Positions 1 to 64,000 of a stretch of 64,000 nt of DNA are shown here, in pieces. Source of the stretch: Lachnospiraceae bacterium (GTDB taxonomy: Bacteria; Bacillota; Clostridia; Lachnospirales; Lachnospiraceae); the NCBI GenBank assembly GCA_017461725.1, contig JAFTXG010000031.1, positions 124,001 to 188,000 on the forward strand, written 5' to 3'. How positions within the stretch are numbered: position 1 is the stretch's first letter; every line of letters begins with the position of its first letter. The translations under genes and the position numbers were made by a program. The notes below the pieces were generated by a model that saw only the letters and a program-made list of their open reading frames with translations, searched no databases and was not told the DNA's origin.

Positions 1-1
1 A

Positions 2-205
2 GAGATCGCTGCCTGTGAGGACCGTTTCCTGAATCGGATGTGCGAGTATTATGAGAGTCTGGGGCTGATTCCCCAGGTGTTCGGCGTGGGCACGGAGGAG
101 CATGTCCGGTATTGTATACGCAAGGGTACGGATACCATCACAGTAAATGACCCCAGAGTGGCGATGAGGGTGATTAAGGAATATGAGGAAAATGCATATG
201 TTTGA
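2..205 (+). CDS. C-terminal end of a GDPD-family protein (partial)
   Basis: Open frame entering from the left edge and ending in TGA just inside the next gene. The 67 visible residues end with an isoleucine/valine-rich strand, a run like GTDTITVNDP, and a final helix. That pattern matches the last beta/alpha unit of glycerophosphodiester phosphodiesterases (usual form G-x-D-x-I-x-T-D-x-P). It also resembles the C-terminus of the nitrilase-GDPD fusion further along this window. No catalytic residues lie in the visible part, so function is inferred from this tail only. The overlap with the following GH95 gene suggests it belongs to the same operon. Confidence 0.55.
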   Translation, partial: EIAACEDRFLNRMCEYYESLGLIPQVFGVGTEEHVRYCIRKGTDTITVNDPRVAMRVIKEYEENAYV

Positions 206-2582
206 GCAGCAAAGCGGTTATGAGGAAAGCGGTTGCGGAGCGGGCGGCTGTCGGCTCGTGTTTGACCGCCCGGCCACCTGTTTTGAGGAGGCGTTTCTGC
301 TGGGCAATGGACGGCTGGGCGCGACGGTTTACGGCAATCCGGACTCGGAGCTCATGCAATTAAATCTGGATACCCTGTGGTCCGGAGAGCCGGGTCGGGA
401 GATAAGGCCGGATAAGCGGGAGACGATTCAGAAGATCCGCCAGTTGGTTTTTGCCGGGGAGTATGTAAAAGCTCATCAGACCGCAGTGGAGGAGTATCGG
501 TTCGGCGGCAGTCAGTGGTATCTTCCCCTGGGAAATCTGCGGATGGAGAAGCTGAACAGCAGAGGAAAGGCCATCGATTACCGCCGCTGTCTGGATCTGC
601 GGACCGGTGTCTATACCATGTCCCACAACCGGGAGCTGCAGGCGAAGTTTTATGGAAAGCATCAGGTGGAGGCCTTTATCTCACAGCCGGACCAGGTGAT
701 GGTGGTCCGCCACAGCGTGGACCGGGATCAGGAGTGGGACGGTAAGCTGTCCTTTGCGGTCTCCTTTGACAGTCTGCTTAAATATCAGGTGCGCGTGGAG
801 GGAGATACCATCTATGTTTCCGGTATGGCACCCCACCAGATCACGCCCGGAAAGGGTGAGGTGCTGCACTACGACGAGAACCGAAATGCAGTCCGTTTCC
901 ATGTGCAGATCAGGGTTTTGACCACGGAGGGACAGCGGCTTTTGCAGAATACCGGTCTGACGGTATTCAATGTCCATGAGGCAGTACTGCTGATCAGCGC
1001 CTGCACCGATTTCGTGGACTACAAAACCGTGCCGGACCGTGCGCTGGATCTGGAGGCAGTCTGCCGGGAGAAGATTGAACGGGCTGCCGGCCTGGGCTTT
1101 GAGGAGCTTTACCGCAGGCATGCGGAGTATTTTGCGGAGAAGATGGACCGGGTGGAGTTAAAGCTGAATTGCGTGGGGATGTCAGTGGATGCCGATTTGC
1201 CAGAGGATGCCGAACCGGCGGGTCGTGGAATGTTGGCAAACGGAGCCGGCTTGACTGACGAAGCGGAGCTGGCAGATGAAGATACAGAATCAGTGACCGA
1301 AAAATTGTTCCACCTTGGCCGATACCTGATGATCAGCGGTTCCGCGCCGGGGACCCAGGCTATGAACTTGCAGGGCATCTGGAATAAGGATCTCCTTCCG
1401 CCCTGGCGTTCCAACTATACGGTAAATATCAATACGGAGATGAATTACTGGCCTGCGGAAATGTGCAATCTGGCAGAGTATCATGAGCCTCTGATGGACT
1501 TTGTGACGGAGGCGGTGGAGGCCGGCGAGTGGACCGCAAAAGAGGTCTACGGCTGCCGCGGTTCGGTGGGTCACCACAATATGGACCTGTGGCGCAAGAC
1601 CACGGCGGTGGCCGGAAGCCCCGGGTATTCCCTGTGGCCCATGAGTCTGGGGTGGCTGACCGACCATCTGTGGCAGCATTATCTGTATCAGCCCGACGAG
1701 GACTTTTTGCGGGAGAAGGTCTACCCGGCCACCGAAAAATGTGTGGACTTCTATTGTGACTGGCTGGTTGAGCAGGACGGTATTTATGTTTCCTGTCCCT
1801 CCACCTCGCCGGAAAATGTATTTCTGTCAGAGGGGCAGAAATGCTGCGTCAGTCAGAACTGCGCCATGGACGTCGGCATCCTGACGGATCTGTTTACCCG
1901 GTATCTGCAGATGCAAAAGCTCCTGCAGATTCAGGACGAGAGGACGCAGAAGGTGCAGGAGGTCCTGAAAAAGCTGCCGCCATATCAGATTTTAAGTGAC
2001 GGACGGCTCATGGAATGGGGAGCGGAGCTTCTGGAAGCCCAGCCGGATCACCGGCATTTCTCCCATCTGTACGGTGTCTGGCCGGGAAGAAGTATCCGAC
2101 CGGATCTGCCGGAGATTTACGAGGCAGCCCGGAAATCCTTCCAGGCCCGCATGGACAACGGTTCCGGCTACACCGGCTGGAGCTGCGGCTGGGCCATCAA
2201 TCTGTATGCCTCCTTCGGCGACGGGGAGAGGGCCTACGAGACCATAAAGAAGATGATCGGGCAGTCGATCTACCCTAATTATCTGGACGCCCACCCGCCG
2301 TTCCAGATCGACGGCAATTTCGGCCTTACCGCGGGCGTGGCGCGGATGCTGATGCAGAGCGAATATGACGGCGAGGGTGAAGTGAGTATCCATATTCTGC
2401 CGGCGGTTCCCGCTGCGTGGAAGAGCGGTGAGGTGAGAGGACTGCGGGCTCACGGGGATATTGTCGTGGATATCCGCTGGGAGGAAGATACGGCTTATGT
2501 GACGGTCCACCAGGGGAAGGTGCCCTGCAAGGTCCGGTCTAAAAACGTTAAGATAGAAGTGGAAGAGAAAGAGAGAGGTTGA
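198..2582 (+). CDS. GH95 family alpha-L-fucosidase (or alpha-L-galactosidase)
   Basis: Cytoplasmic glycoside hydrolase of about 794 residues, normal for GH95, which removes alpha-1,2-linked L-fucose or the related L-galactose by inversion. The N-terminal beta domain carries a typical LGNGRLGA motif. The (alpha/alpha)6 barrel has NINTEMNYWPAE, whose two Asn (about N410 and N412) activate the water, then CPSTSPENVF with the probable acid Glu near 539, and QIDGNFG with the conserved Asp near 705. No signal peptide is visible. In-frame ATGs lie at 183, 192 and 198; the last is best spaced from GAGGA at 185-189. A hydrophilic Asp/Glu/Ala-rich stretch at about 325-365 interrupts the usual linker. 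It overlaps the upstream GDPD-like gene and nearly abuts the lyase downstream. Fucose versus L-galactose specificity cannot be told from sequence. Confidence 0.9.
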   Translation: MFEQQSGYEESGCGAGGCRLVFDRPATCFEEAFLLGNGRLGATVYGNPDSELMQLNLDTLWSGEPGREIRPDKRETIQKIRQLVFAGEYVKAHQTAVEEYRFGGSQWYLPLGNLRMEKLNSRGKAIDYRRCLDLRTGVYTMSHNRELQAKFYGKHQVEAFISQPDQVMVVRHSVDRDQEWDGKLSFAVSFDSLLKYQVRVEGDTIYVSGMAPHQITPGKGEVLHYDENRNAVRFHVQIRVLTTEGQRLLQNTGLTVFNVHEAVLLISACTDFVDYKTVPDRALDLEAVCREKIERAAGLGFEELYRRHAEYFAEKMDRVELKLNCVGMSVDADLPEDAEPAGRGMLANGAGLTDEAELADEDTESVTEKLFHLGRYLMISGSAPGTQAMNLQGIWNKDLLPPWRSNYTVNINTEMNYWPAEMCNLAEYHEPLMDFVTEAVEAGEWTAKEVYGCRGSVGHHNMDLWRKTTAVAGSPGYSLWPMSLGWLTDHLWQHYLYQPDEDFLREKVYPATEKCVDFYCDWLVEQDGIYVSCPSTSPENVFLSEGQKCCVSQNCAMDVGILTDLFTRYLQMQKLLQIQDERTQKVQEVLKKLPPYQILSDGRLMEWGAELLEAQPDHRHFSHLYGVWPGRSIRPDLPEIYEAARKSFQARMDNGSGYTGWSCGWAINLYASFGDGERAYETIKKMIGQSIYPNYLDAHPPFQIDGNFGLTAGVARMLMQSEYDGEGEVSIHILPAVPAAWKSGEVRGLRAHGDIVVDIRWEEDTAYVTVHQGKVPCKVRSKNVKIEVEEKERG

Positions 2583-2584
2583 CA

Positions 2585-3475
2585 ATGAGAGAAGGATTTG
2601 TACCTGCCCTGGGAACTCCGTTAGATGAGGAGGGCAATTTACTGACAGAAAGCTTCAGAAAACAGATTGATGATCAGATAAATGCCGGTGCAGTCGGGCT
2701 TTTATGTATGGGGTCCATGGGCACACAGGCATTTCTGCGCGGCAGTGTGTATCCCCAGGTGGCAAGGGCTGCCGTTGAGGCAGCGGCGGGCCGGGTGCCT
2801 GTCTTTGTGGGAGCGATGGACACGTCCATTGCCCGTGCCAAGGAGCGCATGGCAGCGATTGAAGATTTGGATATTGCCGGGTTTGTGTTTACAGCACCCT
2901 ACTATTCGCCGGTGTCACGGGATAAGATGGTGAATTTTTTCAAAGCCGTTGCGGCGGCTACCGCCCATAAGGTCCTGCTGTACGACTTGCCCAGTGTGAC
3001 TCAGGCAAAGATCACTTACGATATGGTCCTTGAGCTGATCCGCAGTGTGCCGAATCTGGCGGGGATTAAGTCTGCCGATACGCAGATGTTCAGAAAGCTG
3101 AAATTAAACCCGGAGGTGCCGGAGGACTTTATTATGGTATATTCCGGGCTTGATACCTTTGATATCGCTTATAAATGGGGAATCAATCATTGTCTGGACG
3201 GAATGCTGTCCTGTACGCCTCACAATACAGAAAAGCTGTTTAAGGCGATGGCGGCCGGTGATTATGACACGGCGGCAGTCTGCCTGGATCATATTGTGGC
3301 GCTGCGGGATTTCTTTGTGGCACATGATCTGTGGCCGTCCTTTACGGCAGCCATGAACCTGCTGGGCTATGAGGGGCTTTATGGTCCCGACTATGTGACA
3401 CCGATCAGGGAGTCCTATATTGCAGAAATTCGAAATGAGATGGTTCGCATCGGTGAACCGGTGAAAAATTCCTGA
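2585..3475 (+). CDS. DapA/NanA-family class I lyase or aldolase
   Basis: TIM-barrel Schiff-base enzyme of 296 residues from the dihydrodipicolinate synthase/N-acetylneuraminate lyase superfamily. The Schiff-base lysine is about K162 in AGIKSAD, and the catalytic tyrosine about Y133 in LLYDLP. The pyruvate-carboxylate loop, usually GTTGE or GSTGE, reads GSMGT here, so the substrate may differ from both named enzymes. The ATG at 2585 follows GAGAGAGG with normal spacing; an in-frame TTG at 2579 is less likely. In this operon it probably cleaves a 2-keto-3-deoxy acid or sialic-acid-like product released by the hydrolases. A pathway role in lysine synthesis is unlikely from the context. Confidence 0.82.
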   Translation: MREGFVPALGTPLDEEGNLLTESFRKQIDDQINAGAVGLLCMGSMGTQAFLRGSVYPQVARAAVEAAAGRVPVFVGAMDTSIARAKERMAAIEDLDIAGFVFTAPYYSPVSRDKMVNFFKAVAAATAHKVLLYDLPSVTQAKITYDMVLELIRSVPNLAGIKSADTQMFRKLKLNPEVPEDFIMVYSGLDTFDIAYKWGINHCLDGMLSCTPHNTEKLFKAMAAGDYDTAAVCLDHIVALRDFFVAHDLWPSFTAAMNLLGYEGLYGPDYVTPIRESYIAEIRNEMVRIGEPVKNS

Positions 3476-3548
3476 TACCGGCTGCGCAGAAGATGCCCAT
3501 GTCCGCGCTGCGGGCATCACCGGAGAGGAAAGCCAACGGAGGAAGAGA

Positions 3549-4427
3549 ATGGGCGCATTTTATATGATGATGATTCTGGGTATGCAGATAATCCAGACGT
3601 ATTTCTCGAAAAAGGCAAGTTCAATGTTCCCCACAAGTTTAAACGGAAGGGCGAAGTATATGGCGCTGTTATTTGGCTGTTCATCACTTCTCGCGCTTCT
3701 GTTGCTGGTGGGAGGAACGCAGGGTCAGTTTGACTGGCTGACGGTGGCTTTGGCCACTGCCGCTGGTATTACGTTGGTAGCGGTACAGTTCTGTAAGCTT
3801 CTTGCGATGCAGAACGGGACGATGGTGATCACATCGGTCTTTTCGACGGCGGGACTGATCATTCCCTGTGTCTGTGGAGTCCTCTTTTTTGAGGAAACGA
3901 TGACCGTGGGACAGTGGGGCGGTATTGCTGTGTTTATTTTTGCATCGTTCCTGCTGATCTCCTCGGCGAAGAATATCTACAGCAGTTTTTCCTGGAAAAC
4001 CATCTTTCTTTTGCTGGGGGTATTTATTGCCAACGGCGGAACGATGCTCTGTCAGAAGGCTCTGACTTATGTAAATCCGGAAGGAAGTGTCACCCTGTTT
4101 TCCTTTTTCTCGTTCGCAGTGCCGGCGGTCGCTTTTGGGGCCTATTTGCTGATTGCAGGAGAGAAAGGCGGGCAGGAAAAGCTGGAGAAAGGGCTCTATG
4201 CTCCGGCTGTTCTGTTGGCGGCAGCCATGTTTGTCATCAACCAGCTGGTGACGATGGCAACCAGCTATGTGCCGACAGCCATATTGTTCACCGTGCCAAA
4301 CGGGGCGAATAATATTTTCGCAGCCCTGATGGCGGCAGTGCTTTTCAAGGAGAAGCTGACGGTGAGATCTGTGCTGGGACTGGTGTTGAGCATCATTTCC
4401 TTTGTGTGGGTGCGTAATGTCTTATAA
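3549..4427 (+). CDS. EamA/DMT superfamily transporter
   Basis: Membrane protein of 292 residues with about ten hydrophobic helices arranged as two similar halves, as in drug/metabolite (DMT/EamA) transporters. GGAGGAAGAG lies just upstream of the ATG. It sits between the lyase and the sialidase-like gene in the same direction with short gaps, so it is probably co-transcribed and moves a substrate or product of the glycan pathway. It is the only transporter visible in this operon; a primary oligosaccharide importer may lie left of the window. DMT members vary widely in substrate, so no compound can be named. Confidence 0.8.
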   Translation: MGAFYMMMILGMQIIQTYFSKKASSMFPTSLNGRAKYMALLFGCSSLLALLLLVGGTQGQFDWLTVALATAAGITLVAVQFCKLLAMQNGTMVITSVFSTAGLIIPCVCGVLFFEETMTVGQWGGIAVFIFASFLLISSAKNIYSSFSWKTIFLLLGVFIANGGTMLCQKALTYVNPEGSVTLFSFFSFAVPAVAFGAYLLIAGEKGGQEKLEKGLYAPAVLLAAAMFVINQLVTMATSYVPTAILFTVPNGANNIFAALMAAVLFKEKLTVRSVLGLVLSIISFVWVRNVL

Positions 4428-4449
4428 ATCACCATGGGGAGGAGAGAAA

Positions 4450-5577
4450 ATGTCAAATTATTCTGAAAAACAGTCAAAGACGATCGGAAAGCAGGTTCTG
4501 TTTTTGCAGACATCGGAAGAAAACTGCAGAAACGGCGAGGGTGCGTTTGTCCGGCTGAAGGACAATGGAATTTTGTTTGCGTTCTCTGAATTTTTAAAGG
4601 GAACGGGACGGGATCACGACGAGGCGAGAGTTTCCGGGTTCGTCTCTTACGATGAGGGAGAGACCTGGGGAGAAAAGCGGGTCCTGTTTACGAAGGGTGA
4701 GGACGCGATCAACATTATGAGTGTGAGTTTTCTGCGTCTTAAGAACGGCAGTCTGGCCATTTTTTACGGAGAAAAATACAAAAGCAGTGAGGGTCTGATC
4801 ACAGATAAAATGTACCTGAGGGTTTCTGCGGACGAGGGAAAAAGCTGGGGAGAGGCGGTCTGCTGTTTTCCGGTGGACGGATATCATGTCCTGAATAACG
4901 ACCGCGTGATCCGGCTGGCAGGCGGCAGAATTTTAGTGCCCATCGCAATGCATTCGCTGACCGGCTTTCAGTCGGGAACCAGATTTTCACTTCCCGGTTC
5001 AGTGGCGTTCAGTGTTTCTGATGATGATGGAAAAAGCTGGCGCGTCATTCCGACGGTTATCCGCTCGCCCTTCCATGACAATGTCCAACTGCAGGAGCCG
5101 GGTGTCTATCAGCATGAGGATGGAAAGATTTGGATGTGGTGCAGGACCAAATATGGCTGTCAGTATATGGCTTTTTCAGAGGATGACGGGGAGACCTGGT
5201 CTGATTTGGAGCCCGGCCTTTTTTTCAGTTCCCCCACATCACCCATGCAGGTAAAGAGAGCAGGAAACCGCACGCTGGCGGTCTTTAATCCCATCCCGGA
5301 ATACTGTGGCCGGGACAGGGCGCGGGAGCCCTGGGGGCGTACCCCTCTCGTATGTGCAGTCAGTACAGATGACGGTAAATCCCACGATGGAAGGAGCTTC
5401 GGGAAATTGTTTTATCTGGAGGATGACCGGACCAATGGATATTGTTATCCGGCGATTTTCGCGGGAGAGGATTATTTCCTGACGGCCTACTATCATTCCA
5501 ATGACACGGGGCATTGCCTGGACAGCACCAAAATACTGAAGGTAATGTACGAAGAGCTGGAAAAAACAGAAGGTTGA
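4450..5577 (+). CDS. BNR-repeat sialidase-like protein
   Basis: Predicted six-bladed beta-propeller of 375 residues. Four Asp-boxes (S-x-D-x-G-x-T/S-W) start at about residues 66, 126, 190 and 243, the signature of the sialidase/neuraminidase superfamily. No classical FRIP motif and no signal peptide are visible, so this is the cytoplasmic BNR_2 type often labelled exo-alpha-sialidase without proof. The ATG at 4450 follows GGGGAGGAGAG; an in-frame GTG at 4402 lies inside the preceding gene. Together with the DapA/NanA-family lyase and the YhcH-like protein it fits a sialic-acid-like sugar, but release of another sugar is equally possible. Confidence 0.78.
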   Translation: MSNYSEKQSKTIGKQVLFLQTSEENCRNGEGAFVRLKDNGILFAFSEFLKGTGRDHDEARVSGFVSYDEGETWGEKRVLFTKGEDAINIMSVSFLRLKNGSLAIFYGEKYKSSEGLITDKMYLRVSADEGKSWGEAVCCFPVDGYHVLNNDRVIRLAGGRILVPIAMHSLTGFQSGTRFSLPGSVAFSVSDDDGKSWRVIPTVIRSPFHDNVQLQEPGVYQHEDGKIWMWCRTKYGCQYMAFSEDDGETWSDLEPGLFFSSPTSPMQVKRAGNRTLAVFNPIPEYCGRDRAREPWGRTPLVCAVSTDDGKSHDGRSFGKLFYLEDDRTNGYCYPAIFAGEDYFLTAYYHSNDTGHCLDSTKILKVMYEELEKTEG

Positions 5578-5632
5578 GCGTCGGCGGAGAAAAATGGTTG
5601 GCAAGAAAGTCCGCACGGAGGAAAAATAATTT

Positions 5633-6502
5633 ATGAAAATAGTACAGCAAACCCATGAACTCGAAAAGAGATTTGGAATAGAGACAGCCATCGACATGAT
5701 TGCCGATGCCGGATTTGACGGATATGATTATTCTGCTTTTCATATGCTGAATGATGATTCTCCGATGAGTCAGGAGAATTATCTGGAAATTGCGAAGATG
5801 ATCAGAAAAAAGGCAGACAGCAGAGGGCTGATCTGTTATCAGGCACATGCGCCCTTCAGTTCTCAATGCGAGGGCGAGGACTTGACGAGAAAGATTATCC
5901 GTTCCATGGAGGTGGCAGCGGTTTTGGGGGCTGAGACCATTGTGGTTCACCCGCTGCAGGGCCTGCCCTATAACAAAAATGTGGAAAAACTATATGAAAT
6001 GAATATGGAATTTTACCGAAGCCTGATCCCTCACTGCGAGAAGCTGGGGATCAAGGTTGCGGTGGAGAATATGTGGGCGGGTGACCGGCGCCGAAATGTG
6101 AAGGGTGACAGTGTATGTGCGGATCCCAGAGAATTCAATAAATATATCGATGATCTGAACAGCGTATATATAACCGGCTGCCTTGATCTGGGGCACTGCG
6201 GCTTATGCGGGAGAGAGCCCCATGAGGTTCTGGAGATTATGGGGGCAAAGAGGATAACCTGTCTCCATGTGCACGACAACGACTATATTCACGATAGTCA
6301 TACGCTTCCCTGTATCATGAGTATGGATTGGGAAAACATATGCAAAGCCCTTGCGGAAATTGGCTATCAGGGGCATTTTACCTACGAGGCAGATTCTTTC
6401 CTGCGCAAATACGATGATGACTTTATCCCGACGGCACTGAAGTATATGTACGATACCGGCAGATATCTGGTGAGGAAGATTGAAAAGTATTCAGGTATTT
6501 GA
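5633..6502 (+). CDS. Xylose-isomerase-like TIM-barrel sugar isomerase/epimerase
   Basis: Protein of 289 residues of the AP-endonuclease-2-like TIM-barrel family (IolE, IolI, ketohexose 3-epimerases, sugar phosphate isomerases). Likely metal ligands are the Glu in VAVENMWAG, the Asp and His in CLDLGHCG, the His in CLHVHDND, and the Glu in FTYEAD near the C-terminus. GGAGG precedes the ATG. It lies between the sialidase-like gene and the GH36 gene in the same operon and probably interconverts a sugar freed by these hydrolases. It is one of three intact members of this family in the window. Substrate unknown. Confidence 0.8.
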   Translation: MKIVQQTHELEKRFGIETAIDMIADAGFDGYDYSAFHMLNDDSPMSQENYLEIAKMIRKKADSRGLICYQAHAPFSSQCEGEDLTRKIIRSMEVAAVLGAETIVVHPLQGLPYNKNVEKLYEMNMEFYRSLIPHCEKLGIKVAVENMWAGDRRRNVKGDSVCADPREFNKYIDDLNSVYITGCLDLGHCGLCGREPHEVLEIMGAKRITCLHVHDNDYIHDSHTLPCIMSMDWENICKALAEIGYQGHFTYEADSFLRKYDDDFIPTALKYMYDTGRYLVRKIEKYSGI

Positions 6503-6523
6503 GAAAAGGGGAGGAGAGAAAGC

Positions 6524-8725
6524 ATGTCGATTATTTATGATGCCAAAGAGAACATATTTCATCTTCAGACGGCGCATACCAGCTATGTGCTCGGCGTTCT
6601 GCGGGGCAAATATCTTTTACATCTCTACTATGGTGGGAGGATCAGCGAGTATCACAACATAGAGGAAAATCTTCCGGTCCATGCAGGCTGTACCTGGTCT
6701 GCCACGGATATCGAGGAGTTCAATTACTGTACCGACACTCTCCCGATGGAATACCCCTGCTACGGCAGTGCGGATCTGAGGACACCGGCATTTCACGCGG
6801 AGTATGAAAGCGGCAGCGCGCTGACCTGTCCGGAGTATGTCGGACATCGGATTATCAAGGGAAAGAAACCGCTTCCGGGGCTTCCTGCCACCTATGTGGA
6901 GTCGGAGCAGGAGGCAGAGACGCTGGAGATTACCCTCCGCGATCCGTTGACCGGGCTGGAGCTGGTATTGTCCTACTCGGTTTTTGCTGAGTATGACGTG
7001 ATCGCGAAGAGCGTGCGCGCAGTCAATAAAGGCAGTGAGCTGATCAACATTAAGAGTATTCTGAGCAGCACCACCTATCTGTTTGATAAAAATTTTGAGT
7101 TCGTCCATCTGGAAGGCGGCTGGGGCAGAGAGCGGCATATTCAGAAAAAGCCGCTGATCAACGGAAGCATGTCTGTGGACAGCAAGCGGGTGTCCAGCAG
7201 TCATTATCACAGTCCGTTCCTGGCGCTGGCCAGACCATGGACGACGGAAAATCAGGGCGAGGTGTACGGCTTAAGTCTGGTGTACAGCGGCAATTTTATT
7301 GCCCAGGCGGACACCAATCACCAGGATATTGTTCGGGTCAATATGGGAATCAATCCCTTCGGATTCAACTGGCGCCTGGAGCCGGGCGAGGAGTTTCAGG
7401 CACCGGAGGTGATCCTGACTTACTCGGATACCGGATTTGGTACCATGTCAAGAAACTATCACCGCCTTTACCGCAACCGTCTATGCCGGGGAAAGTACCG
7501 TGATCAGGAGCGCCCGGTGCTGATCAACAACTGGGAGGCCACTTATTTTCATTTTAATGAGGAAAAGATACTGGAGATTGCGAAGAAAGCGAAATCGGTC
7601 GGCGTGGAGCTGATGGTGCTGGACGACGGATGGTTTGGCAAACGCAACACCGATAATTGTTCATTAGGTGACTGGACTTCAAACCGGGAAAAGCTTCCGG
7701 GTGGGGTAGAGGGACTGGCGGACAAGGTCTCAGCGCTGGGCATGAAATTTGGCCTGTGGTTTGAGCCGGAGATGGTATCAAAGGACAGTGAACTGTATCG
7801 AAAGCATCCGGACTGGTGTATCCATGCAGAGGGGAGAAAGCGAACCGAGAGCCGAAATCAGCTCGTGCTGGACCTCACCAGAAAAGAAGTGCGGGATTAT
7901 ATTGTGGAAGCGGTGTCAAATGTGCTGGGCTCAGCGCCCATCTCCTATGTCAAGTGGGACATGAACCGCAATATCACGGAGATCGGTTCGGCGGGACTGC
8001 CCGGAGAGCGGCAGCAGGAGCTGCCCCACCGGTACATATTGGGAATCTATGAGGTGTTGGAGCGGATCACCGCTGCCTTCCCGGACGTGCTGTTTGAGGG
8101 TTGTTCCGGCGGCGGTGGAAGATTCGACCCCGGAATGCTCTATTACTTCCCACAGTACTGGACCAGCGATGACAGCGATGCCATCGAGCGGCTGTATATT
8201 CAGCATGGCACCAGCATGGTGATGCCGGCGTGTACCATGGGAGCCCATGTCTCCGCAGTTCCCAACCATCAGTTGCACCGCACCACCCCGCTGAAAACCC
8301 GCGGGCATGTGGCGATGATGGGGCAGTTTGGCTACGAGCTGGATCTCAATTCGTTGTCCGAGGAGGAGATCGAGACAGTGAAGGCACAGATAAGCCAGTA
8401 CAAGGCGATTCGACGGACGGTGCATTATGGCGAGATGTACCGGCTGTGTTCACCCTTTGAGGGCAGGAGTACCGCCTGGGAATATGTATCCCCGGAGGGA
8501 AATCAGGTCGTGCTGATGTACTGTACGATCAGGGCGATGGTGTTGACCGGACTTACCCGGATCAGGTTTGAGGGGCTGGAGCCTGAGGCACAGTATAAAG
8601 ATACGGAGAGCGGAAAGGTCTATGGGGGAGATTACCTGATGAAGGTGGGACTGTACATGGCGGATGACCGGGATTTTGAAAGCAGACTGATCGTGCTGGA
8701 AAGGCTTTCAGCCCCGACACCGTGA
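6524..8725 (+). CDS. GH36 alpha-galactosidase
   Basis: Cytoplasmic retaining alpha-galactosidase of 733 residues, matching clan GH-D tetrameric enzymes such as AgaA and RafA. An N-terminal beta-supersandwich is followed by the barrel with LDDGWFGKR, then YVKWDMNR, whose Asp (about D479) is the nucleophile, then FEGCSGGGGRFD and WTSDDSDA with the acid/base Asp (about D549). The 70-residue spacing agrees with characterised GH36 enzymes. No signal peptide is present. GGGGAGGAGAG precedes the ATG. It should release terminal alpha-galactose from raffinose-type, galactomannan or blood-group-B-like oligosaccharides. galM, further right in the window, could handle the product. Confidence 0.93.
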   Translation: MSIIYDAKENIFHLQTAHTSYVLGVLRGKYLLHLYYGGRISEYHNIEENLPVHAGCTWSATDIEEFNYCTDTLPMEYPCYGSADLRTPAFHAEYESGSALTCPEYVGHRIIKGKKPLPGLPATYVESEQEAETLEITLRDPLTGLELVLSYSVFAEYDVIAKSVRAVNKGSELINIKSILSSTTYLFDKNFEFVHLEGGWGRERHIQKKPLINGSMSVDSKRVSSSHYHSPFLALARPWTTENQGEVYGLSLVYSGNFIAQADTNHQDIVRVNMGINPFGFNWRLEPGEEFQAPEVILTYSDTGFGTMSRNYHRLYRNRLCRGKYRDQERPVLINNWEATYFHFNEEKILEIAKKAKSVGVELMVLDDGWFGKRNTDNCSLGDWTSNREKLPGGVEGLADKVSALGMKFGLWFEPEMVSKDSELYRKHPDWCIHAEGRKRTESRNQLVLDLTRKEVRDYIVEAVSNVLGSAPISYVKWDMNRNITEIGSAGLPGERQQELPHRYILGIYEVLERITAAFPDVLFEGCSGGGGRFDPGMLYYFPQYWTSDDSDAIERLYIQHGTSMVMPACTMGAHVSAVPNHQLHRTTPLKTRGHVAMMGQFGYELDLNSLSEEEIETVKAQISQYKAIRRTVHYGEMYRLCSPFEGRSTAWEYVSPEGNQVVLMYCTIRAMVLTGLTRIRFEGLEPEAQYKDTESGKVYGGDYLMKVGLYMADDRDFESRLIVLERLSAPTP

Positions 8726-8754
8726 CCATTGCGAAGAGCAAAAGGAGAGCTTAA

Positions 8755-9819
8755 ATGACCAATATCAATGTGGACAGTTTTCGGGAGAAAATGGATCGGT
8801 TTATTGACACATTTCGAAAAGAATATCCATTGTCCGCGGGGATTAGAATTACCTGGCAGGATAAGATTCTTTACCGGCGTCTGGTTGGATGCGCGGATTA
8901 TGAGAATCAGATTCCGTTGACCGGGGATTCGATGTTTACCTTGTATTCTCTTTCCAAGCCGTTTTGTGCTATCGGATTGATGCGATTGAAAGAAAAAGGT
9001 CTGGTAGATATCGACAGGCATCCCGGAGCTTATGTTCCGCAGGCGAGGGGATTCGACAGCAGGGTGACGATTCGCCAGATGCTGCATCACACAAGCGGTC
9101 TGCCGGACTTTAAACAGACGAAAGGTTTTGAGGAACAGTATCCGTATGTGGCTGGCAGAGATATGAGGGATTATGTGGAAAAACTGGTGGATTTCCCCAT
9201 GTTTTTCGAGCCGGGATGCGGTGCGAGATATGCCAATGTGAACTTTGTGATCTGTGCATTGATCATAGAAAATATATCCGGTTTGAGCTATGCGGATTAT
9301 ATGAAGCAGGAAGTGTTTGACGCTCTGGGGATGAAAACGGCTGTGGTTGGCCGTGACGGCCTCGAAGTCGAAAAGCAGGTAAAGGGCTATGAAGTGCGGG
9401 AAGGTAAAATTCTTTATGTGGGCAAAACCGGGGAATGGATGCTTGGCGCGGGGGATATTATGGGTACGCTGGATGATGTGTACTGCCTGAACAAAGCAAT
9501 CAAAAACAAACTATTGTTGAAACCGGAAACCTGGGATGAGATATTGACACCCTCACCGCTTAATCGGATGGGTATGGGGTGTACGCTTACCCGCTGGCAT
9601 GAGAAACGCCGTATCACCCACAACGGAGGTGCGCTTGGATTTCGGACATATCATGTTCAGCTCCCGAAGGATGACCTGGATATTATTCTACTGGCTAATT
9701 TCGGTTCGGGAGAAGATATACGTCCGAAATTTGCCGAAGGCGTTTACGCAGCGTTTTACGGTGCGGACGATTTGGAGAGCGAAACGGTGGAAATGGATAA
9801 GGGTTACATTGTGAGATAA
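8755..9819 (+). CDS. Beta-lactamase-fold serine hydrolase (class C-like)
   Basis: Serine hydrolase of 354 residues with the beta-lactamase/DD-peptidase fold: SLSK at about S65-K68 (S-x-x-K), YAN at about Y159-N161 (Y-x-N) and HNGG at about 289-292 in place of KTG. The HHTSGLPDF segment is typical of EstB-like and AmpC-like esterases. No signal peptide is visible, which argues against a secreted antibiotic-degrading enzyme. Within a glycan operon an esterase or amidase acting on substituted sugars is more likely. AAAGGAG lies before the ATG. A short piece of this gene recurs in the decayed block near 14.9 kb. Confidence 0.83.
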   Translation: MTNINVDSFREKMDRFIDTFRKEYPLSAGIRITWQDKILYRRLVGCADYENQIPLTGDSMFTLYSLSKPFCAIGLMRLKEKGLVDIDRHPGAYVPQARGFDSRVTIRQMLHHTSGLPDFKQTKGFEEQYPYVAGRDMRDYVEKLVDFPMFFEPGCGARYANVNFVICALIIENISGLSYADYMKQEVFDALGMKTAVVGRDGLEVEKQVKGYEVREGKILYVGKTGEWMLGAGDIMGTLDDVYCLNKAIKNKLLLKPETWDEILTPSPLNRMGMGCTLTRWHEKRRITHNGGALGFRTYHVQLPKDDLDIILLANFGSGEDIRPKFAEGVYAAFYGADDLESETVEMDKGYIVR

Positions 9820-9840
9820 ATGGTTAGGAGGGATATCACG

Positions 9841-10935
9841 ATGAGAAAATATATGCTGCCCGAGACGGGCAGATTTTACAAAGCGAACTTACACAGTCAT
9901 TCCACACTGTCGGACGGAAATCTGACACCGGCTCAGATGAAGGAGGAATATCAGAAGAGGGGGTATTCGATTTTGGCCCTGTCTGACCATGATGTGCTGC
10001 ACTGCAGCTATGAGCTGAGTGATCAGGATTTTTTGATCCTCACGGCCTATGAGATCAGCGTGAGAAGTGACGATGTGGCGATCCCCCACGCCTACCGCAA
10101 GGTGGTGGACCTGAATCTGTTTGCCAAAGAACCCCACAATATGACTCAGGTGGGCTTTCACCCCGATACGGTAGCCCACTGGATCAAGCGTGGAAGAATT
10201 ACCGAGCAGCAGGCGCGTGAGATCAAATATGCCGGAGAGCTGAGGGACACTCATTACTATCCGGCCAATATCAATAAAATTATCCGAAGTGCCAATGAAA
10301 ACGGATTTCTGGTCAGCGTCAACCATCCGGTGTGGAACCTGGTGGATGCCCGGGATTACACTGCCTACGAGGGAGCCTGGGCGGTGGAGGTTTACAACCA
10401 CGGCTGTGCGGTTTTGAGCGGAATGAATGACGCGGAGCATGTGTTTGAGGACATTCTGCGCACCGGGAAGAAGATTTTTGCGGTGGCGACCGATGACAAT
10501 CACAACAGCTTCCCGCTGGACAGCTGGCAGTGCGACTCCTTCGGCGGCTTCACCATGATCAAGGCGGAATCTCTGGACTATTCCACGGTGATCAGTGCCA
10601 TGGAGCGGGGGCATTTTTACGCCTCCACGGGCCCGTTGATCGAGGAATTATATTATGAGGACGGGAAGATTTATCTTCGCTGCAGCGAGGCGGCTGAGGT
10701 CTGCATGAATTCCCTCGGCAGATGGGGAAGACGAGTGGCTGGCAGCGCTGGAGAGCTGATCACCGAGGCGGTGTTTGATCTGGAAAAGGATCTCTTTGAC
10801 CGGCCACAGAATGTGGACTGCTGGGGGTATGTGCGGTTCAGAGTGACGGATAAGGCCGGTAGAAAGGCCTACACCAATGCCTATTATCTGGATGAACTGA
10901 TGGATGGAAGGGCGAAAGTCCGGGCGATTTTGTAG
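9841..10935 (+). CDS. PHP-domain metal-dependent phosphoesterase
   Basis: PHP-domain protein of about 364 residues. N-terminal motifs are LHSHSTLSDG (H18, H20, D25) and ALSDHD, which together bind the metal centre; further His ligands lie in VNHPVW and the Asp/His pairs in ATDDNHN. Family members hydrolyse small phosphate esters such as phosphohistidinol or cyclic phosphodiesters. The ATG at 9841 follows TTAGGAGGGAT; the in-frame ATG at 9820 directly after the previous stop has no good site. It is probably co-transcribed with the beta-lactamase-like gene. The C-terminal third looks like a beta-domain of unknown role. A second, broken copy lies near 15-15.7 kb. Confidence 0.8.
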   Translation: MRKYMLPETGRFYKANLHSHSTLSDGNLTPAQMKEEYQKRGYSILALSDHDVLHCSYELSDQDFLILTAYEISVRSDDVAIPHAYRKVVDLNLFAKEPHNMTQVGFHPDTVAHWIKRGRITEQQAREIKYAGELRDTHYYPANINKIIRSANENGFLVSVNHPVWNLVDARDYTAYEGAWAVEVYNHGCAVLSGMNDAEHVFEDILRTGKKIFAVATDDNHNSFPLDSWQCDSFGGFTMIKAESLDYSTVISAMERGHFYASTGPLIEELYYEDGKIYLRCSEAAEVCMNSLGRWGRRVAGSAGELITEAVFDLEKDLFDRPQNVDCWGYVRFRVTDKAGRKAYTNAYYLDELMDGRAKVRAIL

Positions 10936-11010
10936 GGAGTGCGGATTTCATGCCTGCCTGGAAAGCAGAGAAATCCGTGCATCATGGAAGAAGAAAGGAG
11001 AATTTGGGAA

Positions 11011-11805
11011 ATGGAATTTGGGATAAATATCAGCGGCAAGCTGCCGTACAGTGAGCAGATTGAGGGGATGAAGAAAGCCGGAATTTTCCGGACATTTGTC
11101 GCGGCAAATGGCCATGATTTTGATGAGCTCATGGCAGAGCTGGCAGCAAACGGTATTATTTGCGACAATATGCACGCGCCGTTTGACGGAATCAATGATA
11201 TGTGGCATGAGGGGGAGACCGGGGAGGATATGCTGAACCGACTGAAAATCAGTGTTGACCGGTGTAAGCAGTATGCGGTTCCGGTTCTGGTGGTCCATCT
11301 GTCCGCGGGCTGCCCGATGAAAGCGATCAGTGAGATCGGTATGAGGCGTTTTGCCGGTCTGGTTGAATACGCGAATGCGAACGGCGTTACCATCGCTTTC
11401 GAGAATCAGCGGTATCTGGAGAACCTCAAGTGGAGTCTGGAGGACTGCCCCGGCGCAGGATTCTGCTGGGATTGCGGGCACGAAGCCTGCTTCACACCGG
11501 GGTTAAAGTTTATGCCGTACTTTGCGGATAAGCTTGTGGCACTGCATATCCACGATAATTCCTGTGAGTACAATGTGGATAATCATGTGCTTCCCTTTGA
11601 CGGAAAGATGGATTTCGACTATGTGGCAAAAGAAATCGCAAAAAGCGGATATCAGGGGACGCTGATGCTGGAGACCTCCAAGCTGTCCCAGTATGAAGGA
11701 AAGGGCATCTACGAGGAGATGACCTATGAGGAATTTTATCAGCGGGCGGCAGAGTCCCTGAAGAAACTCAGAGAGCTGATCGAGAAGTATCGCAGTGCAG
11801 GTTGA
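11011..11805 (+). CDS. Sugar phosphate isomerase/epimerase (TIM barrel)
   Basis: Protein of about 264 residues of the xylose-isomerase-like TIM-barrel family. Conserved metal-site elements include the Glu in IAFENQR, the Asp and His in CWDCGHE, the His in ALHIHDN and a C-terminal LMLETSK Glu. The start at 11011 (MEFGINISG) follows AAAGGAG by ten bases; an upstream in-frame ATG at 10984 has no clear site. It directly follows the PHP gene. A fragment resembling its first residues also follows the broken PHP copy, so the two genes seem to have been duplicated together. Substrate unknown. Confidence 0.78.
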   Translation: MEFGINISGKLPYSEQIEGMKKAGIFRTFVAANGHDFDELMAELAANGIICDNMHAPFDGINDMWHEGETGEDMLNRLKISVDRCKQYAVPVLVVHLSAGCPMKAISEIGMRRFAGLVEYANANGVTIAFENQRYLENLKWSLEDCPGAGFCWDCGHEACFTPGLKFMPYFADKLVALHIHDNSCEYNVDNHVLPFDGKMDFDYVAKEIAKSGYQGTLMLETSKLSQYEGKGIYEEMTYEEFYQRAAESLKKLRELIEKYRSAG

Positions 11806-11847
11806 TGATTACCGATATAATTGAGAATATATTAGAGGATAAGCTTT

Positions 11848-12942
11848 ATGGAAAATTATACAAATGTTGATAAAAATATGATCGTGAATGAGACCATCGG
11901 GGATATGGAAGTGGAGTGGCATGATGTCAGAACAGCTCCCTTTTCAATCCACGGCCTTTATCAGCCGGAGACGGAGCCGTTTTTCCACCGGCTGCCGATG
12001 GAGGTTGCAGAGGCGACCAGCCCGGGTGTGGATAAACTGCACCGTGAATGTGCAGGAGGGAGGGTCCGGTTTTCCACCGATTCACCGTACATTGCAGTGC
12101 GGGCGAAGTACCGCGCGGTGGGGCGGTCATCTCATCTGACGCTGGTTTCGACGACCGGTTTTGATCTGTATATTGACGGAGAGTTTGGCAGCCGGTATGT
12201 GAAAGAGTTCCGTATGCCTTACGATATGGTGGACAGCTATGAGCAGGTGGTTGAGCTGGAGGGAGAAATCTATCGTTCCTATACGGTAAACATGCCGGTT
12301 CATGCATGTGTTGAGTCCATGGAGATCGGTCTGAAGCCGGGAGCAAAGGTGGGGCCGGCGCGAGGATACCGTGACATCGAGCCGGTGGTGATTTATGGTT
12401 CATCGATTGTTCACGGGACAGCGGCCAGTCGGCCGGGAAATATTTATCCGGCGATGCTCTCGCGGATGTTGAACGTAGATATTCGCAATCTGGGCTTTTC
12501 CGGACAGGCAAAGGGAGAGAAAGCCATTGCCGAGTGGATGGCGACCCTGCCGATGAGTGTGTTTGTCTGCGATTATGATTATAATGCGCCGACGGTGGAG
12601 CATCTGGAGGCGACCCATTATCCGCTGTATGAGACGATAAGGGAGAAGAATCCGACGCTGCCCTATATTATGATTACGCGCCCTAATTACTGGACGCTGA
12701 TCACGCAGCAGCCGGAAGTGTTGAAGCGCCGGGATGTGGTGATGACATCTTACCTGAGAGCACGTCAAAACGGCGATGAGAATGTGTACTTTATTGATGG
12801 AATGAGCTTTTTTAACGGTGAGCACCAGTACGAATATACCTTGGACGGCGTTCATCCCGATGACGCAGGTTTTCTTCGCATGGCGGAGGGCATCGGCGCG
12901 GTGATTCGACATATTCTGGAGAAGAGGGCTGATAAAAAGTAA
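11848..12942 (+). CDS. SGNH/GDSL carbohydrate esterase with N-terminal GxDLY domain
   Basis: Two-domain protein of 364 residues. Residues 1-170 match the GxDLY-type beta-domain (TTGFDLYIDG). The SGNH hydrolase domain follows, with IYGSSIVHG containing the nucleophile Ser at about 186, LGFSGQAKG supplying the Gly of block II, and DGVHPDDAG with D333 and H336 completing the triad. No signal peptide is present. Such enzymes remove acetyl or other acyl groups from sugars. In this operon it probably deacylates an imported oligosaccharide before the GH28-like enzyme acts. A GAGGA site precedes the ATG. Confidence 0.82.
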   Translation: MENYTNVDKNMIVNETIGDMEVEWHDVRTAPFSIHGLYQPETEPFFHRLPMEVAEATSPGVDKLHRECAGGRVRFSTDSPYIAVRAKYRAVGRSSHLTLVSTTGFDLYIDGEFGSRYVKEFRMPYDMVDSYEQVVELEGEIYRSYTVNMPVHACVESMEIGLKPGAKVGPARGYRDIEPVVIYGSSIVHGTAASRPGNIYPAMLSRMLNVDIRNLGFSGQAKGEKAIAEWMATLPMSVFVCDYDYNAPTVEHLEATHYPLYETIREKNPTLPYIMITRPNYWTLITQQPEVLKRRDVVMTSYLRARQNGDENVYFIDGMSFFNGEHQYEYTLDGVHPDDAGFLRMAEGIGAVIRHILEKRADKK

Positions 12943-12982
12943 TTGTATATGGCAGTGGACATCAAACAGGAGAGGTGAGCAG

Positions 12983-14350
12983 ATGAAGGTTTCAGTAATA
13001 GATTTTGGTGCGGTTCCCAACGGTGAAAAGGTTCAGACCGGGGCATTTCAGGCTGCAATTGATGAGTGCTTCCGGCTTGGCGGCGGCGAGGTCGCAGTCC
13101 CCAAGGGCACTTATGTCATCGGAGATATCCGCCTTCGCAGCAATATTACGCTGCACCTGCTGGAGGATGCAGTGCTGTTGGGCAGCCTTGACCCGAAGGA
13201 CTATCGGAACATTTTGGAGGATGCGATAGAGCCGCTTCCAAAGGAGCAGCGGACGGATATTGCCTGGATGCTGCCCGGCCCGTGGCAGGAGCGTGGCGGC
13301 GGATTCAAGGAGTATTTATACTGCGCGGGAAGCTACTGGAATTATGGAATGATTCGCGGCGTATATGCGGAAAACGTCGCGGTCATCGGCGAAAAGGGTT
13401 CTGTCATCGATGGCAGAAATGTATATGACAGTGATGGCGAGGAGAATTATCGCGGCCCCCACGGGATCAATATGCATTTTTGCAAGAATGTGACCTTTAA
13501 GGGTTATACCATTACCAACACAGGAAACTGGGCACACGCCATTTTTCAGTCAGAAAATATCCAATTTGACGAGTTGACGGTGCTCGCCGGTCATGATGCA
13601 TTGCACACGAGAGCCTGCAGCAAGGTATCCATGACCAATTGCAAGCTGATAACCGGAGATGACTGTATTGCAGGCTTTGATAATCTGGATGTCATTGTCC
13701 GGAATTGTGAAATCAGTTCAGCGTGCAGTGCCTTTCGCTACGGCGGGAACAATATTCTGATTGAGGACTGTTATATTTACGGGCCCTGTAAGTATCAGTT
13801 CCGCGGCCATTTCAGCCGGGAGGAAAAGAAAGCGCGGGCGGAGGTTTCCGCAACTGCCAGAAACAATATGCTCTCGTTCTTTACTTATTTTGTGACGGAT
13901 GATCTGTCCCAGCGGAAGGCACCGGGAAACATCGTGATCCGCAATTGCAAGGTGACCGGTGCGGATCGCCTGCTGCACATCAATCTGTCGGGAAATGAAG
14001 GGTGGCAGAGAGGCAATCCGCCGACTGATATCACATTTGAGAATATCGAGGCAAGTGGGATCAAGACTGGATTGTATGCATATGGAGACGATGTTGTACC
14101 ATATCGCCTGTACTTAAAGAATGTGCAGTATTCGGTGGCTGAAGGCTGGGAGACAGAGCCGTTGATCAAGGCAGCCCATTTCGGAGAGATCAATCTGCAG
14201 GATGTGTCCGTGTTCAATTATGAAGGCAATGCGTTGATCAAAATCTGGTCGGAAGGCGGTAAGGTTTCTGCCCGAGGGCTGGCGTGCAAGGTCAAAGACG
14301 GTGAGTTTGTGGTGAGGGCTGAAGAAGCGTTTGTGTGTGATGCGATATAA
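12983..14350 (+). CDS. GH28-like right-handed beta-helix glycosidase
   Basis: Beta-helix protein of 455 residues beginning with a VIDFGAVPNG/AFQAAID pattern typical of GH28 polygalacturonases. The three catalytic Asp positions of GH28 can be matched: D205 in AGHDALH (for NTDG) and D226-D227 in TGDDCIAG, with the same 21-residue spacing as fungal polygalacturonase II. The GHG histidine and RIK motif are not recognisable (SACSAFRYGG and QFRGHF instead), so the substrate is probably not plain polygalacturonan. No signal peptide. ACAGGAGAGGTGAG precedes the ATG. It may cleave an exo-linked uronic acid or rhamnogalacturonan-type bond on imported oligomers. Confidence 0.78.
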   Translation: MKVSVIDFGAVPNGEKVQTGAFQAAIDECFRLGGGEVAVPKGTYVIGDIRLRSNITLHLLEDAVLLGSLDPKDYRNILEDAIEPLPKEQRTDIAWMLPGPWQERGGGFKEYLYCAGSYWNYGMIRGVYAENVAVIGEKGSVIDGRNVYDSDGEENYRGPHGINMHFCKNVTFKGYTITNTGNWAHAIFQSENIQFDELTVLAGHDALHTRACSKVSMTNCKLITGDDCIAGFDNLDVIVRNCEISSACSAFRYGGNNILIEDCYIYGPCKYQFRGHFSREEKKARAEVSATARNNMLSFFTYFVTDDLSQRKAPGNIVIRNCKVTGADRLLHINLSGNEGWQRGNPPTDITFENIEASGIKTGLYAYGDDVVPYRLYLKNVQYSVAEGWETEPLIKAAHFGEINLQDVSVFNYEGNALIKIWSEGGKVSARGLACKVKDGEFVVRAEEAFVCDAI

Positions 14351-14387
14351 GAAGTGAGACATACCTTTTTCCAAAGAGAGGAGCGAG

Positions 14388-14858
14388 ATGATTTTAGATA
14401 TGATTGTCAATGCAAAACAGTATAGGGGGATTCATCCCGGGATAGATCGGATTTTGGAGGCGGTAACAATGTATACACCGGATAACTACCCCGGTGGCCG
14501 GATTGTTTTGGATGGAGATAATCTTTATATGAATCTGGCGGAATTTGAGACGCACAGCAGAGAACGCGGCTTGCTGGAAGCGCATCGGGAGTATATCGAC
14601 GTGATGTATATGGTGGAAGGGGCGGAAACGATATATGTTAAGCCCGCGGAAAAACTGCAAAACATAACGAAAGAGTATGACCCCGAGAGGGAGGTGCTCT
14701 TTGCCGAGATCGATGAAGATGTAACTCCTGTTCGGTTGGAGGCGGGCAGTTTTATTGTGCTGTTTCCGCAGGATGCTCATGCGCCCGGCTGTATTGCAGA
14801 TGATTCCGAAGTCGTTAAAAAAATCGTCGGAAAAGTGAGAAATACACCACGATGCTGA
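14388..14858 (+). CDS. YhcH/YjgK/YiaL (NanQ/EbgC-like) family protein
   Basis: Small cupin-like protein of 156 residues of the DUF386 family. Conserved elements include FETHSRERG, EAHREYIDVMYMVEGAE and FPQDAHAPG, whose His/Glu residues form a metal site. E. coli NanQ of this family speeds sialic-acid anomer opening, while EbgC is a beta-galactosidase partner. In this operon, with a BNR protein and a NanA-family lyase, an anomerase role for an acidic sugar is the simplest inference. AGAGAGGAGCGAG precedes the ATG. It is the last intact gene of the operon. Confidence 0.85.
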   Translation: MILDMIVNAKQYRGIHPGIDRILEAVTMYTPDNYPGGRIVLDGDNLYMNLAEFETHSRERGLLEAHREYIDVMYMVEGAETIYVKPAEKLQNITKEYDPEREVLFAEIDEDVTPVRLEAGSFIVLFPQDAHAPGCIADDSEVVKKIVGKVRNTPRC

Positions 14859-14893
14859 AACAGTACGAGGTTTGATATCGTGAGACATCAAAC

Positions 14894-15699
14894 TCCAAGC
14901 CGTTTTGTGCCATCGGATTGATGCGATTGAAAGAAAAAGGTCTGATAGATATCGACAGGCATCCCGGAGCTTAGATTCCGCAGGTGGGGGTATTCGATTT
15001 GGGCCCTGTCTGACCATGATGTGCTGCACTGCAGCTATGAGCTGAGCGATCAGGATTTTCTGATTCTCACGGCCTATGAGATCAGCGTGAGAAGTGATGA
15101 TGTGGCGATCCCCCGGGATTACACTGCGTACGAGGGAGCCTGGGCGGTGGAGGTTTACAACCACGGCTGTGCGGTTTTGAGCGGAATGAATGACGCGGAG
15201 CGTGTGTTTGAGGACATTCTGCGCACCGGAAAGAGGATTTTTGCTGTGGCGACAGACGATAATCACAACAGCTTTCCGCTGGACAGCTGGCAGTGCGATT
15301 CCTTTGGCGGATTTACCATGATCAAAGCGGAGAATCTGGACTATTCCACGGTGATTGATGCCATGGAGCGGGGTCATTTTTACGCCTCCACGGGCCCGTT
15401 GATCGAGGAATTATATTATGAGGACGGGAAGATTTATCTTCGCTGCAGCGAGGCGGCTGAGGTTTGCATGAATTCCCTCGGCAGATGGGGAAGACGAGTG
15501 GCGGGCAGCACCGGAGAGCTGATCACCGAGGCGGTATTTGATCTTGAAAAGGATCTCTTTGACCGGCCACAGGATGTGGGCTGCTGGGGGGTATGTGCGG
15601 TTTCGGGTGACCGATCAGAACGGAAAACATGCCTATACCAACGCCTATTATGTGGATGAATTGATGGGCGGTGGAAAGAAAGTTCGGGCGATTTTGTAG
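14894..15699 (+). pseudogene. Decayed partial copy of the beta-lactamase-like and PHP genes
   Basis: Bases 14894-14990 repeat an internal piece of the beta-lactamase-like gene (8953-9050) with few changes, including TAT to TAG giving a stop. This is joined directly to the PHP gene from its 'tattcgatt' segment (about 9962). Within the PHP part about 260 bases are missing in frame, after DDVAIP and before RDYTAYEG. A run of six G near 15590, against five in the intact copy, shifts the frame just before the C-terminus; restoring it gives the expected ending. The longest surviving open frame is 15021-15659, without a convincing ribosome site. It is best read as a relic of a tandem duplication. 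Confidence 0.87.
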
Positions 15700-15730
15700 A
15701 GAGCGCTGAAAAATGGGTGATAAATTCCAG

Positions 15731-15826
15731 ATGGAAATCGGTGTCGGGCTGAGCAGACAGTTTCCGAAGGTTTATTCCCAGATCGCACTTGCCAGATTGT
15801 TTTACATCGAATATAATAGTGCGTGA
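15731..15826 (+). pseudogene. Remnant of the start of a sugar isomerase gene
   Basis: A 31-residue open frame beginning MEIGVGLSRQFP, similar in pattern to MEFGINISGKLP, the start of the intact isomerase that follows the intact PHP gene. Here it follows the broken PHP copy at a comparable place. It stops soon after and runs into a promoter-like sequence for tatD. No strong ribosome site is seen. It is most simply the right-hand edge of the duplicated block; the similarity is short, so chance cannot be excluded. Confidence 0.4.
15789..15817 (+). promoter_or_regulatory. Predicted sigma-A promoter for tatD
   Basis: TTGCCA at 15789-15794 and TATAAT at 15812-15817 are separated by 17 bases, about 55 bases before the tatD start. 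The promoter lies inside the remnant at the end of the decayed duplication, so tatD is probably transcribed independently of the glycan operon. Confidence 0.6.
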
Positions 15827-15871
15827 CCGAGTGTTGGTCGAACGATGAAAAAAGTCTATCGAGGTACAAAC

Positions 15872-16654
15872 ATGATTTTTGATACACACGCCCATTATGA
15901 TGATGATGCATTTGATACAGACCGGGAGGAACTGCTGTCCTCTCTTTCCGCCGCCGGGATCGGAGCGGTGGTAAATATCGGCGCCAGCCTTTCCACCACC
16001 GCCAACAGTCTGGCACTGAGCGAGAAATATCCCTGGATGTACGCCGCTGTCGGCGTTCACCCCTACGATATCGGAGAGCTGACGGAGGACGGACTGCGCT
16101 GGCTGGAGGAAGTAAGCCGCCGCGACAAGGTGGTGGCCGTCGGTGAGATCGGTCTGGATTATCATTATGAAAATATTGACCGCGACCTGCAGAAGCACTG
16201 GTTTGAGCAGCAGCTTCTGTTGGCGGGACGGGTGGACAAGCCTGTGGTGATCCACACCAGAGACGCGGCGCAGGACACGCTGGACATGATGAAGAGCGAC
16301 GCGGCCAAGGGGCTTGGCGGTATCATCCACTGTTTTCCCTTCGGGGCGGAGCTGGCCAGAGAGTATCTGAATATGGGCTACTATCTGGGCATCGGCGGAG
16401 TGCTGACCTTCAAAAACGGTAAAAAGACCAAGGAGGCCGTGGCTTACGCGCCGTTGGAGCGCATTGTGCTGGAGACGGACTGTCCCTATCTGGCACCCAC
16501 ACCCTTCCGCGGAAAGAGGAACGATTCCACGCTGCTGAAGCTGGTGGTGAAGGAGGTGGCACAGATCAAGGGTGTCACCGAGGAAGAGGTGGAGAGAGTC
16601 ACCTGGGAGAATGCGAGAAGGGTGTATCGGTTAGCTGATGGAATGTTATTTTAA
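15872..16654 (+). CDS. tatD: TatD family metal-dependent deoxyribonuclease
   Basis: Cytoplasmic TIM-barrel metallohydrolase of 260 residues, the normal TatD size. Motifs are FDTHAHYD (metal His pair), VGVHPYD, VGEIGLDYHY (catalytic Glu), VIHTRDA, IHCFPFG and LETDCPYLAP (final Asp). TatD enzymes are Mg-dependent 3'-5' exonucleases involved in DNA repair and RNA turnover. The ATG at 15872 preceded by CGAGGT gives the usual MIFDTHAH start; an in-frame ATG at 15845 would add nine residues. In many Firmicutes tatD sits beside metG or rnmV and rsmA; here rsmA is far away. It is followed by a terminator. Confidence 0.92.
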   Translation: MIFDTHAHYDDDAFDTDREELLSSLSAAGIGAVVNIGASLSTTANSLALSEKYPWMYAAVGVHPYDIGELTEDGLRWLEEVSRRDKVVAVGEIGLDYHYENIDRDLQKHWFEQQLLLAGRVDKPVVIHTRDAAQDTLDMMKSDAAKGLGGIIHCFPFGAELAREYLNMGYYLGIGGVLTFKNGKKTKEAVAYAPLERIVLETDCPYLAPTPFRGKRNDSTLLKLVVKEVAQIKGVTEEEVERVTWENARRVYRLADGMLF

Positions 16655-16682
16655 ACATTAAAATATGCTTAAAAAGAGGAAA

Positions 16683-16706
16683 CCTCTGCCATCATTTTGG
16701 CAGAGG
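16683..16706. terminator. Terminator between convergent tatD and membrane GT gene
   Basis: Perfect 8-bp stem CCTCTGCC/GGCAGAGG with an 8-base loop. A-rich sequence lies to the left and T-rich to the right, so it can stop transcription from both directions. Confidence 0.8.
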
Positions 16707-16738
16707 CTTCATTTATTATAATGTTTATTATGTCAAAA

Positions 16739-18286
16739 TCAATAATCCCAGTTGAATTTGTAGATGGCGTAAGTCTCGCCCCATACACAAGGGTCGTCCA
16801 TCTGTGAGAAGACCAGTTCATAGCGATCCCATTGAGGATTGAGCAGGGGGTATCCCTCAGCATCCAAAATATATATATTATCCGATTCGCTGAAATTGTC
16901 CTTGATCAGCTGGATAAATGCATCGAACTGGTCAACATAGAAACCGCGGTCGTTCCAGTCAACGAAAGTGTGCTCGTAATCCAGCGTGGAAGGATTCCAA
17001 ACTTTGTCCAGAGTGTAATCGTAGTGGGCGATTACCGGGGTAATATAGTAATCTTTTGCGGCAGAAACAACGATCGCATCTTCTGGAAGTTCATTCAGAA
17101 TAAACTCCGCTGTTTCCTCGCCGCCGGAGTAATTGCCGGTAAAGTCCTGCTTCACACTGTTGAAGGAGAGCTGATAGGATACGACACTGAGGAAAACAAT
17201 CAATGCAACAAGATATTTCTTAAATACTTTTTCGAGAAGAACCAGTTTTTCGTGTTTAAACTGAGGCTCCTTATAACTGTGGATCATCCAAACGTAGATA
17301 AGGAAGATAAATACGGTGCAAATGGTTCGCTGAGGAATATATTTCCAAATATATGCGTGGATAAATACGTGAGCACCAACGCCGCCAAGAACAATCAGCA
17401 GTTCGCGCCAATAGTGCTTAATCAGGATCAGGTTCATCAGGATACCGAGCAGCAGAATAAACAGTCCAAATTTAAGCAGAGTTCCATTGAAGATTTCCCA
17501 AAAATACTTAATAGCCTCCATGCAGGCTTTGAGCAGATTTTTTACCATCAAAGGGATATCACTGAGGATTCCCAGAAGGAACTCGTCAAGGTTCCCGGCA
17601 TTAAGATCAATCAGGCTTGAGCCGGCTTTCAGCTGCATAATCAGAGTAAGAGTTCCGATCAGGCCACAGATAAATGGTATATAGTTGGTAAGCTTACTAC
17701 GGTTATCTTTATAAATCAAGGTTTCCATCAGTGAGACAACGGCCAACATGATGCCAAAGCCTGCCATAATAACATGTATCTGGGGAAGAAGGAAAATCAA
17801 CAGTCCATAGAGGAATGGTTTCTGATAACGTTTATCATAAAGATAGCCGATGATTGGCAGGAGTAACGCCACCAGACAGTAATCCCTGGCAATGATTGGC
17901 AGACTGTAGGTAAACAGCATACCGGGAAGGATCAGTGCTTTAACATACGTCTTGAAAGGGGCTTTAAAAATAAAGAACCAAGTGCCGACTGCTGACAAAA
18001 CAAAGCTGACAAAACTTAAAAAGTGTACCGGGAGTCCCAGCTTTACCGGAATGAGCATAGCCAGGTACCATAAAAACGGATGCCCTTCGATGGTCAACTG
18101 ACGATAAATATCCGGAATAGACAAATCACGTACAATCAGATATGCCTGTGATTCATCGCGCCAGGGTTCGTGAAAAAAGCACAGTGCGAAATGCAGCGCA
18201 AGATATAAACCAAAGATGACGTATTTAAAAACGGAATCTTTGTCCTTCGGAATCTTTGAAAGCGTATTTGATATAAAGTTACTCAT
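16739..18286 (-). CDS. GT-C fold membrane glycosyltransferase (PMT/ArnT-like)
   Basis: Integral membrane protein of 515 residues with roughly ten to twelve hydrophobic segments and a hydrophilic C-terminal domain of about 120 residues. The first extracytoplasmic loop contains EPWRDESQAY (D44-E45), followed by EGHPFLWY, the acidic motif used by GT-C enzymes such as ArnT and protein mannosyltransferases to act on polyprenyl-phosphate sugars. It lies about 50 bases downstream of a GT2 gene that probably makes the lipid-linked donor, so the pair should glycosylate a surface polymer or protein. Codon use is AT-richer than the neighbours, suggesting later acquisition. Acceptor unknown. Confidence 0.72.
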   Translation of the reverse strand: MSNFISNTLSKIPKDKDSVFKYVIFGLYLALHFALCFFHEPWRDESQAYLIVRDLSIPDIYRQLTIEGHPFLWYLAMLIPVKLGLPVHFLSFVSFVLSAVGTWFFIFKAPFKTYVKALILPGMLFTYSLPIIARDYCLVALLLPIIGYLYDKRYQKPFLYGLLIFLLPQIHVIMAGFGIMLAVVSLMETLIYKDNRSKLTNYIPFICGLIGTLTLIMQLKAGSSLIDLNAGNLDEFLLGILSDIPLMVKNLLKACMEAIKYFWEIFNGTLLKFGLFILLLGILMNLILIKHYWRELLIVLGGVGAHVFIHAYIWKYIPQRTICTVFIFLIYVWMIHSYKEPQFKHEKLVLLEKVFKKYLVALIVFLSVVSYQLSFNSVKQDFTGNYSGGEETAEFILNELPEDAIVVSAAKDYYITPVIAHYDYTLDKVWNPSTLDYEHTFVDWNDRGFYVDQFDAFIQLIKDNFSESDNIYILDAEGYPLLNPQWDRYELVFSQMDDPCVWGETYAIYKFNWDY

Positions 18287-18334
18287 GAAATTCCTCCAAA
18301 AGGTAATGATTAGTAAGCAAAATGTGGGGCCGGA

Positions 18335-19279
18335 TTAAAGTGTATCATCAGTGCGAGGCTTAGACTGCTGTACCCGATGTAACTCCATCTCGAAATCCTG
18401 ACGGTTTTTCTGATAGATCGTCTGAAGGATCAAACCGGAAAACAGCGACTGAACGGCGGCCAGCATCACAAAACAACAAACAATCAGAGTCGGGAAATTG
18501 GGGACAAGACCGGTCTCTATGTAAGTCTTTACCAGTGGAATGAAAAAGGCGATAGAGACAATGGCAAGCAATAATGCTACACTGCCAAAGAAATACAGCG
18601 GACGGTAAGTCTGGAATAGACGCAGGATAGTCTTTAACACTTTAATTCCGTCAGAGTAAGTATTTAACTTAGAAGTACTTCCGTCAGGGCGATCTTTATA
18701 ATCAATGACCACATTCTCCATAAACATATTTTTGTCCACGGCATGGATACTCATCTCAGTCTCAATTTCAAAGCCCTTTGATAAAACAGGGAAGGTTTTG
18801 ACGAAACGGTAGCTGAAGGCGCGATAACCGGTCATAATATCCTTTATGTCGTTGTGGAAAAGAAGATTAATGCTTTTTCTGACAAGGGAATTTCCTAAAT
18901 TGTGAAATGGACGCTTGTTTTCAGAGAAGTAAGTGGAAGATAGGCGGTCGCCAATAACCATATCTACTTTTTTCGTGAGGACCCTGTCGACCATTTCCCG
19001 AGCACTCGATGCGGGATATGTGGCATCTCCATCGACCATGAGATAGCACTCGGCATCAATTTCAGAAAACATACGGCGTATTACATTTCCTTTTCCCTGC
19101 TGATATTCGTAACGAACCACAGCACCGGCTTTTCGGGCAAGCTCGTCTGTGCCGTCGGTGGAATTGTTGTCGTAAACGTAAATCGTAGCTTCGGGAAGTA
19201 CAGCTTTGAAGTCAGTCACTACCTTTTCAACCGTTACGGCTTCATTGTAACAAGGGACTAATACAGCAATTTTATCCAT
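18335..19279 (-). CDS. GT2 polyprenyl-phosphate glycosyltransferase
   Basis: Glycosyltransferase of 314 residues. The N-terminal GT-A domain has VPCYNEA, YDNNSTDGT, and the DxD motif in MVDGDATYP (D83, D85). Two hydrophobic helices follow residue 220, as in dolichol-phosphate mannose synthase and GtrB-like enzymes. It should transfer a sugar from a nucleotide donor to undecaprenyl phosphate on the cytoplasmic face. The partner GT-C gene follows in the same direction. Both are AT-richer than the flanking genes. No flippase gene is adjacent, although small GtrA-like proteins often complete such sets. Confidence 0.85.
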   Translation of the reverse strand: MDKIAVLVPCYNEAVTVEKVVTDFKAVLPEATIYVYDNNSTDGTDELARKAGAVVRYEYQQGKGNVIRRMFSEIDAECYLMVDGDATYPASSAREMVDRVLTKKVDMVIGDRLSSTYFSENKRPFHNLGNSLVRKSINLLFHNDIKDIMTGYRAFSYRFVKTFPVLSKGFEIETEMSIHAVDKNMFMENVVIDYKDRPDGSTSKLNTYSDGIKVLKTILRLFQTYRPLYFFGSVALLLAIVSIAFFIPLVKTYIETGLVPNFPTLIVCCFVMLAAVQSLFSGLILQTIYQKNRQDFEMELHRVQQSKPRTDDTL

Positions 19280-19350
19280 AGTAAACTCCCAGAATAAATA
19301 ATTAATCTATTTATCATAGATTACCATATTTGTAAATGATAAGCAAGAGA

Positions 19351-19378
19351 AAAAGCCTCCGTTGAGTGAGCGGACTTT
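19351..19378 (-). terminator. Probable cca terminator
   Basis: Read on the minus strand after the cca stop, AAAG-TCCG pairs with CGGA-GG-CTTT (two bulged bases) and is followed by CTTTTTCTCTT. The stem is short and imperfect, so support is moderate. Confidence 0.45.
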
Positions 19379-19523
19379 GAACGTTTTTGCTGGACTGTCC
19401 GGGTAAGAAAACTAGCTGCACAAAGAATGTCCAGACGGCTAAACCGCCCGGCAACTTTCATGGAAGGGCTGAGCAGTTTATTCATATGAAATGTGGGAGA
19501 ACTCTAGCGCATCAAATAAAGCA

Positions 19524-21002
19524 TCAAGCTTCTGAGGAGAGCTTTGCAATCATCGCCTTCGCAATCTCAGACAGGGTCTCCCGGCGATTCATTTCCGGAT
19601 CATCCAGCACCAGATCCAGACAATGATTCAGTATCAGTCCGATCTCCTTGCCGGGTTTTAAGCCCAGATCCATCAGATCCTTGCCGTTGATGGCCAGTTC
19701 CTTTAAAGAAAGACAGTCGTCGTCGGCGATGATTTCTCCATAAGCCCGCTCGATCAGCTCAATGGCGGGAACAATCAGCGATCTGGCATACTCGCTCTTG
19801 GCCATATTGTCCGCATAGTTCACCTGGATCAGGGCGGGGAACAGGTCACGGCCGATTTTGTTGGCAATGCGGCGCACGGCCCTTTTGCGAACCACCGGCG
19901 GATCCACGGAGGTGTCCAGGCAGTCGCGGAAGCTGTCGTGCCAGCGGATCAGTGCAGTCACAGCGTCGACGGTGTGGTTGTCAAATTTCAGTCCCCGCAG
20001 AATGTCATGAGCCATGTCCGCGCCGATGAAGGCGTGATTGGTAAAGTGTGTGCATCCGTCGGGATCCGTCCGAAGGGTGGCCGGTTTTCCGATGTCGTGG
20101 AGAAGCATGGTCAGACGCAGGACCGGATCCGGGTCGATGGCCAGCAGTGACTGGATCGTGTGCTCGCCGACGGTCATGGAATGGAACGGATTGCGCTGAG
20201 GCGTGTTCATCAGCCGATCAAACTCCGGCAGGACCACAGCGGTGATGCCGGTCTCATAGGCAATGCGGATGTAGTCCGGGTGGGGGGAGGTCAGAAGCTT
20301 GATCAGCTCCACCTGAATGCGCTCCTTACTGATCAGACGAAGATTACCCGCCAGCTTACGGATGGCGGCCTTTGTGTTCTCCTCGATGGTGAAGCCCAGC
20401 TGAGCCGCGAAGCGGACCGCCCGCATCATGCGCAGGGCATCCTCACGGAAACGCTCCTCCGGGTCGCCGACACAGCGGATGATTTTGTTTTCCAGGTCTC
20501 CCATACCGTCGAAGCAGTCCACGATGCCGCGGGCAGAGGAGATTGCGGCTGAGGTAGCGGGGTCAATGGTCTCTGCGCCAGAGACAGCGTCAACATGAGA
20601 GGAAGGGGGACACTGATTGGCCGCATTATCCTTGTCGGGGCGGAATGCCATGGCGTTGATGGTGAAATCACGGCGCTTTAAGTCCTCGATCAGACTGGGG
20701 GTGAAGGTGACGCTGGAGGGGTGACGGCCGTCCTGATAGTCGCCGTCCACCCGGTAGGTGGTGACCTCGTAGCCTTCCCTGCCCATCATGACGGTGACCG
20801 TGCCGTGCTCAATGCCGGTGTCGATGGTGCGCCGGAAGATGGCCTTCACCTGCTCCGGCAGTGCGGACGTGGTGATGTCCCAGTCGCCGGGGATGCGTCC
20901 CAGCAGAGTGTCGCGGACACAGCCGCCCACGGCGTAGGCCTCGAAGCCGTATTCTTCTAATTTATGAATAATAAACGCTACCTGTTCGGGAATCTGAATC
21001 AT
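19524..21002 (-). CDS. cca: CCA-adding tRNA nucleotidyltransferase with HD domain
   Basis: Template-independent RNA polymerase of 492 residues that builds or repairs the 3' CCA of tRNA. The class II head has AVGGCVRDTLLG (GG-x-x-RD) and GDWDITTSA (D40, D42). The RRDFTINAMAF motif follows, then PEERFREDALRMMRAVRFA. A C-terminal HD domain contains LLHDIGKPATL, suggesting added phosphohydrolase activity. Between INAMAF and GIVDCFDG there is an insertion of about 35 residues (about 123-158), rich in Ala, Ser and Asp, not seen in the usual INAMAY-DPF-GG arrangement. The ATG at 21002 follows GGAGG; an upstream in-frame ATG at 21047 is less likely. Confidence 0.93.
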   Translation of the reverse strand: MIQIPEQVAFIIHKLEEYGFEAYAVGGCVRDTLLGRIPGDWDITTSALPEQVKAIFRRTIDTGIEHGTVTVMMGREGYEVTTYRVDGDYQDGRHPSSVTFTPSLIEDLKRRDFTINAMAFRPDKDNAANQCPPSSHVDAVSGAETIDPATSAAISSARGIVDCFDGMGDLENKIIRCVGDPEERFREDALRMMRAVRFAAQLGFTIEENTKAAIRKLAGNLRLISKERIQVELIKLLTSPHPDYIRIAYETGITAVVLPEFDRLMNTPQRNPFHSMTVGEHTIQSLLAIDPDPVLRLTMLLHDIGKPATLRTDPDGCTHFTNHAFIGADMAHDILRGLKFDNHTVDAVTALIRWHDSFRDCLDTSVDPPVVRKRAVRRIANKIGRDLFPALIQVNYADNMAKSEYARSLIVPAIELIERAYGEIIADDDCLSLKELAINGKDLMDLGLKPGKEIGLILNHCLDLVLDDPEMNRRETLSEIAKAMIAKLSSEA

Positions 21003-21259
21003 AAATCCTCCATAAAACCGTATACGGCTCCAAAATCGGAGTCGCATTTACGAAAACAACGCAAAAGTGTTCTACATACAAATATACCCCAAAAGAGAAA
21101 ATTTCGCTACTGTTTCTTGTCGAATATTTTTTCTCCGGCAATCATAGTATGTTACAGTTCCGCAAACGCAGAAGATGAGACGAATGATGGGATGACCAAG
21201 GCGGGAGCAGCAACATTGAACAGGGGCAGTGCCGGAAACTGCCCGGCAGGGAGGGAGAA

Positions 21260-22225
21260 ATGAGCGAACGTGGAATGGCAGTACTGGATCAATATAATTT
21301 TGAAGTGTTTCGGATCAGTCGGGTCAGAGGAGCGATGCTGGTGGATACCAGTGAGGGACTGAAGCTGATGGCGGAATGCAGCAGAACGGAGAATCGGATC
21401 GGAATAGAGCAGCAGGTGCTGTCCGAGCTTCGGAAAGCGGGCTTTCCGGCAGAACAGTATGTGGCAAACAGAGAGGGCGGGTGGCTTTCTAAGGATGAAT
21501 ACCAGAAACCCCATGTGCTGAAGGACTGGTTCGAGGGTCGGGAGTGCAGTGCCAGAGATGAGCGGGATTGTCTGGAGGCGGTGGTCATTCTGGCAAAACT
21601 TCATCTGGCCTTGCAGCAGATCGGGGTGACCGTTGAACCGGTGTATAATCCGGGAGAGGTTTGGCACAAGCATAATAGGGAAATGGGACGGGTAAGGAAA
21701 TTTTTACGAAATCGAAACGGTAAAACGCTGTTTGAGCGGAATGTGCTGGAAACTGTGAACGAATATTTGGCTCAGGGCCAGCGGGCTGCCGAGCTCTGGG
21801 AGCGAAGTGAAGCGAAACCGACAGGTCAGCTCTGCCATGGAAATTACACTTATCATCATGTGTTACTGGGGACGGCCGACTTCGCAGTCACCGGCTTTTC
21901 CTCACTGCACACCGGCTATCGGGCTGAAGATCTATACTATTTTATGAGGAAGGTTCTGGAGAAAAATCATTGGAGTCTCAGACTGGGCGCAAAGATGCTG
22001 GAGACTTATAACCGGATCTTTCCAATGGGGCAGGGAGACTGGAATCTGCTGTATTTATTGTTTTTATATCCGGAAAAATACTGGAAACAGTTGAATTATT
22101 ACTATAATACGAGAAAAAACTGGATTTCTGATCGGAATCGTGATAAAATCGACATGTTAGAGCAGCAGAAGGGTGGGAGAGATTCTTTTCTGGACTTTCT
22201 GTTGAAGCGCACCGAGTTTGCCTGA
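21260..22225 (+). CDS. CotS-family spore coat kinase homologue
   Basis: Protein of 321 residues of the aminoglycoside-phosphotransferase fold, resembling Bacillus CotS/YutH/CotI. An N-terminal lobe with VLDQYNFEV and EQQVLSELRKAGF is followed by LCHGNYTYHHVLL, matching the catalytic HGD-x-x-x-x-N loop, though Asp is Asn (HGN). A later FSSLHTGYRAEDLYYFMRK segment stands in for the D-x-D metal-binding motif. Loss of the catalytic Asp suggests a pseudokinase or altered chemistry. Genes of this kind mark spore-forming Firmicutes. AGGGAGGGAG precedes the ATG. It is divergent from cca and upstream of galM. Confidence 0.75.
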   Translation: MSERGMAVLDQYNFEVFRISRVRGAMLVDTSEGLKLMAECSRTENRIGIEQQVLSELRKAGFPAEQYVANREGGWLSKDEYQKPHVLKDWFEGRECSARDERDCLEAVVILAKLHLALQQIGVTVEPVYNPGEVWHKHNREMGRVRKFLRNRNGKTLFERNVLETVNEYLAQGQRAAELWERSEAKPTGQLCHGNYTYHHVLLGTADFAVTGFSSLHTGYRAEDLYYFMRKVLEKNHWSLRLGAKMLETYNRIFPMGQGDWNLLYLLFLYPEKYWKQLNYYYNTRKNWISDRNRDKIDMLEQQKGGRDSFLDFLLKRTEFA

Positions 22226-22313
22226 GATGACCCTGCCGTGAGTATGATATGCGGCAGCGTCTTGACTGTCTATGGTCAATAGGGAAACAAATGGGCTAAA
22301 GAGGAGAGATGGT

Positions 22314-23414
22314 ATGATAGAGCAGAGTGTTTTTGGCAGCATAAAGAACGGGACAGAGGTAAAGAGCTATACCCTGACGAACAAGAGCGGAATGAAGGTT
22401 AAACTTCTGGATCTGGGGGCCACGATTGCAGAGATTTGGACTCCTGACCGTTATGGTAAGTTTGGCGATGTGGTGTTGGGATATGCGACACCTGCAGAGT
22501 ATGAAAATAACAGTGGCTATATTGGTGCGGTGGTAGGCCGCGTGGCGAATCGGATCGGCGGTGCTGAGTTTATGCTCAGCGGCAGAAAATACCTGCTGGA
22601 TGCCAACGACGGAAAAAACACCCTCCATGGCGGGTTTGACTCCTATTCCACCCGGGTGTGGGATGCCACGACAGAGGAGATGCGCAACCGTGTCACCTTT
22701 AAGCTGTTCAGTCCCGACGGAGATCAGGGCTATCCCGGAAACCTTTGGATCAAGGTGACCTATACCTTAACCGATGAGGGTGAGCTGAAGATCCGTTACC
22801 GCGCCCGTACGGACCAGATGACGATTCTTAATCTGACCAACCACGCTTATTTTAATCTCAGCGGAAAGCTGGGCGCAGCGGATGTGCTGGATCACAAGGT
22901 ATGGATTAATTCGGATCAGATGACACCTGTGGCCGATTCGGCCAGCATTCCCACAGGAGAGTATCGGGATGTGGCGGGAACTCCCATGGATTTTACTGCG
23001 CCGAAGCTTCTGGGGCAGGATATCGATGCGGATTATGACCAGTTAAACTACGGCGGCGGCTATGACCACAACTGGATGTTAAAGCGGGGAGATGCCCAGA
23101 TCATCATGTATCATCCAGAGACCGGTCGCCGGATGACCGTGGTTACGGATCAGCCCGGCGTACAGATGTATTCCGGAAACTTCCTGCGCGGTCTGGTAGA
23201 GACCACCGTGGATGGTAAGGCCGTGACGGTTCCCGGACATGACCTGATGGGGCAGGAGATACAGTATCGCAGCGGAGTCTGCTTTGAAACTCAGGTACCG
23301 CCGGATGCGGTGCATCACGATAATTTCCCGAATTGCATCCTGATGCCGGAGATGGAGTACGAGAGCGAGACTGTGTACCGGTTTGATGTGGCTGAGGAAG
23401 GATTTTGGGAGTGA
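22314..23414 (+). CDS. galM: Aldose 1-epimerase (mutarotase)
   Basis: Cytoplasmic mutarotase of 366 residues that interconverts alpha- and beta-D-galactose or glucose. Family motifs are GATIAEIW, GAVVGRVANRI, LHGGFD, LTNHAYFNLSG (catalytic His) and MPEMEYES near the C-terminus (catalytic Glu). The ATG at 22314 follows AAGAGGAGAG. It would serve galactose released by the GH36 and GH2 enzymes in the window, although the Leloir genes galK, galT and galE are not adjacent. A hairpin terminator follows. Confidence 0.93.
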   Translation: MIEQSVFGSIKNGTEVKSYTLTNKSGMKVKLLDLGATIAEIWTPDRYGKFGDVVLGYATPAEYENNSGYIGAVVGRVANRIGGAEFMLSGRKYLLDANDGKNTLHGGFDSYSTRVWDATTEEMRNRVTFKLFSPDGDQGYPGNLWIKVTYTLTDEGELKIRYRARTDQMTILNLTNHAYFNLSGKLGAADVLDHKVWINSDQMTPVADSASIPTGEYRDVAGTPMDFTAPKLLGQDIDADYDQLNYGGGYDHNWMLKRGDAQIIMYHPETGRRMTVVTDQPGVQMYSGNFLRGLVETTVDGKAVTVPGHDLMGQEIQYRSGVCFETQVPPDAVHHDNFPNCILMPEMEYESETVYRFDVAEEGFWE

Positions 23415-23425
23415 CGAAATATTAT

Positions 23426-23457
23426 GGGGGACACCGCACGATGTGTGGAGGTCCCCC
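23426..23457 (+). terminator. galM terminator
   Basis: Stem GGGGGAC/GTCCCCC with extra pairing CGCAC/GTGTG inside, followed by GTTTTTC. It sits in the 49 bases between convergent galM and the rubrerythrin gene. Confidence 0.8.
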
Positions 23458-23463
23458 GTTTTT

Positions 23464-24003
23464 CTAATAATTCTCTGCCTTCACCTCAAAATAACTCTTT
23501 TTATGCTCACATACCGGACAAACCTCCGGAGCCTTCTTGCCGATCACGATGTGGCCGCAGTTTCGGCAGATCCACATGGTGTCCTCATCCTTTGAGAAGA
23601 CCAGTCCGTCTTTCACGTTTTCCAAAAGCTTCAGATATCGTTTTTCGTGTTCTTTTTCGATGGCTCCCACCGCTTCAAACAGGTAGGCGATGCGGTCGAA
23701 GCCTTCCTCCTTGGCCTCTCTGGCAAATTCCGCGTACATATCGGTCCACTCGTAGTGCTCTCCGGCGGCAGCGTCCTTCAGATTGTCCGCAGTATCCAAC
23801 ATCGTTCCGCCCTTCAGCAGCTTGTACCAGATTTTTGCATGTGCCCGCTCGTTGGCAGCGGTTTCGGCGAAGAGGCCGCCGATCTGCTCATAGCCGTCCT
23901 GGGCTGCCTTTGCGGCGTAGAAGCCGTATTTGACTGCAGCCTGGGATTCTCCCGCAAAGGCAGCCAGTAAGTTCTTTTCTGTTTTTGTTCCCTTTAATTC
24001 CAT
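23464..24003 (-). CDS. rbr: Rubrerythrin
   Basis: Non-haem iron peroxidase of 179 residues that reduces hydrogen peroxide in anaerobes. The N-terminal four-helix ferritin-like domain has AGESQAAVKYGFYA, ETAANERAHAKIW and EAVGAIEKEHEKRY, giving the Glu/His ligands of the diiron site. The C-terminal rubredoxin-like domain has two C-x-x-C pairs (ICRNCGH and VCPVCEH). AAAGGAG precedes the ATG. It is monocistronic. This gene supports a strict anaerobe. Confidence 0.95.
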   Translation of the reverse strand: MELKGTKTEKNLLAAFAGESQAAVKYGFYAAKAAQDGYEQIGGLFAETAANERAHAKIWYKLLKGGTMLDTADNLKDAAAGEHYEWTDMYAEFAREAKEEGFDRIAYLFEAVGAIEKEHEKRYLKLLENVKDGLVFSKDEDTMWICRNCGHIVIGKKAPEVCPVCEHKKSYFEVKAENY

Positions 24004-24060
24004 GGTGACTCCTTTCTTTCACACGTTGCACCTCTGTCGAGGCGTTGTCGCTAAAATCAA

Positions 24061-24091
24061 AGTGCGCAGGAGCCTGATGCCCTTGCGCACT
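24061..24091 (-). terminator. Terminator of the pncB-plsC operon
   Basis: AGTGCGCA and TGCGCACT form an 8-bp stem. On the minus strand it is followed by TTTGATTTT, 60 bases past the plsC stop. Confidence 0.65.
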
Positions 24092-24153
24092 CACAATTTC
24101 ATCATATGAAGATTATTCCATGGAAAAATGGAAAATATACAGCGAAATAAAAA

Positions 24154-24921
24154 TTACTCTGCCTTCACCACTTCGCCGAACTCCACCATATGCCCGGGAC
24201 CTCCGTCCAGCATCGCACCCACCACGTCGCGCACGTGCGCGCCCAGATTTTTCTGCTGGTCGCGGGACAGGGCCTTTACATCGATAGGCTTGCCGAAGGT
24301 GACGGTAATGTCAGCGGGGCCGAACCAGGGCTTGTGGTTTTCAAACAGGTCCGCCGAGCCGGTGATCGCCACGGGGATGATCGGGCAGCCGGACTTGGTG
24401 GCCAGCTTCATGGAACCCTCCTTGAAGGGGAGCATTTCGTCGGTGTGGCTTCTGGTGCCCTCGGGCATGATGCAGATGGAGACACCTTTTTTCAGGTACT
24501 CAATGCCGGTGAGGATCATCTTCAGGCCCTCGCGCATATCGGAGCGGTCAAAGTAGAGACAGTAAAGATTGTCCATCCAGTATTTGACGAAGGGAATCTT
24601 CTTCACCTCGATCTTGGATACGACACCGCACAGCCCCTTGAACAGGGGGTAGAGCACGATGCAGTCCAGCATACTGCGGTGGTTTGCCATGTAGACCACG
24701 GGCTGATTATCCGGGATGTTTTCCCGGCCGTAAACGGTGATATGAGCGCCGATAATCCACAGCAGTGGTCGGAATACAATGTTCTGGATCAGCCAGAGGC
24801 TGGAAGTATCCTTGGCATCGGGGTGGGACTTGCCGATGATCCACTCGATGCACCAGACGGGAATCAGCAGGATCAGGACAATAATAAAATAGGTTAAACC
24901 GATCAGGGTACGAAAAACCAT
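24154..24921 (-). CDS. plsC: 1-acyl-sn-glycerol-3-phosphate acyltransferase
   Basis: Membrane-associated acyltransferase of 255 residues that makes phosphatidic acid from lysophosphatidic acid. One or two hydrophobic N-terminal segments anchor it. The catalytic NHRSMLD block (H81 and D86, form NH-x4-D) and the MPEGTRSH block (EGTR) are present, followed by IPVAITG. AAAGGAG precedes the ATG. It starts 18 bases after pncB, so the two are co-transcribed, perhaps only for convenience. Confidence 0.92.
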   Translation of the reverse strand: MVFRTLIGLTYFIIVLILLIPVWCIEWIIGKSHPDAKDTSSLWLIQNIVFRPLLWIIGAHITVYGRENIPDNQPVVYMANHRSMLDCIVLYPLFKGLCGVVSKIEVKKIPFVKYWMDNLYCLYFDRSDMREGLKMILTGIEYLKKGVSICIMPEGTRSHTDEMLPFKEGSMKLATKSGCPIIPVAITGSADLFENHKPWFGPADITVTFGKPIDVKALSRDQQKNLGAHVRDVVGAMLDGGPGHMVEFGEVVKAE

Positions 24922-24939
24922 GTAAATTCTCCTTTAACA

Positions 24940-26409
24940 TCAATCGTTTTGGCGGGATTTCTCCTCGCTGATCCGGTCGATCAGCTCGTGCTTCATATCC
25001 CACAGCTTCTGAGAGAGGTCAATGTAGGTGTGGTGAGGGTTCACCAGACGGCGGGTCTCATCCCACAGGGTATTCTGCTCCGCGATACAGGTCTCGCGGA
25101 TGTCCATGACACTGGGGGAGGTGTATACACACTGGCCGTCCTTGAAGATGGGAACCAGAAGCTCGCGGACAGTGTAGGTACCGCCCTTTAAGCGGGTCTT
25201 TTTCCAGGTGCTCACCGGATCGAACATGAGCAGCGGCTCTTCGGGATTGATCGTCTCGTCCGCCAGAGAGATAATGTCGCCGATGATCTTTTTGTGGACC
25301 TTGGAGTAAATGCGGAAGACGGTCTTGTTTCCGGGGTTGGTCACCTTAGCTACGTTCTCGGACAGCTTGATCTTAGGAATCCAGTTGCCGTCCTCGCCCT
25401 TCACTGCGGCCAGCTTGTAAACGCCGCCGAACGCGGACCAGTTGCTGGAGGTGATCATGTTGGTGCCGACACCCCAGGAATTGATGGTCGCACCCTGGTT
25501 TTTCAAGCTGTCGATCAGGTACTCGTCCAGATCGCTGGAGGCAGAGATGGTGGCGTTGGAGAATCCGGCTGCGTCCAGCATTTTTTTCGCCTCCTTGGAC
25601 AGGTAAGCCAGGTCACCGCTGTCCAGACGGATACCGTAGTTGGTCAGAGGAATGCCCGCCTTGCGCATCTCCTTGAACACGCGGATCGCGTTGGGAACGC
25701 CGGATTTTAAGGTGTCGTAGGTGTCCACCAGCAGGATGCAGGAGGTGGGGTAGAGCTTCGCGTAGGTGCGGAATGCGGTCAGCTCGTCCGGGAAGCTCAT
25801 GATCCATGCGTGGGCGTGGGTGCCCTTGATGGGAACATTGAACATCTGGCCGGCCAGCACGTTGGAGGTGCCGATGCAGCCTGCGATCATAGCGGCGCGT
25901 GCACCGTAGATACCGGCGTCGGGGCCCTGAGCGCGGCGCAGACCGAACTCCATGATACCGTCGCCGCGGGCTGCGTGTACTACGCGGGCCGCCTTGGTGG
26001 CGATCAGGCTCTGGTGGTTGATGATATTCAGAATGGTGGTTTCCACCAGCTGTGCCTCGATGGCGGGGGCGATGACCTTTAACAGCGGCTCGTGGGGGAA
26101 CACAACGGTGCCCTCGGGGATGCCGTAGATATCTCCGGTAAATTTGAACGTGCTCAAATACTCCAGGAAATCCTCCCCGAACAGCTTTCTGCTGCGCAGG
26201 TACTCGATGTCTTCCTTGGAGAAGTGCAGATTTTTGATGTACTCAATGACCTGCTCCAGGCCGGCAGTGACTGCGTAGCCGCCGTTGCAGGGATTGGTGC
26301 GGAAAAACATATCAAAAATAACCGTGTCGTTTTTGTTCTCTCTGAAATAGCCCTGCATCATGGTCAGCTGATACAGGTCAGTCATCATTGTCAGGTTTCT
26401 TGCTTCCAT
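24940..26409 (-). CDS. pncB: Nicotinate phosphoribosyltransferase
   Basis: Enzyme of 489 residues that converts nicotinate and PRPP to nicotinate mononucleotide, the first step of the Preiss-Handler NAD salvage route. Motifs are TDLYQLTMMQGYF at the N-terminus, MEFGLRRAQGPDAG, KGTHAHAWIMSF with the phosphorylatable His, and GIRLDSGDLAYLS with the PRPP-binding Asp. Length and order match bacterial NAPRTase. AAAGGAGAG precedes the ATG, and a good promoter lies just upstream. It is first in an operon with plsC. Confidence 0.95.
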   Translation of the reverse strand: MEARNLTMMTDLYQLTMMQGYFRENKNDTVIFDMFFRTNPCNGGYAVTAGLEQVIEYIKNLHFSKEDIEYLRSRKLFGEDFLEYLSTFKFTGDIYGIPEGTVVFPHEPLLKVIAPAIEAQLVETTILNIINHQSLIATKAARVVHAARGDGIMEFGLRRAQGPDAGIYGARAAMIAGCIGTSNVLAGQMFNVPIKGTHAHAWIMSFPDELTAFRTYAKLYPTSCILLVDTYDTLKSGVPNAIRVFKEMRKAGIPLTNYGIRLDSGDLAYLSKEAKKMLDAAGFSNATISASSDLDEYLIDSLKNQGATINSWGVGTNMITSSNWSAFGGVYKLAAVKGEDGNWIPKIKLSENVAKVTNPGNKTVFRIYSKVHKKIIGDIISLADETINPEEPLLMFDPVSTWKKTRLKGGTYTVRELLVPIFKDGQCVYTSPSVMDIRETCIAEQNTLWDETRRLVNPHHTYIDLSQKLWDMKHELIDRISEEKSRQND

Positions 26410-26457
26410 AGCATGCTCTCCTTTGATAAAATAGGGGTGTCAAGACACCTTCGCTAT

Positions 26458-26486
26458 ATTATAACATTGTGGGGGGCGGAACGCAA
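26458..26486 (-). promoter_or_regulatory. Predicted promoter of pncB-plsC
   Basis: On the minus strand TTGCGT (26481-26486) and TATAAT (26458-26463) are separated by 17 bases, about 50 bases before the pncB start. Confidence 0.6.
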
Positions 26487-26568
26487 GAGAAATGCTTCAC
26501 AAAGGACGGAGAAGTTTTGTAAAGCGGAAGGGTTTTCCCTGAAACATCGGCGGAAAAGGAAATTCTGC

Positions 26569-26597
26569 TTGTGTTTAGGCGCGGGGATTGTTAATAT
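26569..26597 (+). promoter_or_regulatory. Predicted promoter of the DMT transporter gene
   Basis: TTGTGT at 26569-26574 and TAATAT at 26592-26597 with a 17-base spacer. It lies in a 430-base gap between divergent pncB and the DMT gene. The rest of the gap holds the 42-bp repeat tract and nothing else I recognise. Confidence 0.45.
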
Positions 26598-26698
26598 AGT
26601 ACATGGAACATTCGGGGAGAGACGAATGTGCGGGATACCGGTTTTTCCATGTTAGGGCGTGATATTCAGCAGAATATATCATATATAAACGGATGACA

Positions 26699-26815
26699 GG
26701 AACCGGGTGGAAGAAAGCGGACGGAAGAAACCGGACGAAAGGAACCGGGCGGAAGAAAGCGGACGGAGAAAAACGGACGAAAGGAACCGGGCGGCAGAAA
26801 CCGAACGAAAGAGAA
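26699..26815 (+). repeat. Tandem repeat, 42-bp unit, nearly three copies
   Basis: Unit begins GGAACCGGGYGGAAGAAAGC and runs to CGGACGAAA. Copies start at about 26699, 26741 and 26783; the third diverges after about 25 bases. Within each unit there are also shorter ACCGGGCGGAAG-like subrepeats. The tract is in frame with the following transporter gene (14 residues per unit, Lys/Gly/Arg/Thr-rich), so it is either a purine-rich leader or an unusual charged N-terminus. Confidence 0.8.
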
Positions 26816-26842
26816 AAGACAACAGAAGGAGAGACGGAAGAA

Positions 26843-27838
26843 ATGAAATGTAGGAAAAATGATCAACTGGTCGGCAGCGCCATCCTGCTGCTGACAGCAT
26901 TTATCTGGGGAATGGCTTTTGTGGCGCAGAGTACGGGAATGGATCACATTGAGCCCTTTACCATGAACTGTGCCCGCTCAGTGCTGGGAGGGCTGGCATT
27001 GCTGCCGTTGGTGGTTGCCGGGAGGCTTCGAGCGCGGAGCGGAGCGGCTGACCGGGCGAAAAACAGTGGTCAGACACTGGCGAATTCCGCCCAGGAGAAC
27101 GCAGATACAGTGGTGAATGCAGAAGGGAGAGCGTCTGGGGATGCCGGAAAAGAAAAACTGCGCGTCACTGTCATCGGCGGTGTCTGCTGCGGTGCATTTC
27201 TTGCGGTAGCCAGCGCGCTTCAGCAGTTTGGTATCTGCTACACCACCGTGGGCAAGGCCGGCTTTATCACTACGTTATACATTGTGATGGTCCCGCTGGC
27301 GGGCATTTTCTGGAAAAAGAAGGTGGCCGGTCGTGTGTGGATCAGTGTGGCACTGGCAGCGCTGGGGATGTACTTGCTCTGCATGAATGAGTCCTTCACC
27401 ATCAATCCCGGAGATATCTATGTGTTCTGCTGTGCGATCGCGTTCACGGGGCATATTTTGGTGATCGACCATTTCTCCCCGAAGGTTGACGGTGTGATGA
27501 TGTCCTGCATCCAGTTCTTTACCTGCGCGGTGATCAGCGGTATCGCGATGCTGTTGTTTGAGGAGCCTGCCTGGGCGAATATTTACGCGGCCAGATTGCC
27601 GATTCTGTATGCCGGTATCATGAGCAGCGGTGTGGGTTACACCCTGCAGATCATTGGCCAGAAGCACACCGAGCCGGTGGTGGCTTCACTGATCATGAGT
27701 CTGGAGTCGGTGTTTGCGGTGCTGGGCGGCTGGTTATTGCTGAATCAGACCCTGAGTGGGAAAGAACTGCTGGGCTGTGCGGTGGTGTTCGTGGGAATAC
27801 TGCTGGTGCAGCTGCCGGAGAGGAGAAAAAACGAGTGA
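26843..27838 (+). CDS. EamA/DMT transporter with a long hydrophilic loop
   Basis: Membrane protein of about 331 residues with ten predicted helices in two EamA halves (FIWGMAFVAQSTGM; later SLIMSLESVFAVLGGWLLLNQ). Between helices 2 and 3 lies a hydrophilic loop of about 45 residues rich in Ala, Asn, Ser and Gly, absent from ordinary members. I place the start at 26843 (MKCRKN) after AAGGAGAGACGG. The frame stays open upstream to 26693 through the tandem repeat, which would add 50 basic residues. It is followed closely by a GH2 gene and may be co-transcribed with it. Substrate unknown. Confidence 0.82.
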   Translation: MKCRKNDQLVGSAILLLTAFIWGMAFVAQSTGMDHIEPFTMNCARSVLGGLALLPLVVAGRLRARSGAADRAKNSGQTLANSAQENADTVVNAEGRASGDAGKEKLRVTVIGGVCCGAFLAVASALQQFGICYTTVGKAGFITTLYIVMVPLAGIFWKKKVAGRVWISVALAALGMYLLCMNESFTINPGDIYVFCCAIAFTGHILVIDHFSPKVDGVMMSCIQFFTCAVISGIAMLLFEEPAWANIYAARLPILYAGIMSSGVGYTLQIIGQKHTEPVVASLIMSLESVFAVLGGWLLLNQTLSGKELLGCAVVFVGILLVQLPERRKNE

Positions 27839-27870
27839 CCATAGAAGAATCAATATAAGGAGCTACCCGT

Positions 27871-29838
27871 ATGGATATTAAAAATATGATCAAGGCGGCC
27901 GGTGTGGAGAAGGCCAGCAAGAAGTCTCATCAGCTGTATACGGTCTGGGGAGAGAATCTTGATCCGGAGCATGTGCTGGAGGAGTATCCCAGACCGCAGC
28001 TTCGCAGAGCTGATTATACGATTTTGAATGGGTATTGGAATTACGCGTTCACAAAAGCGGAGGCAGAGTGTCCCGAAACGTGGGACGGAAAGATTCTGGT
28101 GCCATTTTCGCCGGAGAGTGCGCTGTCCGGCGTGAACCGCCAGCTGCAGCCCGACGAGGCGCTGTGGTATGAGCGGGTGATCACTGTGGCAGGAGGAGAG
28201 CAGCCGGTCAGTGCAACGGGATGCTCGGAGGCAGATGAGCAGACGGATCATACTGCTAGTACACAGGCGGTGGAAGCTCCGCCACTTCGCACCATCCTCC
28301 ACTTTGGAGCCGTTGACCAGAGCTGCGAGGTTTATGTAAACGGTACTGCGGTGGGCAGCCACAACGGCGGTTTTTACAATTTTTCCTTTGATATTACTGA
28401 TGCGCTGAAGGTCGGAGAAAATATTCTGACCGTCAAGGTGCGGGATGTCAGTGACACCTCCTGGCACAGCCGCGGCAAGCAGAAGCTGAAAAACGGCGGT
28501 ATTTTTTACACTGCCCAGAGCGGTATCTGGCAGACTGTTTGGATGGAGCGTGTTCCACAGAACTACATCCGCAATCTGTGGATAACTCCCCGATATGACG
28601 AGAAATCGGTGGAAATCTGCGTGGAGATGAACGATGCAGGGGATTGTTTTCCCAGGAAGCCGGTTGGCGGCGCGGAAAAGACGGAAGATTTAGTACAGCG
28701 GAGCTTATCGGCAGCAGGTCAGACCGGCAATACGCAGGGAGAGGACAGCGGAGCAGATAAGAAAAATGACAGAAAAATCAGCGTGAAGATCGGTGCGGGA
28801 GAGAACACTATTTTCACCGGCGAATTCACCGACAGCCATTTTATCATCCCGATCCCGGAGATGATCAGCTGGACACCGGAGAATCCTTTCCTCTACGATC
28901 TGAGCGTGACCGTCGGTGAGGATCGGGTGGATAGCTACTTCGCCATGAGAACATTCACCAGAGAAGTGGACGAAAACGGTGTTCCCAGACTTTGCCTGAA
29001 TCACAAGCCCTGCTTTATGCACGGCGTGTTGGATCAGGGTTACTGGCCGGACGGATTGATGACGGCGCCCTCCGACGAGGCGCTGATCTATGATATTGAG
29101 ACCATCAAGAAGCTGGGATTCAATATGCTCAGAAAGCACTGCAAGCTGGAGCCCATGCGCTGGTATTATCACTGTGATCGGTTGGGAATGATTGTTTGGC
29201 AGGATATGTTAAACGGCGGCACGGACTACCACATGGTTGGCGTTTGCTATCTGCCCACCGGACTTCCCTGGGTGCGGATCAAGGATAATCATTATAAATT
29301 CTTCTCCCGTCAGGATGCGGAGGGGCGTCAGGAGTGGCGGGACGAGTGTGAAGCGACGATCCGTCAGCTGTATAATTGCCCCAGCATTGCCACCTGGGTC
29401 GTATTCAACGAGGGCTGGGGTCAGTTCGATGCCGACAAGGGCGTGGAACTGGTGAAGAGCCTTGACAATACCCGTCTGATTGATCAGGCCAGCGGATGGT
29501 TTGACCAGAAGGGCGGAGATATGCGCAGTATCCACAATTATTTCCGCAAGCAGAAGGTGGAGAAAGACAAATACGGTCGCGCCTTCGTGGTGTCCGAGTA
29601 CGGCGGCTACGCGTGGTGCGTGCCCGGTCATTCCTACTCTGAGGGAGTGTTTGGCTACCGAAATTATACCGACAAGGATTCACTTGACGCAGGTGTTCGC
29701 GGGCTGATCGACGGAGAGATCATGCCGCTGGTCGAGAAGGGACTGGCGGGAGCTGTGTACACACAGGTCTCCGATATCGAGGAGGAGGTCAACGGACTGA
29801 TGACCTATGACCGGAAGATAATCAAAGTGAAGATATAA
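27871..29838 (+). CDS. GH2 family beta-glycosidase (galactosidase/glucuronidase type)
   Basis: Cytoplasmic retaining glycosidase of 655 residues with sugar-binding, Ig-like and TIM-barrel domains in GH2 order. RPQLRRADYTILNGYWNY opens the jelly-roll. The acid/base Glu is about E514 in VVFNEGWGQF and the nucleophile about E576 in VVSEYGGYAW. Two hydrophilic insertions interrupt it: about residues 109-135 after VITVAGGEQ, and about 255-300 after MNDAGD, the latter in the Ig-like domain. No signal peptide is seen. It follows the DMT transporter by 32 bases. Substrate (beta-galactoside, glucuronide or mannoside) cannot be decided. Confidence 0.87.
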   Translation: MDIKNMIKAAGVEKASKKSHQLYTVWGENLDPEHVLEEYPRPQLRRADYTILNGYWNYAFTKAEAECPETWDGKILVPFSPESALSGVNRQLQPDEALWYERVITVAGGEQPVSATGCSEADEQTDHTASTQAVEAPPLRTILHFGAVDQSCEVYVNGTAVGSHNGGFYNFSFDITDALKVGENILTVKVRDVSDTSWHSRGKQKLKNGGIFYTAQSGIWQTVWMERVPQNYIRNLWITPRYDEKSVEICVEMNDAGDCFPRKPVGGAEKTEDLVQRSLSAAGQTGNTQGEDSGADKKNDRKISVKIGAGENTIFTGEFTDSHFIIPIPEMISWTPENPFLYDLSVTVGEDRVDSYFAMRTFTREVDENGVPRLCLNHKPCFMHGVLDQGYWPDGLMTAPSDEALIYDIETIKKLGFNMLRKHCKLEPMRWYYHCDRLGMIVWQDMLNGGTDYHMVGVCYLPTGLPWVRIKDNHYKFFSRQDAEGRQEWRDECEATIRQLYNCPSIATWVVFNEGWGQFDADKGVELVKSLDNTRLIDQASGWFDQKGGDMRSIHNYFRKQKVEKDKYGRAFVVSEYGGYAWCVPGHSYSEGVFGYRNYTDKDSLDAGVRGLIDGEIMPLVEKGLAGAVYTQVSDIEEEVNGLMTYDRKIIKVKI

Positions 29839-29860
29839 TGCGAAGAGAAAATCACAGGAG

Positions 29861-29907
29861 AGGGGCTGTCGCACCAACTAAAGTATTTTAGCTGGGCGGC
29901 AGTCCCT
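29861..29907. terminator. Hairpin element, left copy
   Basis: A 12-bp outer stem (AGGGGCTGTCGC/GCGGCAGTCCCT, two G-T pairs) encloses an inner CCAACTAAA/TTTAGCTGG stem, then CCCTTTC. It lies between the convergent GH2 and XRE genes and can end both transcripts. The core CTAAAG-x-ATTTTAGCTGGGCG recurs near 31.8 kb. Confidence 0.75.
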
Positions 29908-29921
29908 TTCTAGTATTGATG

Positions 29922-30125
29922 CTAGTTATCTTCAATATATTCAGCGATGTCTTCTAATTTGCAATCTAGAATTTTACAAAGTTGATTTAGAGTATATGTG
30001 TTGATGTTACCGTTTTTACGAAGACGATCCAACTGTCCGGTGCTGAAATTGAAATCTTTAATTAATCTGTATTGAGAAATATTTCGCTCTTTCATGGTTG
30101 TCCATAGTTTATTAAAAGAAATCAT
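29922..30125 (-). CDS. Small XRE-family (Cro/CI-type) transcriptional regulator
   Basis: DNA-binding protein of 67 residues consisting of one helix-turn-helix of the HTH_26/YozG kind: ISQYRLIKDFNFSTGQLDRL covers the turn, and TYTLNQLCKILDCKLEDI is the typical closing pattern. It is divergent from the lipoprotein gene with 125 bases between. A short perfect palindrome within the lipoprotein promoter is a plausible operator. AT-rich like its neighbour. Such small regulators often accompany recently acquired genes. Confidence 0.85.
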   Translation of the reverse strand: MISFNKLWTTMKERNISQYRLIKDFNFSTGQLDRLRKNGNINTYTLNQLCKILDCKLEDIAEYIEDN

Positions 30126-30191
30126 AAATAGTAATCTCCTGATTATGTTGTGTTTTAGATATCAAATTAATCATATTGCATAGTCCGCATA

Positions 30192-30220
30192 TTGACGATT
30201 GCCCGTAAACGGGCTATAAT
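30192..30220 (+). promoter_or_regulatory. Lipoprotein promoter with palindromic operator in the spacer
   Basis: TTGACG (30192-30197) and TATAAT (30215-30220) have a 17-base spacer, and 30201-30214 of that spacer is GCCCGT-AA-ACGGGC, two perfect 6-base arms. A repressor bound there would block the polymerase; the adjacent XRE protein is the obvious candidate. Confidence 0.65.
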
Positions 30221-30250
30221 AAAGTTAAATTTTCTGAAGGAGGAAACAAA

Positions 30251-31726
30251 ATGTTTCGAAAAATATTTATGGTTTTAATAGTGTTAGCAGCAATTTTGTT
30301 GACCGGTTGCAGCAGTAAGCCGAGCCAAGGAACCGATTTACCAGAGATGCGAACGGAAAAAGAAGATGAAGAGACGACAGATAATTCTGGCGATATCGGT
30401 GTTTCAGAGAATGAATTGCTGGAAGATCTGGTTGGGAATTCAAAGTTTTATAAGGTTGAGGGAAGTGAGATTACAGAACTTTCTGTTATTAAAAGATTGA
30501 CAGACGAGGGAAATCGAAAAGATACGGTCTATGTAACAATTAAAATCGACCATGAGGCAGCCAGCGCGACGCAAGCGTATATTATGTACTATACGCGATA
30601 TAATGAGGGATGGTTACTGGATTCTATTGAAGCATATTATGGAGATGAGGCAAAATGGGAAGTTATGCCCAAAAGAGTTCCGACGAATGAACAGATTATG
30701 GAAGCATTGATTGCACGTTCGAATGAACAGATTAAGGCATCATATGAGGGCTCTTTTGGTTCCAAAGAATTGAAGGATACTTATTTTTTTGAGGAAGGCA
30801 AATATTGTTCTGAGATTTATACAGGGGAATTGGTAACGGAATATCAATATAACTGTATTGTCAAGACAACCAGAGTCTTTAATTATGTGGAGGTTCAGGA
30901 GACACAGATATTAAAATTTGTGTTTGGCAGTTCTTCTTATAGTTGGAGTTTATGTGATGATGAAATTATTGAGTTGATCGGAGATTGGTACCTCGATGGG
31001 CAATATCGTATTCCGTCAAACGGTGCAACGCTTACCATTGATTGCATATACGAAAATGGGGACAATAATGAGGCAAAGTTTAAGGGAATAAGTTCAGGGA
31101 AGGGAGAGGAATTAGAGGCGTCGATGTCATTGCGGTATCCATCGACGCAAAGTATTGATGTAGGATATTGTTTATTTAATAGCAGGTTTTGGAATGGAGT
31201 TTCGTTTGATATTCGGTTTTCTCCGGATAAGAGATATGGTTATGATTGGAATATTGAATATCACTTCGAACCAGAGGTAATTCAGCTTGAAAATTCTCCG
31301 AGTCAGCTCGAAGTAGTCGGTGTTATTGATAAATCCACAAACGCAGATGCGGAAAAGTACAAGAACACCGCGAAAGATATTTTGGATAGTATTTTTATTA
31401 CCCAGAACATTGCAAGCGTAAGAGAAATGATATATCCGGGTAAGGAGGCAGATGCATTATGGCAAATTGAGAACATTGATTTGCCTGAAGGATATAAAGC
31501 CAAAGAATTAACACATCTGCAGACACAGGTAATGACAAAAGATGACGCTGAATATCAAGAAGAGTTTGAGTATTATCAAGAGGCTGGTTTTGACGTAGAT
31601 GCTGTTGCAATAAGTATGTTTTACTTAGAAATGGTATCTGATGATGGAGAAATAAAATATCAAGAGGTTGGTGCGTTATTGTTGGCTAAGGGTGATCAGA
31701 TATATTGGCTACGGATAGGTGGATGA
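30251..31726 (+). CDS. Large lipoprotein of unknown function
   Basis: Protein of 491 residues with a signal peptide and lipobox ILLTGC (lipid-attached Cys20). An acidic linker rich in Glu, Asp and Thr follows (about 30-60). The remainder is mixed alpha/beta with no motif I recognise. Recurring short segments (SKFYKVEGSEITELSVIKRL, the Tyr-rich middle, and a late VVGVID region) suggest two or three repeated domains like those of extracytoplasmic sensor or anchor proteins. GAAGGAGG precedes the ATG. It is AT-richer than most of the window and appears to be a stand-alone unit controlled from the divergent XRE region. No enzyme activity can be proposed. Confidence 0.8.
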   Translation: MFRKIFMVLIVLAAILLTGCSSKPSQGTDLPEMRTEKEDEETTDNSGDIGVSENELLEDLVGNSKFYKVEGSEITELSVIKRLTDEGNRKDTVYVTIKIDHEAASATQAYIMYYTRYNEGWLLDSIEAYYGDEAKWEVMPKRVPTNEQIMEALIARSNEQIKASYEGSFGSKELKDTYFFEEGKYCSEIYTGELVTEYQYNCIVKTTRVFNYVEVQETQILKFVFGSSSYSWSLCDDEIIELIGDWYLDGQYRIPSNGATLTIDCIYENGDNNEAKFKGISSGKGEELEASMSLRYPSTQSIDVGYCLFNSRFWNGVSFDIRFSPDKRYGYDWNIEYHFEPEVIQLENSPSQLEVVGVIDKSTNADAEKYKNTAKDILDSIFITQNIASVREMIYPGKEADALWQIENIDLPEGYKAKELTHLQTQVMTKDDAEYQEEFEYYQEAGFDVDAVAISMFYLEMVSDDGEIKYQEVGALLLAKGDQIYWLRIGG

Positions 31727-31775
31727 GGATGTGTGAAAGTTTTTTCTGTAAATGATCTTCTATGATAATGCTTGA

Positions 31776-31821
31776 AGGAGCCGTCGTTCAGCTAAAGAAT
31801 TTTAGCTGGGCGACGGCTCCT
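31776..31821. terminator. Hairpin element, right copy
   Basis: AGGAGCCGTCG/CGACGGCTCCT forms a perfect 11-bp outer stem and CAGCTAAA/TTTAGCTG an inner stem, then TCTTATAT. It lies between the convergent lipoprotein and nitrilase-GDPD genes. It shares its core with the element at 29861-29907. Confidence 0.8.
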
Positions 31822-31836
31822 CTTATATATTGCAGA

Positions 31837-33450
31837 TCAATAATATTTATACTTCTCCCTCTGCTCCACAACCTGTGCAATCCGGTTGTAGTCGTTGGTG
31901 AGAATGGTGTCAATGCCCATATCCAGGAATCTTTCTGCCTCGACGGGATCATCTGACCAGAATACATTGGTGATGATGCCGTTCGCTCTGGCCTTGTCCA
32001 CCATCTCCTGATCAAAGTAGCCCTTCATAAACTGGAGCTTTTTGCAGCCGTAGCGCATCGCCCGGTCAACGATCTTCCAGCGCAGGGCGTGGTCACGACC
32101 GCCACCGCAGCAGCGGGGGATCTCGGGAAACTCGCGCTGGAGCCGCTCCAGCAGTGCGTCATCGCCGGTCATCAGGTACACATACTTTTCGCAGTCGTAT
32201 TTTTTGATCAGACGGATGACCTTTTCCAGATACTCCGGCTTGTCGCCGGGGGTTTTCAGGTGAATATTCATCACACAGTGGCAGGCGAATTTTTTCAGGA
32301 TATCCTCGAAGGTAGGGATCTGCATTCCCTTAAATTCCTCGCTGCACTTGTAACCGAAGTCCAGCTCGCGAAGCTCAGCCAGCGTGTATTCATGGATCTT
32401 TCCGGAGCCATTTGAGACGCGGTCCAGCGTCTGGTCGTGAATGGAAACCACCTCGCCGTCCCTGGTAAACCAGAGGTCAAACTCGATTTCGTCGGCACCC
32501 ATGGCAACGGCTGCGCCGAATGCAGGGAGACTGTTCTCCGGTGCGATGGTGTTGAATCCGCGGTGCGCGCAGGTGCGAGGGTAGGGCATGATCTCGTCGT
32601 GACGGACGATGGCGCTTCCGCCGGGACGATACTTCCAGGGGCGGCGCCCTTTTTCGATGTACTCATAGTGGGCCGAGGGTGGATTGCCAAAGCCCGCCGG
32701 CTTATAATATTTATCCTTGGGATCGATCTCCACGATCTCCATTCCCACGCGGCTGCCCATATTCACAAGGATCTGTCCAGTGGGTGCCACGACCATAGAT
32801 GCGCCGCCGATGTCCGAACTCTCATCCATGGAGACGGAGGAGCGGATCACATAGGCGTTGGTGTTGTAGGCCAGAAACTGGGACATGATCTCCAGCGCCA
32901 GGTGGGTGTCGCTGCGCTGATGGGAACAGCCGATGACAATATCCAGATTCTGCCGGGCCATGTTGGCGAAGGCCTCATAAAAATAGAAGTCATAGCAGGT
33001 CAGGAAGCCGAAGCGCAGCCCCTCTATCTCAATCACCGTGGGCTCGCTGAATTCAAAGCTGTAGTCGCTGTCCAGACGGAGCTTGGTCACCTCGCCGGGG
33101 GTCAGGTGCTGCTTGAAATACTGTCCGGCGATCTGGCCATTTCGGTCGAAGGCGTAGGTGGTGTTGCGAATGCCGCCTTCACAGAAGGAGCGGGCATTGA
33201 CAAAGATCATGGCGTGGCAGCGCTTGGCTGTCTCCGAAACCTTGTCCAGAAAAATCCGATTGTACCTGGCAACGCTGTTTGCGGCCTCCTCATTTGAGTG
33301 GGCCAGGCTGGGAATGTCGCAGGATTCGGGCATCACGATCAGGTCCAGATCGTCGCCGCATTTATCGAGGGCCTCCAGCTCAAATCGAAAGCAGTCATCA
33401 GATTTGGAATAGTCGGTGTAATAGGGTGGCTGAATGATACAAACCTTCAT
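31837..33450 (-). CDS. Fusion of a nitrilase-superfamily amidase and a GDPD phosphodiesterase
   Basis: A 537-residue protein with two complete catalytic domains. Residues 1-280 are a carbon-nitrogen hydrolase: E42 in VMPES, K113 in YFKQHL and C152 in LTCYDF form the Glu-Lys-Cys triad, with E120 as the second Glu. Residues 290-537 are a glycerophosphodiester phosphodiesterase: H296-R297 in AHRGFN, E305 in PENS, E323 and D325 in EIEFD, H338 in SIHDQTLD, and a TILTNDY tail. All key residues of both are present, so both halves should work. No signal peptide. It would hydrolyse an amide and a glycerophosphodiester, perhaps on one substrate. It is divergent from a LysR gene that probably controls it. 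Confidence 0.9.
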   Translation of the reverse strand: MKVCIIQPPYYTDYSKSDDCFRFELEALDKCGDDLDLIVMPESCDIPSLAHSNEEAANSVARYNRIFLDKVSETAKRCHAMIFVNARSFCEGGIRNTTYAFDRNGQIAGQYFKQHLTPGEVTKLRLDSDYSFEFSEPTVIEIEGLRFGFLTCYDFYFYEAFANMARQNLDIVIGCSHQRSDTHLALEIMSQFLAYNTNAYVIRSSVSMDESSDIGGASMVVAPTGQILVNMGSRVGMEIVEIDPKDKYYKPAGFGNPPSAHYEYIEKGRRPWKYRPGGSAIVRHDEIMPYPRTCAHRGFNTIAPENSLPAFGAAVAMGADEIEFDLWFTRDGEVVSIHDQTLDRVSNGSGKIHEYTLAELRELDFGYKCSEEFKGMQIPTFEDILKKFACHCVMNIHLKTPGDKPEYLEKVIRLIKKYDCEKYVYLMTGDDALLERLQREFPEIPRCCGGGRDHALRWKIVDRAMRYGCKKLQFMKGYFDQEMVDKARANGIITNVFWSDDPVEAERFLDMGIDTILTNDYNRIAQVVEQREKYKYY

Positions 33451-33553
33451 CTGAAATCCTCCATGAAATGGTCAAATTGTTGTTGATCGGGCTGTGCATC
33501 ATCATTATAGGTCACGTGATCTATATTGTAAATAATCAGGTGAGATGCAGTTG

Positions 33554-33573
33554 CTATATCTGTAGAGATATAG
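33554..33573. promoter_or_regulatory. Candidate LysR operator
   Basis: CTATATCT-GTAG-AGATATAG, perfect 8-base arms around four bases. It lies in the 154-base gap between the divergent fusion and LysR genes, 32 bases before the LysR start. LysR regulators typically bind dyads of this kind near their own promoter. Confidence 0.55.
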
Positions 33574-33604
33574 TAAAATACTGTCAGGTCAGGAGGTGGA
33601 GAGT

Positions 33605-34456
33605 ATGGATCTTTTACAGCTTCGCTATTTTTATGAGAGTGCAAAATACGAAAATTTTTCCAAGACAGCGCAGAAATACAGTGTGCCCACTTCATCGGTT
33701 TCCGCAGCGGTCAAACGGCTCGAGACTGAGATCGGGGTGCCGCTGTTTACCCGGGCCAGCAATCGCATTGTTCTCAACAGCGATGGTCGGCGGTTGGCCG
33801 ACGCATTGAGGATCGCGTTTGCTCAGATCGACGGCACCATAGCTTCCATATCCTCCCGGGAGGAGGAAAATACGGAGATTCGCATGCTGCTGCGTGCCAG
33901 AAGCAAATGGATAACTGACCTGGCGATCGAGTATAAGCAGTCCCATCCGGAGGTAGTGTTTTATATTTCCAACGACAAAGAGATTGTGGAATTTGACCGT
34001 TTTGATATCGTTATTGATCAGCAATCAGCGGCCTACAGTGATCGGGAGCGATTTTTGCTCAGCATTGAGCAGCTGTGTATCAAAGCGTCCCGCAGCAGCC
34101 GGTTTGCAGGTCAAGTACTGACCATCGATCAGATTAAAGGTGAGCCGTTTATCGTGATGAGTGAGGGCAGCGCCATGCGCCGTCTGCTCGAAGATGTGGG
34201 CAAGCGGCACGGCTTCAGCCCGAATATCGCTATCGAGTGCAATGACCGACAGTGCCTGCACGAGTGCGCGAAACAGGGAATGGGGCTGGTGCTGGGCTCC
34301 ATGCGGTCCCTTCAGGAGGAGAATCAGCGGGATCTGGTTCCTCTGAATGTGACGGATTTTAACGAGATACAGCCGGTTTATGTTTACTATGCCGCGCCGG
34401 TTTCGTCCCCTACATTGGAACAATTTTTGAACTTTCTAAGGCGTAAGGGGCTGTGA
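33605..34456 (+). CDS. LysR-family transcriptional regulator
   Basis: Regulator of 283 residues. The N-terminal winged HTH reads LLQLRYFYESAKYENFSKTA, then SSVSAAVKRLETEIGVPLFTR, the standard LysR pattern. A periplasmic-binding-like effector domain follows, with LLARSKWITDLAIEYKQSHP-type beginnings and EFVLGSM-like late strands. The ATG at 33605 follows AGGAGG at 33591-33596 by eight bases. Its divergent position from the nitrilase-GDPD gene strongly suggests local control by an inducer related to that enzyme's substrate. A terminator follows. Confidence 0.9.
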   Translation: MDLLQLRYFYESAKYENFSKTAQKYSVPTSSVSAAVKRLETEIGVPLFTRASNRIVLNSDGRRLADALRIAFAQIDGTIASISSREEENTEIRMLLRARSKWITDLAIEYKQSHPEVVFYISNDKEIVEFDRFDIVIDQQSAAYSDRERFLLSIEQLCIKASRSSRFAGQVLTIDQIKGEPFIVMSEGSAMRRLLEDVGKRHGFSPNIAIECNDRQCLHECAKQGMGLVLGSMRSLQEENQRDLVPLNVTDFNEIQPVYVYYAAPVSSPTLEQFLNFLRRKGL

Positions 34457-34491
34457 AAAACAGCGTTGAAATCAACGCCGTTTTTTACAGC
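34450..34491. terminator. Bidirectional terminator between lysR and degV
   Basis: GCGTTGA-AA-TCAACGC inner stem extended by GCTGTGAAAAAC/GTTTTTTACAGC outside, giving a long stem with U-runs in both directions. It lies between convergent genes and overlaps the end of the LysR frame. Confidence 0.82.
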
Positions 34492-34503
34492 TGTGCGAAC
34501 CAC

Positions 34504-35343
34504 TTATTTTTTAAAGAACGCCACCGCGATTGCCCCCGGACCCACGTGGGTTCCGATGGCACTTCCGATAATAGTCGAGCGAAGCTCGGTCAGTTCATCT
34601 GCCCAAAGTGCCTTGCTGTCCTCCACATATTTCTGAAGGAGCAGGTCACTTAAGCCAGTGTAGCCCAGAAGGACGGGCTTGTCAAAGTCAACGCCGCCGG
34701 CCTTTGCAATCTCGGTCACTAAGAGGTTATTTCCCTGCTTGGAGCCGCGGGCCTTGCCCAGCATGACGATCTCACCCTTGTCCAGGCAGACAACCGGCTT
34801 GATGGAGAGGATGCCGCCGGCGAAAGCCACAGTCTTGGAGATGCGGCCACCCTTTTTCAGATACTCCAGGGTGTCCAGCATGGCAACGATGTAAACCTTG
34901 TCCCGCTCTGTAAGCATACGGTCGGCGATGCTCTTGGCATCCATGCCGCTGTCTGCCAGCTGCAGTGCCAGCTCAGCCAGGATCGCGGAGCCGATGGCTG
35001 CGGACTGACTGTCTACCACATAGATATTGTCGTAATCCTCAGCGGCGATGGTTGCGCTCTGATAGGTGCCGGAAAGGCTGGAGGCAACGGTCAGGACCAC
35101 CGCGCTGTCGCCGGCCTTGGTCACCTCCTCGTACACGGACGCGAACGCAGCGGGAGAGGGCTGGCTGGTCTTGGGGAGTACATCGCTCTCAATCAGTTTT
35201 TCGTAAAATTCCCGGCGGTCAATGGTCACGCCGTCCAGGTATTCATCCTCTTCGAAGTGGATGGTCAGAGGGACCACCAGAAGTCTTTCTTTCAGTTCGG
35301 GGGTCAGGTCAGCGGTTGAGTCTACAATAATTCTAACGCTCAT
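34504..35343 (-). CDS. DegV family fatty-acid-binding protein
   Basis: Cytoplasmic protein of 279 residues of the DegV/FakB family, which holds a fatty acid for phosphorylation by FakA. Motifs are IIVDSTADLTPE at the N-terminus, TSQPSPAAF, VASSLSGTYQSA and VVDSQSAAIGS, followed by a RISKTVAFAGGILSIKP helix. Length and order are typical. A FakA gene is not in the window. It appears monocistronic. A GGAGAT-type site precedes the ATG. Confidence 0.92.
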   Translation of the reverse strand: MSVRIIVDSTADLTPELKERLLVVPLTIHFEEDEYLDGVTIDRREFYEKLIESDVLPKTSQPSPAAFASVYEEVTKAGDSAVVLTVASSLSGTYQSATIAAEDYDNIYVVDSQSAAIGSAILAELALQLADSGMDAKSIADRMLTERDKVYIVAMLDTLEYLKKGGRISKTVAFAGGILSIKPVVCLDKGEIVMLGKARGSKQGNNLLVTEIAKAGGVDFDKPVLLGYTGLSDLLLQKYVEDSKALWADELTELRSTIIGSAIGTHVGPGAIAVAFFKK

Positions 35344-35462
35344 GAGTGAAATCTCCTTTAAATCATTTAGTGTTCTGAAATATCGGTTTTATATAAATTT
35401 ATATAGTAAAAAACAGAATATGTCGGCAGACATTGTATGGGGAAATAAGCCCAGAGACAATA

Positions 35463-36845
35463 TCAGCGCAGGAAAAGATGCAACAGTTTTCCGTACAGCC
35501 CTCTGTCATAGGGCTGGTAGCGCATGGGAAGATCCATCCAGGTCTTTTTATCCACGATGCTCTTGGTGTGGGAGAACACGTCAAAGCCCTCCTTGCCATG
35601 GTAAGCGCCCATACCGCTCTCGCCCACACCGCCGAAGCCCATCTCGCTGGTGGCCAGGTGGATGATGGTGTCATTGATACAGCCGCCGCCGTAGGAGCAG
35701 CGGGCAGTCACCTCGCGGATACGCGCGCGGTCGGAGGAGAACAGATACAGGGCCAGTGGCTTGGGTCTGTCTGCCAGCATGTCGTAAACCTCATCAAAAT
35801 CGTCGTAGGTCAGGATCGGAAGGATCGGTCCGAAGATTTCCTCCTGCATGCACGCATCGAACCAGGTCACATCGTGCATGACTGTGGGAGCGATTTGCAG
35901 GGTATCGCGGTTGGTCTGACCGCCGAAGAAGGTCTTGTCTTTCCGAATCAGCTTGCAGAGACGGTCAAAGTGTTTTTCGTTGATGATCTTGCCGTAATCG
36001 GGGTTGTTCAGTGGATGTCTGCCGTACTGACTTCCGATCTCCTCACAGATCTTTTTGAGCAGAGCATACATTACATGCTTCTGGCAGATGATATAGTCCG
36101 GTGCCACGCAGGTTTGGCCGCAGTTTAAGAATTTTCCGAAGACAATGCGCTTGGCAGCCAGTCTCAGATTTGCGGTCTCATCGACAATGCAGGGACTCTT
36201 TCCGCCCAGCTCCAGAACAGCGGGGGTCAGCGTCTCCGCCGTGTGACGCAGGACTTCCCTGCCCACATTTTGGCTTCCGGTGAAGAACACAAAGTCAAAT
36301 TTCTTCTCCAGCAGTGCCGCATTTTCCTCGCGGCCTCCGGTCACCACCGCCACATACTCGGGCGGAAAACACTCAGTAACGATCTTTTCGATCACGGCGC
36401 TTGTGGCCGGAGAGTAGGCGCTGGGTTTTACGATGGCGGTATTGCCGGCGGCAATGGCATCTGCCAGGGGATCAATGGTCAGCAGGAAGGGATAGTTCCA
36501 GGGACTCATGATCAGCACATTGCCGTAGGGGCAGGGCTTTTTATAGCTGCGGGAGGAAAACTGGGCCAACGGTGTGTGGACGGTTTTTTCCCGGGCGAAG
36601 CGGCGGGTGTGGCGGATCATATAGCTGATTTCGCTGAGCACCAGACCAGTCTCACACATGAAACCCTCAAAATTACTTTTTCCCAGGTCGGTCTTCAGGG
36701 CGTCAGCCACCTCGTCTTCATATTTCTTCACAGTGGCATAGAGTTTTTTTAGGCTATTAATGCGGAAGGACACCGGGAGAGTGGCTCCGCTGCGGAAAAA
36801 TGCCCGCTGACTTTTCAGAATCTGATCAATTGCCTTGCTGGTCAT
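35463..36845 (-). CDS. NAD(P)-dependent aldehyde dehydrogenase (class 3-like)
   Basis: Aldehyde dehydrogenase of about 460 residues, the short class 3 type that lacks the longer N-terminus. N117 in SPWNYPF, E212 in LELGGKSP and catalytic C246 in NCGQTCVAPD are all present, and the C-terminus has a NDTIIHLATSEMGFGGVG segment. I choose ATG at 36845, which overlaps the alcohol dehydrogenase stop by 20 bases; the frame opens further upstream to 36899. It is the last gene of the marR-ADH-ALDH operon and probably oxidises the aldehyde made by its neighbour, or detoxifies aldehydes. Confidence 0.92.
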   Translation of the reverse strand: MTSKAIDQILKSQRAFFRSGATLPVSFRINSLKKLYATVKKYEDEVADALKTDLGKSNFEGFMCETGLVLSEISYMIRHTRRFAREKTVHTPLAQFSSRSYKKPCPYGNVLIMSPWNYPFLLTIDPLADAIAAGNTAIVKPSAYSPATSAVIEKIVTECFPPEYVAVVTGGREENAALLEKKFDFVFFTGSQNVGREVLRHTAETLTPAVLELGGKSPCIVDETANLRLAAKRIVFGKFLNCGQTCVAPDYIICQKHVMYALLKKICEEIGSQYGRHPLNNPDYGKIINEKHFDRLCKLIRKDKTFFGGQTNRDTLQIAPTVMHDVTWFDACMQEEIFGPILPILTYDDFDEVYDMLADRPKPLALYLFSSDRARIREVTARCSYGGGCINDTIIHLATSEMGFGGVGESGMGAYHGKEGFDVFSHTKSIVDKKTWMDLPMRYQPYDRGLYGKLLHLFLR

Positions 36846-38055
36846 CACACGTACTCCAATCAATGATATTGTAATAAAGCGTCTCCAGTTCTCTGGCATT
36901 CATGAGAACCGGGACAGGATAGAGAGGATTCGCCTCTGCTGCGGCGTGGGCGGCCATGGAGGGAATATCTTCGATCCGAATGCAGGCCAATTTCTCTGGG
37001 ATGTTCAGTCGGCGGTTCAGCTCCCGGATAGCTTCAATAAACTTTTTTGCCCCCTCCTCGTGGGTATCCTCGGGAGAAGCCGCTCCAGCAGCGATGCCCA
37101 GCCAGTGAAGCTTCTCATAAACAGCCTTGCCGTAGGTCTCCAGCACCATGGGCATCAGGACTGCGTTGGCGAAGCCGTGAGGAGTATTGTACTGGCCTCC
37201 AAGGGAGTGGGCAATCGCGTGGATATAGCCCACATAGGATTTGGAAAATGCGATGCCGGCCATGTGTGCGGCGCGGAGCATATTCCTTCTGGCCTTGTAG
37301 TCACTGCCGTCCTTGCAGGCGATCTCAATGTTTTCAAAGACCAGCTTTACCGCGCGCTGGGAGAGATTTCGGGTCTCCCTGGTGGTGGAGCCGCCGATGT
37401 AGGCCTCCACTGCGTGGGTCAGTGCATCCATTCCGGTGGTGGCAGTCAAGGCGGGAGGAAGCGAATAAGTGACCTCCGGATCCAGCACTGCATAGGAAGG
37501 GATCATCGTGAAGTTATTCATGGTATATTTGTGTTTCTTGTCGGTGTCAGTGATAACGGCGGTGACCGTCACCTCACTGCCTGTACCGGCTGTGGTGGGG
37601 ATGGCGACTAAGGGCGGTATCTTTTTCAGAACCCGCAGCAGACCTTTGAGCTGATCCAGGGTTTTGTGCGGGTAGGCGATCCGGGCACCAACTGCCTTGG
37701 CGCAGTCCATGGAGGAACCGCCGCCGAAAGCGATCAGACACCGGCAATTATTTTCAATATATAGCCTCCGAGCCTCCTCCACATTGTCGACGGTGGGGTT
37801 GGCGCGGGTGCCGTCGTAAACGGTGCACTTAATACCGGAGGTTCTCAGTAAGTTCTCCAGCGGGGCGGTGACTCCGGTATTTCTAAGCTGGCGGTCGGTC
37901 ACCAGCAGGACCGAAAGATATTTATGCCGTTTCAGCATCGGCGGAAGTTCATTCACGCTGCGAAAGGAAACCGGTCTGCGGTAGGGCAGAAGAGGCATCG
38001 CGGCGCGAAATGCAAACTGGACAAATCGACAATAAACTTTTTCAAGGGGATTCAT
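36826..38055 (-). CDS. Iron-containing alcohol dehydrogenase
   Basis: Group III alcohol dehydrogenase of 409 residues. NAD-binding FGGGSSMDCAKA, IPTTAGTGSEVT and metal-site ATTGMDALTHAVEAY and HAIAHSLGGQYNTPHG (three His and one Asp) are all in order. It probably interconverts an alcohol and aldehyde in fermentation or aldehyde detoxification. It starts within the last bases of marR (4-base overlap) and overlaps the ALDH gene, so the three are tightly co-translated. Substrate unknown. Confidence 0.93.
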   Translation of the reverse strand: MNPLEKVYCRFVQFAFRAAMPLLPYRRPVSFRSVNELPPMLKRHKYLSVLLVTDRQLRNTGVTAPLENLLRTSGIKCTVYDGTRANPTVDNVEEARRLYIENNCRCLIAFGGGSSMDCAKAVGARIAYPHKTLDQLKGLLRVLKKIPPLVAIPTTAGTGSEVTVTAVITDTDKKHKYTMNNFTMIPSYAVLDPEVTYSLPPALTATTGMDALTHAVEAYIGGSTTRETRNLSQRAVKLVFENIEIACKDGSDYKARRNMLRAAHMAGIAFSKSYVGYIHAIAHSLGGQYNTPHGFANAVLMPMVLETYGKAVYEKLHWLGIAAGAASPEDTHEEGAKKFIEAIRELNRRLNIPEKLACIRIEDIPSMAAHAAAEANPLYPVPVLMNARELETLYYNIIDWSTCDDQQGN

Positions 38056-38507
38056 TGCGGCGGAAGTCCCTCCTCACTCATTTTCTGCAGATTGGATACA
38101 ATCAGTTCCATGGCGCGGTAAAATGCTGCGCGGTCCTCTTCAGTAAGTCCCTTACCGCCCAGCTCAACGGCCAGACGTGCACGCTCGCGGACATATTCGG
38201 CGGCAGCTTTGCCTTCAGGAGTCAGTTTCCACACGCCTCCGTAGCGGTTCTGGTTGGAACCCTCCTTGGTTACGAGTCCTTTTTTCTCCATGATAGACAT
38301 CATGCGGGACACATCCGCCTTATCTTTGCCGCAGATGTCGCAGAGCTGGGGAGCGGTAATGCCGTCCTCATGGCGGTACATCGCGATCAAATATACAGAA
38401 TGGGGGCCTTTTAAGCCGTACTTGGCCATTTCATCGGTGGTCAGTTTGTGCCAGCATTTTGAGATCTTGGACATGGCAAAGGTAAAACGTTCAAATCGGT
38501 TGACCAT
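38052..38507 (-). CDS. MarR-family regulator
   Basis: Winged-helix regulator of 151 residues. The recognition region reads APQLCDICGKDKADVSRMM, followed by the wing SIMEKKGLVTKEGSNQNRYGG. The ATG follows AAAGGAGTAACT. It is the first gene of the operon. The large inverted repeat over its own promoter is its most likely operator, giving autorepression relieved by a small ligand, perhaps an aldehyde. The domain includes several Cys (C19 and the CDICG pair) that could sense redox or electrophiles. Confidence 0.9.
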   Translation of the reverse strand: MVNRFERFTFAMSKISKCWHKLTTDEMAKYGLKGPHSVYLIAMYRHEDGITAPQLCDICGKDKADVSRMMSIMEKKGLVTKEGSNQNRYGGVWKLTPEGKAAAEYVRERARLAVELGGKGLTEEDRAAFYRAMELIVSNLQKMSEEGLPPQ

Positions 38508-38567
38508 AGTTACTCCTTTAAATCATGGGCGTCCGTGGAAGCTGTATTCACAGGACGGAAACAATAA

Positions 38568-38624
38568 GATGTTGACAGCTCAACTTCTCGCATTATACAG
38601 CGGGGAAGTTGAATTGTCAACATC
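38568..38624 (-). promoter_or_regulatory. Consensus promoter within a 20-bp-arm inverted repeat (MarR operator)
   Basis: Arms at 38568-38587 and 38605-38624 match at 18 of 20 positions when one is reversed and complemented. On the minus strand the right arm supplies TTGACA (38615-38620) and the centre supplies TATAAT (38592-38597), with exactly 17 bases between: a full consensus promoter 85 bases before marR. The left arm also presents TTGACA on the plus strand, 16 bases from TATACA, suggesting a facing promoter. Confidence 0.85.
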
Positions 38625-38630
38625 TTTCTG

Positions 38631-38940
38631 GGCGTGATGTGTACAGGATGAGAACGTACAGTGGGATGGCAAAAGAATATCCCCTCTGTGCAAAATTCGT
38701 CGTTGCATGGAGGGGGCATCGTATGCTATACTGTGTGATGCGGAAAACCGGAGCTAATCATTGCCCTTGTCGGTCTGTGTTATCAGATCTTCAAGGATAA
38801 AAAATAGCCGCCAGAAATCCACACAGTGTCAATATTTGCATGCATTAAACAAACTGACAAGTATCAGAAATTGTTAGCTGATTGAGAATTATGCTGTAAG
38901 TTTATTATAAAAATTAAGTCGATTGTAGATAAAGAAAGGA
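38631..38940. other. Intergenic region before rsmA, no gene seen
   Basis: About 310 bases with no credible coding frame. A 63-residue plus-strand frame (38609-38800) has no ribosome site and no family resemblance. A short AT-rich stretch around 38880-38930 probably holds the rsmA promoter. A facing transcript from the marR palindrome could run through it. Confidence 0.5.
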
Positions 38941-38945
38941 TCCAC

Positions 38946-39809
38946 ATGGCATATTTAGGCAACCCCAAGGAGACCATAGCCGTTCTCCAGAAGTACGGCT
39001 TCAATTTTCAGAAAAAATTCGGCCAGAACTTCCTGATCGATACCCACGTGTTGAATAAGATCGTGGATGCGGCGGGAGTTACCAGGGACGATCTGGTGCT
39101 GGAGATCGGCCCCGGTATCGGCACGCTGACCCAGTATCTCTGCGAGAATGCCCGCAAGGTTATTGCCGTGGAGATCGACCGCAATTTGATCCCGATCCTG
39201 CAGGACACCCTGTCCGAGTATGACAATGTGACCGTGATCAACGAGGATATTCTGAAGGTGGATCTGGTGAAGCTGGCTCAGGAGGAAAATGGCGGACGCC
39301 CCATCAAGGTGGTGGCGAATCTGCCTTACTATATCACCACCCCGATCATCATGGGGCTGTTTGAGCAGCATGTGCCGGTGGAGAGCATCACCGTCATGGT
39401 GCAGAAGGAGGTTGCTGTCCGCATGCAGGCCGGTCCCGGCAGCAAGGATTACGGCGCACTGTCCCTGGCAGTACAGTTCTATGCGGAGCCTTACATTGCA
39501 GCCAACGTTCCCCAGAACTGCTTTATGCCCAGACCGGATGTGAGCTCGGCGGTGATCCGGCTTCGGGTTCACGACGATCCGCCGGTCAAGGTGAAAAATG
39601 AAAAACTGCTGTTTGATCTGATCCGCGCTTCCTTCAATCAGCGGAGAAAGACCCTGCAGAACGGTCTCGGCAACGCCCAGAATCTGCATTTTACCAAAGA
39701 GCAGATCGCGGCGGCCATCGAGGCGATTGGACTCGCCCCCAGTGTGAGAGGCGAGGCGCTGACACTCATGCAGTTTGCGGCGCTGGCGGACGTGCTGGAT
39801 GCGGTTTGA
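38946..39809 (+). CDS. rsmA: 16S rRNA A1518/A1519 dimethyltransferase
   Basis: SAM-dependent methyltransferase of 287 residues that dimethylates two adenines in helix 45 of 16S rRNA during 30S maturation. Motifs are KKFGQNFLID, LEIGPGIGTLT (SAM motif I), VIAVEID (motif II) and VANLPYYITTP (catalytic NLPY), with the C-terminal SFNQRRKTLQN. The ATG follows AAAGGA. The gene stands alone here; the usual partner rnmV is absent. Confidence 0.96.
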   Translation: MAYLGNPKETIAVLQKYGFNFQKKFGQNFLIDTHVLNKIVDAAGVTRDDLVLEIGPGIGTLTQYLCENARKVIAVEIDRNLIPILQDTLSEYDNVTVINEDILKVDLVKLAQEENGGRPIKVVANLPYYITTPIIMGLFEQHVPVESITVMVQKEVAVRMQAGPGSKDYGALSLAVQFYAEPYIAANVPQNCFMPRPDVSSAVIRLRVHDDPPVKVKNEKLLFDLIRASFNQRRKTLQNGLGNAQNLHFTKEQIAAAIEAIGLAPSVRGEALTLMQFAALADVLDAV

Positions 39810-39939
39810 TTGGGAGCGATGTCCTGGATGAGGGAGAGATAATCAGCCGAAAGACGGTGAGGTGATTGTATTATCCGGAAGAAATCGGAAAGTTGCTCCG
39901 TGAGAGCGGATTCAAGATAGAGGAGAGGACCGACTTGCG

Positions 39940-40578
39940 ATGAAGAAAAATGTTTATGTGTTTGACCTGGATGGAACGCTTGTGGATTCCATGCCTTACT
40001 TTACGAAGGGAACGCTGAGTGTTCTGGACGACGAGGGCATCCCCTATGAGCCGGAGCTGATCAATGTGCTGACTCCGCTGGGCTACACCAAAACCGCTGA
40101 GTATTACATCGACAATATGGGTGTCAAGGGCACCGTGGCGGAGATCGTGGCCCGCCTGGAGAAAAAGCTGGTGTACGAGTACACCTACAACATTAAGCTG
40201 AAACCCTTTGTGGGAGAGTATCTGAGAAAGTTAAAGGCGGAGGGGGCCAGCCTCTATGTGCTGACCGCCAGCCCTCACATTGTCACCGACGTGTGTCTGC
40301 AGAAAAACGGTGTGTTTGATCTGTTCGACGAGGTGTGGTCCGTGGAGGACTACGGTCTGTCCAAGTCCGGCACGGAGCTGTTCTTCAAGGTGGCGGAGCA
40401 TATCGGCTGTGAGATGGCAGATGTGAATTACTTCGATGACAACACTATCGCGGTGACCAATGCGCACAAGGCCGGATACAAGGTCTACGGTGTGCTGGAT
40501 ATCCAGCCCGCGGCTGAGGTGGAGATCGTAAAGCAGAATTGCGATGTGTTTGTGGAATCGTTTGAACAACTACTGTGA
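39940..40578 (+). CDS. HAD-superfamily phosphatase (phosphoglycolate phosphatase-like)
   Basis: Cytoplasmic HAD hydrolase of 212 residues. Motif I is FDLDGTLVDS with nucleophile D9 and D11, motif II LYVLTASPH, motif III a Lys before SGTELFF, and motif IV NYFDDNT with the acidic pair. A small helical cap lies between motifs I and II, as in subfamily IA. The ATG follows GGAGAGG. Substrate unknown; sugar phosphate or phosphoglycolate is likely. A strong terminator follows. Confidence 0.88.
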   Translation: MKKNVYVFDLDGTLVDSMPYFTKGTLSVLDDEGIPYEPELINVLTPLGYTKTAEYYIDNMGVKGTVAEIVARLEKKLVYEYTYNIKLKPFVGEYLRKLKAEGASLYVLTASPHIVTDVCLQKNGVFDLFDEVWSVEDYGLSKSGTELFFKVAEHIGCEMADVNYFDDNTIAVTNAHKAGYKVYGVLDIQPAAEVEIVKQNCDVFVESFEQLL

Positions 40579-40587
40579 AATAAAAGA

Positions 40588-40640
40588 GAGCGTTGTTTCT
40601 GATCCGAAATCGTTATGATTTCGGAACAGAAACAACGCTC
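40588..40640 (+). terminator. Terminator of the HAD gene
   Basis: A 14-bp perfect outer stem GAGCGTTGTTTCTG/CAGAAACAACGCTC with an inner CCGAAATC/GATTTCGG stem, then CTTTTC, ten bases after the stop. Confidence 0.85.
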
Positions 40641-40770
40641 CTTTTCGGATAAATGAAAACAGCATAAGGGAGCGGTGATGAAAAGTCGAGCCGAACGCGT
40701 GGGCGGAAAATGCCAAAGGACTTAAAGTCACGAGATTAACGGATGTTATAATAACGGCATAAAAGAAAAA

Positions 40771-40796
40771 CACCCCGGTTCATATGAGCCGGGGTG
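40771..40796 (-). terminator. Terminator of mecA
   Basis: CACCCCGG/CCGGGGTG stem; on the minus strand it is followed by TTTTTCTTTT, directly after the mecA stop. Confidence 0.85.
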
Positions 40797-40802
40797 CAGT
40801 CA

Positions 40803-41555
40803 TCAGTACAATTTAGCGATAGCAGACAATGCGTTGCGTTCCAGTAGCTTTTTGTAGTGCTCCTCATGGTAAGCTGCGGCAGCGAGACCGCCGGGGAGCT
40901 TATCGCCGAACTCGGCCAGCACATTACAGATGCGGCTGTAGGGAGCGCCGGGAGCATCGACGGGCATCAGCACCAGATGATAGATGCTGTTTTCCGGCTG
41001 ATAGAGAGAACTTAAGCAGACACTGTCGGGCTCCTTCAGTAGAGAAGCTGCGTGTGCCAGCTCTCGCAGGGAGCTAAAGGAGAATATCCTCAGCGCGTCT
41101 GCGGGAGAGGTCTCAGCCTCAGTCTTTGGAGCGCTGGGGGCCGCGGGGGCAGAGGCAGACGCATCGGCAGGTGCAGATTGGGCCAGCTGCTTGCGGACCG
41201 CATCTGCGGCACCTTCCAAAAGCTGCATGGGAAGTGACATCAGGTCACTCAATATATCCTCCTCGACAGTGGGAGCAAACCGGGAGTAGCGTCCATCCAG
41301 CTCCTCCGGCTCCTCGATCTTGGAAATAATCAGCATAATACTGTTCATCGGCAAGGGAATCGCCTCGACCATCAGCGGAGTGTCCTCCACATCAAAGCCG
41401 AACTCGTGGCAGGCCTTCTCGATCATCTCGTGGAAAAGCTGTCTGGCTTTTCCGGATCCGTAGGCCAGCTCGTTTAAGTCAATTTGGCGTTCAGATAAAT
41501 CTGCACTGCTCAAGATGCAGCGTATCTGATTTTCATTAATTTTCTCAATCTTCAA
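40803..41555 (-). CDS. mecA: MecA-family adaptor protein
   Basis: Adaptor of 250 residues that presents substrates such as ComK to ClpC. The N-terminal domain starts MKIEKINENQIRC with a following DLSERQIDLNELAYGS that matches MecA/YpbH. A Ser/Ala/Pro-rich linker (about 122-150, PADASASAPAAPSAP) joins it to the C-terminal ClpC-binding domain with IFSFSSLRELAHAA and NSIYHLVLMP. The linker is longer and more repetitive than usual. A hairpin terminator follows the stop. Confidence 0.9.
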   Translation of the reverse strand: MKIEKINENQIRCILSSADLSERQIDLNELAYGSGKARQLFHEMIEKACHEFGFDVEDTPLMVEAIPLPMNSIMLIISKIEEPEELDGRYSRFAPTVEEDILSDLMSLPMQLLEGAADAVRKQLAQSAPADASASAPAAPSAPKTEAETSPADALRIFSFSSLRELAHAASLLKEPDSVCLSSLYQPENSIYHLVLMPVDAPGAPYSRICNVLAEFGDKLPGGLAAAAYHEEHYKKLLERNALSAIAKLY

Positions 41556-41775
41556 GTTATCACATCCTTAATCAGAATCGGTGGGTCTGATATCGCCATA
41601 ATACTGGTTAATATAGTATACCCAAATACCGTCCGAATGTAAAGGAAATCTTTTTTGCGATTTCATGAAAAAAGTTTAAACTTTTTCAAAAAGTGTTAAA
41701 TTTCGTGCCGGCAAAACGATATATATAGTGAGCAGGTTTCAAAAGTACAATTTATTACAAAAAGGAGAACCGGTG

Positions 41776-42087
41776 ATGAGGACAGAAGGGTACGGCGGGG
41801 GCTACGGCAGACAGTATCGCAGAGATGGGAGGGGTTTTTCTTCGGACTACAGCCGTTATCAGCGGCCGAGGGACGAGGAGGAGTCAGCGGCTTATCGCGA
41901 GCTGAAGGCTCAGCTGACAGAGTATTACCGAAAGGGGATCAAGGTCAGTCTGGGTGGTATCCGTATGCCGGTGTCTACGATCGCCAGGATATGTGCGGTG
42001 AAGGAGGAAGGCAAGTTCATGGGCGATTACATCGTCGATGAGGCCGGAGAGTTGACGGAGATCCGTTTTGACCGTGTCAGCCGCTAG
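41776..42087 (+). CDS. Small hypothetical protein with Gly/Tyr/Arg-rich N-terminus
   Basis: Protein of 103 residues. The first 30 residues are rich in Gly, Tyr and Arg (GYGGGYGRQYRRDGRG), a low-complexity segment of the kind that binds nucleic acids or is disordered. The remainder (EELKAQLTEYYRKGIKVSLG then FMGDYIVDEAGELTEIRFDR) looks like a compact folded domain. AAAGGAG precedes the ATG at 41776; an in-frame ATG-less extension to 41728 is possible. No family recognised. A transcript may run from the AT-rich gap before it. Confidence 0.6.
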   Translation: MRTEGYGGGYGRQYRRDGRGFSSDYSRYQRPRDEEESAAYRELKAQLTEYYRKGIKVSLGGIRMPVSTIARICAVKEEGKFMGDYIVDEAGELTEIRFDRVSR

Positions 42088-42219
42088 GATTTTCATATGC
42101 TTTTCACGCCAAACAAAAGTTTATGACTGAACACGGAAAAAACATATCCAACTGCGCGAATGTATGGTATAATATGCTTTGGCAAATGTGCATACATACC
42201 CGGCAGGAGGATGGGATAG

Positions 42220-43893
42220 ATGGAAAACAGCAGAAAAATGGTATTTGTGGGAATTGCAGTGACGGCAGTGCTGGTCTTAGGCATCGTGGGCTGGCTGCTG
42301 ATCAGCCATTTCTCCTACGGAAAAGAGTGGGCAGATTATGACGAGCTGTACCGCACAGACAGAGGTGCTGCTGTTTTTCTGGACGATGCTCTGACTGCTG
42401 ATTATGCGGTGATCAGAAATGATCAGGTGTATCTGACGGTGGACGTGGTGAAAGACCGGTTAAATGACCGGTTTTATGTCAGCGATGAGGGCGTTCTCAT
42501 GTACACGCTGCCGGAGGAAACCGTGGAAACTGCACCGGAGCAGCGGCAGTACACCCTTGGCGGAGAAACTACGGTGACAGGCTGGCCTGTCTGCTTTACC
42601 CGGGACGGGTACCTGTATGTCGCGGTGGAGTATGTGGCCAAGTTTACCGATATGCGTTATTCCTTCTATGAGGCACCCGATCGCCTGATGCTCTATCGGG
42701 GCAGCGGTTCGGAACAGATGGCACAGGTGACCGATGAGGCACAGGTCCGCTATCTGGCGGGACGCAAGTCTTTGATTCTGGCGGAGGTGTCAGAGGGAGA
42801 TGAGGTATATGTACTGGGAAGTGCAGACGACTGGACGAAGGTTCGCACGACCGACGGTTTCATCGGATATATGCCGACGAAGGCGCTGGAGCTGACCCAT
42901 ACCCTGGCGCTGGAAAATTCCTTCCTCGAGCAGGAGTATACCAGTATTTCCTTGGAAGCACCGGTTTGCCTGGTGTGGCATCAGGTGTTTGTGCAGGAGG
43001 CTAATCAGTACCTGACTGAATATCTGGATGTGACTGAGGGCGTTACGGTGATCTCACCGACCTGGTTTGCGCTTTCCGATGAGGAGGGCGGATTTACCTC
43101 CCTCGCAGAGCAGTGGTATGTGGATGAGGCCCACGCGAGAGGACTGGAAGTCTGGGCTCTGATCAATGACTTTGATACCGAGGTGGATAAATATGAGCTG
43201 CTTTCGCGGACTTCTTCCCGAAGAACGCTGATTTCCAACCTGATGGCGGCAGCGGCGGAGTACGAGCTGGACGGTATCAATATTGACTTCGAAAAGATCG
43301 ACCAGGACACAGGGGAGCACTTTATCCAGTTTATTCGCGAGCTTTCCGCAGAGTGCCGAAAAGCAGGACTGGTGCTGTCCATCGACAACTATTCGCTGAT
43401 CGGCGGGCGCACATGGTATCATGTGGAGGAGCAGGGCATCGTGGCAGATTATGTGATCATGATGGGCTATGATGAGCACTGGAGCGGAGGAGAGCCCGGC
43501 TCTACGGCATCCATCGGCTTCACCGAGGAGACCATCGATCTGGCACTGGAAAAAGTGCCGGCACAGAAGCTGATCCACGGCATTCCTTTTTACACCAGAG
43601 TCTGGGGCGCCAAGGCCGGAACCAGTGTATCTTCCACCGCGGCCGGTATGCTGGCGGCGAAGGAGCAACTGGTGGAAAACGGTGCCGATGTCAAGTGGCT
43701 CGATGAGGAAGGCCAGTATTTTGGGCAGTATCTGCTGGACGGCATCATGTATAGCATCTGGCTGGAGGACGTGACCAGCCTCGAACTGAAGCTTCAGGCC
43801 ATGGAGAAAGCCGGAGTCGGCGGAGTTGCCTGCTGGAAGCTGGGTCTTGAGGACCCTGCAGTCTGGCCGGTAATCTCGGATTATCTTAATTAA
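42220..43893 (+). CDS. Membrane-anchored GH18 glycosidase with SH3-like domain
   Basis: Protein of 557 residues with an N-terminal transmembrane anchor (residues 7-29), so it acts outside the membrane. A copper-amine-oxidase-N-like beta region (about 50-160) and a bacterial SH3 domain (about 180-225, SEGDEVYVLGSADDWTKVRT) precede the GH18 barrel, whose DGINIDFEKI carries the catalytic D-x-x-D-x-D-x-E with E358. The YDEHWSGG and VWG motifs match YaaH/SleL/YdhD spore and cell-wall glucosaminidases. It probably cleaves peptidoglycan glycan strands. GGCAGGAGGATG precedes the ATG. A terminator follows. Confidence 0.87.
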   Translation: MENSRKMVFVGIAVTAVLVLGIVGWLLISHFSYGKEWADYDELYRTDRGAAVFLDDALTADYAVIRNDQVYLTVDVVKDRLNDRFYVSDEGVLMYTLPEETVETAPEQRQYTLGGETTVTGWPVCFTRDGYLYVAVEYVAKFTDMRYSFYEAPDRLMLYRGSGSEQMAQVTDEAQVRYLAGRKSLILAEVSEGDEVYVLGSADDWTKVRTTDGFIGYMPTKALELTHTLALENSFLEQEYTSISLEAPVCLVWHQVFVQEANQYLTEYLDVTEGVTVISPTWFALSDEEGGFTSLAEQWYVDEAHARGLEVWALINDFDTEVDKYELLSRTSSRRTLISNLMAAAAEYELDGINIDFEKIDQDTGEHFIQFIRELSAECRKAGLVLSIDNYSLIGGRTWYHVEEQGIVADYVIMMGYDEHWSGGEPGSTASIGFTEETIDLALEKVPAQKLIHGIPFYTRVWGAKAGTSVSSTAAGMLAAKEQLVENGADVKWLDEEGQYFGQYLLDGIMYSIWLEDVTSLELKLQAMEKAGVGGVACWKLGLEDPAVWPVISDYLN

Positions 43894-43918
43894 CCTGCTA
43901 TCAATCAGTTAACGGGAG

Positions 43919-43952
43919 ATTCCCCGGCGAGGACGATACCTCGTCGGGGAAT
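43919..43952 (+). terminator. Terminator of the GH18 gene
   Basis: ATTCCCCG-GCGAGG stem pairs with CCTCGT-CGGGGAAT around ACGATA, followed by TTTAT. Confidence 0.8.
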
Positions 43953-44034
43953 TTTATATGAAAAATTGTGGAAGCTCCCTTTTCAGCCAATAAAAGGAAA
44001 CTTTCACAATTTTGAAATAAAATCACTCATTTGC

Positions 44035-44064
44035 TTTACATTTTATAGGTAATTGCGGTATACT
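44035..44064 (+). promoter_or_regulatory. Predicted serA promoter
   Basis: TTTACA (44035-44040) and TATACT (44059-44064) with an 18-base spacer, about 100 bases before serA. A small ATCTA-CGG/CCG-TAGAT hairpin lies in the leader at 44071-44104. No known riboswitch was recognised. Confidence 0.5.
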
Positions 44065-44167
44065 GAAAATATCTATCGGCAGTTTGGAATATATTACCGT
44101 AGATAAATTGATGGAATGATATTGTCGGTCCATTGTCGGCAAATTCAGAGAGAAAAGAGAGGACATC

Positions 44168-45343
44168 ATGATGACGCACAAAATTCTTTGCCTGAACGAA
44201 ATTTCTACCCACGGAACGGAGCGGTTTACCGAGAACTACACGTTGACGAAAGAACTGTCAGAGGCTAACGGTATTCTGGTTCGCAGTGCAGATATGCATA
44301 AGACTGAGTTTCCGGATGAGCTGATGGCGATTGCCAGAGCAGGTGCCGGAGTGAATAATATTCCCTTGGACAGATGTACCCAGGAGGGTATCGTGGTATT
44401 TAACACACCGGGTGCAAATGCCAACGGTGTTAAGGAGCTGGTCATTGCCGGCATGCTGATGGCGGCCAGAGATATTCACGGCGGTATTGACTGGGTAAGC
44501 GCGAATCGTAAGGATCCCGAGGTGGCAGCCACCGCGGAGAAAAAGAAGAAACTGTTTGCCGGCAGCGAGATCAAGGGAAAGACTCTGGGTGTCATCGGTC
44601 TGGGTGCCATCGGTGTGTTGGTGGCAAACGCGGCGGAGAGCCTTGGTATGACTGTATACGGATACGATCCCTTCCTTTCTGTCAATGGCGCATGGCAGCT
44701 GTCCCGCAAGATTAAGCACAGTGAGACGCTGGATGAGATTTATGAGAAGTGTGACTATATTACCCTTCATGTGCCGCTTCTGGACAGCACGAAGGCGATG
44801 ATCAACAAGGAGTCCATTGCAAAGATGAAGGACGGAGTTGTGGTGCTGAACTATGCCCGCGACCTTCTGGTGGATGAGATGGCGATGACCGAGGCACTGA
44901 TGAGCGGAAAGGTAAAGCGCTATATGTGCGATTTCCCCAACACCCGCACGGTGATCATGCCCAACACCACCGTTACCCCTCATTTGGGTGCTTCCACCGA
45001 GGAGTCCGAGGATAACTGCGCCGTGATGGCCGTTGATCAGATGATGGCTTATCTGGAGAATGGAACCATTCACAATTCTGTGAATTTCCCCAACTGTGAT
45101 CTGGCCGCGTTCAGAGGCAGCTGCAGACTGTTGATCTTTAATGAAAATAAGCCAAATATGATCGGTCAGTTTACGTCTGCACTGGCGGCAGAGGGTATCA
45201 ATATCCTGGACATGAGCAACAAGAGCCGTGGAAACGTGGCATACACTGCTATTGATCCGGAGCAGGATATCACCGATGAGATGATTGAGAAGCTGGCTGC
45301 CATCGACGGCGTGTTGAGAGTGCGTGTTATCCGAAATGCATAA
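44168..45343 (+). CDS. serA: D-3-phosphoglycerate dehydrogenase
   Basis: NAD-dependent dehydrogenase of 391 residues, first step of serine synthesis from 3-phosphoglycerate. The Rossmann motif VIGLGAIGVLVANAA, a NYARDLLVDEMAM segment (the usual NxxRGxxVDE region, here RD in place of RG) and VTPHLGASTEESEDN (catalytic His) are present. The last 75 residues, beginning LLIFNENKPNMIGQF, form an ACT domain, probably the serine-feedback site. ATGATG at 44168 gives two possible starts after AGAGAGGAC. serB and serC are not in the window. Confidence 0.93.
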   Translation: MMTHKILCLNEISTHGTERFTENYTLTKELSEANGILVRSADMHKTEFPDELMAIARAGAGVNNIPLDRCTQEGIVVFNTPGANANGVKELVIAGMLMAARDIHGGIDWVSANRKDPEVAATAEKKKKLFAGSEIKGKTLGVIGLGAIGVLVANAAESLGMTVYGYDPFLSVNGAWQLSRKIKHSETLDEIYEKCDYITLHVPLLDSTKAMINKESIAKMKDGVVVLNYARDLLVDEMAMTEALMSGKVKRYMCDFPNTRTVIMPNTTVTPHLGASTEESEDNCAVMAVDQMMAYLENGTIHNSVNFPNCDLAAFRGSCRLLIFNENKPNMIGQFTSALAAEGINILDMSNKSRGNVAYTAIDPEQDITDEMIEKLAAIDGVLRVRVIRNA

Positions 45344-45465
45344 TGCCTGAAAAAGGCAGAAGGCCGTGTCGGAATGCGTGATTGGGCAGACTGGACGATG
45401 TGATTTAAACATCACAAAAGAAAATACAAAAGGGGCGACCCCGATCGCAAAACAGGAGCGAACAT

Positions 45466-47223
45466 ATGAGGGAACAGTGGATGGTTTACACAAAAAAGGC
45501 AGATTTTGCGGCGATTGCCGAGAAGTTCGGCATCAGTCCGGTCACTGCCCGTATTATGCGAAACCGTGATGTGGAGGGTGAGGATGCCATCCATATGTTC
45601 CTGCATGGGAAATTGGAGGATTGCCACGACCCGGAGCTGCTTAAAGATATGGAGAAGGCCGCAGATATTCTGCTGGATAAGCTTCTCCAGGAAAAGCCCA
45701 TCCGGATCATCGGAGACTACGATGTGGACGGCGTTTGCGCCACCTACATTTTGTATAAAGGTCTGGCTCGCCTTGGCGCGAAGGTGGATTATGACATCCC
45801 CCACCGGATCAGGGATGGCTACGGTATCAATCAGGAACTGATTGTTAAGGCGTGGGAGGCGGATATTGACACGATCCTGACCTGTGACAACGGTATCTCT
45901 GCCTCAGAGCAGATTGTCTATGCCCGATCTCTGGGCATGACCGTGATCGTGACGGACCATCACGACGTACCGTTTCTGGAGACCGCAGAGGGACGGATCG
46001 AGCAGATCCCTCCGGCCGATGCGGTGATCAACCCCAAGCAGAGTGCCTGCAAATATCCTTTCAAGGGGCTTTGCGGTGCGGCGGTGGCCTATAAATTGAT
46101 CCAGTATCTGTTCCGGCGGACCAGAGTGGATGAGAGAGAACTGTCACCCCTTCTTGAGGCGGCTGCACTGGCCACCGTGGGTGATGTGATGGTGCTTCAG
46201 GGCGAGAATCGCATCATTGTGCGGGAGGGTCTTGCACGGATGGCGGACAGCCGGATCACCGGTCTTCGCCAGCTGATGGAGGTAAACGGAGTAAATCCGG
46301 GAGCCTTGTCGGCATATCATCTGGGCTTTGTGATCGGCCCTTGCCTGAATGCAGGCGGACGGCTGGATACTGCGAAAAAAGCGTTGGAGCTGTTTTTGAG
46401 TGAGGATGAGTCGGCAGCCGGAGCCCTCGCATTGGAATTAAAAGAGTTGAATGACACCCGAAAGGCCATGACGCTGCAGGGCGTGGCGCGGGCTGAGGCG
46501 ATCATTGAAGAAGAACATATGGAAAGTGATCCGGTCTACGTGATTTATCTGCCGGATTGCCACGAGAGTCTGGCCGGGATCATTGCCGGACGGATCAGAG
46601 AAAAATATAATCATCCCGTGTTTATTCTCACCGACGGCGAGCGGACGGTGAAGGGATCAGGCCGTTCCATCGAGGGATATCATATGTATGATGCGCTGGT
46701 GGAGTGTCAGGACTTGCTGGCAGCCTTTGGCGGTCACCCCATGGCGGCAGGGTTATCGCTGCCGGCGGAAAACGTGGATATGTTCCGCAACCGCTTGAAT
46801 GGAAGATCTGCGTTGACGGAGGCTGATTTTATCCCCAAGCTGTGGATTGATGTTCCATTGCCATTCTCCTATGTGACGGAGCAGCTGGTGGAGGAGCTGA
46901 AATGCCTGGAGCCCTTCGGCAACGGAAACAGTAAACCTGCTTTTGCCCAGAAAGGCTTGCAGATCCGCAGGCTGGATACTGTCGGGAAGACCGGACAGGT
47001 GGTGAAGATGACCCTGCTGGACGGCGACGGCAGAGCCATCGAGGCGGTGATGTTTAACGGCGGCGAGGAACTGAAAGCGGAGCTTCAGGAAAAGTACAGC
47101 GGACGGCTGGACAGGGCATCGCTGAATGTCATATATTCAGCGGGGGTCAACGAGTACAACGGTGTGCGGACCCTGCAGATGACCATCAATCACTGGGAGC
47201 TGGTGCCGAATCGTCGGTATTAG
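45466..47223 (+). CDS. recJ: Single-stranded-DNA-specific exonuclease RecJ
   Basis: 5'-3' exonuclease of 585 residues used in recombination and mismatch repair. The DHH core has IIGDYDVDGVCATYIL, TCDNGISA and VIVTDHHDVP, and the DHHA1 domain has GSGRSIEGYHMYDAL and FGGHPMAAGLS. The C-terminal OB-fold is short. Length fits the compact Firmicutes form. GAACAT precedes the ATG with a weak GGAGCG site. It is upstream of apt, a common Firmicutes arrangement. Confidence 0.95.
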   Translation: MREQWMVYTKKADFAAIAEKFGISPVTARIMRNRDVEGEDAIHMFLHGKLEDCHDPELLKDMEKAADILLDKLLQEKPIRIIGDYDVDGVCATYILYKGLARLGAKVDYDIPHRIRDGYGINQELIVKAWEADIDTILTCDNGISASEQIVYARSLGMTVIVTDHHDVPFLETAEGRIEQIPPADAVINPKQSACKYPFKGLCGAAVAYKLIQYLFRRTRVDERELSPLLEAAALATVGDVMVLQGENRIIVREGLARMADSRITGLRQLMEVNGVNPGALSAYHLGFVIGPCLNAGGRLDTAKKALELFLSEDESAAGALALELKELNDTRKAMTLQGVARAEAIIEEEHMESDPVYVIYLPDCHESLAGIIAGRIREKYNHPVFILTDGERTVKGSGRSIEGYHMYDALVECQDLLAAFGGHPMAAGLSLPAENVDMFRNRLNGRSALTEADFIPKLWIDVPLPFSYVTEQLVEELKCLEPFGNGNSKPAFAQKGLQIRRLDTVGKTGQVVKMTLLDGDGRAIEAVMFNGGEELKAELQEKYSGRLDRASLNVIYSAGVNEYNGVRTLQMTINHWELVPNRRY

Positions 47224-47339
47224 ATCGAGCGCATCATGGAGTGGTTGAGGCAGAGTTGACAGAGAAATGCTGCCGGACAGAGGAAATGACCGGCATAATA
47301 TAAAAATCAGCTGCGACAGCATATTATGGAGGAATCAAC

Positions 47340-47864
47340 ATGAAACGAGTAGAAGATTATGTAAGAAGTATTCCGGATTTTCCCGAGGAGGGTATTATCT
47401 TCCGCGATATTACCACCGTTATTCAGGATCCCGACGGACTTCAGCTGGCCGTTGACGGTATTTTGAAGTCTCTGGAGGGTGTTGATTTTGATGTGGTGGT
47501 AGGTCCCGAGTCCAGAGGATTCATCTTCGGCGTGCCGATTGCATATAGCCTGCACAAGGGCTTCGTTCCCGTGCGCAAAAAAGGTAAGCTTCCCTGTGAG
47601 ACCATCTCCAGAGAGTATGAGCTGGAGTACGGCACTGCAGTGATCGAGATGCACAAGGATTCCATCAAGCCCGGACAGAAGGTGGTTATCGTGGATGACC
47701 TGATCGCCACCGGCGGAACCATCGAGGCGATCATCGAGCTGATCAAGGAGCTGGGCGGCGAGGTCGTAAAGCTCTGTTTTGTGATGGAGCTGGCTGGCCT
47801 GAAGGGCAGAGAGCGTCTGGCAGGGTATGATATGTCCAGCGTGGTAACCTACGAGGGCAAGTGA
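47340..47864 (+). CDS. apt: Adenine phosphoribosyltransferase
   Basis: Purine-salvage enzyme of 174 residues making AMP from adenine and PRPP. The PRPP-binding motif is VVIVDDLIATGGTIEA, preceded by GPESRGFIFG and KKGKLPCETIS. Size and order are normal. TATGGAGGAATCAAC precedes the ATG. In many Firmicutes the next gene is relA; here a SpoU methyltransferase follows instead. Confidence 0.96.
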   Translation: MKRVEDYVRSIPDFPEEGIIFRDITTVIQDPDGLQLAVDGILKSLEGVDFDVVVGPESRGFIFGVPIAYSLHKGFVPVRKKGKLPCETISREYELEYGTAVIEMHKDSIKPGQKVVIVDDLIATGGTIEAIIELIKELGGEVVKLCFVMELAGLKGRERLAGYDMSSVVTYEGK

Positions 47865-47966
47865 TCGGCAACTGGGAATAGTCATCTGAGGAATGGTGAG
47901 AGTCTGCGCGGCAGCATACGGGATTGCGAACAGGTGACTGAATAAACAGAGAAAAGGAACAGCAAT

Positions 47967-48764
47967 ATGATAAGCAGTACATCCAACGCTCAGGTCAAGC
48001 AGGTGGTTGCCCTGCAGACCAAGGCAAAGGTCCGCCGAGAGCAAGGTCAGTTCGTGGTCGAGGGACTGCGTTTGACGGTTGAAGTTCCGGCAGACCGACT
48101 GGAGCGTCTTTATGTGACCCAGCAGTTTCTGCAGGAACATCCCGAGGCAGTGCGACGATCAGACCGGGAGACGGCAGTGCTTCCCTACGAGATTGTGACC
48201 GAGCAGGTGCTCCGCGCCATGAGCGACACCCAGAATCCACAGGGAATCCTCGGTGTTGTTCGCCAGCAGGAGTATTCCATCGAGGAGATGTGCCGTGGCA
48301 AAAAGGCACCGTTGCTTCTGATTCTGGAAAACATTCAGGACCCCGGCAATCTGGGGACCATGATGCGCACTGCGGAGGCTGCCGGTGTGGACGGTGTGAT
48401 CATGAGCCGCGACACGGTGGATATTTATAATCCCAAGGTGGTCCGCTCCACCATGGGGGCAATTTTTCGACTGCCCTTTGCCTACGTGGAGAGCCTCGAT
48501 GAGGTCATGGAGCAGTGCCGACAGCTGGGGATCACCACCTATGCGGCGCATCTGGGCGGCAAAAATAATTACGATAAAGAAAATTACGGCGGCGGCAGCG
48601 CGTTCCTGATCGGCAACGAGGGGAATGGCCTCACCGATAAGCTGGCCGGACAGGCGGATATTCTGGTGAAAATTCCCATGGCCGGCAAGGCTGAGTCGCT
48701 GAACGCGGCGGTTGCGGCAGCGGTGCTGGTGTATGAGGCGGCGCGGCAGCGAGAGTTTGCATAA
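47967..48764 (+). CDS. SpoU/TrmH-family RNA 2'-O-methyltransferase
   Basis: Methyltransferase of 265 residues of the SPOUT class. An N-terminal L30e-like substrate-binding domain (residues 1-95) precedes the knotted domain with ENIQDPGNLGTMMRTAEAAG (motif 1), LIGNEGNGL (motif 2) and IPMAGKAESLNAAVAA (motif 3). It probably methylates a 23S rRNA or tRNA ribose, as do RlmB, YsgA and TrmH. AAAGGAACAG precedes the ATG. Target not determinable. Confidence 0.92.
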   Translation: MISSTSNAQVKQVVALQTKAKVRREQGQFVVEGLRLTVEVPADRLERLYVTQQFLQEHPEAVRRSDRETAVLPYEIVTEQVLRAMSDTQNPQGILGVVRQQEYSIEEMCRGKKAPLLLILENIQDPGNLGTMMRTAEAAGVDGVIMSRDTVDIYNPKVVRSTMGAIFRLPFAYVESLDEVMEQCRQLGITTYAAHLGGKNNYDKENYGGGSAFLIGNEGNGLTDKLAGQADILVKIPMAGKAESLNAAVAAAVLVYEAARQREFA

Positions 48765-48815
48765 GGTTGATTTGGGAAAAGTTTTGCTAAATAGAAATTG
48801 ACAGGAGAGAAAGAC

Positions 48816-50075
48816 ATGGCAGAAATCAAGACAATCATTGGAAATGGCGTAGTGAATCAGTTGCCCGAGGTGGTAAAGAACTTTGGGGCGAAAAAGGTTT
48901 TTGTGCTGGCTGATGTGAATACGGACAAGGCAGCAGGCGGTTTGGTTTGCGATATTCTGGATAAGGCTGAGATCGTGTACAGCAAGTATGTGATGCAGAA
49001 TGAAAAACCCACTCCCGACGAGCACACGGTGGGATCGGTGATGATGCATTTTGACTCCAAGTGTGATTTGATCGTTGCAGTAGGCTCCGGCGTGATCAAC
49101 GATGTGACCAAGATTCTGGCAAACATTTCCGGTCTGCCCTATGTGATCGTGGCGACGGCACCGTCCATGGACGGCTACGCATCTGCCACATCTTCTATGG
49201 AGAGGGATGGACTGAAGGTTTCTCTTCCCAGCAAGTGTGCGGATGTGATTATCGGTGACGTGGATATCATGAAAAATGCGCCTGATCATCTGCTCAGCGC
49301 AGGTCTGGGCGATATGCTGGCCAAGTATGTCAGCATCTGTGAGTGGAGAATTGCAAATATCATCACCGGAGAGTTTTACTCCGAGCCCATCGCACAGATG
49401 GTGCGCGAGGCACTGAAGCGCTGTGTGGATAACAGTGCAGGGCTGATGAAGCGGGATGATGAAGCAGTTAAGGCTGTTTTTGAGGGCTTGATCATCTGCG
49501 GTCAGGCCATGGCACTGGCGGGTGTGTCCAGACCGGCTTCCGGCGTAGAGCACTACTTCTCCCATGTTTGGGATATGAGAGCGCTGGAGTTCGGCACCAA
49601 GGCTGAGCTTCACGGAACCCAGTGCGCGGTAGGCACATTGCTGGCTTCAAAGCTTTACGAGCAGATCAAGAAGATGACTCCCGACCGGGAGAAGGCGATG
49701 AAATACGCAGCAGACTTCGACCATGACAAGTGGGCGGCAGATCTGAAGAAGTTCCTTGGCAAGGGCGCTGACGCGATGATCGCGCTGGAAGGCAAGGAAA
49801 AGAAGTACGATATCGCGAAGCATGCGGAGAGATTCGACGTGATCGAAGCCCGCTGGAACGATATTCTGAAGGTGATCGAGGAGGAACTGCCGTCCAGTGC
49901 AGAACTGGAGGCGTGTCTGGTAGAAATTAAGGCCCCCACTAACGTGGAGGCGCTGGGAGTTGATCCGGCCACCCTGCCTGAGACCTTCAGAGCGACCAAG
50001 GATATCCGCGATAAGTATGTGCTGTCCAGACTGGCCTGGGATCTGGGCGTGCTGGATGAGCTGGTTGTGGGATAA
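48816..50075 (+). CDS. sn-Glycerol-1-phosphate dehydrogenase (AraM/EgsA type)
   Basis: Metal-dependent dehydrogenase of 419 residues that reduces dihydroxyacetone phosphate to sn-glycerol-1-phosphate, the enantiomer used in archaeal lipids; Bacillus AraM makes it for heptaprenylglyceryl phosphate. Motifs are VAVGSGVINDVTKI, VIVATAPSMDGYAS, LSAGLGDMLAK (metal Asp) and VEHYFSHVWD and ELHGTQCAVG (metal His). The ATG at 48816 follows ACAGGAGAG. No arabinose genes are near. Its partner PcrB is not seen. The 419-residue length exceeds EgsA but matches clostridial AraM-like proteins. Confidence 0.87.
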   Translation: MAEIKTIIGNGVVNQLPEVVKNFGAKKVFVLADVNTDKAAGGLVCDILDKAEIVYSKYVMQNEKPTPDEHTVGSVMMHFDSKCDLIVAVGSGVINDVTKILANISGLPYVIVATAPSMDGYASATSSMERDGLKVSLPSKCADVIIGDVDIMKNAPDHLLSAGLGDMLAKYVSICEWRIANIITGEFYSEPIAQMVREALKRCVDNSAGLMKRDDEAVKAVFEGLIICGQAMALAGVSRPASGVEHYFSHVWDMRALEFGTKAELHGTQCAVGTLLASKLYEQIKKMTPDREKAMKYAADFDHDKWAADLKKFLGKGADAMIALEGKEKKYDIAKHAERFDVIEARWNDILKVIEEELPSSAELEACLVEIKAPTNVEALGVDPATLPETFRATKDIRDKYVLSRLAWDLGVLDELVVG

Positions 50076-50076
50076 A

Positions 50077-51456
50077 TTACCGTAGCGGATTCCACGTCCC
50101 CCTGACATAACAAATCAAAAACATCACAAACAAAAACAGATTGTGCAGGATCATACATGCCCATGCGGACACCAGTCCCATGGGCATTATCTGCGTGCAG
50201 ATAAAGGTGCCCACGATGCGGATCAGCCACATGCCGATGATATTGTATACAAAAGGCTGTTTTGTTTTGCCCACGCCCTGCATCATACCCTCGATGATGA
50301 TGGAGAATCCGTAGAACGGCTCCGACACCGCGACCATCCGCAGCACAGTGGTGCCTAGAGAAATGACCTCAGGGCTGTCGGAGAAAATGTCCATCAGTGG
50401 TGGCGCGAAAATAAACAGAAGCGCACCGGACACGATCATCAGACCGATCTCAATGGGAATGAACATGGCGGAGAGGTCCTTCATGCGCTGGCGGTCCTTT
50501 GCGCCGTAGGCGTTGCCGGCCAGGGTGGCTGCAGCGGTCTGCATGCCGTAGCCGGGGATGTAAAACGCGGACTCCACCGTGTTGGCGATGGTGTGGGCCG
50601 CAGTGGAGATCTCGCCCAGCGAGTTGATCATGGAGGCGAAGGCCACATAGCCCAGCGAGGTTCCGAAGCGCTGAAGCATGTTGGGCAGGGCTACCTTAAG
50701 ACAGGGCCTTAAGATCTGCCAGTCGGGGGTGATTCGCTGACCCTTCGGGGATACCAGAGGGTGTCGCCAGAGAATGATGGTGATATAAATGCCGCCCACC
50801 GTAAATGCGATCGCGCTGGCGATAGCTGCGCCGATGACACCCATTCCGGCACCGGGAATGGTCAGTGCCAGCGTTCCCGGCATGGCAGGCCGTGTGGGAT
50901 AGATCAGCAGAAAGTTCAGGATCACGTTGGTCAGATTGACGAGCACGCCGATCTTCATGGGTGTTTTGGTGTCGCCGGCTGCCCGGAGCACCGTGCCGAA
51001 GATGATACTGGCTGTTCGGGGCAGCATGGGCATGTACAGAATGAAGAAATACTGTGCTGACAGCTGTTGAATATGTTCATCCACCTGCATCCAGACCGGC
51101 ACCATGCCGCTCAGGGACAGAGTCAGGATCGTGAAGAACATTCCCACAGTCAACACAGCCAGTACCGCCTGGGAGACGGAGCGCTTTGCGGCGGTCTCAT
51201 CCTTTGCGCCGATGGAGCGGGCAATGAAGGAGAGAAAGCCGACACCCAGGGCGGAGATACTGCTGTTAATCAGCCAGTTGACGGTGGTAGTGGCTCCGAC
51301 GGCGGCGGTGGCAGCGGTGCCAAGAGAACCGACCATGGCGGTGTCAATGTATTGCACGGCGGTCTGCATCAGCTGCTCCAGCATGGTGGGCCATGCGAGG
51401 CTTAGGATGATACCGGCCATTTTTGAATCCCATTTGCGGGAAAGTTGGTTTTGCAT
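50077..51456 (-). CDS. MATE-family efflux transporter
   Basis: Membrane protein of about 459 residues with twelve hydrophobic helices. It opens with LAWPTMLEQLMQTAVQYIDTAMVGSLG, typical of the MATE/DinF/NorM group, whose members expel cationic drugs or toxins using Na+ or H+ gradients. The second half repeats the pattern (LPNMLQRFGTSLGYVAF). The ATG at 51456 follows GAGGT; an upstream ATG at 51483 is less likely. Its stop lies two bases from the araM stop (convergent). It starts 49 bases after the deacetylase and may be co-transcribed with it. Confidence 0.93.
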   Translation of the reverse strand: MQNQLSRKWDSKMAGIILSLAWPTMLEQLMQTAVQYIDTAMVGSLGTAATAAVGATTTVNWLINSSISALGVGFLSFIARSIGAKDETAAKRSVSQAVLAVLTVGMFFTILTLSLSGMVPVWMQVDEHIQQLSAQYFFILYMPMLPRTASIIFGTVLRAAGDTKTPMKIGVLVNLTNVILNFLLIYPTRPAMPGTLALTIPGAGMGVIGAAIASAIAFTVGGIYITIILWRHPLVSPKGQRITPDWQILRPCLKVALPNMLQRFGTSLGYVAFASMINSLGEISTAAHTIANTVESAFYIPGYGMQTAAATLAGNAYGAKDRQRMKDLSAMFIPIEIGLMIVSGALLFIFAPPLMDIFSDSPEVISLGTTVLRMVAVSEPFYGFSIIIEGMMQGVGKTKQPFVYNIIGMWLIRIVGTFICTQIMPMGLVSAWACMILHNLFLFVMFLICYVRGTWNPLR

Positions 51457-51505
51457 AAGTACCTCGAAGCGGAGCGGCTGCAAAATAGCAGTTTTTGGCT
51501 CCTGA

Positions 51506-52351
51506 TTATTTGTAGTTTACCGTCTCGCCCGGTTTCACACAATAGATGCCCTGCCTGGTCTCGAAGTAGAGCTCGGTGGCCGTAGGATTGTAGACCTTGG
51601 TCCAGTCCATGGAGAAGATCAGGCGATTATATGCATCGATGTAGTCATAGATCTCGATGTTGGTGGCGTACCAGATATCCTCCCGTCCGCCGATGTACTC
51701 GGCGAACTCCTCGATCACATTCCAGTTGTCGTCGGAATCGAACTCATAGCTGTGGCCCCACAGATAGAACAGAGCGGGTCCGCGGTTGCTTTTGCCGGCG
51801 TTTTCTACAAACTGCTGAGCCAGCTCCATGAGCCGGGGATTATTGTGGTGGCAGGTCGCGGGAAGTCGCAGCCAGTCGGTGGGAATAGAAAATTTCTCGG
51901 TGGAGACAACCGTACGGGAATACACGATGCCGGACTGCTTCATGGAAGCGACCACATCATCGCTGTAGGTTCCAAAGGGGTAGGCCATGCCTCTGACGAT
52001 GGTGCCGTAATCCTCCTCCAGATTGATGCGGTCCTGCATGATCTCGTAAGTGCAGAGATTGGTGGGCAGCTGCTCCAGGAAGGGATGGGTCAGACCATGC
52101 ACTGCAACCTCCATGCCGCTGTCTTTGTACAGTTCCAGTGCCATGCTCTTGCTCATGCGTCTGTGGATGGCGCCCTCGGGATATACCTTGCCCTCCGGTG
52201 CATACAGACCGCTGTTTAAGTTAAATGTGCCTTTGAGACCATGTTTTTTCATGATTTCGATGAGGCGGATGTCCTGCTCCACTCCGTCATCGTAGCTTAA
52301 TGTCAATGCCTTTGCTTTCCCGCCGGGAAAACGCATAAAAATATTTGCCAT
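51506..52351 (-). CDS. Polysaccharide deacetylase (CE4-like)
   Basis: Cytoplasmic-looking NodB-fold protein of 281 residues. ALTLSYDDGVEQD supplies the catalytic Asp pair (motif 1), and AVHGLTHPFLEQL the metal-binding H-x3-H (motif 2). AYPFGTYSDD resembles motif 3, and FYLWGHSYEF the later His motif. No signal peptide or anchor is visible. Its target could be acetylated sugars from glycan degradation rather than the cell wall. GGAGG precedes the ATG. It lies between an AraC regulator and MATE genes on the same strand. Confidence 0.83.
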   Translation of the reverse strand: MANIFMRFPGGKAKALTLSYDDGVEQDIRLIEIMKKHGLKGTFNLNSGLYAPEGKVYPEGAIHRRMSKSMALELYKDSGMEVAVHGLTHPFLEQLPTNLCTYEIMQDRINLEEDYGTIVRGMAYPFGTYSDDVVASMKQSGIVYSRTVVSTEKFSIPTDWLRLPATCHHNNPRLMELAQQFVENAGKSNRGPALFYLWGHSYEFDSDDNWNVIEEFAEYIGGREDIWYATNIEIYDYIDAYNRLIFSMDWTKVYNPTATELYFETRQGIYCVKPGETVNYK

Positions 52352-52479
52352 GATTTATCCTCCTTATGATGCCGCGCCGGACAGGGAACGTTAAAACGGC
52401 TCTTGTCTGCGGGCAGAGATTTTGAAAAAGTATAACACTTGATGAGTCAAAATACAATATTTTCCTATTGAAACCTGAT

Positions 52480-53328
52480 TTACTTCCCTTTTCGGAACTG
52501 GCTGGGTGACACCTTCCTTTCCTTTTTGAACAGCCCGGAAAAATAGTGGGCGTCCTCGTATCCCAGCTGTTCGGCCACTTCCTTCACCGGCAGTGTGGTA
52601 TCCCGGAGCAGACGCTCAGCGATGACCATTTTGCGATTGAGCAGATATTGGTAGGGTGTCATCCCAAATTCGGCCTTGAAATGCTTGATCAGATAATCGG
52701 GAGAGCGGTAGATCAGATCAGACAGTGCCTGTATGGTGACGATCTGTCCCACATGGGTGTCCAGATACTGTTTTACTTTTTCCATCTCCTCAGAGGCGCG
52801 GTTTTTCGATCGATACTTCTCGCCCAGACTCCGGAAAATCCGGTGGACAAGCAGCTCAGTCCGTTCCAGTATGAGTGTATCCGGAAGCTGACGGTCCTCC
52901 ATCATTCCATAGATTTCCTCGAACAGGCTCTGCAGCTCCAGCATGTCGGGAAAATGGATGCGGTGGGAAAGCCCGTAGGCGTCAGCCAGTCCATCAATGA
53001 CCGGCCCCCGCATATTCAGGAACAGTTTTACCCAGGGGTCATCAGCGTCTGAAAAGTACAGATGTCTCTGATTGGGTGGGAGCAGGTACACATCTCCGGC
53101 CCTCGGATGATAATCCAGGTTTTCCGGGTCCGAGTGGACAGTGCCTGTGCCGGAGACAATGAATTCCAGCACCCACATCCGCGGTTTATCCCTGAAGATG
53201 CGATAACTGCCGTCGCACCAGGACTTGCCGGAGATCTCAATGATGAAAGGATCAGACCTTTCCTGTGTAAAATAGCGAATATATTCCCTCAAAATAATAA
53301 TCCTCACTTTATATCGGATAATAAGCAT
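52480..53328 (-). CDS. AraC-family regulator with cupin sensing domain
   Basis: Regulator of up to 282 residues. An N-terminal cupin-like domain with YHPRAGDVYLLPPNQRHLYF senses a ligand, probably a sugar. The C-terminal double HTH has IVTIQALSDLIYRSPDYLIK and TTLPVKEVAEQLGYEDAHYF, the standard AraC/XylS pattern. The ATG at 53328 has no good site; a TTG at 53292 after AGTGAGGA is a plausible start. It is divergent from a GH2 gene, which it probably controls along with the deacetylase downstream. Confidence 0.87.
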   Translation of the reverse strand: MLIIRYKVRIIILREYIRYFTQERSDPFIIEISGKSWCDGSYRIFRDKPRMWVLEFIVSGTGTVHSDPENLDYHPRAGDVYLLPPNQRHLYFSDADDPWVKLFLNMRGPVIDGLADAYGLSHRIHFPDMLELQSLFEEIYGMMEDRQLPDTLILERTELLVHRIFRSLGEKYRSKNRASEEMEKVKQYLDTHVGQIVTIQALSDLIYRSPDYLIKHFKAEFGMTPYQYLLNRKMVIAERLLRDTTLPVKEVAEQLGYEDAHYFSGLFKKERKVSPSQFRKGK

Positions 53329-53560
53329 TTATCTGGCTTGATTTAAATTATATATTATACTTGATAAGATGCAAGGGGTATCTGTGGGATTTTGAGCACA
53401 TTTTTTTCTTTGACTGGAGTTTATGTTGCTTTCCCGCCGGTGAACAAGGGTATACATGCACTGAACCCTGATAGTGGCGGCATTTTCCGCACTGACCACC
53501 GATGGAGCCCTCAAGGATATCCGGCAAGCAGATAGCGATTATGTTCCCAAGGAGGTTACG

Positions 53561-55375
53561 ATGAGCAGCGAACAAAAAATTTTGATTCCGAGACCGGAGC
53601 ACCCCCGTCCCCAGTTTTTCCGCGACAGCTGGAGAAACTTAAACGGCACGTGGGATTTTGACTATGACTTCGGCGATTCCAAGAAGGAGCAGGGCTGGGC
53701 AGATAAATATGATTATCCCCACGAGATCCTGGTGCCCTTCTGCCCGGAGAGTAAGCTTTCCGGCATTGGCTACACCGACTATATGAATGCGGTGTGGTAT
53801 CACCGCAGTGTGAATATCTCTGCGGAGGAGCTTTCCGGCCGTGTGCTGATCCATTTCGGCGCTGTGGATTACAAGTGCGAGGTGTTTGTAAATGGAAAAT
53901 CCGCCGGCGTACACATCGGAGGATACACCTCCTTTGCATTTGATATCACAGAGCTTCTGGTGGAGGGCGAGAACCATCTGGTGGTGTACGCATCCGACCA
54001 TGTGAAGTCCCACAAGCAGCCCTCCGGCAAGCAGAGCTTTGAGTATGCGTCCAAGGGATGTTATTACACCCGCACCACCGGTATCTGGCAGACTGTGTGG
54101 CTGGAGTTTGTTTCCGACACCTATCTGGCATCCATGGAGCTGATTCCCGACCCGGACAATGCCTGCGCCCACATTAAGGTGTTTACGAACAAGCCGGCTT
54201 CCGGATTGACACTCAAGGCTGAGGCTGAGCTGGAGGGAGTATCTGTCGGTGCTGCGACGGTATCCGGCAGCGGCACCTGCACCATGTTTACCCTTTCTCT
54301 GTCCGTGAAAAAGCTGTGGGAGATCGGTTCCCCCGCGCTCTACGATCTGCAGCTGAGTCTGACCGACGGTGAGACCGTGATCGACACGGTGTCCTCCTAC
54401 TTTGGTCTGCGCACCATCGAGCTTTCCGGCGGAGCTATTCTGCTGAACCATAAACCGGTATTCCAGAGACTGGTGCTGGATCAGGGCTTCTATCCAGACG
54501 GCATTTATACGGCGCCCACCGAGGAGGCGCTGAAGCGCGACATCGAGCTGTCCATGGCCTTGGGCTTCAACGGAGCCAGACTGCACGAGAAGGTATTTGA
54601 GGAGCGTTTCCTCTACTGGGCAGACAAGCTGGGCTATATCGTGTGGGGCGAGTACCCCAACTGGGGAATAGACATTTCCGAGGCAGACGCGCTCTGCACC
54701 TACCTGCCTGAGTGGCTGGAGTCGGTGAAGCGTGATTTCAATCATCCGTCCATCGTTGGCTGGTGTCCATTCAATGAGACCTGGGATTTTGAGGGCAGAC
54801 GGCAGAATAACCGCGTGCTGTCCGGCATCTACCATGTCACCAAGGCAGTTGATCCCACCAGACCGGTGATCGATACCAGCGGAAATTATCATGTGATCAC
54901 CGATATCTATGACGTGCACAACTATGAGCAGGATCCCGAGAAGTGGAAAGAGTTCAGAGCGGCAGAGAATTGGTACGATATGTACGATCAGTGCACGAAA
55001 AAGTCCAAGCACAGAGGCAGACAGCAGTACAAGGGTGAGCCCTATTTTGTCAGCGAGTACGGCGGAACCTGGTGGAATGCGGAGGCGGCAGCGGCCATCC
55101 TTGCGCAGATGAGCGATGAGCAGATCAGAAAAACCAGTTGGGGCTACGGAAAGCAGCCCCTGACCGAGAAGGAGGCCGGCACCCGCATTGCGGAACTGAC
55201 CAAGGTGCTGCTGGAGGATTCCAGAGTGTGCGCATTCTGCTACACTCAGCTGACTGACGTGGAGCAGGAGCAGAACGGTCTGTACAACTATGACCGTACC
55301 CCCAAGTTCTCCGAGGAAGTGTATAAGATTATCCGCGAGGGATTTATGTGGCCTGCGGCGATCGAGGAGAAATAA
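53561..55375 (+). CDS. GH2 family beta-glycosidase
   Basis: Retaining glycosidase of 604 residues with GH2 architecture: jelly-roll domain with RPQFFRDSWRNLNGTWDF, an Ig-like domain, then the TIM barrel. The acid/base is about E406 in WCPFNETWDF and the nucleophile about E499 in FVSEYGGTWW. No signal peptide is seen. The ATG at 53561 follows CCCAAGGAGG. It is shorter than the first GH2 and lacks its hydrophilic insertions, so the two are diverged paralogues. The divergent AraC gene is the likely regulator. Substrate (galactoside, glucuronide or mannoside) open. Confidence 0.9.
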   Translation: MSSEQKILIPRPEHPRPQFFRDSWRNLNGTWDFDYDFGDSKKEQGWADKYDYPHEILVPFCPESKLSGIGYTDYMNAVWYHRSVNISAEELSGRVLIHFGAVDYKCEVFVNGKSAGVHIGGYTSFAFDITELLVEGENHLVVYASDHVKSHKQPSGKQSFEYASKGCYYTRTTGIWQTVWLEFVSDTYLASMELIPDPDNACAHIKVFTNKPASGLTLKAEAELEGVSVGAATVSGSGTCTMFTLSLSVKKLWEIGSPALYDLQLSLTDGETVIDTVSSYFGLRTIELSGGAILLNHKPVFQRLVLDQGFYPDGIYTAPTEEALKRDIELSMALGFNGARLHEKVFEERFLYWADKLGYIVWGEYPNWGIDISEADALCTYLPEWLESVKRDFNHPSIVGWCPFNETWDFEGRRQNNRVLSGIYHVTKAVDPTRPVIDTSGNYHVITDIYDVHNYEQDPEKWKEFRAAENWYDMYDQCTKKSKHRGRQQYKGEPYFVSEYGGTWWNAEAAAAILAQMSDEQIRKTSWGYGKQPLTEKEAGTRIAELTKVLLEDSRVCAFCYTQLTDVEQEQNGLYNYDRTPKFSEEVYKIIREGFMWPAAIEEK

Positions 55376-55429
55376 TCGGGCATACAATTGACAGAAGTGA
55401 TAGGGAATGGTAGTAAAGTGATATGAAAT

Positions 55430-55479
55430 AAACTCCCCTGGAGAGACCGGTTGCAGATCGGTTTCTCTGAGGGGAGTTT
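55430..55479. terminator. Bidirectional terminator between GH2 and isomerase genes
   Basis: AAACTCCCCT/AGGGGAGTTT outer stem with an inner GAGA-CCGGT/CGGT-TTCTC stem. It is followed by GTTTTG on the plus strand and, on the minus strand, by TATTTCAT. Confidence 0.8.
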
Positions 55480-55543
55480 GTTTTGTCGATGTACAAGGTT
55501 ATCCATCGATGGGAAAATGATCAATACAAGGCAGATAGTTTAA

Positions 55544-56509
55544 TCAGAAGAACGACTTCAGTGCCGTCTTCTGCATATCCAGATACCGCTTATGCTGCTC
55601 ACTGTTGTCGGTGATGAATTCGAAGGTGACATACTCCGGATCGATCCGGCGGATCAGCTCGTCCACGCCCTCACAGGTGAACGGTTCGTGCTTGTCCGCC
55701 GCGAAGGCGTGCATGAACGCCTGAAAGCTGCGCTCGCCGTAATCCTTCTTCATCACCGGGGGATGGGCCATGGTCTGCTCGCAGTACTCGCCGGTCAGGG
55801 ATTGATTCAGGTGGATGCCGCGGATATGTCGGCAGAGGTCGCCGTGCGCTTCCAGCATGCGGTTGATGTAAGCCACGCCTGCTTCCTGAGTGCGGATGGA
55901 GGTGTCCGTGTGGAACAGGTGACCGGTGTCCAGCATGATCCCCTTGTTGGGGTAGTGGATGCCGTCCAGCAAACGTCTGGTCATCTCCGGATCAGTGAAG
56001 CTCAGTCCGGGCTGCCACAGGTTTTCCAGAAGCAGGGCGATGGAGCCGTCCTCCTCAGCAAAAAGCTCGTTGAGCATATCGCAGGCGGCGTCGATGACCT
56101 CCTCGTCGGTGTGATGGTACTTCCAGGTGAATGACTCCTCGATGAAGCAGTCGGACACATGATAAACGACATACTGGGCATTGTATTGTTTGGCGATCCT
56201 CAGGTTCTCACAGAAGGGCCGGAGGATCGATTCTTTTCCTATGCCTCCGCATATCTTCACACATTCTTCTACAGAACCGTATTCCTTCGTCAGCCAGTAT
56301 TCATCGCTGTTCCAGCGGTCCAGCCAGGCGTAGGGGCAGTTCATGTGGAGGCCGATGACGCGCTCCTTGGGGATAATATTCCGCACATCCTCGCCGAAAT
56401 ACATCAGCTCCACGCCGTCAAAGCCCTCCATCAGGGAGAGCAGAGAATTGCGGTCGGGAAAACGGTCGAGGTCTTCGTTGCTGGTGGTTAAATTAAATGT
56501 AAACTTCAT
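55544..56509 (-). CDS. Sugar phosphate isomerase/epimerase-like TIM-barrel protein
   Basis: Protein of about 321 residues of the xylose-isomerase-like fold. Metal-ligand candidates are the Glu in LLLENLWQP, the Asp and His in IMLDTGHLF, and the His in RGIHLNQS, with a C-terminal VTFEFIT Glu. The ATG at 56509 (MKFTFNLTTSNED) follows AAGAGAG; an upstream start at 56569 is less likely. It is the third intact family member in the window and shares only the core motifs with the other two. It lies between convergent GH2 and divergent ABC transporter genes. Substrate unknown. Confidence 0.78.
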   Translation of the reverse strand: MKFTFNLTTSNEDLDRFPDRNSLLSLMEGFDGVELMYFGEDVRNIIPKERVIGLHMNCPYAWLDRWNSDEYWLTKEYGSVEECVKICGGIGKESILRPFCENLRIAKQYNAQYVVYHVSDCFIEESFTWKYHHTDEEVIDAACDMLNELFAEEDGSIALLLENLWQPGLSFTDPEMTRRLLDGIHYPNKGIMLDTGHLFHTDTSIRTQEAGVAYINRMLEAHGDLCRHIRGIHLNQSLTGEYCEQTMAHPPVMKKDYGERSFQAFMHAFAADKHEPFTCEGVDELIRRIDPEYVTFEFITDNSEQHKRYLDMQKTALKSFF

Positions 56510-56761
56510 GTGAGATACTCTCTTTCTAAGGGGGGAAACATTGTAGGCCGCTGAACCGTTGGGCGGCAACTTCGCTTTTCATTGATTAGCGGAGGAACCG
56601 GCAGAAAAAACGAAAGGAAAACCCTCTCAGCCCGCCGGCACTTAGCGAATCCGAACTGCCAAGTGATGGATGAGCTTAGTGTCCGCTGCGAGGATGAGTG
56701 GAGCGGGAGCGTGTTTTTCGGGTTTGTTTCTGCCAGGGGCTCCGCGTATCAGATAAAATCA

Positions 56762-56781
56762 GGGCCGCCCTTCGGCGGCCC
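56762..56781 (-). terminator. Terminator of the btuFCD operon
   Basis: GGGCCGCC-CTTC-GGCGGCCC perfect 8-bp stem; on the minus strand it is followed by TGATTTTATC. The other 250 bases between 56510 and 56760 hold no gene I recognise. Confidence 0.75.
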
Positions 56782-56789
56782 ATCAATCC

Positions 56790-57551
56790 CTAGGTCCACT
56801 GCGAGAGCATCTCCCTCATCCACGCATACACGTCCATGGAGTACGCGCTTTCGAGATTGCCCTGGGAGAACACGCTGTCCATGTCACCGAAGGACACGGT
56901 CTTTCCCCTGTTCAGCAGCAGTGCCGAGGTGCCGTAAGCTTTGGCGAGGCTCAGATCATGCACCACGGAGATCACGGCGCGGCCCTCGCCCTTCAGCCAC
57001 TCATTGACCAGCGCGAACACCTGCTTCTGGTAGACCAGATCCAGGTGGTTGGTGGGCTCGTCCAGGATCAGCACCTTCGGATTCTGGGCGAACAGCTGGG
57101 CCAGAAAGGTGCGCTGCAGCTCGCCGCCGGAGAGGGTCAGCACCGACTGATTCACAATGGGAGTCAGCCCGGTGATCTCCAGCGCCTCCTCCACGAGACG
57201 TTCCTCATCATTGCTTTTTTTTGCGAAGATGCCGGGCGCGTGGGAATAGCGGCCCAGACGGACCACCTCAGCCACGGTGAAGGAGTAACCCACATGGTGA
57301 TTTTGTGCCAGAATACCGATCTGTTTTGCTAAATCTACCGGCTTATATTTCTTTACATCCTGTCCCAGATAGCGGATGGTGCCGGTGTAATCGGCACCCT
57401 GAGAGATGGCGTTTACAATAGTGGATTTTCCGGCACCGTTGGGGCCGATGATCATCAGCCACTGCCCCTCGTCCACGGTAAAACTCACGCGGTCCACGAT
57501 GGTTTTGTCTCCGTAGCGGACGGAGAGGCCGTTTATATCAAGAAGTGTCAT
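56790..57551 (-). CDS. btuD: Corrinoid ABC transporter ATP-binding protein
   Basis: ATPase of 253 residues. Walker A is IIGPNGAGKST, the signature TLSGGELQRTF, Walker B VLILDEPTNHLD and the switch His in SVVHDLSLA. This is the FecE/BtuD type. It overlaps the permease gene by four bases. The shared cobalamin riboswitch upstream of the operon assigns the substrate as a corrinoid rather than a siderophore. Confidence 0.92.
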   Translation of the reverse strand: MTLLDINGLSVRYGDKTIVDRVSFTVDEGQWLMIIGPNGAGKSTIVNAISQGADYTGTIRYLGQDVKKYKPVDLAKQIGILAQNHHVGYSFTVAEVVRLGRYSHAPGIFAKKSNDEERLVEEALEITGLTPIVNQSVLTLSGGELQRTFLAQLFAQNPKVLILDEPTNHLDLVYQKQVFALVNEWLKGEGRAVISVVHDLSLAKAYGTSALLLNRGKTVSFGDMDSVFSQGNLESAYSMDVYAWMREMLSQWT

Positions 57552-58591
57552 CCTTGTCCCCTCCTTGACTGATAGAAAATGTAGATAAACAGCAATGCGC
57601 CCACAAACGAGGTGACAACGCCGATGGGAAGCTCAAGCGGGTTTAACAGGGTGCGGGCGATCAAGTCAGCCAGCATCAAAAATGTGGCGCCGCAGAATGA
57701 GGATGCCGGCAGCAGACGCTTGTGGTTGGGGCCGAAGATCATGCGCACGATATGGGGAGTCACCAGACCCACGAAACCGATGGTGCCGCCGATGGAGACA
57801 CACACGCCGATCAGTGCGGACACGCAGATCAGAATGGTCAGGCGGACGCGCTTCACATTGACGCCGATGTGGCGGGCATTGTCCTCGCCGATGGCGAAGG
57901 CATTGAGCTCGCGGGCGTGGCAGGCAATGACCGTGCCGAAGATCAGCAGTGCCGCAGCCAGCAGAATGGCGTTGTTATAGTCGCTTCCGGCCAGGGAACC
58001 CATGGTCCAGAAGGTAATATTCTTCACTTTTTCACCGGCGAAGGTGGTCACCAGTGAGATGATGCTGGACATAAACATGGAGAAGATCACGCCGATCAGG
58101 ATGATGGTGTTGGTGGCCAGCGAGTAGTCCAGCTTGTAGGCCAGAGACAGAATGATCAGCAAAGAGCCGAAGGCAAAGGCGATGGCCATGACCATGGTGC
58201 CGGAGAACGGCAGCGACGGGATGGTGATGCCGAAGGCGATGGCCAGAACTGCACCGAGGGATGCGCCCGAGGATACGCCCAGGGTGGAACCGTCGGCCAG
58301 TGGGTTTTTCAGAAGTCCCTGCATGGCGGCACCGCTGATGGAGAGGGCCGCGCCGGTCAGCGCGACGCAGAGCACCCGAGGCAGTCTCACCGATAAAATG
58401 ATAGCGGTGTAAGAGCTGCTTTCCACAGCCTGCCGGGTGAGCGCCTTCCAGATCACGGAGGCGGTCTCCGTGAAGGGAATATTTACGCTGCCCACGCAGA
58501 CGCAGAGGATCAGGGTGAGGATCAGGATGAAGTTAAAGAGGAGGTAGGCGAGGGCATTAAACCCCTCGCCGTTATTTCTTTGGTTAAACAT
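57548..58591 (-). CDS. btuC: Corrinoid ABC transporter permease
   Basis: FecCD-family permease of 347 residues with about ten hydrophobic helices. LSVRLPRVLCVALTGAALSI and GAAMQGLLKNPLADGSTLGVSSGA are typical. It forms a dimer and pairs with the ATPase. It lies between btuF and btuD on the same strand, with a gap of about 100 bases after btuF. Confidence 0.92.
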   Translation of the reverse strand: MFNQRNNGEGFNALAYLLFNFILILTLILCVCVGSVNIPFTETASVIWKALTRQAVESSSYTAIILSVRLPRVLCVALTGAALSISGAAMQGLLKNPLADGSTLGVSSGASLGAVLAIAFGITIPSLPFSGTMVMAIAFAFGSLLIILSLAYKLDYSLATNTIILIGVIFSMFMSSIISLVTTFAGEKVKNITFWTMGSLAGSDYNNAILLAAALLIFGTVIACHARELNAFAIGEDNARHIGVNVKRVRLTILICVSALIGVCVSIGGTIGFVGLVTPHIVRMIFGPNHKRLLPASSFCGATFLMLADLIARTLLNPLELPIGVVTSFVGALLFIYIFYQSRRGQG

Positions 58592-58695
58592 CTCAGTACT
58601 CCAACGTGTTGCAGATGAAATTATTTATGGGCTATATTCGCGTCAACCTTGAACCAGCGATAACTGAAATCATGGTGGTTGACCATAAAACAAAA

Positions 58696-59727
58696 TTACT
58701 TGGCTTCGTACACAAAATCGTACATCATCTGTGCGCCGTCCGCCAGTCTGGGTGCGGGGCGGGACAGCTCATTGTTCTGAAGGTTCAGGATAGCGCTGTT
58801 CTTCACCGCGGTCACATTCTCCCAGCCGGTGCGGCCCAGGATCTCCTCGACGGGGGTGGGACCCTCGCCGAAGTACATAGAGATGGTCACGATATAGTCG
58901 GGATCGCGGGTCAGTACCTGCTCCTCAGAGACAGCGCCCCAGCCGTCAACATCTGCAAAGATATTGGTCAGGCCCAGCATTTCTGCAATCTCATTCATGA
59001 AGGTATTGTTTCCGGCCGCCCACAGGCCGTACTCCAGAGGGGAAACCTCAAAGTAGACGGTCTTTTCTTCACCGGTGTTTGCGGATACCTTTGCGGCCAG
59101 ATCGTCGAAGGTGGTCTTCATGTTATCAATGATCGCCTGTGCCTCGGCATCCTTACCCATCAGAGCGCCGATCAGGGAGATGGCCTCGTAGGTGCCCTCG
59201 ATATCCTGTGCGTTGGAGACAACCACCTGAATGCCGGCCTTTTCCAGAGATTCCACCTGCTCTTTGCTCTGGGCCATGGTGCTCATCAGCAGGACCTGGG
59301 GCTGCAGGGCGATGACCTGCTCCAGATTCATTTCGTAGCCGGACTCCACGGAGGGAACATCAAACACCTCGGCGGGATAATCGCAGTACTCACCGCGGCC
59401 AACCAGAGTGTCGCCTGCTCCGATGGCATATAGGATCTCGCAGTCGGAAGCGGTCAGTGCAACCACGCGGGTAGCGGGCTCGGTCAGCGTAATCTCACGG
59501 CCCATCATATCGGTGACGATGATGCCTGCAGGAGCATCGGTTGGAGCATCGGTTGGAGGATTTGTCGGAGCGTCAGTGGGAGCATCGGTCTGGGCATCAG
59601 CATCGGCGGGAGCCTCAGTGGTTTCGGGGGACCTGGTCTCGGAACCGGAGACTGTGCATCCGGTGAGAAGGCTCATGGTCATGGCAGCAGCCAGGACAAG
59701 TGCAAGGAATTTCTGGAAAAGCTTCAT
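58696..59727 (-). CDS. btuF: Corrinoid-binding lipoprotein of the ABC transporter
   Basis: Substrate-binding lipoprotein of 343 residues. The signal peptide ends in SLLTGC (lipidated C24). A linker of about 45 residues rich in Thr, Asp, Ala and Pro follows, with TDAP repeats. The two lobes of the class III binding fold contain RVVALTASDCEILYAIGAGD and VESGYEMNLEQVIALQPQVL. The ATG at 59727 follows AAAGGAGAATTACC. The riboswitch upstream indicates cobalamin or a related corrinoid. The tether probably spans the cell wall. Confidence 0.9.
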   Translation of the reverse strand: MKLFQKFLALVLAAAMTMSLLTGCTVSGSETRSPETTEAPADADAQTDAPTDAPTNPPTDAPTDAPAGIIVTDMMGREITLTEPATRVVALTASDCEILYAIGAGDTLVGRGEYCDYPAEVFDVPSVESGYEMNLEQVIALQPQVLLMSTMAQSKEQVESLEKAGIQVVVSNAQDIEGTYEAISLIGALMGKDAEAQAIIDNMKTTFDDLAAKVSANTGEEKTVYFEVSPLEYGLWAAGNNTFMNEIAEMLGLTNIFADVDGWGAVSEEQVLTRDPDYIVTISMYFGEGPTPVEEILGRTGWENVTAVKNSAILNLQNNELSRPAPRLADGAQMMYDFVYEAK

Positions 59728-59876
59728 GGTAATTCTCCTTTCGGTGCCGTTCGACGGCAAGCAAATTTTCGTGCCGGGTATCTGCAAGTGCACAGGAAAA
59801 CATATGACTGCGACCTGACCGGCGGTTTCTGCAAGTGAACAGCAAAGGAGGAGCCTATAAATATAAATAAAGAAAG

Positions 59877-59899
59877 GCCCCTACTCTTGCGAGAGGAGC
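59877..59899 (-). terminator. Expression-platform terminator of the cobalamin riboswitch
   Basis: On the minus strand GCTCCTCT-CGCA-AGAGTAGGGGC forms a stem with one bulge, followed by CTTTCTTTATTT, about 60 bases downstream of the aptamer and before btuF. A ligand-dependent terminator is the usual mode of action. Confidence 0.6.
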
Positions 59900-59954
59900 A
59901 CAAAAACGCGATGTAAGCACCGCACAGCCAAACCCCACCCCAGGAGCAACTTTA

Positions 59955-60095
59955 ATATGTAAACAGGTCTCCCGGCTTGGCTTCATCCTACTGGGACACC
60001 TTCCCGCCTCAAGGCAGTGGCTTCAACGTCCGTTCGTCAGCTTCACGGTTACTGGGATAGCTCGGAACTCTCATCCGTATTCCCTCGGTATCGGG
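59955..60095 (-). ncRNA. Cobalamin riboswitch
   Basis: Read on the minus strand the region carries GGGAATACGG, then GTGAAGCTGACG, the B12 box GAAGCCACTGCC (complement of 60013-60024), GGGAAGGTGTCCCAGTAGGATGAAGCC and GGGAGACCTG, the standard order of the cobalamin aptamer. Adenosylcobalamin binding should reduce expression of btuFCD. Edges are approximate. Confidence 0.9.
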
Positions 60096-60193
60096 CGATA
60101 CCGGCGCATCGCTGCGCAAATACATACGCTATTCATTTGTAAAAATACTATAGCAAATGGAGGAGAAGTTGTCAACAAAAATACAGGTAGTGA

Positions 60194-60229
60194 TTGACCA
60201 CGGGGGGAATATCTATTAAAATATATTCC
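60194..60229 (+). promoter_or_regulatory. Promoter of blaI-blaR1 with inverted repeat
   Basis: TTGACC (60194-60199) and TAAAAT (60217-60222) with a 17-base spacer. GGAATAT (60206-60212) and ATATTCC (60223-60229) form an inverted repeat centred on the -10, a plausible BlaI operator. Confidence 0.6.
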
Positions 60230-60269
60230 GGTAGAGTTCAAAATGCCGGGTTTGATGAGGTGAATAATT

Positions 60270-60647
60270 ATGGAAGAGAAACATTTATCCGAATGTGAAG
60301 AGTTGGTGTTGAGGACGATTTGGAGCTGTGATGAGGCACTGACCATGCAGGAAATTGCCGAGAAGGTAAATCAGCTGTATAAACGAAACTGGTCGTCGAA
60401 GACGGTGTCTGTTTTTCTGCATCGTATCGTGCAGAAGGGATATTTGACAGCAAAGAGAAAGGGCCGCGTATTCTATTATTATCCGCTGGTGGACGAGGCA
60501 GAGTATCGGCAGCAGGCGATCTCCAAATGTATAGAGGTCTGGTCTGACGGGCATGTGGATTCGTTCCTGGCGGCATTTGTGCAGAAAAGGCCGCTGACGG
60601 AGGAAGAGAAAATACGAATCCGAGGTATGATCGATGCAATGGAGTGA
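60270..60647 (+). CDS. BlaI/MecI/CopY-family repressor
   Basis: Winged-helix repressor of 125 residues. The N-terminal LSECEELVLRTIWSCDEALT and the recognition helix NWSSKTVSVFLHRIVQKGYL match BlaI/MecI, and the C-terminal half dimerises. In the canonical system a membrane protease cleaves it to relieve repression. GATGAGGTG precedes the ATG. It overlaps the blaR1-like gene by 14 bases. Confidence 0.9.
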   Translation: MEEKHLSECEELVLRTIWSCDEALTMQEIAEKVNQLYKRNWSSKTVSVFLHRIVQKGYLTAKRKGRVFYYYPLVDEAEYRQQAISKCIEVWSDGHVDSFLAAFVQKRPLTEEEKIRIRGMIDAME

Positions 60648-62004
60648 CTTTTGTTTTTGTGTCGTTTTGATGGACATTTTCGGCACCATCGGCAGTCTGC
60701 TGTATTTGGTGATGAAAAAATGGCTGGACAGAGCCAGTGCCAGGCTGAGACTTGTGTTGATTAAACTGATTATCTGTCTGTATATGATTCCGACGGTCTA
60801 TCCGATTCTGCGGCTTTCCCGCATCCGGTATATGAGTGGGAGTTGGGTACATATCGGGGAATTCGGACTTCGGATCCCGGATCGATGGGAGCTTGTGTTT
60901 CAGATTCTCGGTGGGCTGTGGTTTTCAGGGCTGTTGATTGGGATCGCGGTCAGCGTATATCATTATTCGCGGCTGGACCGCACGCTTCGGTGGAACCAGC
61001 CGGTGACCGGAGACGGCTGGAAACAGGCGATCGAGAAATATCTGGGGAAATATCAGCTGGCCTCAATGAAAGTCTATCAAAATGAAACAGTGCAGACAAC
61101 ACTGGTGACCGGGCTGTTCCGCCCGATGATTATTGTGCCGCTGCGTGATTATTCCCGGAAACAGATGAGTATGATGATGGAGCACGAGGCCTGGCATGTG
61201 CGCAGGCGGGATCTGCTCTGGAAAAAGCTGGCACTGTTTGTTTCCTGGCTCCACTGGTTCAATCCGTTGGTGTATTGGCTGAGGGAGATTCTGACGCTGG
61301 AGCAGGAGATTGTGTGTGATATTTCGGTGTGTGATATCAATCCGGAATATACTGCGAAGGAATATTGCCAGTTTCTGTATGATGTGGAAGTGAAGGAAGT
61401 GGACCGGATGTTTGCGGTGACCCTGATCGAGACTGGTTTGTCGCTGGAGCAGCGGATCATGGAGATGGTGAAGCGAAACAAGGTGGTCAGGATGAACCGG
61501 AGGAGGATTTGGGCCTGCGGTCTGGTTTTTGTAATCACCGCAGCGATACCTACGGTCGCACTGGCGAACGGTGTGGTTTATATCGATGAGACACTGAGGG
61601 AGACCGGTGAAATGCTGATCGAGGAGGAGCCCTTGGAACCGGCAGCTTTTCTGCGGGAACTTGATGACGGCTCTGTCGCGGAGGTTTGCGCCGAGCCGAC
61701 GAAGGATATAACGGCAAAGGTAGTGGTGGTTGAGATCACTGTCGGAGCGAATAGCCGGTATCTGTACCCGGAGTGTGAGCTGGCCGAGGGAGATTATGTG
61801 ACGATCTCCGTTTGCTGTGATGATACCGAGGCTTTGTTCCGGATCGGTATAAAAAACTCGGACACAGGAGAGATGATGTATATCGAAGGAAGCGATGTGC
61901 TGATGTACTCCTTTGTCGTGGAGAGTGCAGGAAGGTACAGTGCGTTTGTTCAGAATTGCGCGGAGAAGGATGCGAAGTTTGAGGGCATGGTCATGAACCC
62001 GTGA
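60634..62004 (+). CDS. BlaR1/MecR1-like M56 membrane metalloprotease
   Basis: Protein of 456 residues with several transmembrane helices. The zinc protease motif is HEAWH (H184 to H188). A helix near 290-310 then leads to an external domain of about 140 residues. That domain lacks the S-x-x-K penicillin-binding motif of BlaR1, so it senses something else. It probably cleaves the BlaI-type protein upon signal. No beta-lactamase gene is near; the target genes are unknown. It is translated from within the blaI gene end. Confidence 0.87.
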   Translation: MQWSDFCFCVVLMDIFGTIGSLLYLVMKKWLDRASARLRLVLIKLIICLYMIPTVYPILRLSRIRYMSGSWVHIGEFGLRIPDRWELVFQILGGLWFSGLLIGIAVSVYHYSRLDRTLRWNQPVTGDGWKQAIEKYLGKYQLASMKVYQNETVQTTLVTGLFRPMIIVPLRDYSRKQMSMMMEHEAWHVRRRDLLWKKLALFVSWLHWFNPLVYWLREILTLEQEIVCDISVCDINPEYTAKEYCQFLYDVEVKEVDRMFAVTLIETGLSLEQRIMEMVKRNKVVRMNRRRIWACGLVFVITAAIPTVALANGVVYIDETLRETGEMLIEEEPLEPAAFLRELDDGSVAEVCAEPTKDITAKVVVVEITVGANSRYLYPECELAEGDYVTISVCCDDTEALFRIGIKNSDTGEMMYIEGSDVLMYSFVVESAGRYSAFVQNCAEKDAKFEGMVMNP

Positions 62005-62146
62005 GAGGGTGCGAGTGTACATGGCTTAGGTGAGACGGCACCCGATGATATAATCTTAAGGAATATTCAGGCGGGATACCCTGTTTTTGCTGGATTTAGT
62101 CCGTCGTCGTCGGAAATCGGACATGCGGTATACATAATGCGGAAGA

Positions 62147-62184
62147 ACACCGCCGGCGGGGAGCTGTTTCCCGGCCGGCGGTGT
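62147..62184 (+). terminator. Terminator after the BlaR1-like gene
   Basis: ACACCGCCGGC/GCCGGCGGTGT 11-bp stem with extra GGGA/TCCC pairing at its top, then GTGTTTA. Convergent with the glycosyltransferase gene. Confidence 0.7.
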
Positions 62185-62245
62185 GTGTTTATGGAGTATA
62201 TGATTGGCAGAAAAATAAAATCCTGTGGATGAAATCGCAGTGAAC

Positions 62246-63541
62246 TTACACTCCGGAGAAGTGTTTGCCGGTTTTGTGTACCAGCCGTGCATCCGCTCTC
62301 GCCCCGTGGGGGATCGGCTTCCACTCTACCCTGGACACTGCCGCCAGACAGTAGGTAATCTGCCCCAGGATCGCGAAGATCGGGAAGGTCAGGCAGTACC
62401 ACACTTTTTTCCATAAAGGCAGCGCCGGCAGGTGCGCCTTTTCCATGATCGTGGTGTAGACTGCGGTAGCTACGTTTCCGAAATAGGAGCCGGCAAAGCC
62501 CAGCACCGCGCCCTTCAGCCAGGTCGCCAGAATCAGCGGTGACTCGCCGTCCAGACAGACGATGGCTACGCAGACCAAAAGCTTCAGCGCCTGAACGATA
62601 AACTGAAACAGCGGCAGCGGAACGGTGATCATAAACATATCATAGGCGGTGACGGCATCGCGAAAATCGGTGGTGAAGCAGCGCTTGAGCAGTCCGCCGC
62701 TCATCTGGCGAAATGCCTGCAGATGGCCCTTAGCCCAGCGCATCCGCTGGCGGTAGGCGATGGCGAGGCTCTCAGGCTGCTCATCGTAGAATTCGGCCTC
62801 ATTTTGGTAAGAGATCCGATAGCCCTTGCGCACTGCGTCAGCACAGAATGCTCGGTCCTCGGTGAGGTCGGTATAGTTCCAGCCGTTTTTCACCAGCTCG
62901 TTGGCAAACAGAAATCCGGTGCCCTGGATACGGCAAGCCATGCCGAGGAGAGATTTTGCACGGTTTTCCAGACGGACGGTGCGCATCCAGTGGAGTGCGT
63001 AGGACGCTGCGATACAGCTGTTGCCCCAGTTTTTGGTGTTTCGGTAGGAGGTGATGATCTTTTCGCCGGAGTCGAAGGCGTTATTCATCTTCTCCATATA
63101 ATCAGGCTTTAAGATATTGTCCGCGTCAAAGACAATGTAGGCATCAAAGGCATCGATCCCGTAGTCACGCTCGATCTGACTGAACAGATACTGCAGGGCG
63201 AAGCCCTTGGTACGCTTGGCATCGTTGAACCGTTCGTAGCAGACAGCGCCGTAGTCCCTTGCGACCTCGGCAGTCCGGTCGGTGCAGTTGTCCGCCACCA
63301 CAAAAACGGTCATGTACTCGGCAGGATAAGTCTGCCCCTGAATACTCTCCAGCAGCTGACCGATGACATTTGCCTCATTGCGTGCAGCGATAACGATGCC
63401 GTAGCGGTGATTTATTTTTGCTTGTGGGAAGTGGCGCGTGGAAAAGAAGCCGACAATCGCCGGAATGCTCATGTAAGCATAGGCTGCCCCCATAACAGCC
63501 AGAACGATTTCCAGGAAATCGTAGATAATCATATCAGACAT
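62246..63541 (-). CDS. Membrane GT2 glycosyltransferase (processive type)
   Basis: Protein of 431 residues. An N-terminal helix leads to a GT-A domain with IVIAARNEANVIG, VVADNCTDRTAEV and the D-x-D motif VFDADN. TEDRAF supplies the TED motif and QRMRW the Q-x-x-RW motif of processive enzymes such as hyaluronan, chitin and poly-GlcNAc synthases. Three or four C-terminal helices form the export channel. It probably polymerises a surface polysaccharide. The gene stands alone between convergent blaR1-like and divergent regulator genes. Sugar unknown. Confidence 0.88.
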   Translation of the reverse strand: MSDMIIYDFLEIVLAVMGAAYAYMSIPAIVGFFSTRHFPQAKINHRYGIVIAARNEANVIGQLLESIQGQTYPAEYMTVFVVADNCTDRTAEVARDYGAVCYERFNDAKRTKGFALQYLFSQIERDYGIDAFDAYIVFDADNILKPDYMEKMNNAFDSGEKIITSYRNTKNWGNSCIAASYALHWMRTVRLENRAKSLLGMACRIQGTGFLFANELVKNGWNYTDLTEDRAFCADAVRKGYRISYQNEAEFYDEQPESLAIAYRQRMRWAKGHLQAFRQMSGGLLKRCFTTDFRDAVTAYDMFMITVPLPLFQFIVQALKLLVCVAIVCLDGESPLILATWLKGAVLGFAGSYFGNVATAVYTTIMEKAHLPALPLWKKVWYCLTFPIFAILGQITYCLAAVSRVEWKPIPHGARADARLVHKTGKHFSGV

Positions 63542-63800
63542 ATTAAATTCCCCCCTGTTGCGAAGATATTATAACAGGAGGGAGGAAAAAGTGCAATTAA
63601 GAAGAGATTAAGGTTTTTTTAAAATTGGAATAGCAACAGTTAAAATCCGAAGCTGGTGCCGAAAAGGGACAGTACGATGCCGAATGTGCTGTCTGCAAAA
63701 GTGAATACACGGAATATAAACAAAAGGTTATGGAGTGCATTGATATATCTATATTTGCAAGGAATTAAAGAAGGATATACACTTAAAATATACCAAAAAG
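63542..63800. other. Intergenic region, no gene seen
   Basis: About 259 bases, AT-rich, with no coding frame of note. It holds the presumed promoter of the GT2 gene on the minus strand and the 3' end of the LysR-like gene at its right edge. No hairpin terminator is obvious. Confidence 0.4.
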
Positions 63801-64000
63801 TTATGGCTCGAAATCATTATCCCCGTCCAGCTCGGCGACAAAGGCCTGATAATGGCGCAGAAATTCCAGCATCAGCGGGAATACCCGCTTGTCCCGGTGG
63901 TAATACACGTTCAGATCCCGCTCAATCACCAGATCCGGCACATTCAGAACGGTCAGCCGGGGATCGCGGAGCATATTGATCTGGCGTTTGTTGAGAAAAG
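63801..64000 (-). CDS. C-terminal part of a probable LysR-family regulator (partial)
   Basis: Minus-strand frame open from the right edge to TAA at 63801, 66 residues visible. LVIERDLNVYYHRDKRVFP followed by a helix with FLRHYQAF matches the last strand and helix of LysR effector domains (H-x-D-x3-P-x-M-x2-F). No HTH is visible because the N-terminus lies outside. The family call rests on this pattern only. Confidence 0.5.
   Translation of the reverse strand, partial: FLNKRQINMLRDPRLTVLNVPDLVIERDLNVYYHRDKRVFPLMLEFLRHYQAFVAELDGDNDFEP

Follow-up and report, generated by a model that had tools for sequence, protein, structure and literature searches.

In the window, that is, the whole stretch of 64,000 nucleotides that was analysed, the DNA that separates the YhcH gene from the tatD promoter is the relic of a second BLA-PHP-isomerase block (a beta-lactamase/esterase-like gene, a PHP-type metallohydrolase gene and a sugar-isomerase/epimerase-like gene). 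The sequence supports its interpretation as an ordinary pseudogene, a decayed second copy of the block in the original gene order. The reading we prefer, with a probability of roughly two in three, is that this second block, either an old copy or an import, was inactivated recently, after gene conversion with the intact one had homogenised it in part.

The operon around the intact block is catabolic and encodes a dihydrodipicolinate-synthase-like aldolase, TIM-barrel isomerases, GH36, an SGNH esterase, GH28 and YhcH; judging from GH28, GH36 and the esterase, its substrate is likely a plant polysaccharide. The intact PHP scores below the cut-off for PF02811 (E 2.5e-4) as well as for the CehA/McbA domain NF038032 (E 4e-20, 72 bits against a family cut-off of 80), but it shares with the CehA/McbA-like metallohydrolases the NLHSHS, SDHD, VNHP and DDNH motifs, which are common, with small variations, to 13 homologues. 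The isomerase ORF is listed from a GTG at 10939, the likely true start being the ATG at 11011, given the AGGAGA upstream of it and the alignment with paralogues. The BLA-isomerase pair recurs in the same genome (L031:5854-7918), where the closest isomerase paralogue (71%) comes directly after a beta-lactamase-like gene, with no PHP between them. A literature search on the BLA-PHP-isomerase block found no paper.

On BLAST and repeat search, positions 14894-15709 form three blocks collinear with the intact genes at 8755-10935, with E-values from 3e-41 to 0, well outside what chance would give. The first (14894-14997) matches 8953-9056 in BLA at 93% identity, the second (14986-15114) matches 9959-10087 in the early part of PHP at 96%, and the third (15112-15709) matches 10349-10945, the remainder of PHP, at 91% with one gap. 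The earlier note had described a repeat of 8953-9050 and then a jump to PHP at about 9962, which agrees closely with this alignment. In the whole genome no third copy was found, the relic and the intact copy being the sole matches.

The inactivating lesions comprise a nonsense change at BLA codon 93 (TAT to TAG, 14972-14974), deletions of 914 bp (the offset of 5941 minus that of 5027) and 264 bp, a frameshift in the six-G run and the missing starts, and both internal deletion junctions sit at short repeats. A nonsense change, an in-frame loss of about 260 bases and a one-base expansion of the G run had all been claimed beforehand, and each is borne out by the alignment. The blocks and lesions likewise uphold the claim of a decayed BLA-PHP-isomerase copy, with the correction that BLA' also lacks its first 198 bp. 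Moreover, PHP' has lost two of the four metal-site motifs, HSHS and VNHP, both conserved in the homologues, which sets it apart from the CehA/McbA-like enzymes; given this loss and that of the start, the relic cannot be a normal PHP enzyme.

Table 1. Features of the intact block, of the relic and of its edges (window coordinates).
Feature	Position	Strand	Remarks
BLA, serine beta-lactamase/esterase-like, intact	8755..9819	+	Pfam PF00144, E 5e-42; parent of the relic's first block
PHP, PHP-type metallohydrolase, intact	9820..10935	+	aligned with 13 homologues
Sugar-isomerase/epimerase-like TIM barrel, intact	10939..11805	+	PF01261, E 3e-19
Inverted repeat GTTTGATATC-gtga-GACATCAAAC	14870..14893	+	ends exactly at the relic's left edge
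BLA' remnant	14894..14990	+	93% to 8953-9056; 5' 198 bp missing
Deletion junction 1	14984..15000	+	914 bp lost; imperfect repeat GGGG-ATTCGA; three-way junction view
PHP' remnant	14986..15700	+	about codons 1-46 and codons 90-177 absent; identity to PHP is mosaic
Deletion junction 2	15112..15116	+	264 bp (88 codons) lost in frame; CCC microhomology
Six-G run	15587..15592	+	five Gs in parent; frameshift leads to TGA at 15657-15659
ISO', isomerase-like start	15731..15788	+	diverged; cut after about 18 codons
tatD promoter (likely), TTGCCA-17-TATAAT	15789..15817	+	11/12 consensus matches; relic's right boundary
tatD	15845..16654	+	PF01026, E 1e-83; TIGR00010; likely true start 15872

An isomerase-like start in the original order had also been proposed, and it is found at 15731, where the peptide MEIGVGLSRQFP aligns with MEFGINISGKLP of the window's isomerase (shuffle p 0.0016) and where the comparison with the isomerase paralogue of contig 12 gives a shuffle p of 0.0004. 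The match of MEIGVGLSRQFPKVYSQI with MEFGINISGKLPYSEQI, the isomerase start at 11011, like that with the contig-12 paralogue, is short but beats almost all other ATG-started peptides at the loci tested; this short sequence is more diverged from its intact gene than PHP' is from PHP. The extent first given for the relic, 14894-15826, stands on its left side but not on its right, where the similarity ends near 15788 because 15789-15817 is a near-consensus promoter before tatD. The inverted repeat at the left edge has no T run and an RNA hairpin stability that is not unusual; it could be a terminator stem whose T run was lost, or a deletion-prone palindrome. Elsewhere, the window holds a cobalamin riboswitch on the minus strand at 59945-60140 (Rfam RF00174, 71 bits), a short direct tandem repeat at 26687-26807 (offset about 41 bp, 87% identity) and two palindromes, each about 62-65 bases long and matching its own reverse complement, at 40582-40645 and 38566-38626.

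Of 710 sites compared, 57 differ between the two PHP copies, and 34 of these differences fall at third codon positions. By the Nei-Gojobori method there are 36 synonymous and 21 nonsynonymous differences over 152 S sites and 546 N sites, corresponding to a dS of 0.28 and a dN of 0.04, and the synonymous share (36/57) exceeds the 22% expected without selection (p 2e-11). Since the differences are mostly synonymous, both copies were still coding during their divergence; most of the divergence thus arose under purifying selection and the decay is recent.

Furthermore, the differences are clustered and the tracts of identity are grouped beyond chance, as in gene-conversion pairs (p about 2e-4), the observed clustering being reached in 0 of 5000 permutations that preserved codon positions. 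In the near-identical stretches 9962-10462 and 10623-10742 dS is about 0.1, while it reaches 0.64 in 10463-10622 and 0.81 in 10823-10935, so that two apparent ages alternate along the gene (dS about 0.1 and about 0.55), with a dN/dS of about 0.07 in the near-identical and 0.14 in the diverged patches. In the segmentation with the best BIC one breakpoint suffices (10838), which is the most clearly supported; the middle patch, 10467-10611, is backed by the permutation test and is unneeded by BIC. Two other tandem PHP pairs, one on contig 25 of the genome and one in a buffalo-colon Clostridia genome, show a rather even divergence, with a DNA identity of about 67%, hence a patchy pattern is not a general trait of the family. 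Tandem PHP pairs recur, as at L020:9013-11095 and L006:5661-7737 (about 63% protein identity, one of the two in the same genome). At positions 218 (R) and 259 (D) it is PHP', not PHP, that carries the residue common among the homologues, which also favours the preferred reading. Taken together, the synonymous bias and the patches of two ages indicate that the copy diverged while functional and probably recombined before its recent collapse.

The concerted evolution of duplicated genes through gene conversion is treated for mammalian pairs in PMC2720389, and PHP and PHP' share with such pairs the near-identical stretches beside diverged ones, but one copy here later became a pseudogene and the comparison involves two sequences only. 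As the pattern is drawn from two sequences, it may also stem from recombination that involved a third version, or from an exceptionally strong constraint on those patches that are conserved.

From these results we infer both the gene conversion and an order of events. An old second block would have arisen by duplication, or entered as a related version of the operon, and would have stayed functional for long, with patches homogenised through gene conversion with the intact copy. A quick and recent breakage would have followed, in which DNA between short repeats (GGGG-ATTCGA; CCC) was deleted by slippage or by illegitimate recombination and to which the slip in the G run and the nonsense mutation would have added, the block being trimmed to YhcH on the left and to the tatD promoter on the right. 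A bolder version, in which the blocks formed a long-lasting functional pair with different substrates, gene conversion recurred in PHP, selection kept the 3' parts separate and the loss was very recent, appears rather doubtful.

Relatives were sampled as 3 genomes of the genus (source included), 397 of the family and 392 of the order, the last two sets partly overlapping. The earlier note had proposed comparing related genomes for an intact second block; neither such a block nor a PHP match above about 44% protein identity was found in the genus, family and order samples or in a scan of genome contigs; duplication and import are thus both compatible with the samples and fit about equally. A mobile origin was considered and rejected: the relic DNA matched nothing in a plasmid search, a single phage record had a PHP protein (37% identical) and the left-edge inverted repeat is present once in the genome. 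Ahead of tatD, many relatives have an ORF of about 490 codons, in what is usually the place of metG; hence the site has been rearranged here and its neighbourhood is uninformative about the ancestral gene order.

It is unlikely that the relic is instead an older resident version of the operon, the intact one having been transferred in later with recombination, or the reverse. This would account for the old patches with purifying selection, for the sites at which PHP' is nearer to the homologues, and for the lack of a close match to the relic in the other two genus members sampled, but the samples and the contig scan contain no donor or resident version, and a recent exchange is still needed for the near-identical patches. 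A simple history in the sense of the earlier note, in which the block, or else the entire BLA-to-YhcH unit, was recently duplicated in tandem and then decayed neutrally and step by step, agrees with the gene order and the high identity but is too simple for the synonymous bias, the two patch ages and an ISO' far more diverged than PHP'. Nor are the copies adjacent or of uniform age: SGNH, GH28 and YhcH lie between them at an offset of 4.7 kb, no remains of a second copy of any of these three genes were found, and we regard that history as quite unlikely. An assembly artefact joining strain variants might be suspected in a genome that is made up of 33 contigs, is 86% complete and was probably assembled from a metagenome, but the joins fall at repeats of 3 to about 7 exact bases, fewer than a word-based misjoin would need, and the relic has unique DNA on either side within a 283-kb contig, which makes it very improbable. 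That PHP' still yields a functional protein of 212 residues with a new role is barely credible, since its persisting open frame (15021-15659) begins at a GTG with no visible ribosome site, lacks two metal-site motifs and has a frameshifted C-terminus.

The relic is real and biologically ordinary in kind. With bacterial pseudogenes derived from redundant copies it shares the truncated start, the nonsense change, the homopolymer frameshift and the deletions at short repeats, but its strongly patchy divergence predates the lesions. Pseudogenes of this sort being common, its general importance is small. It is a clear example of a second catabolic block shortly after its inactivation, in which the lesions, the short-repeat junctions and the earlier recombination are still legible, and the unevenness of its divergence suggests that the copy had long been of use when it broke.
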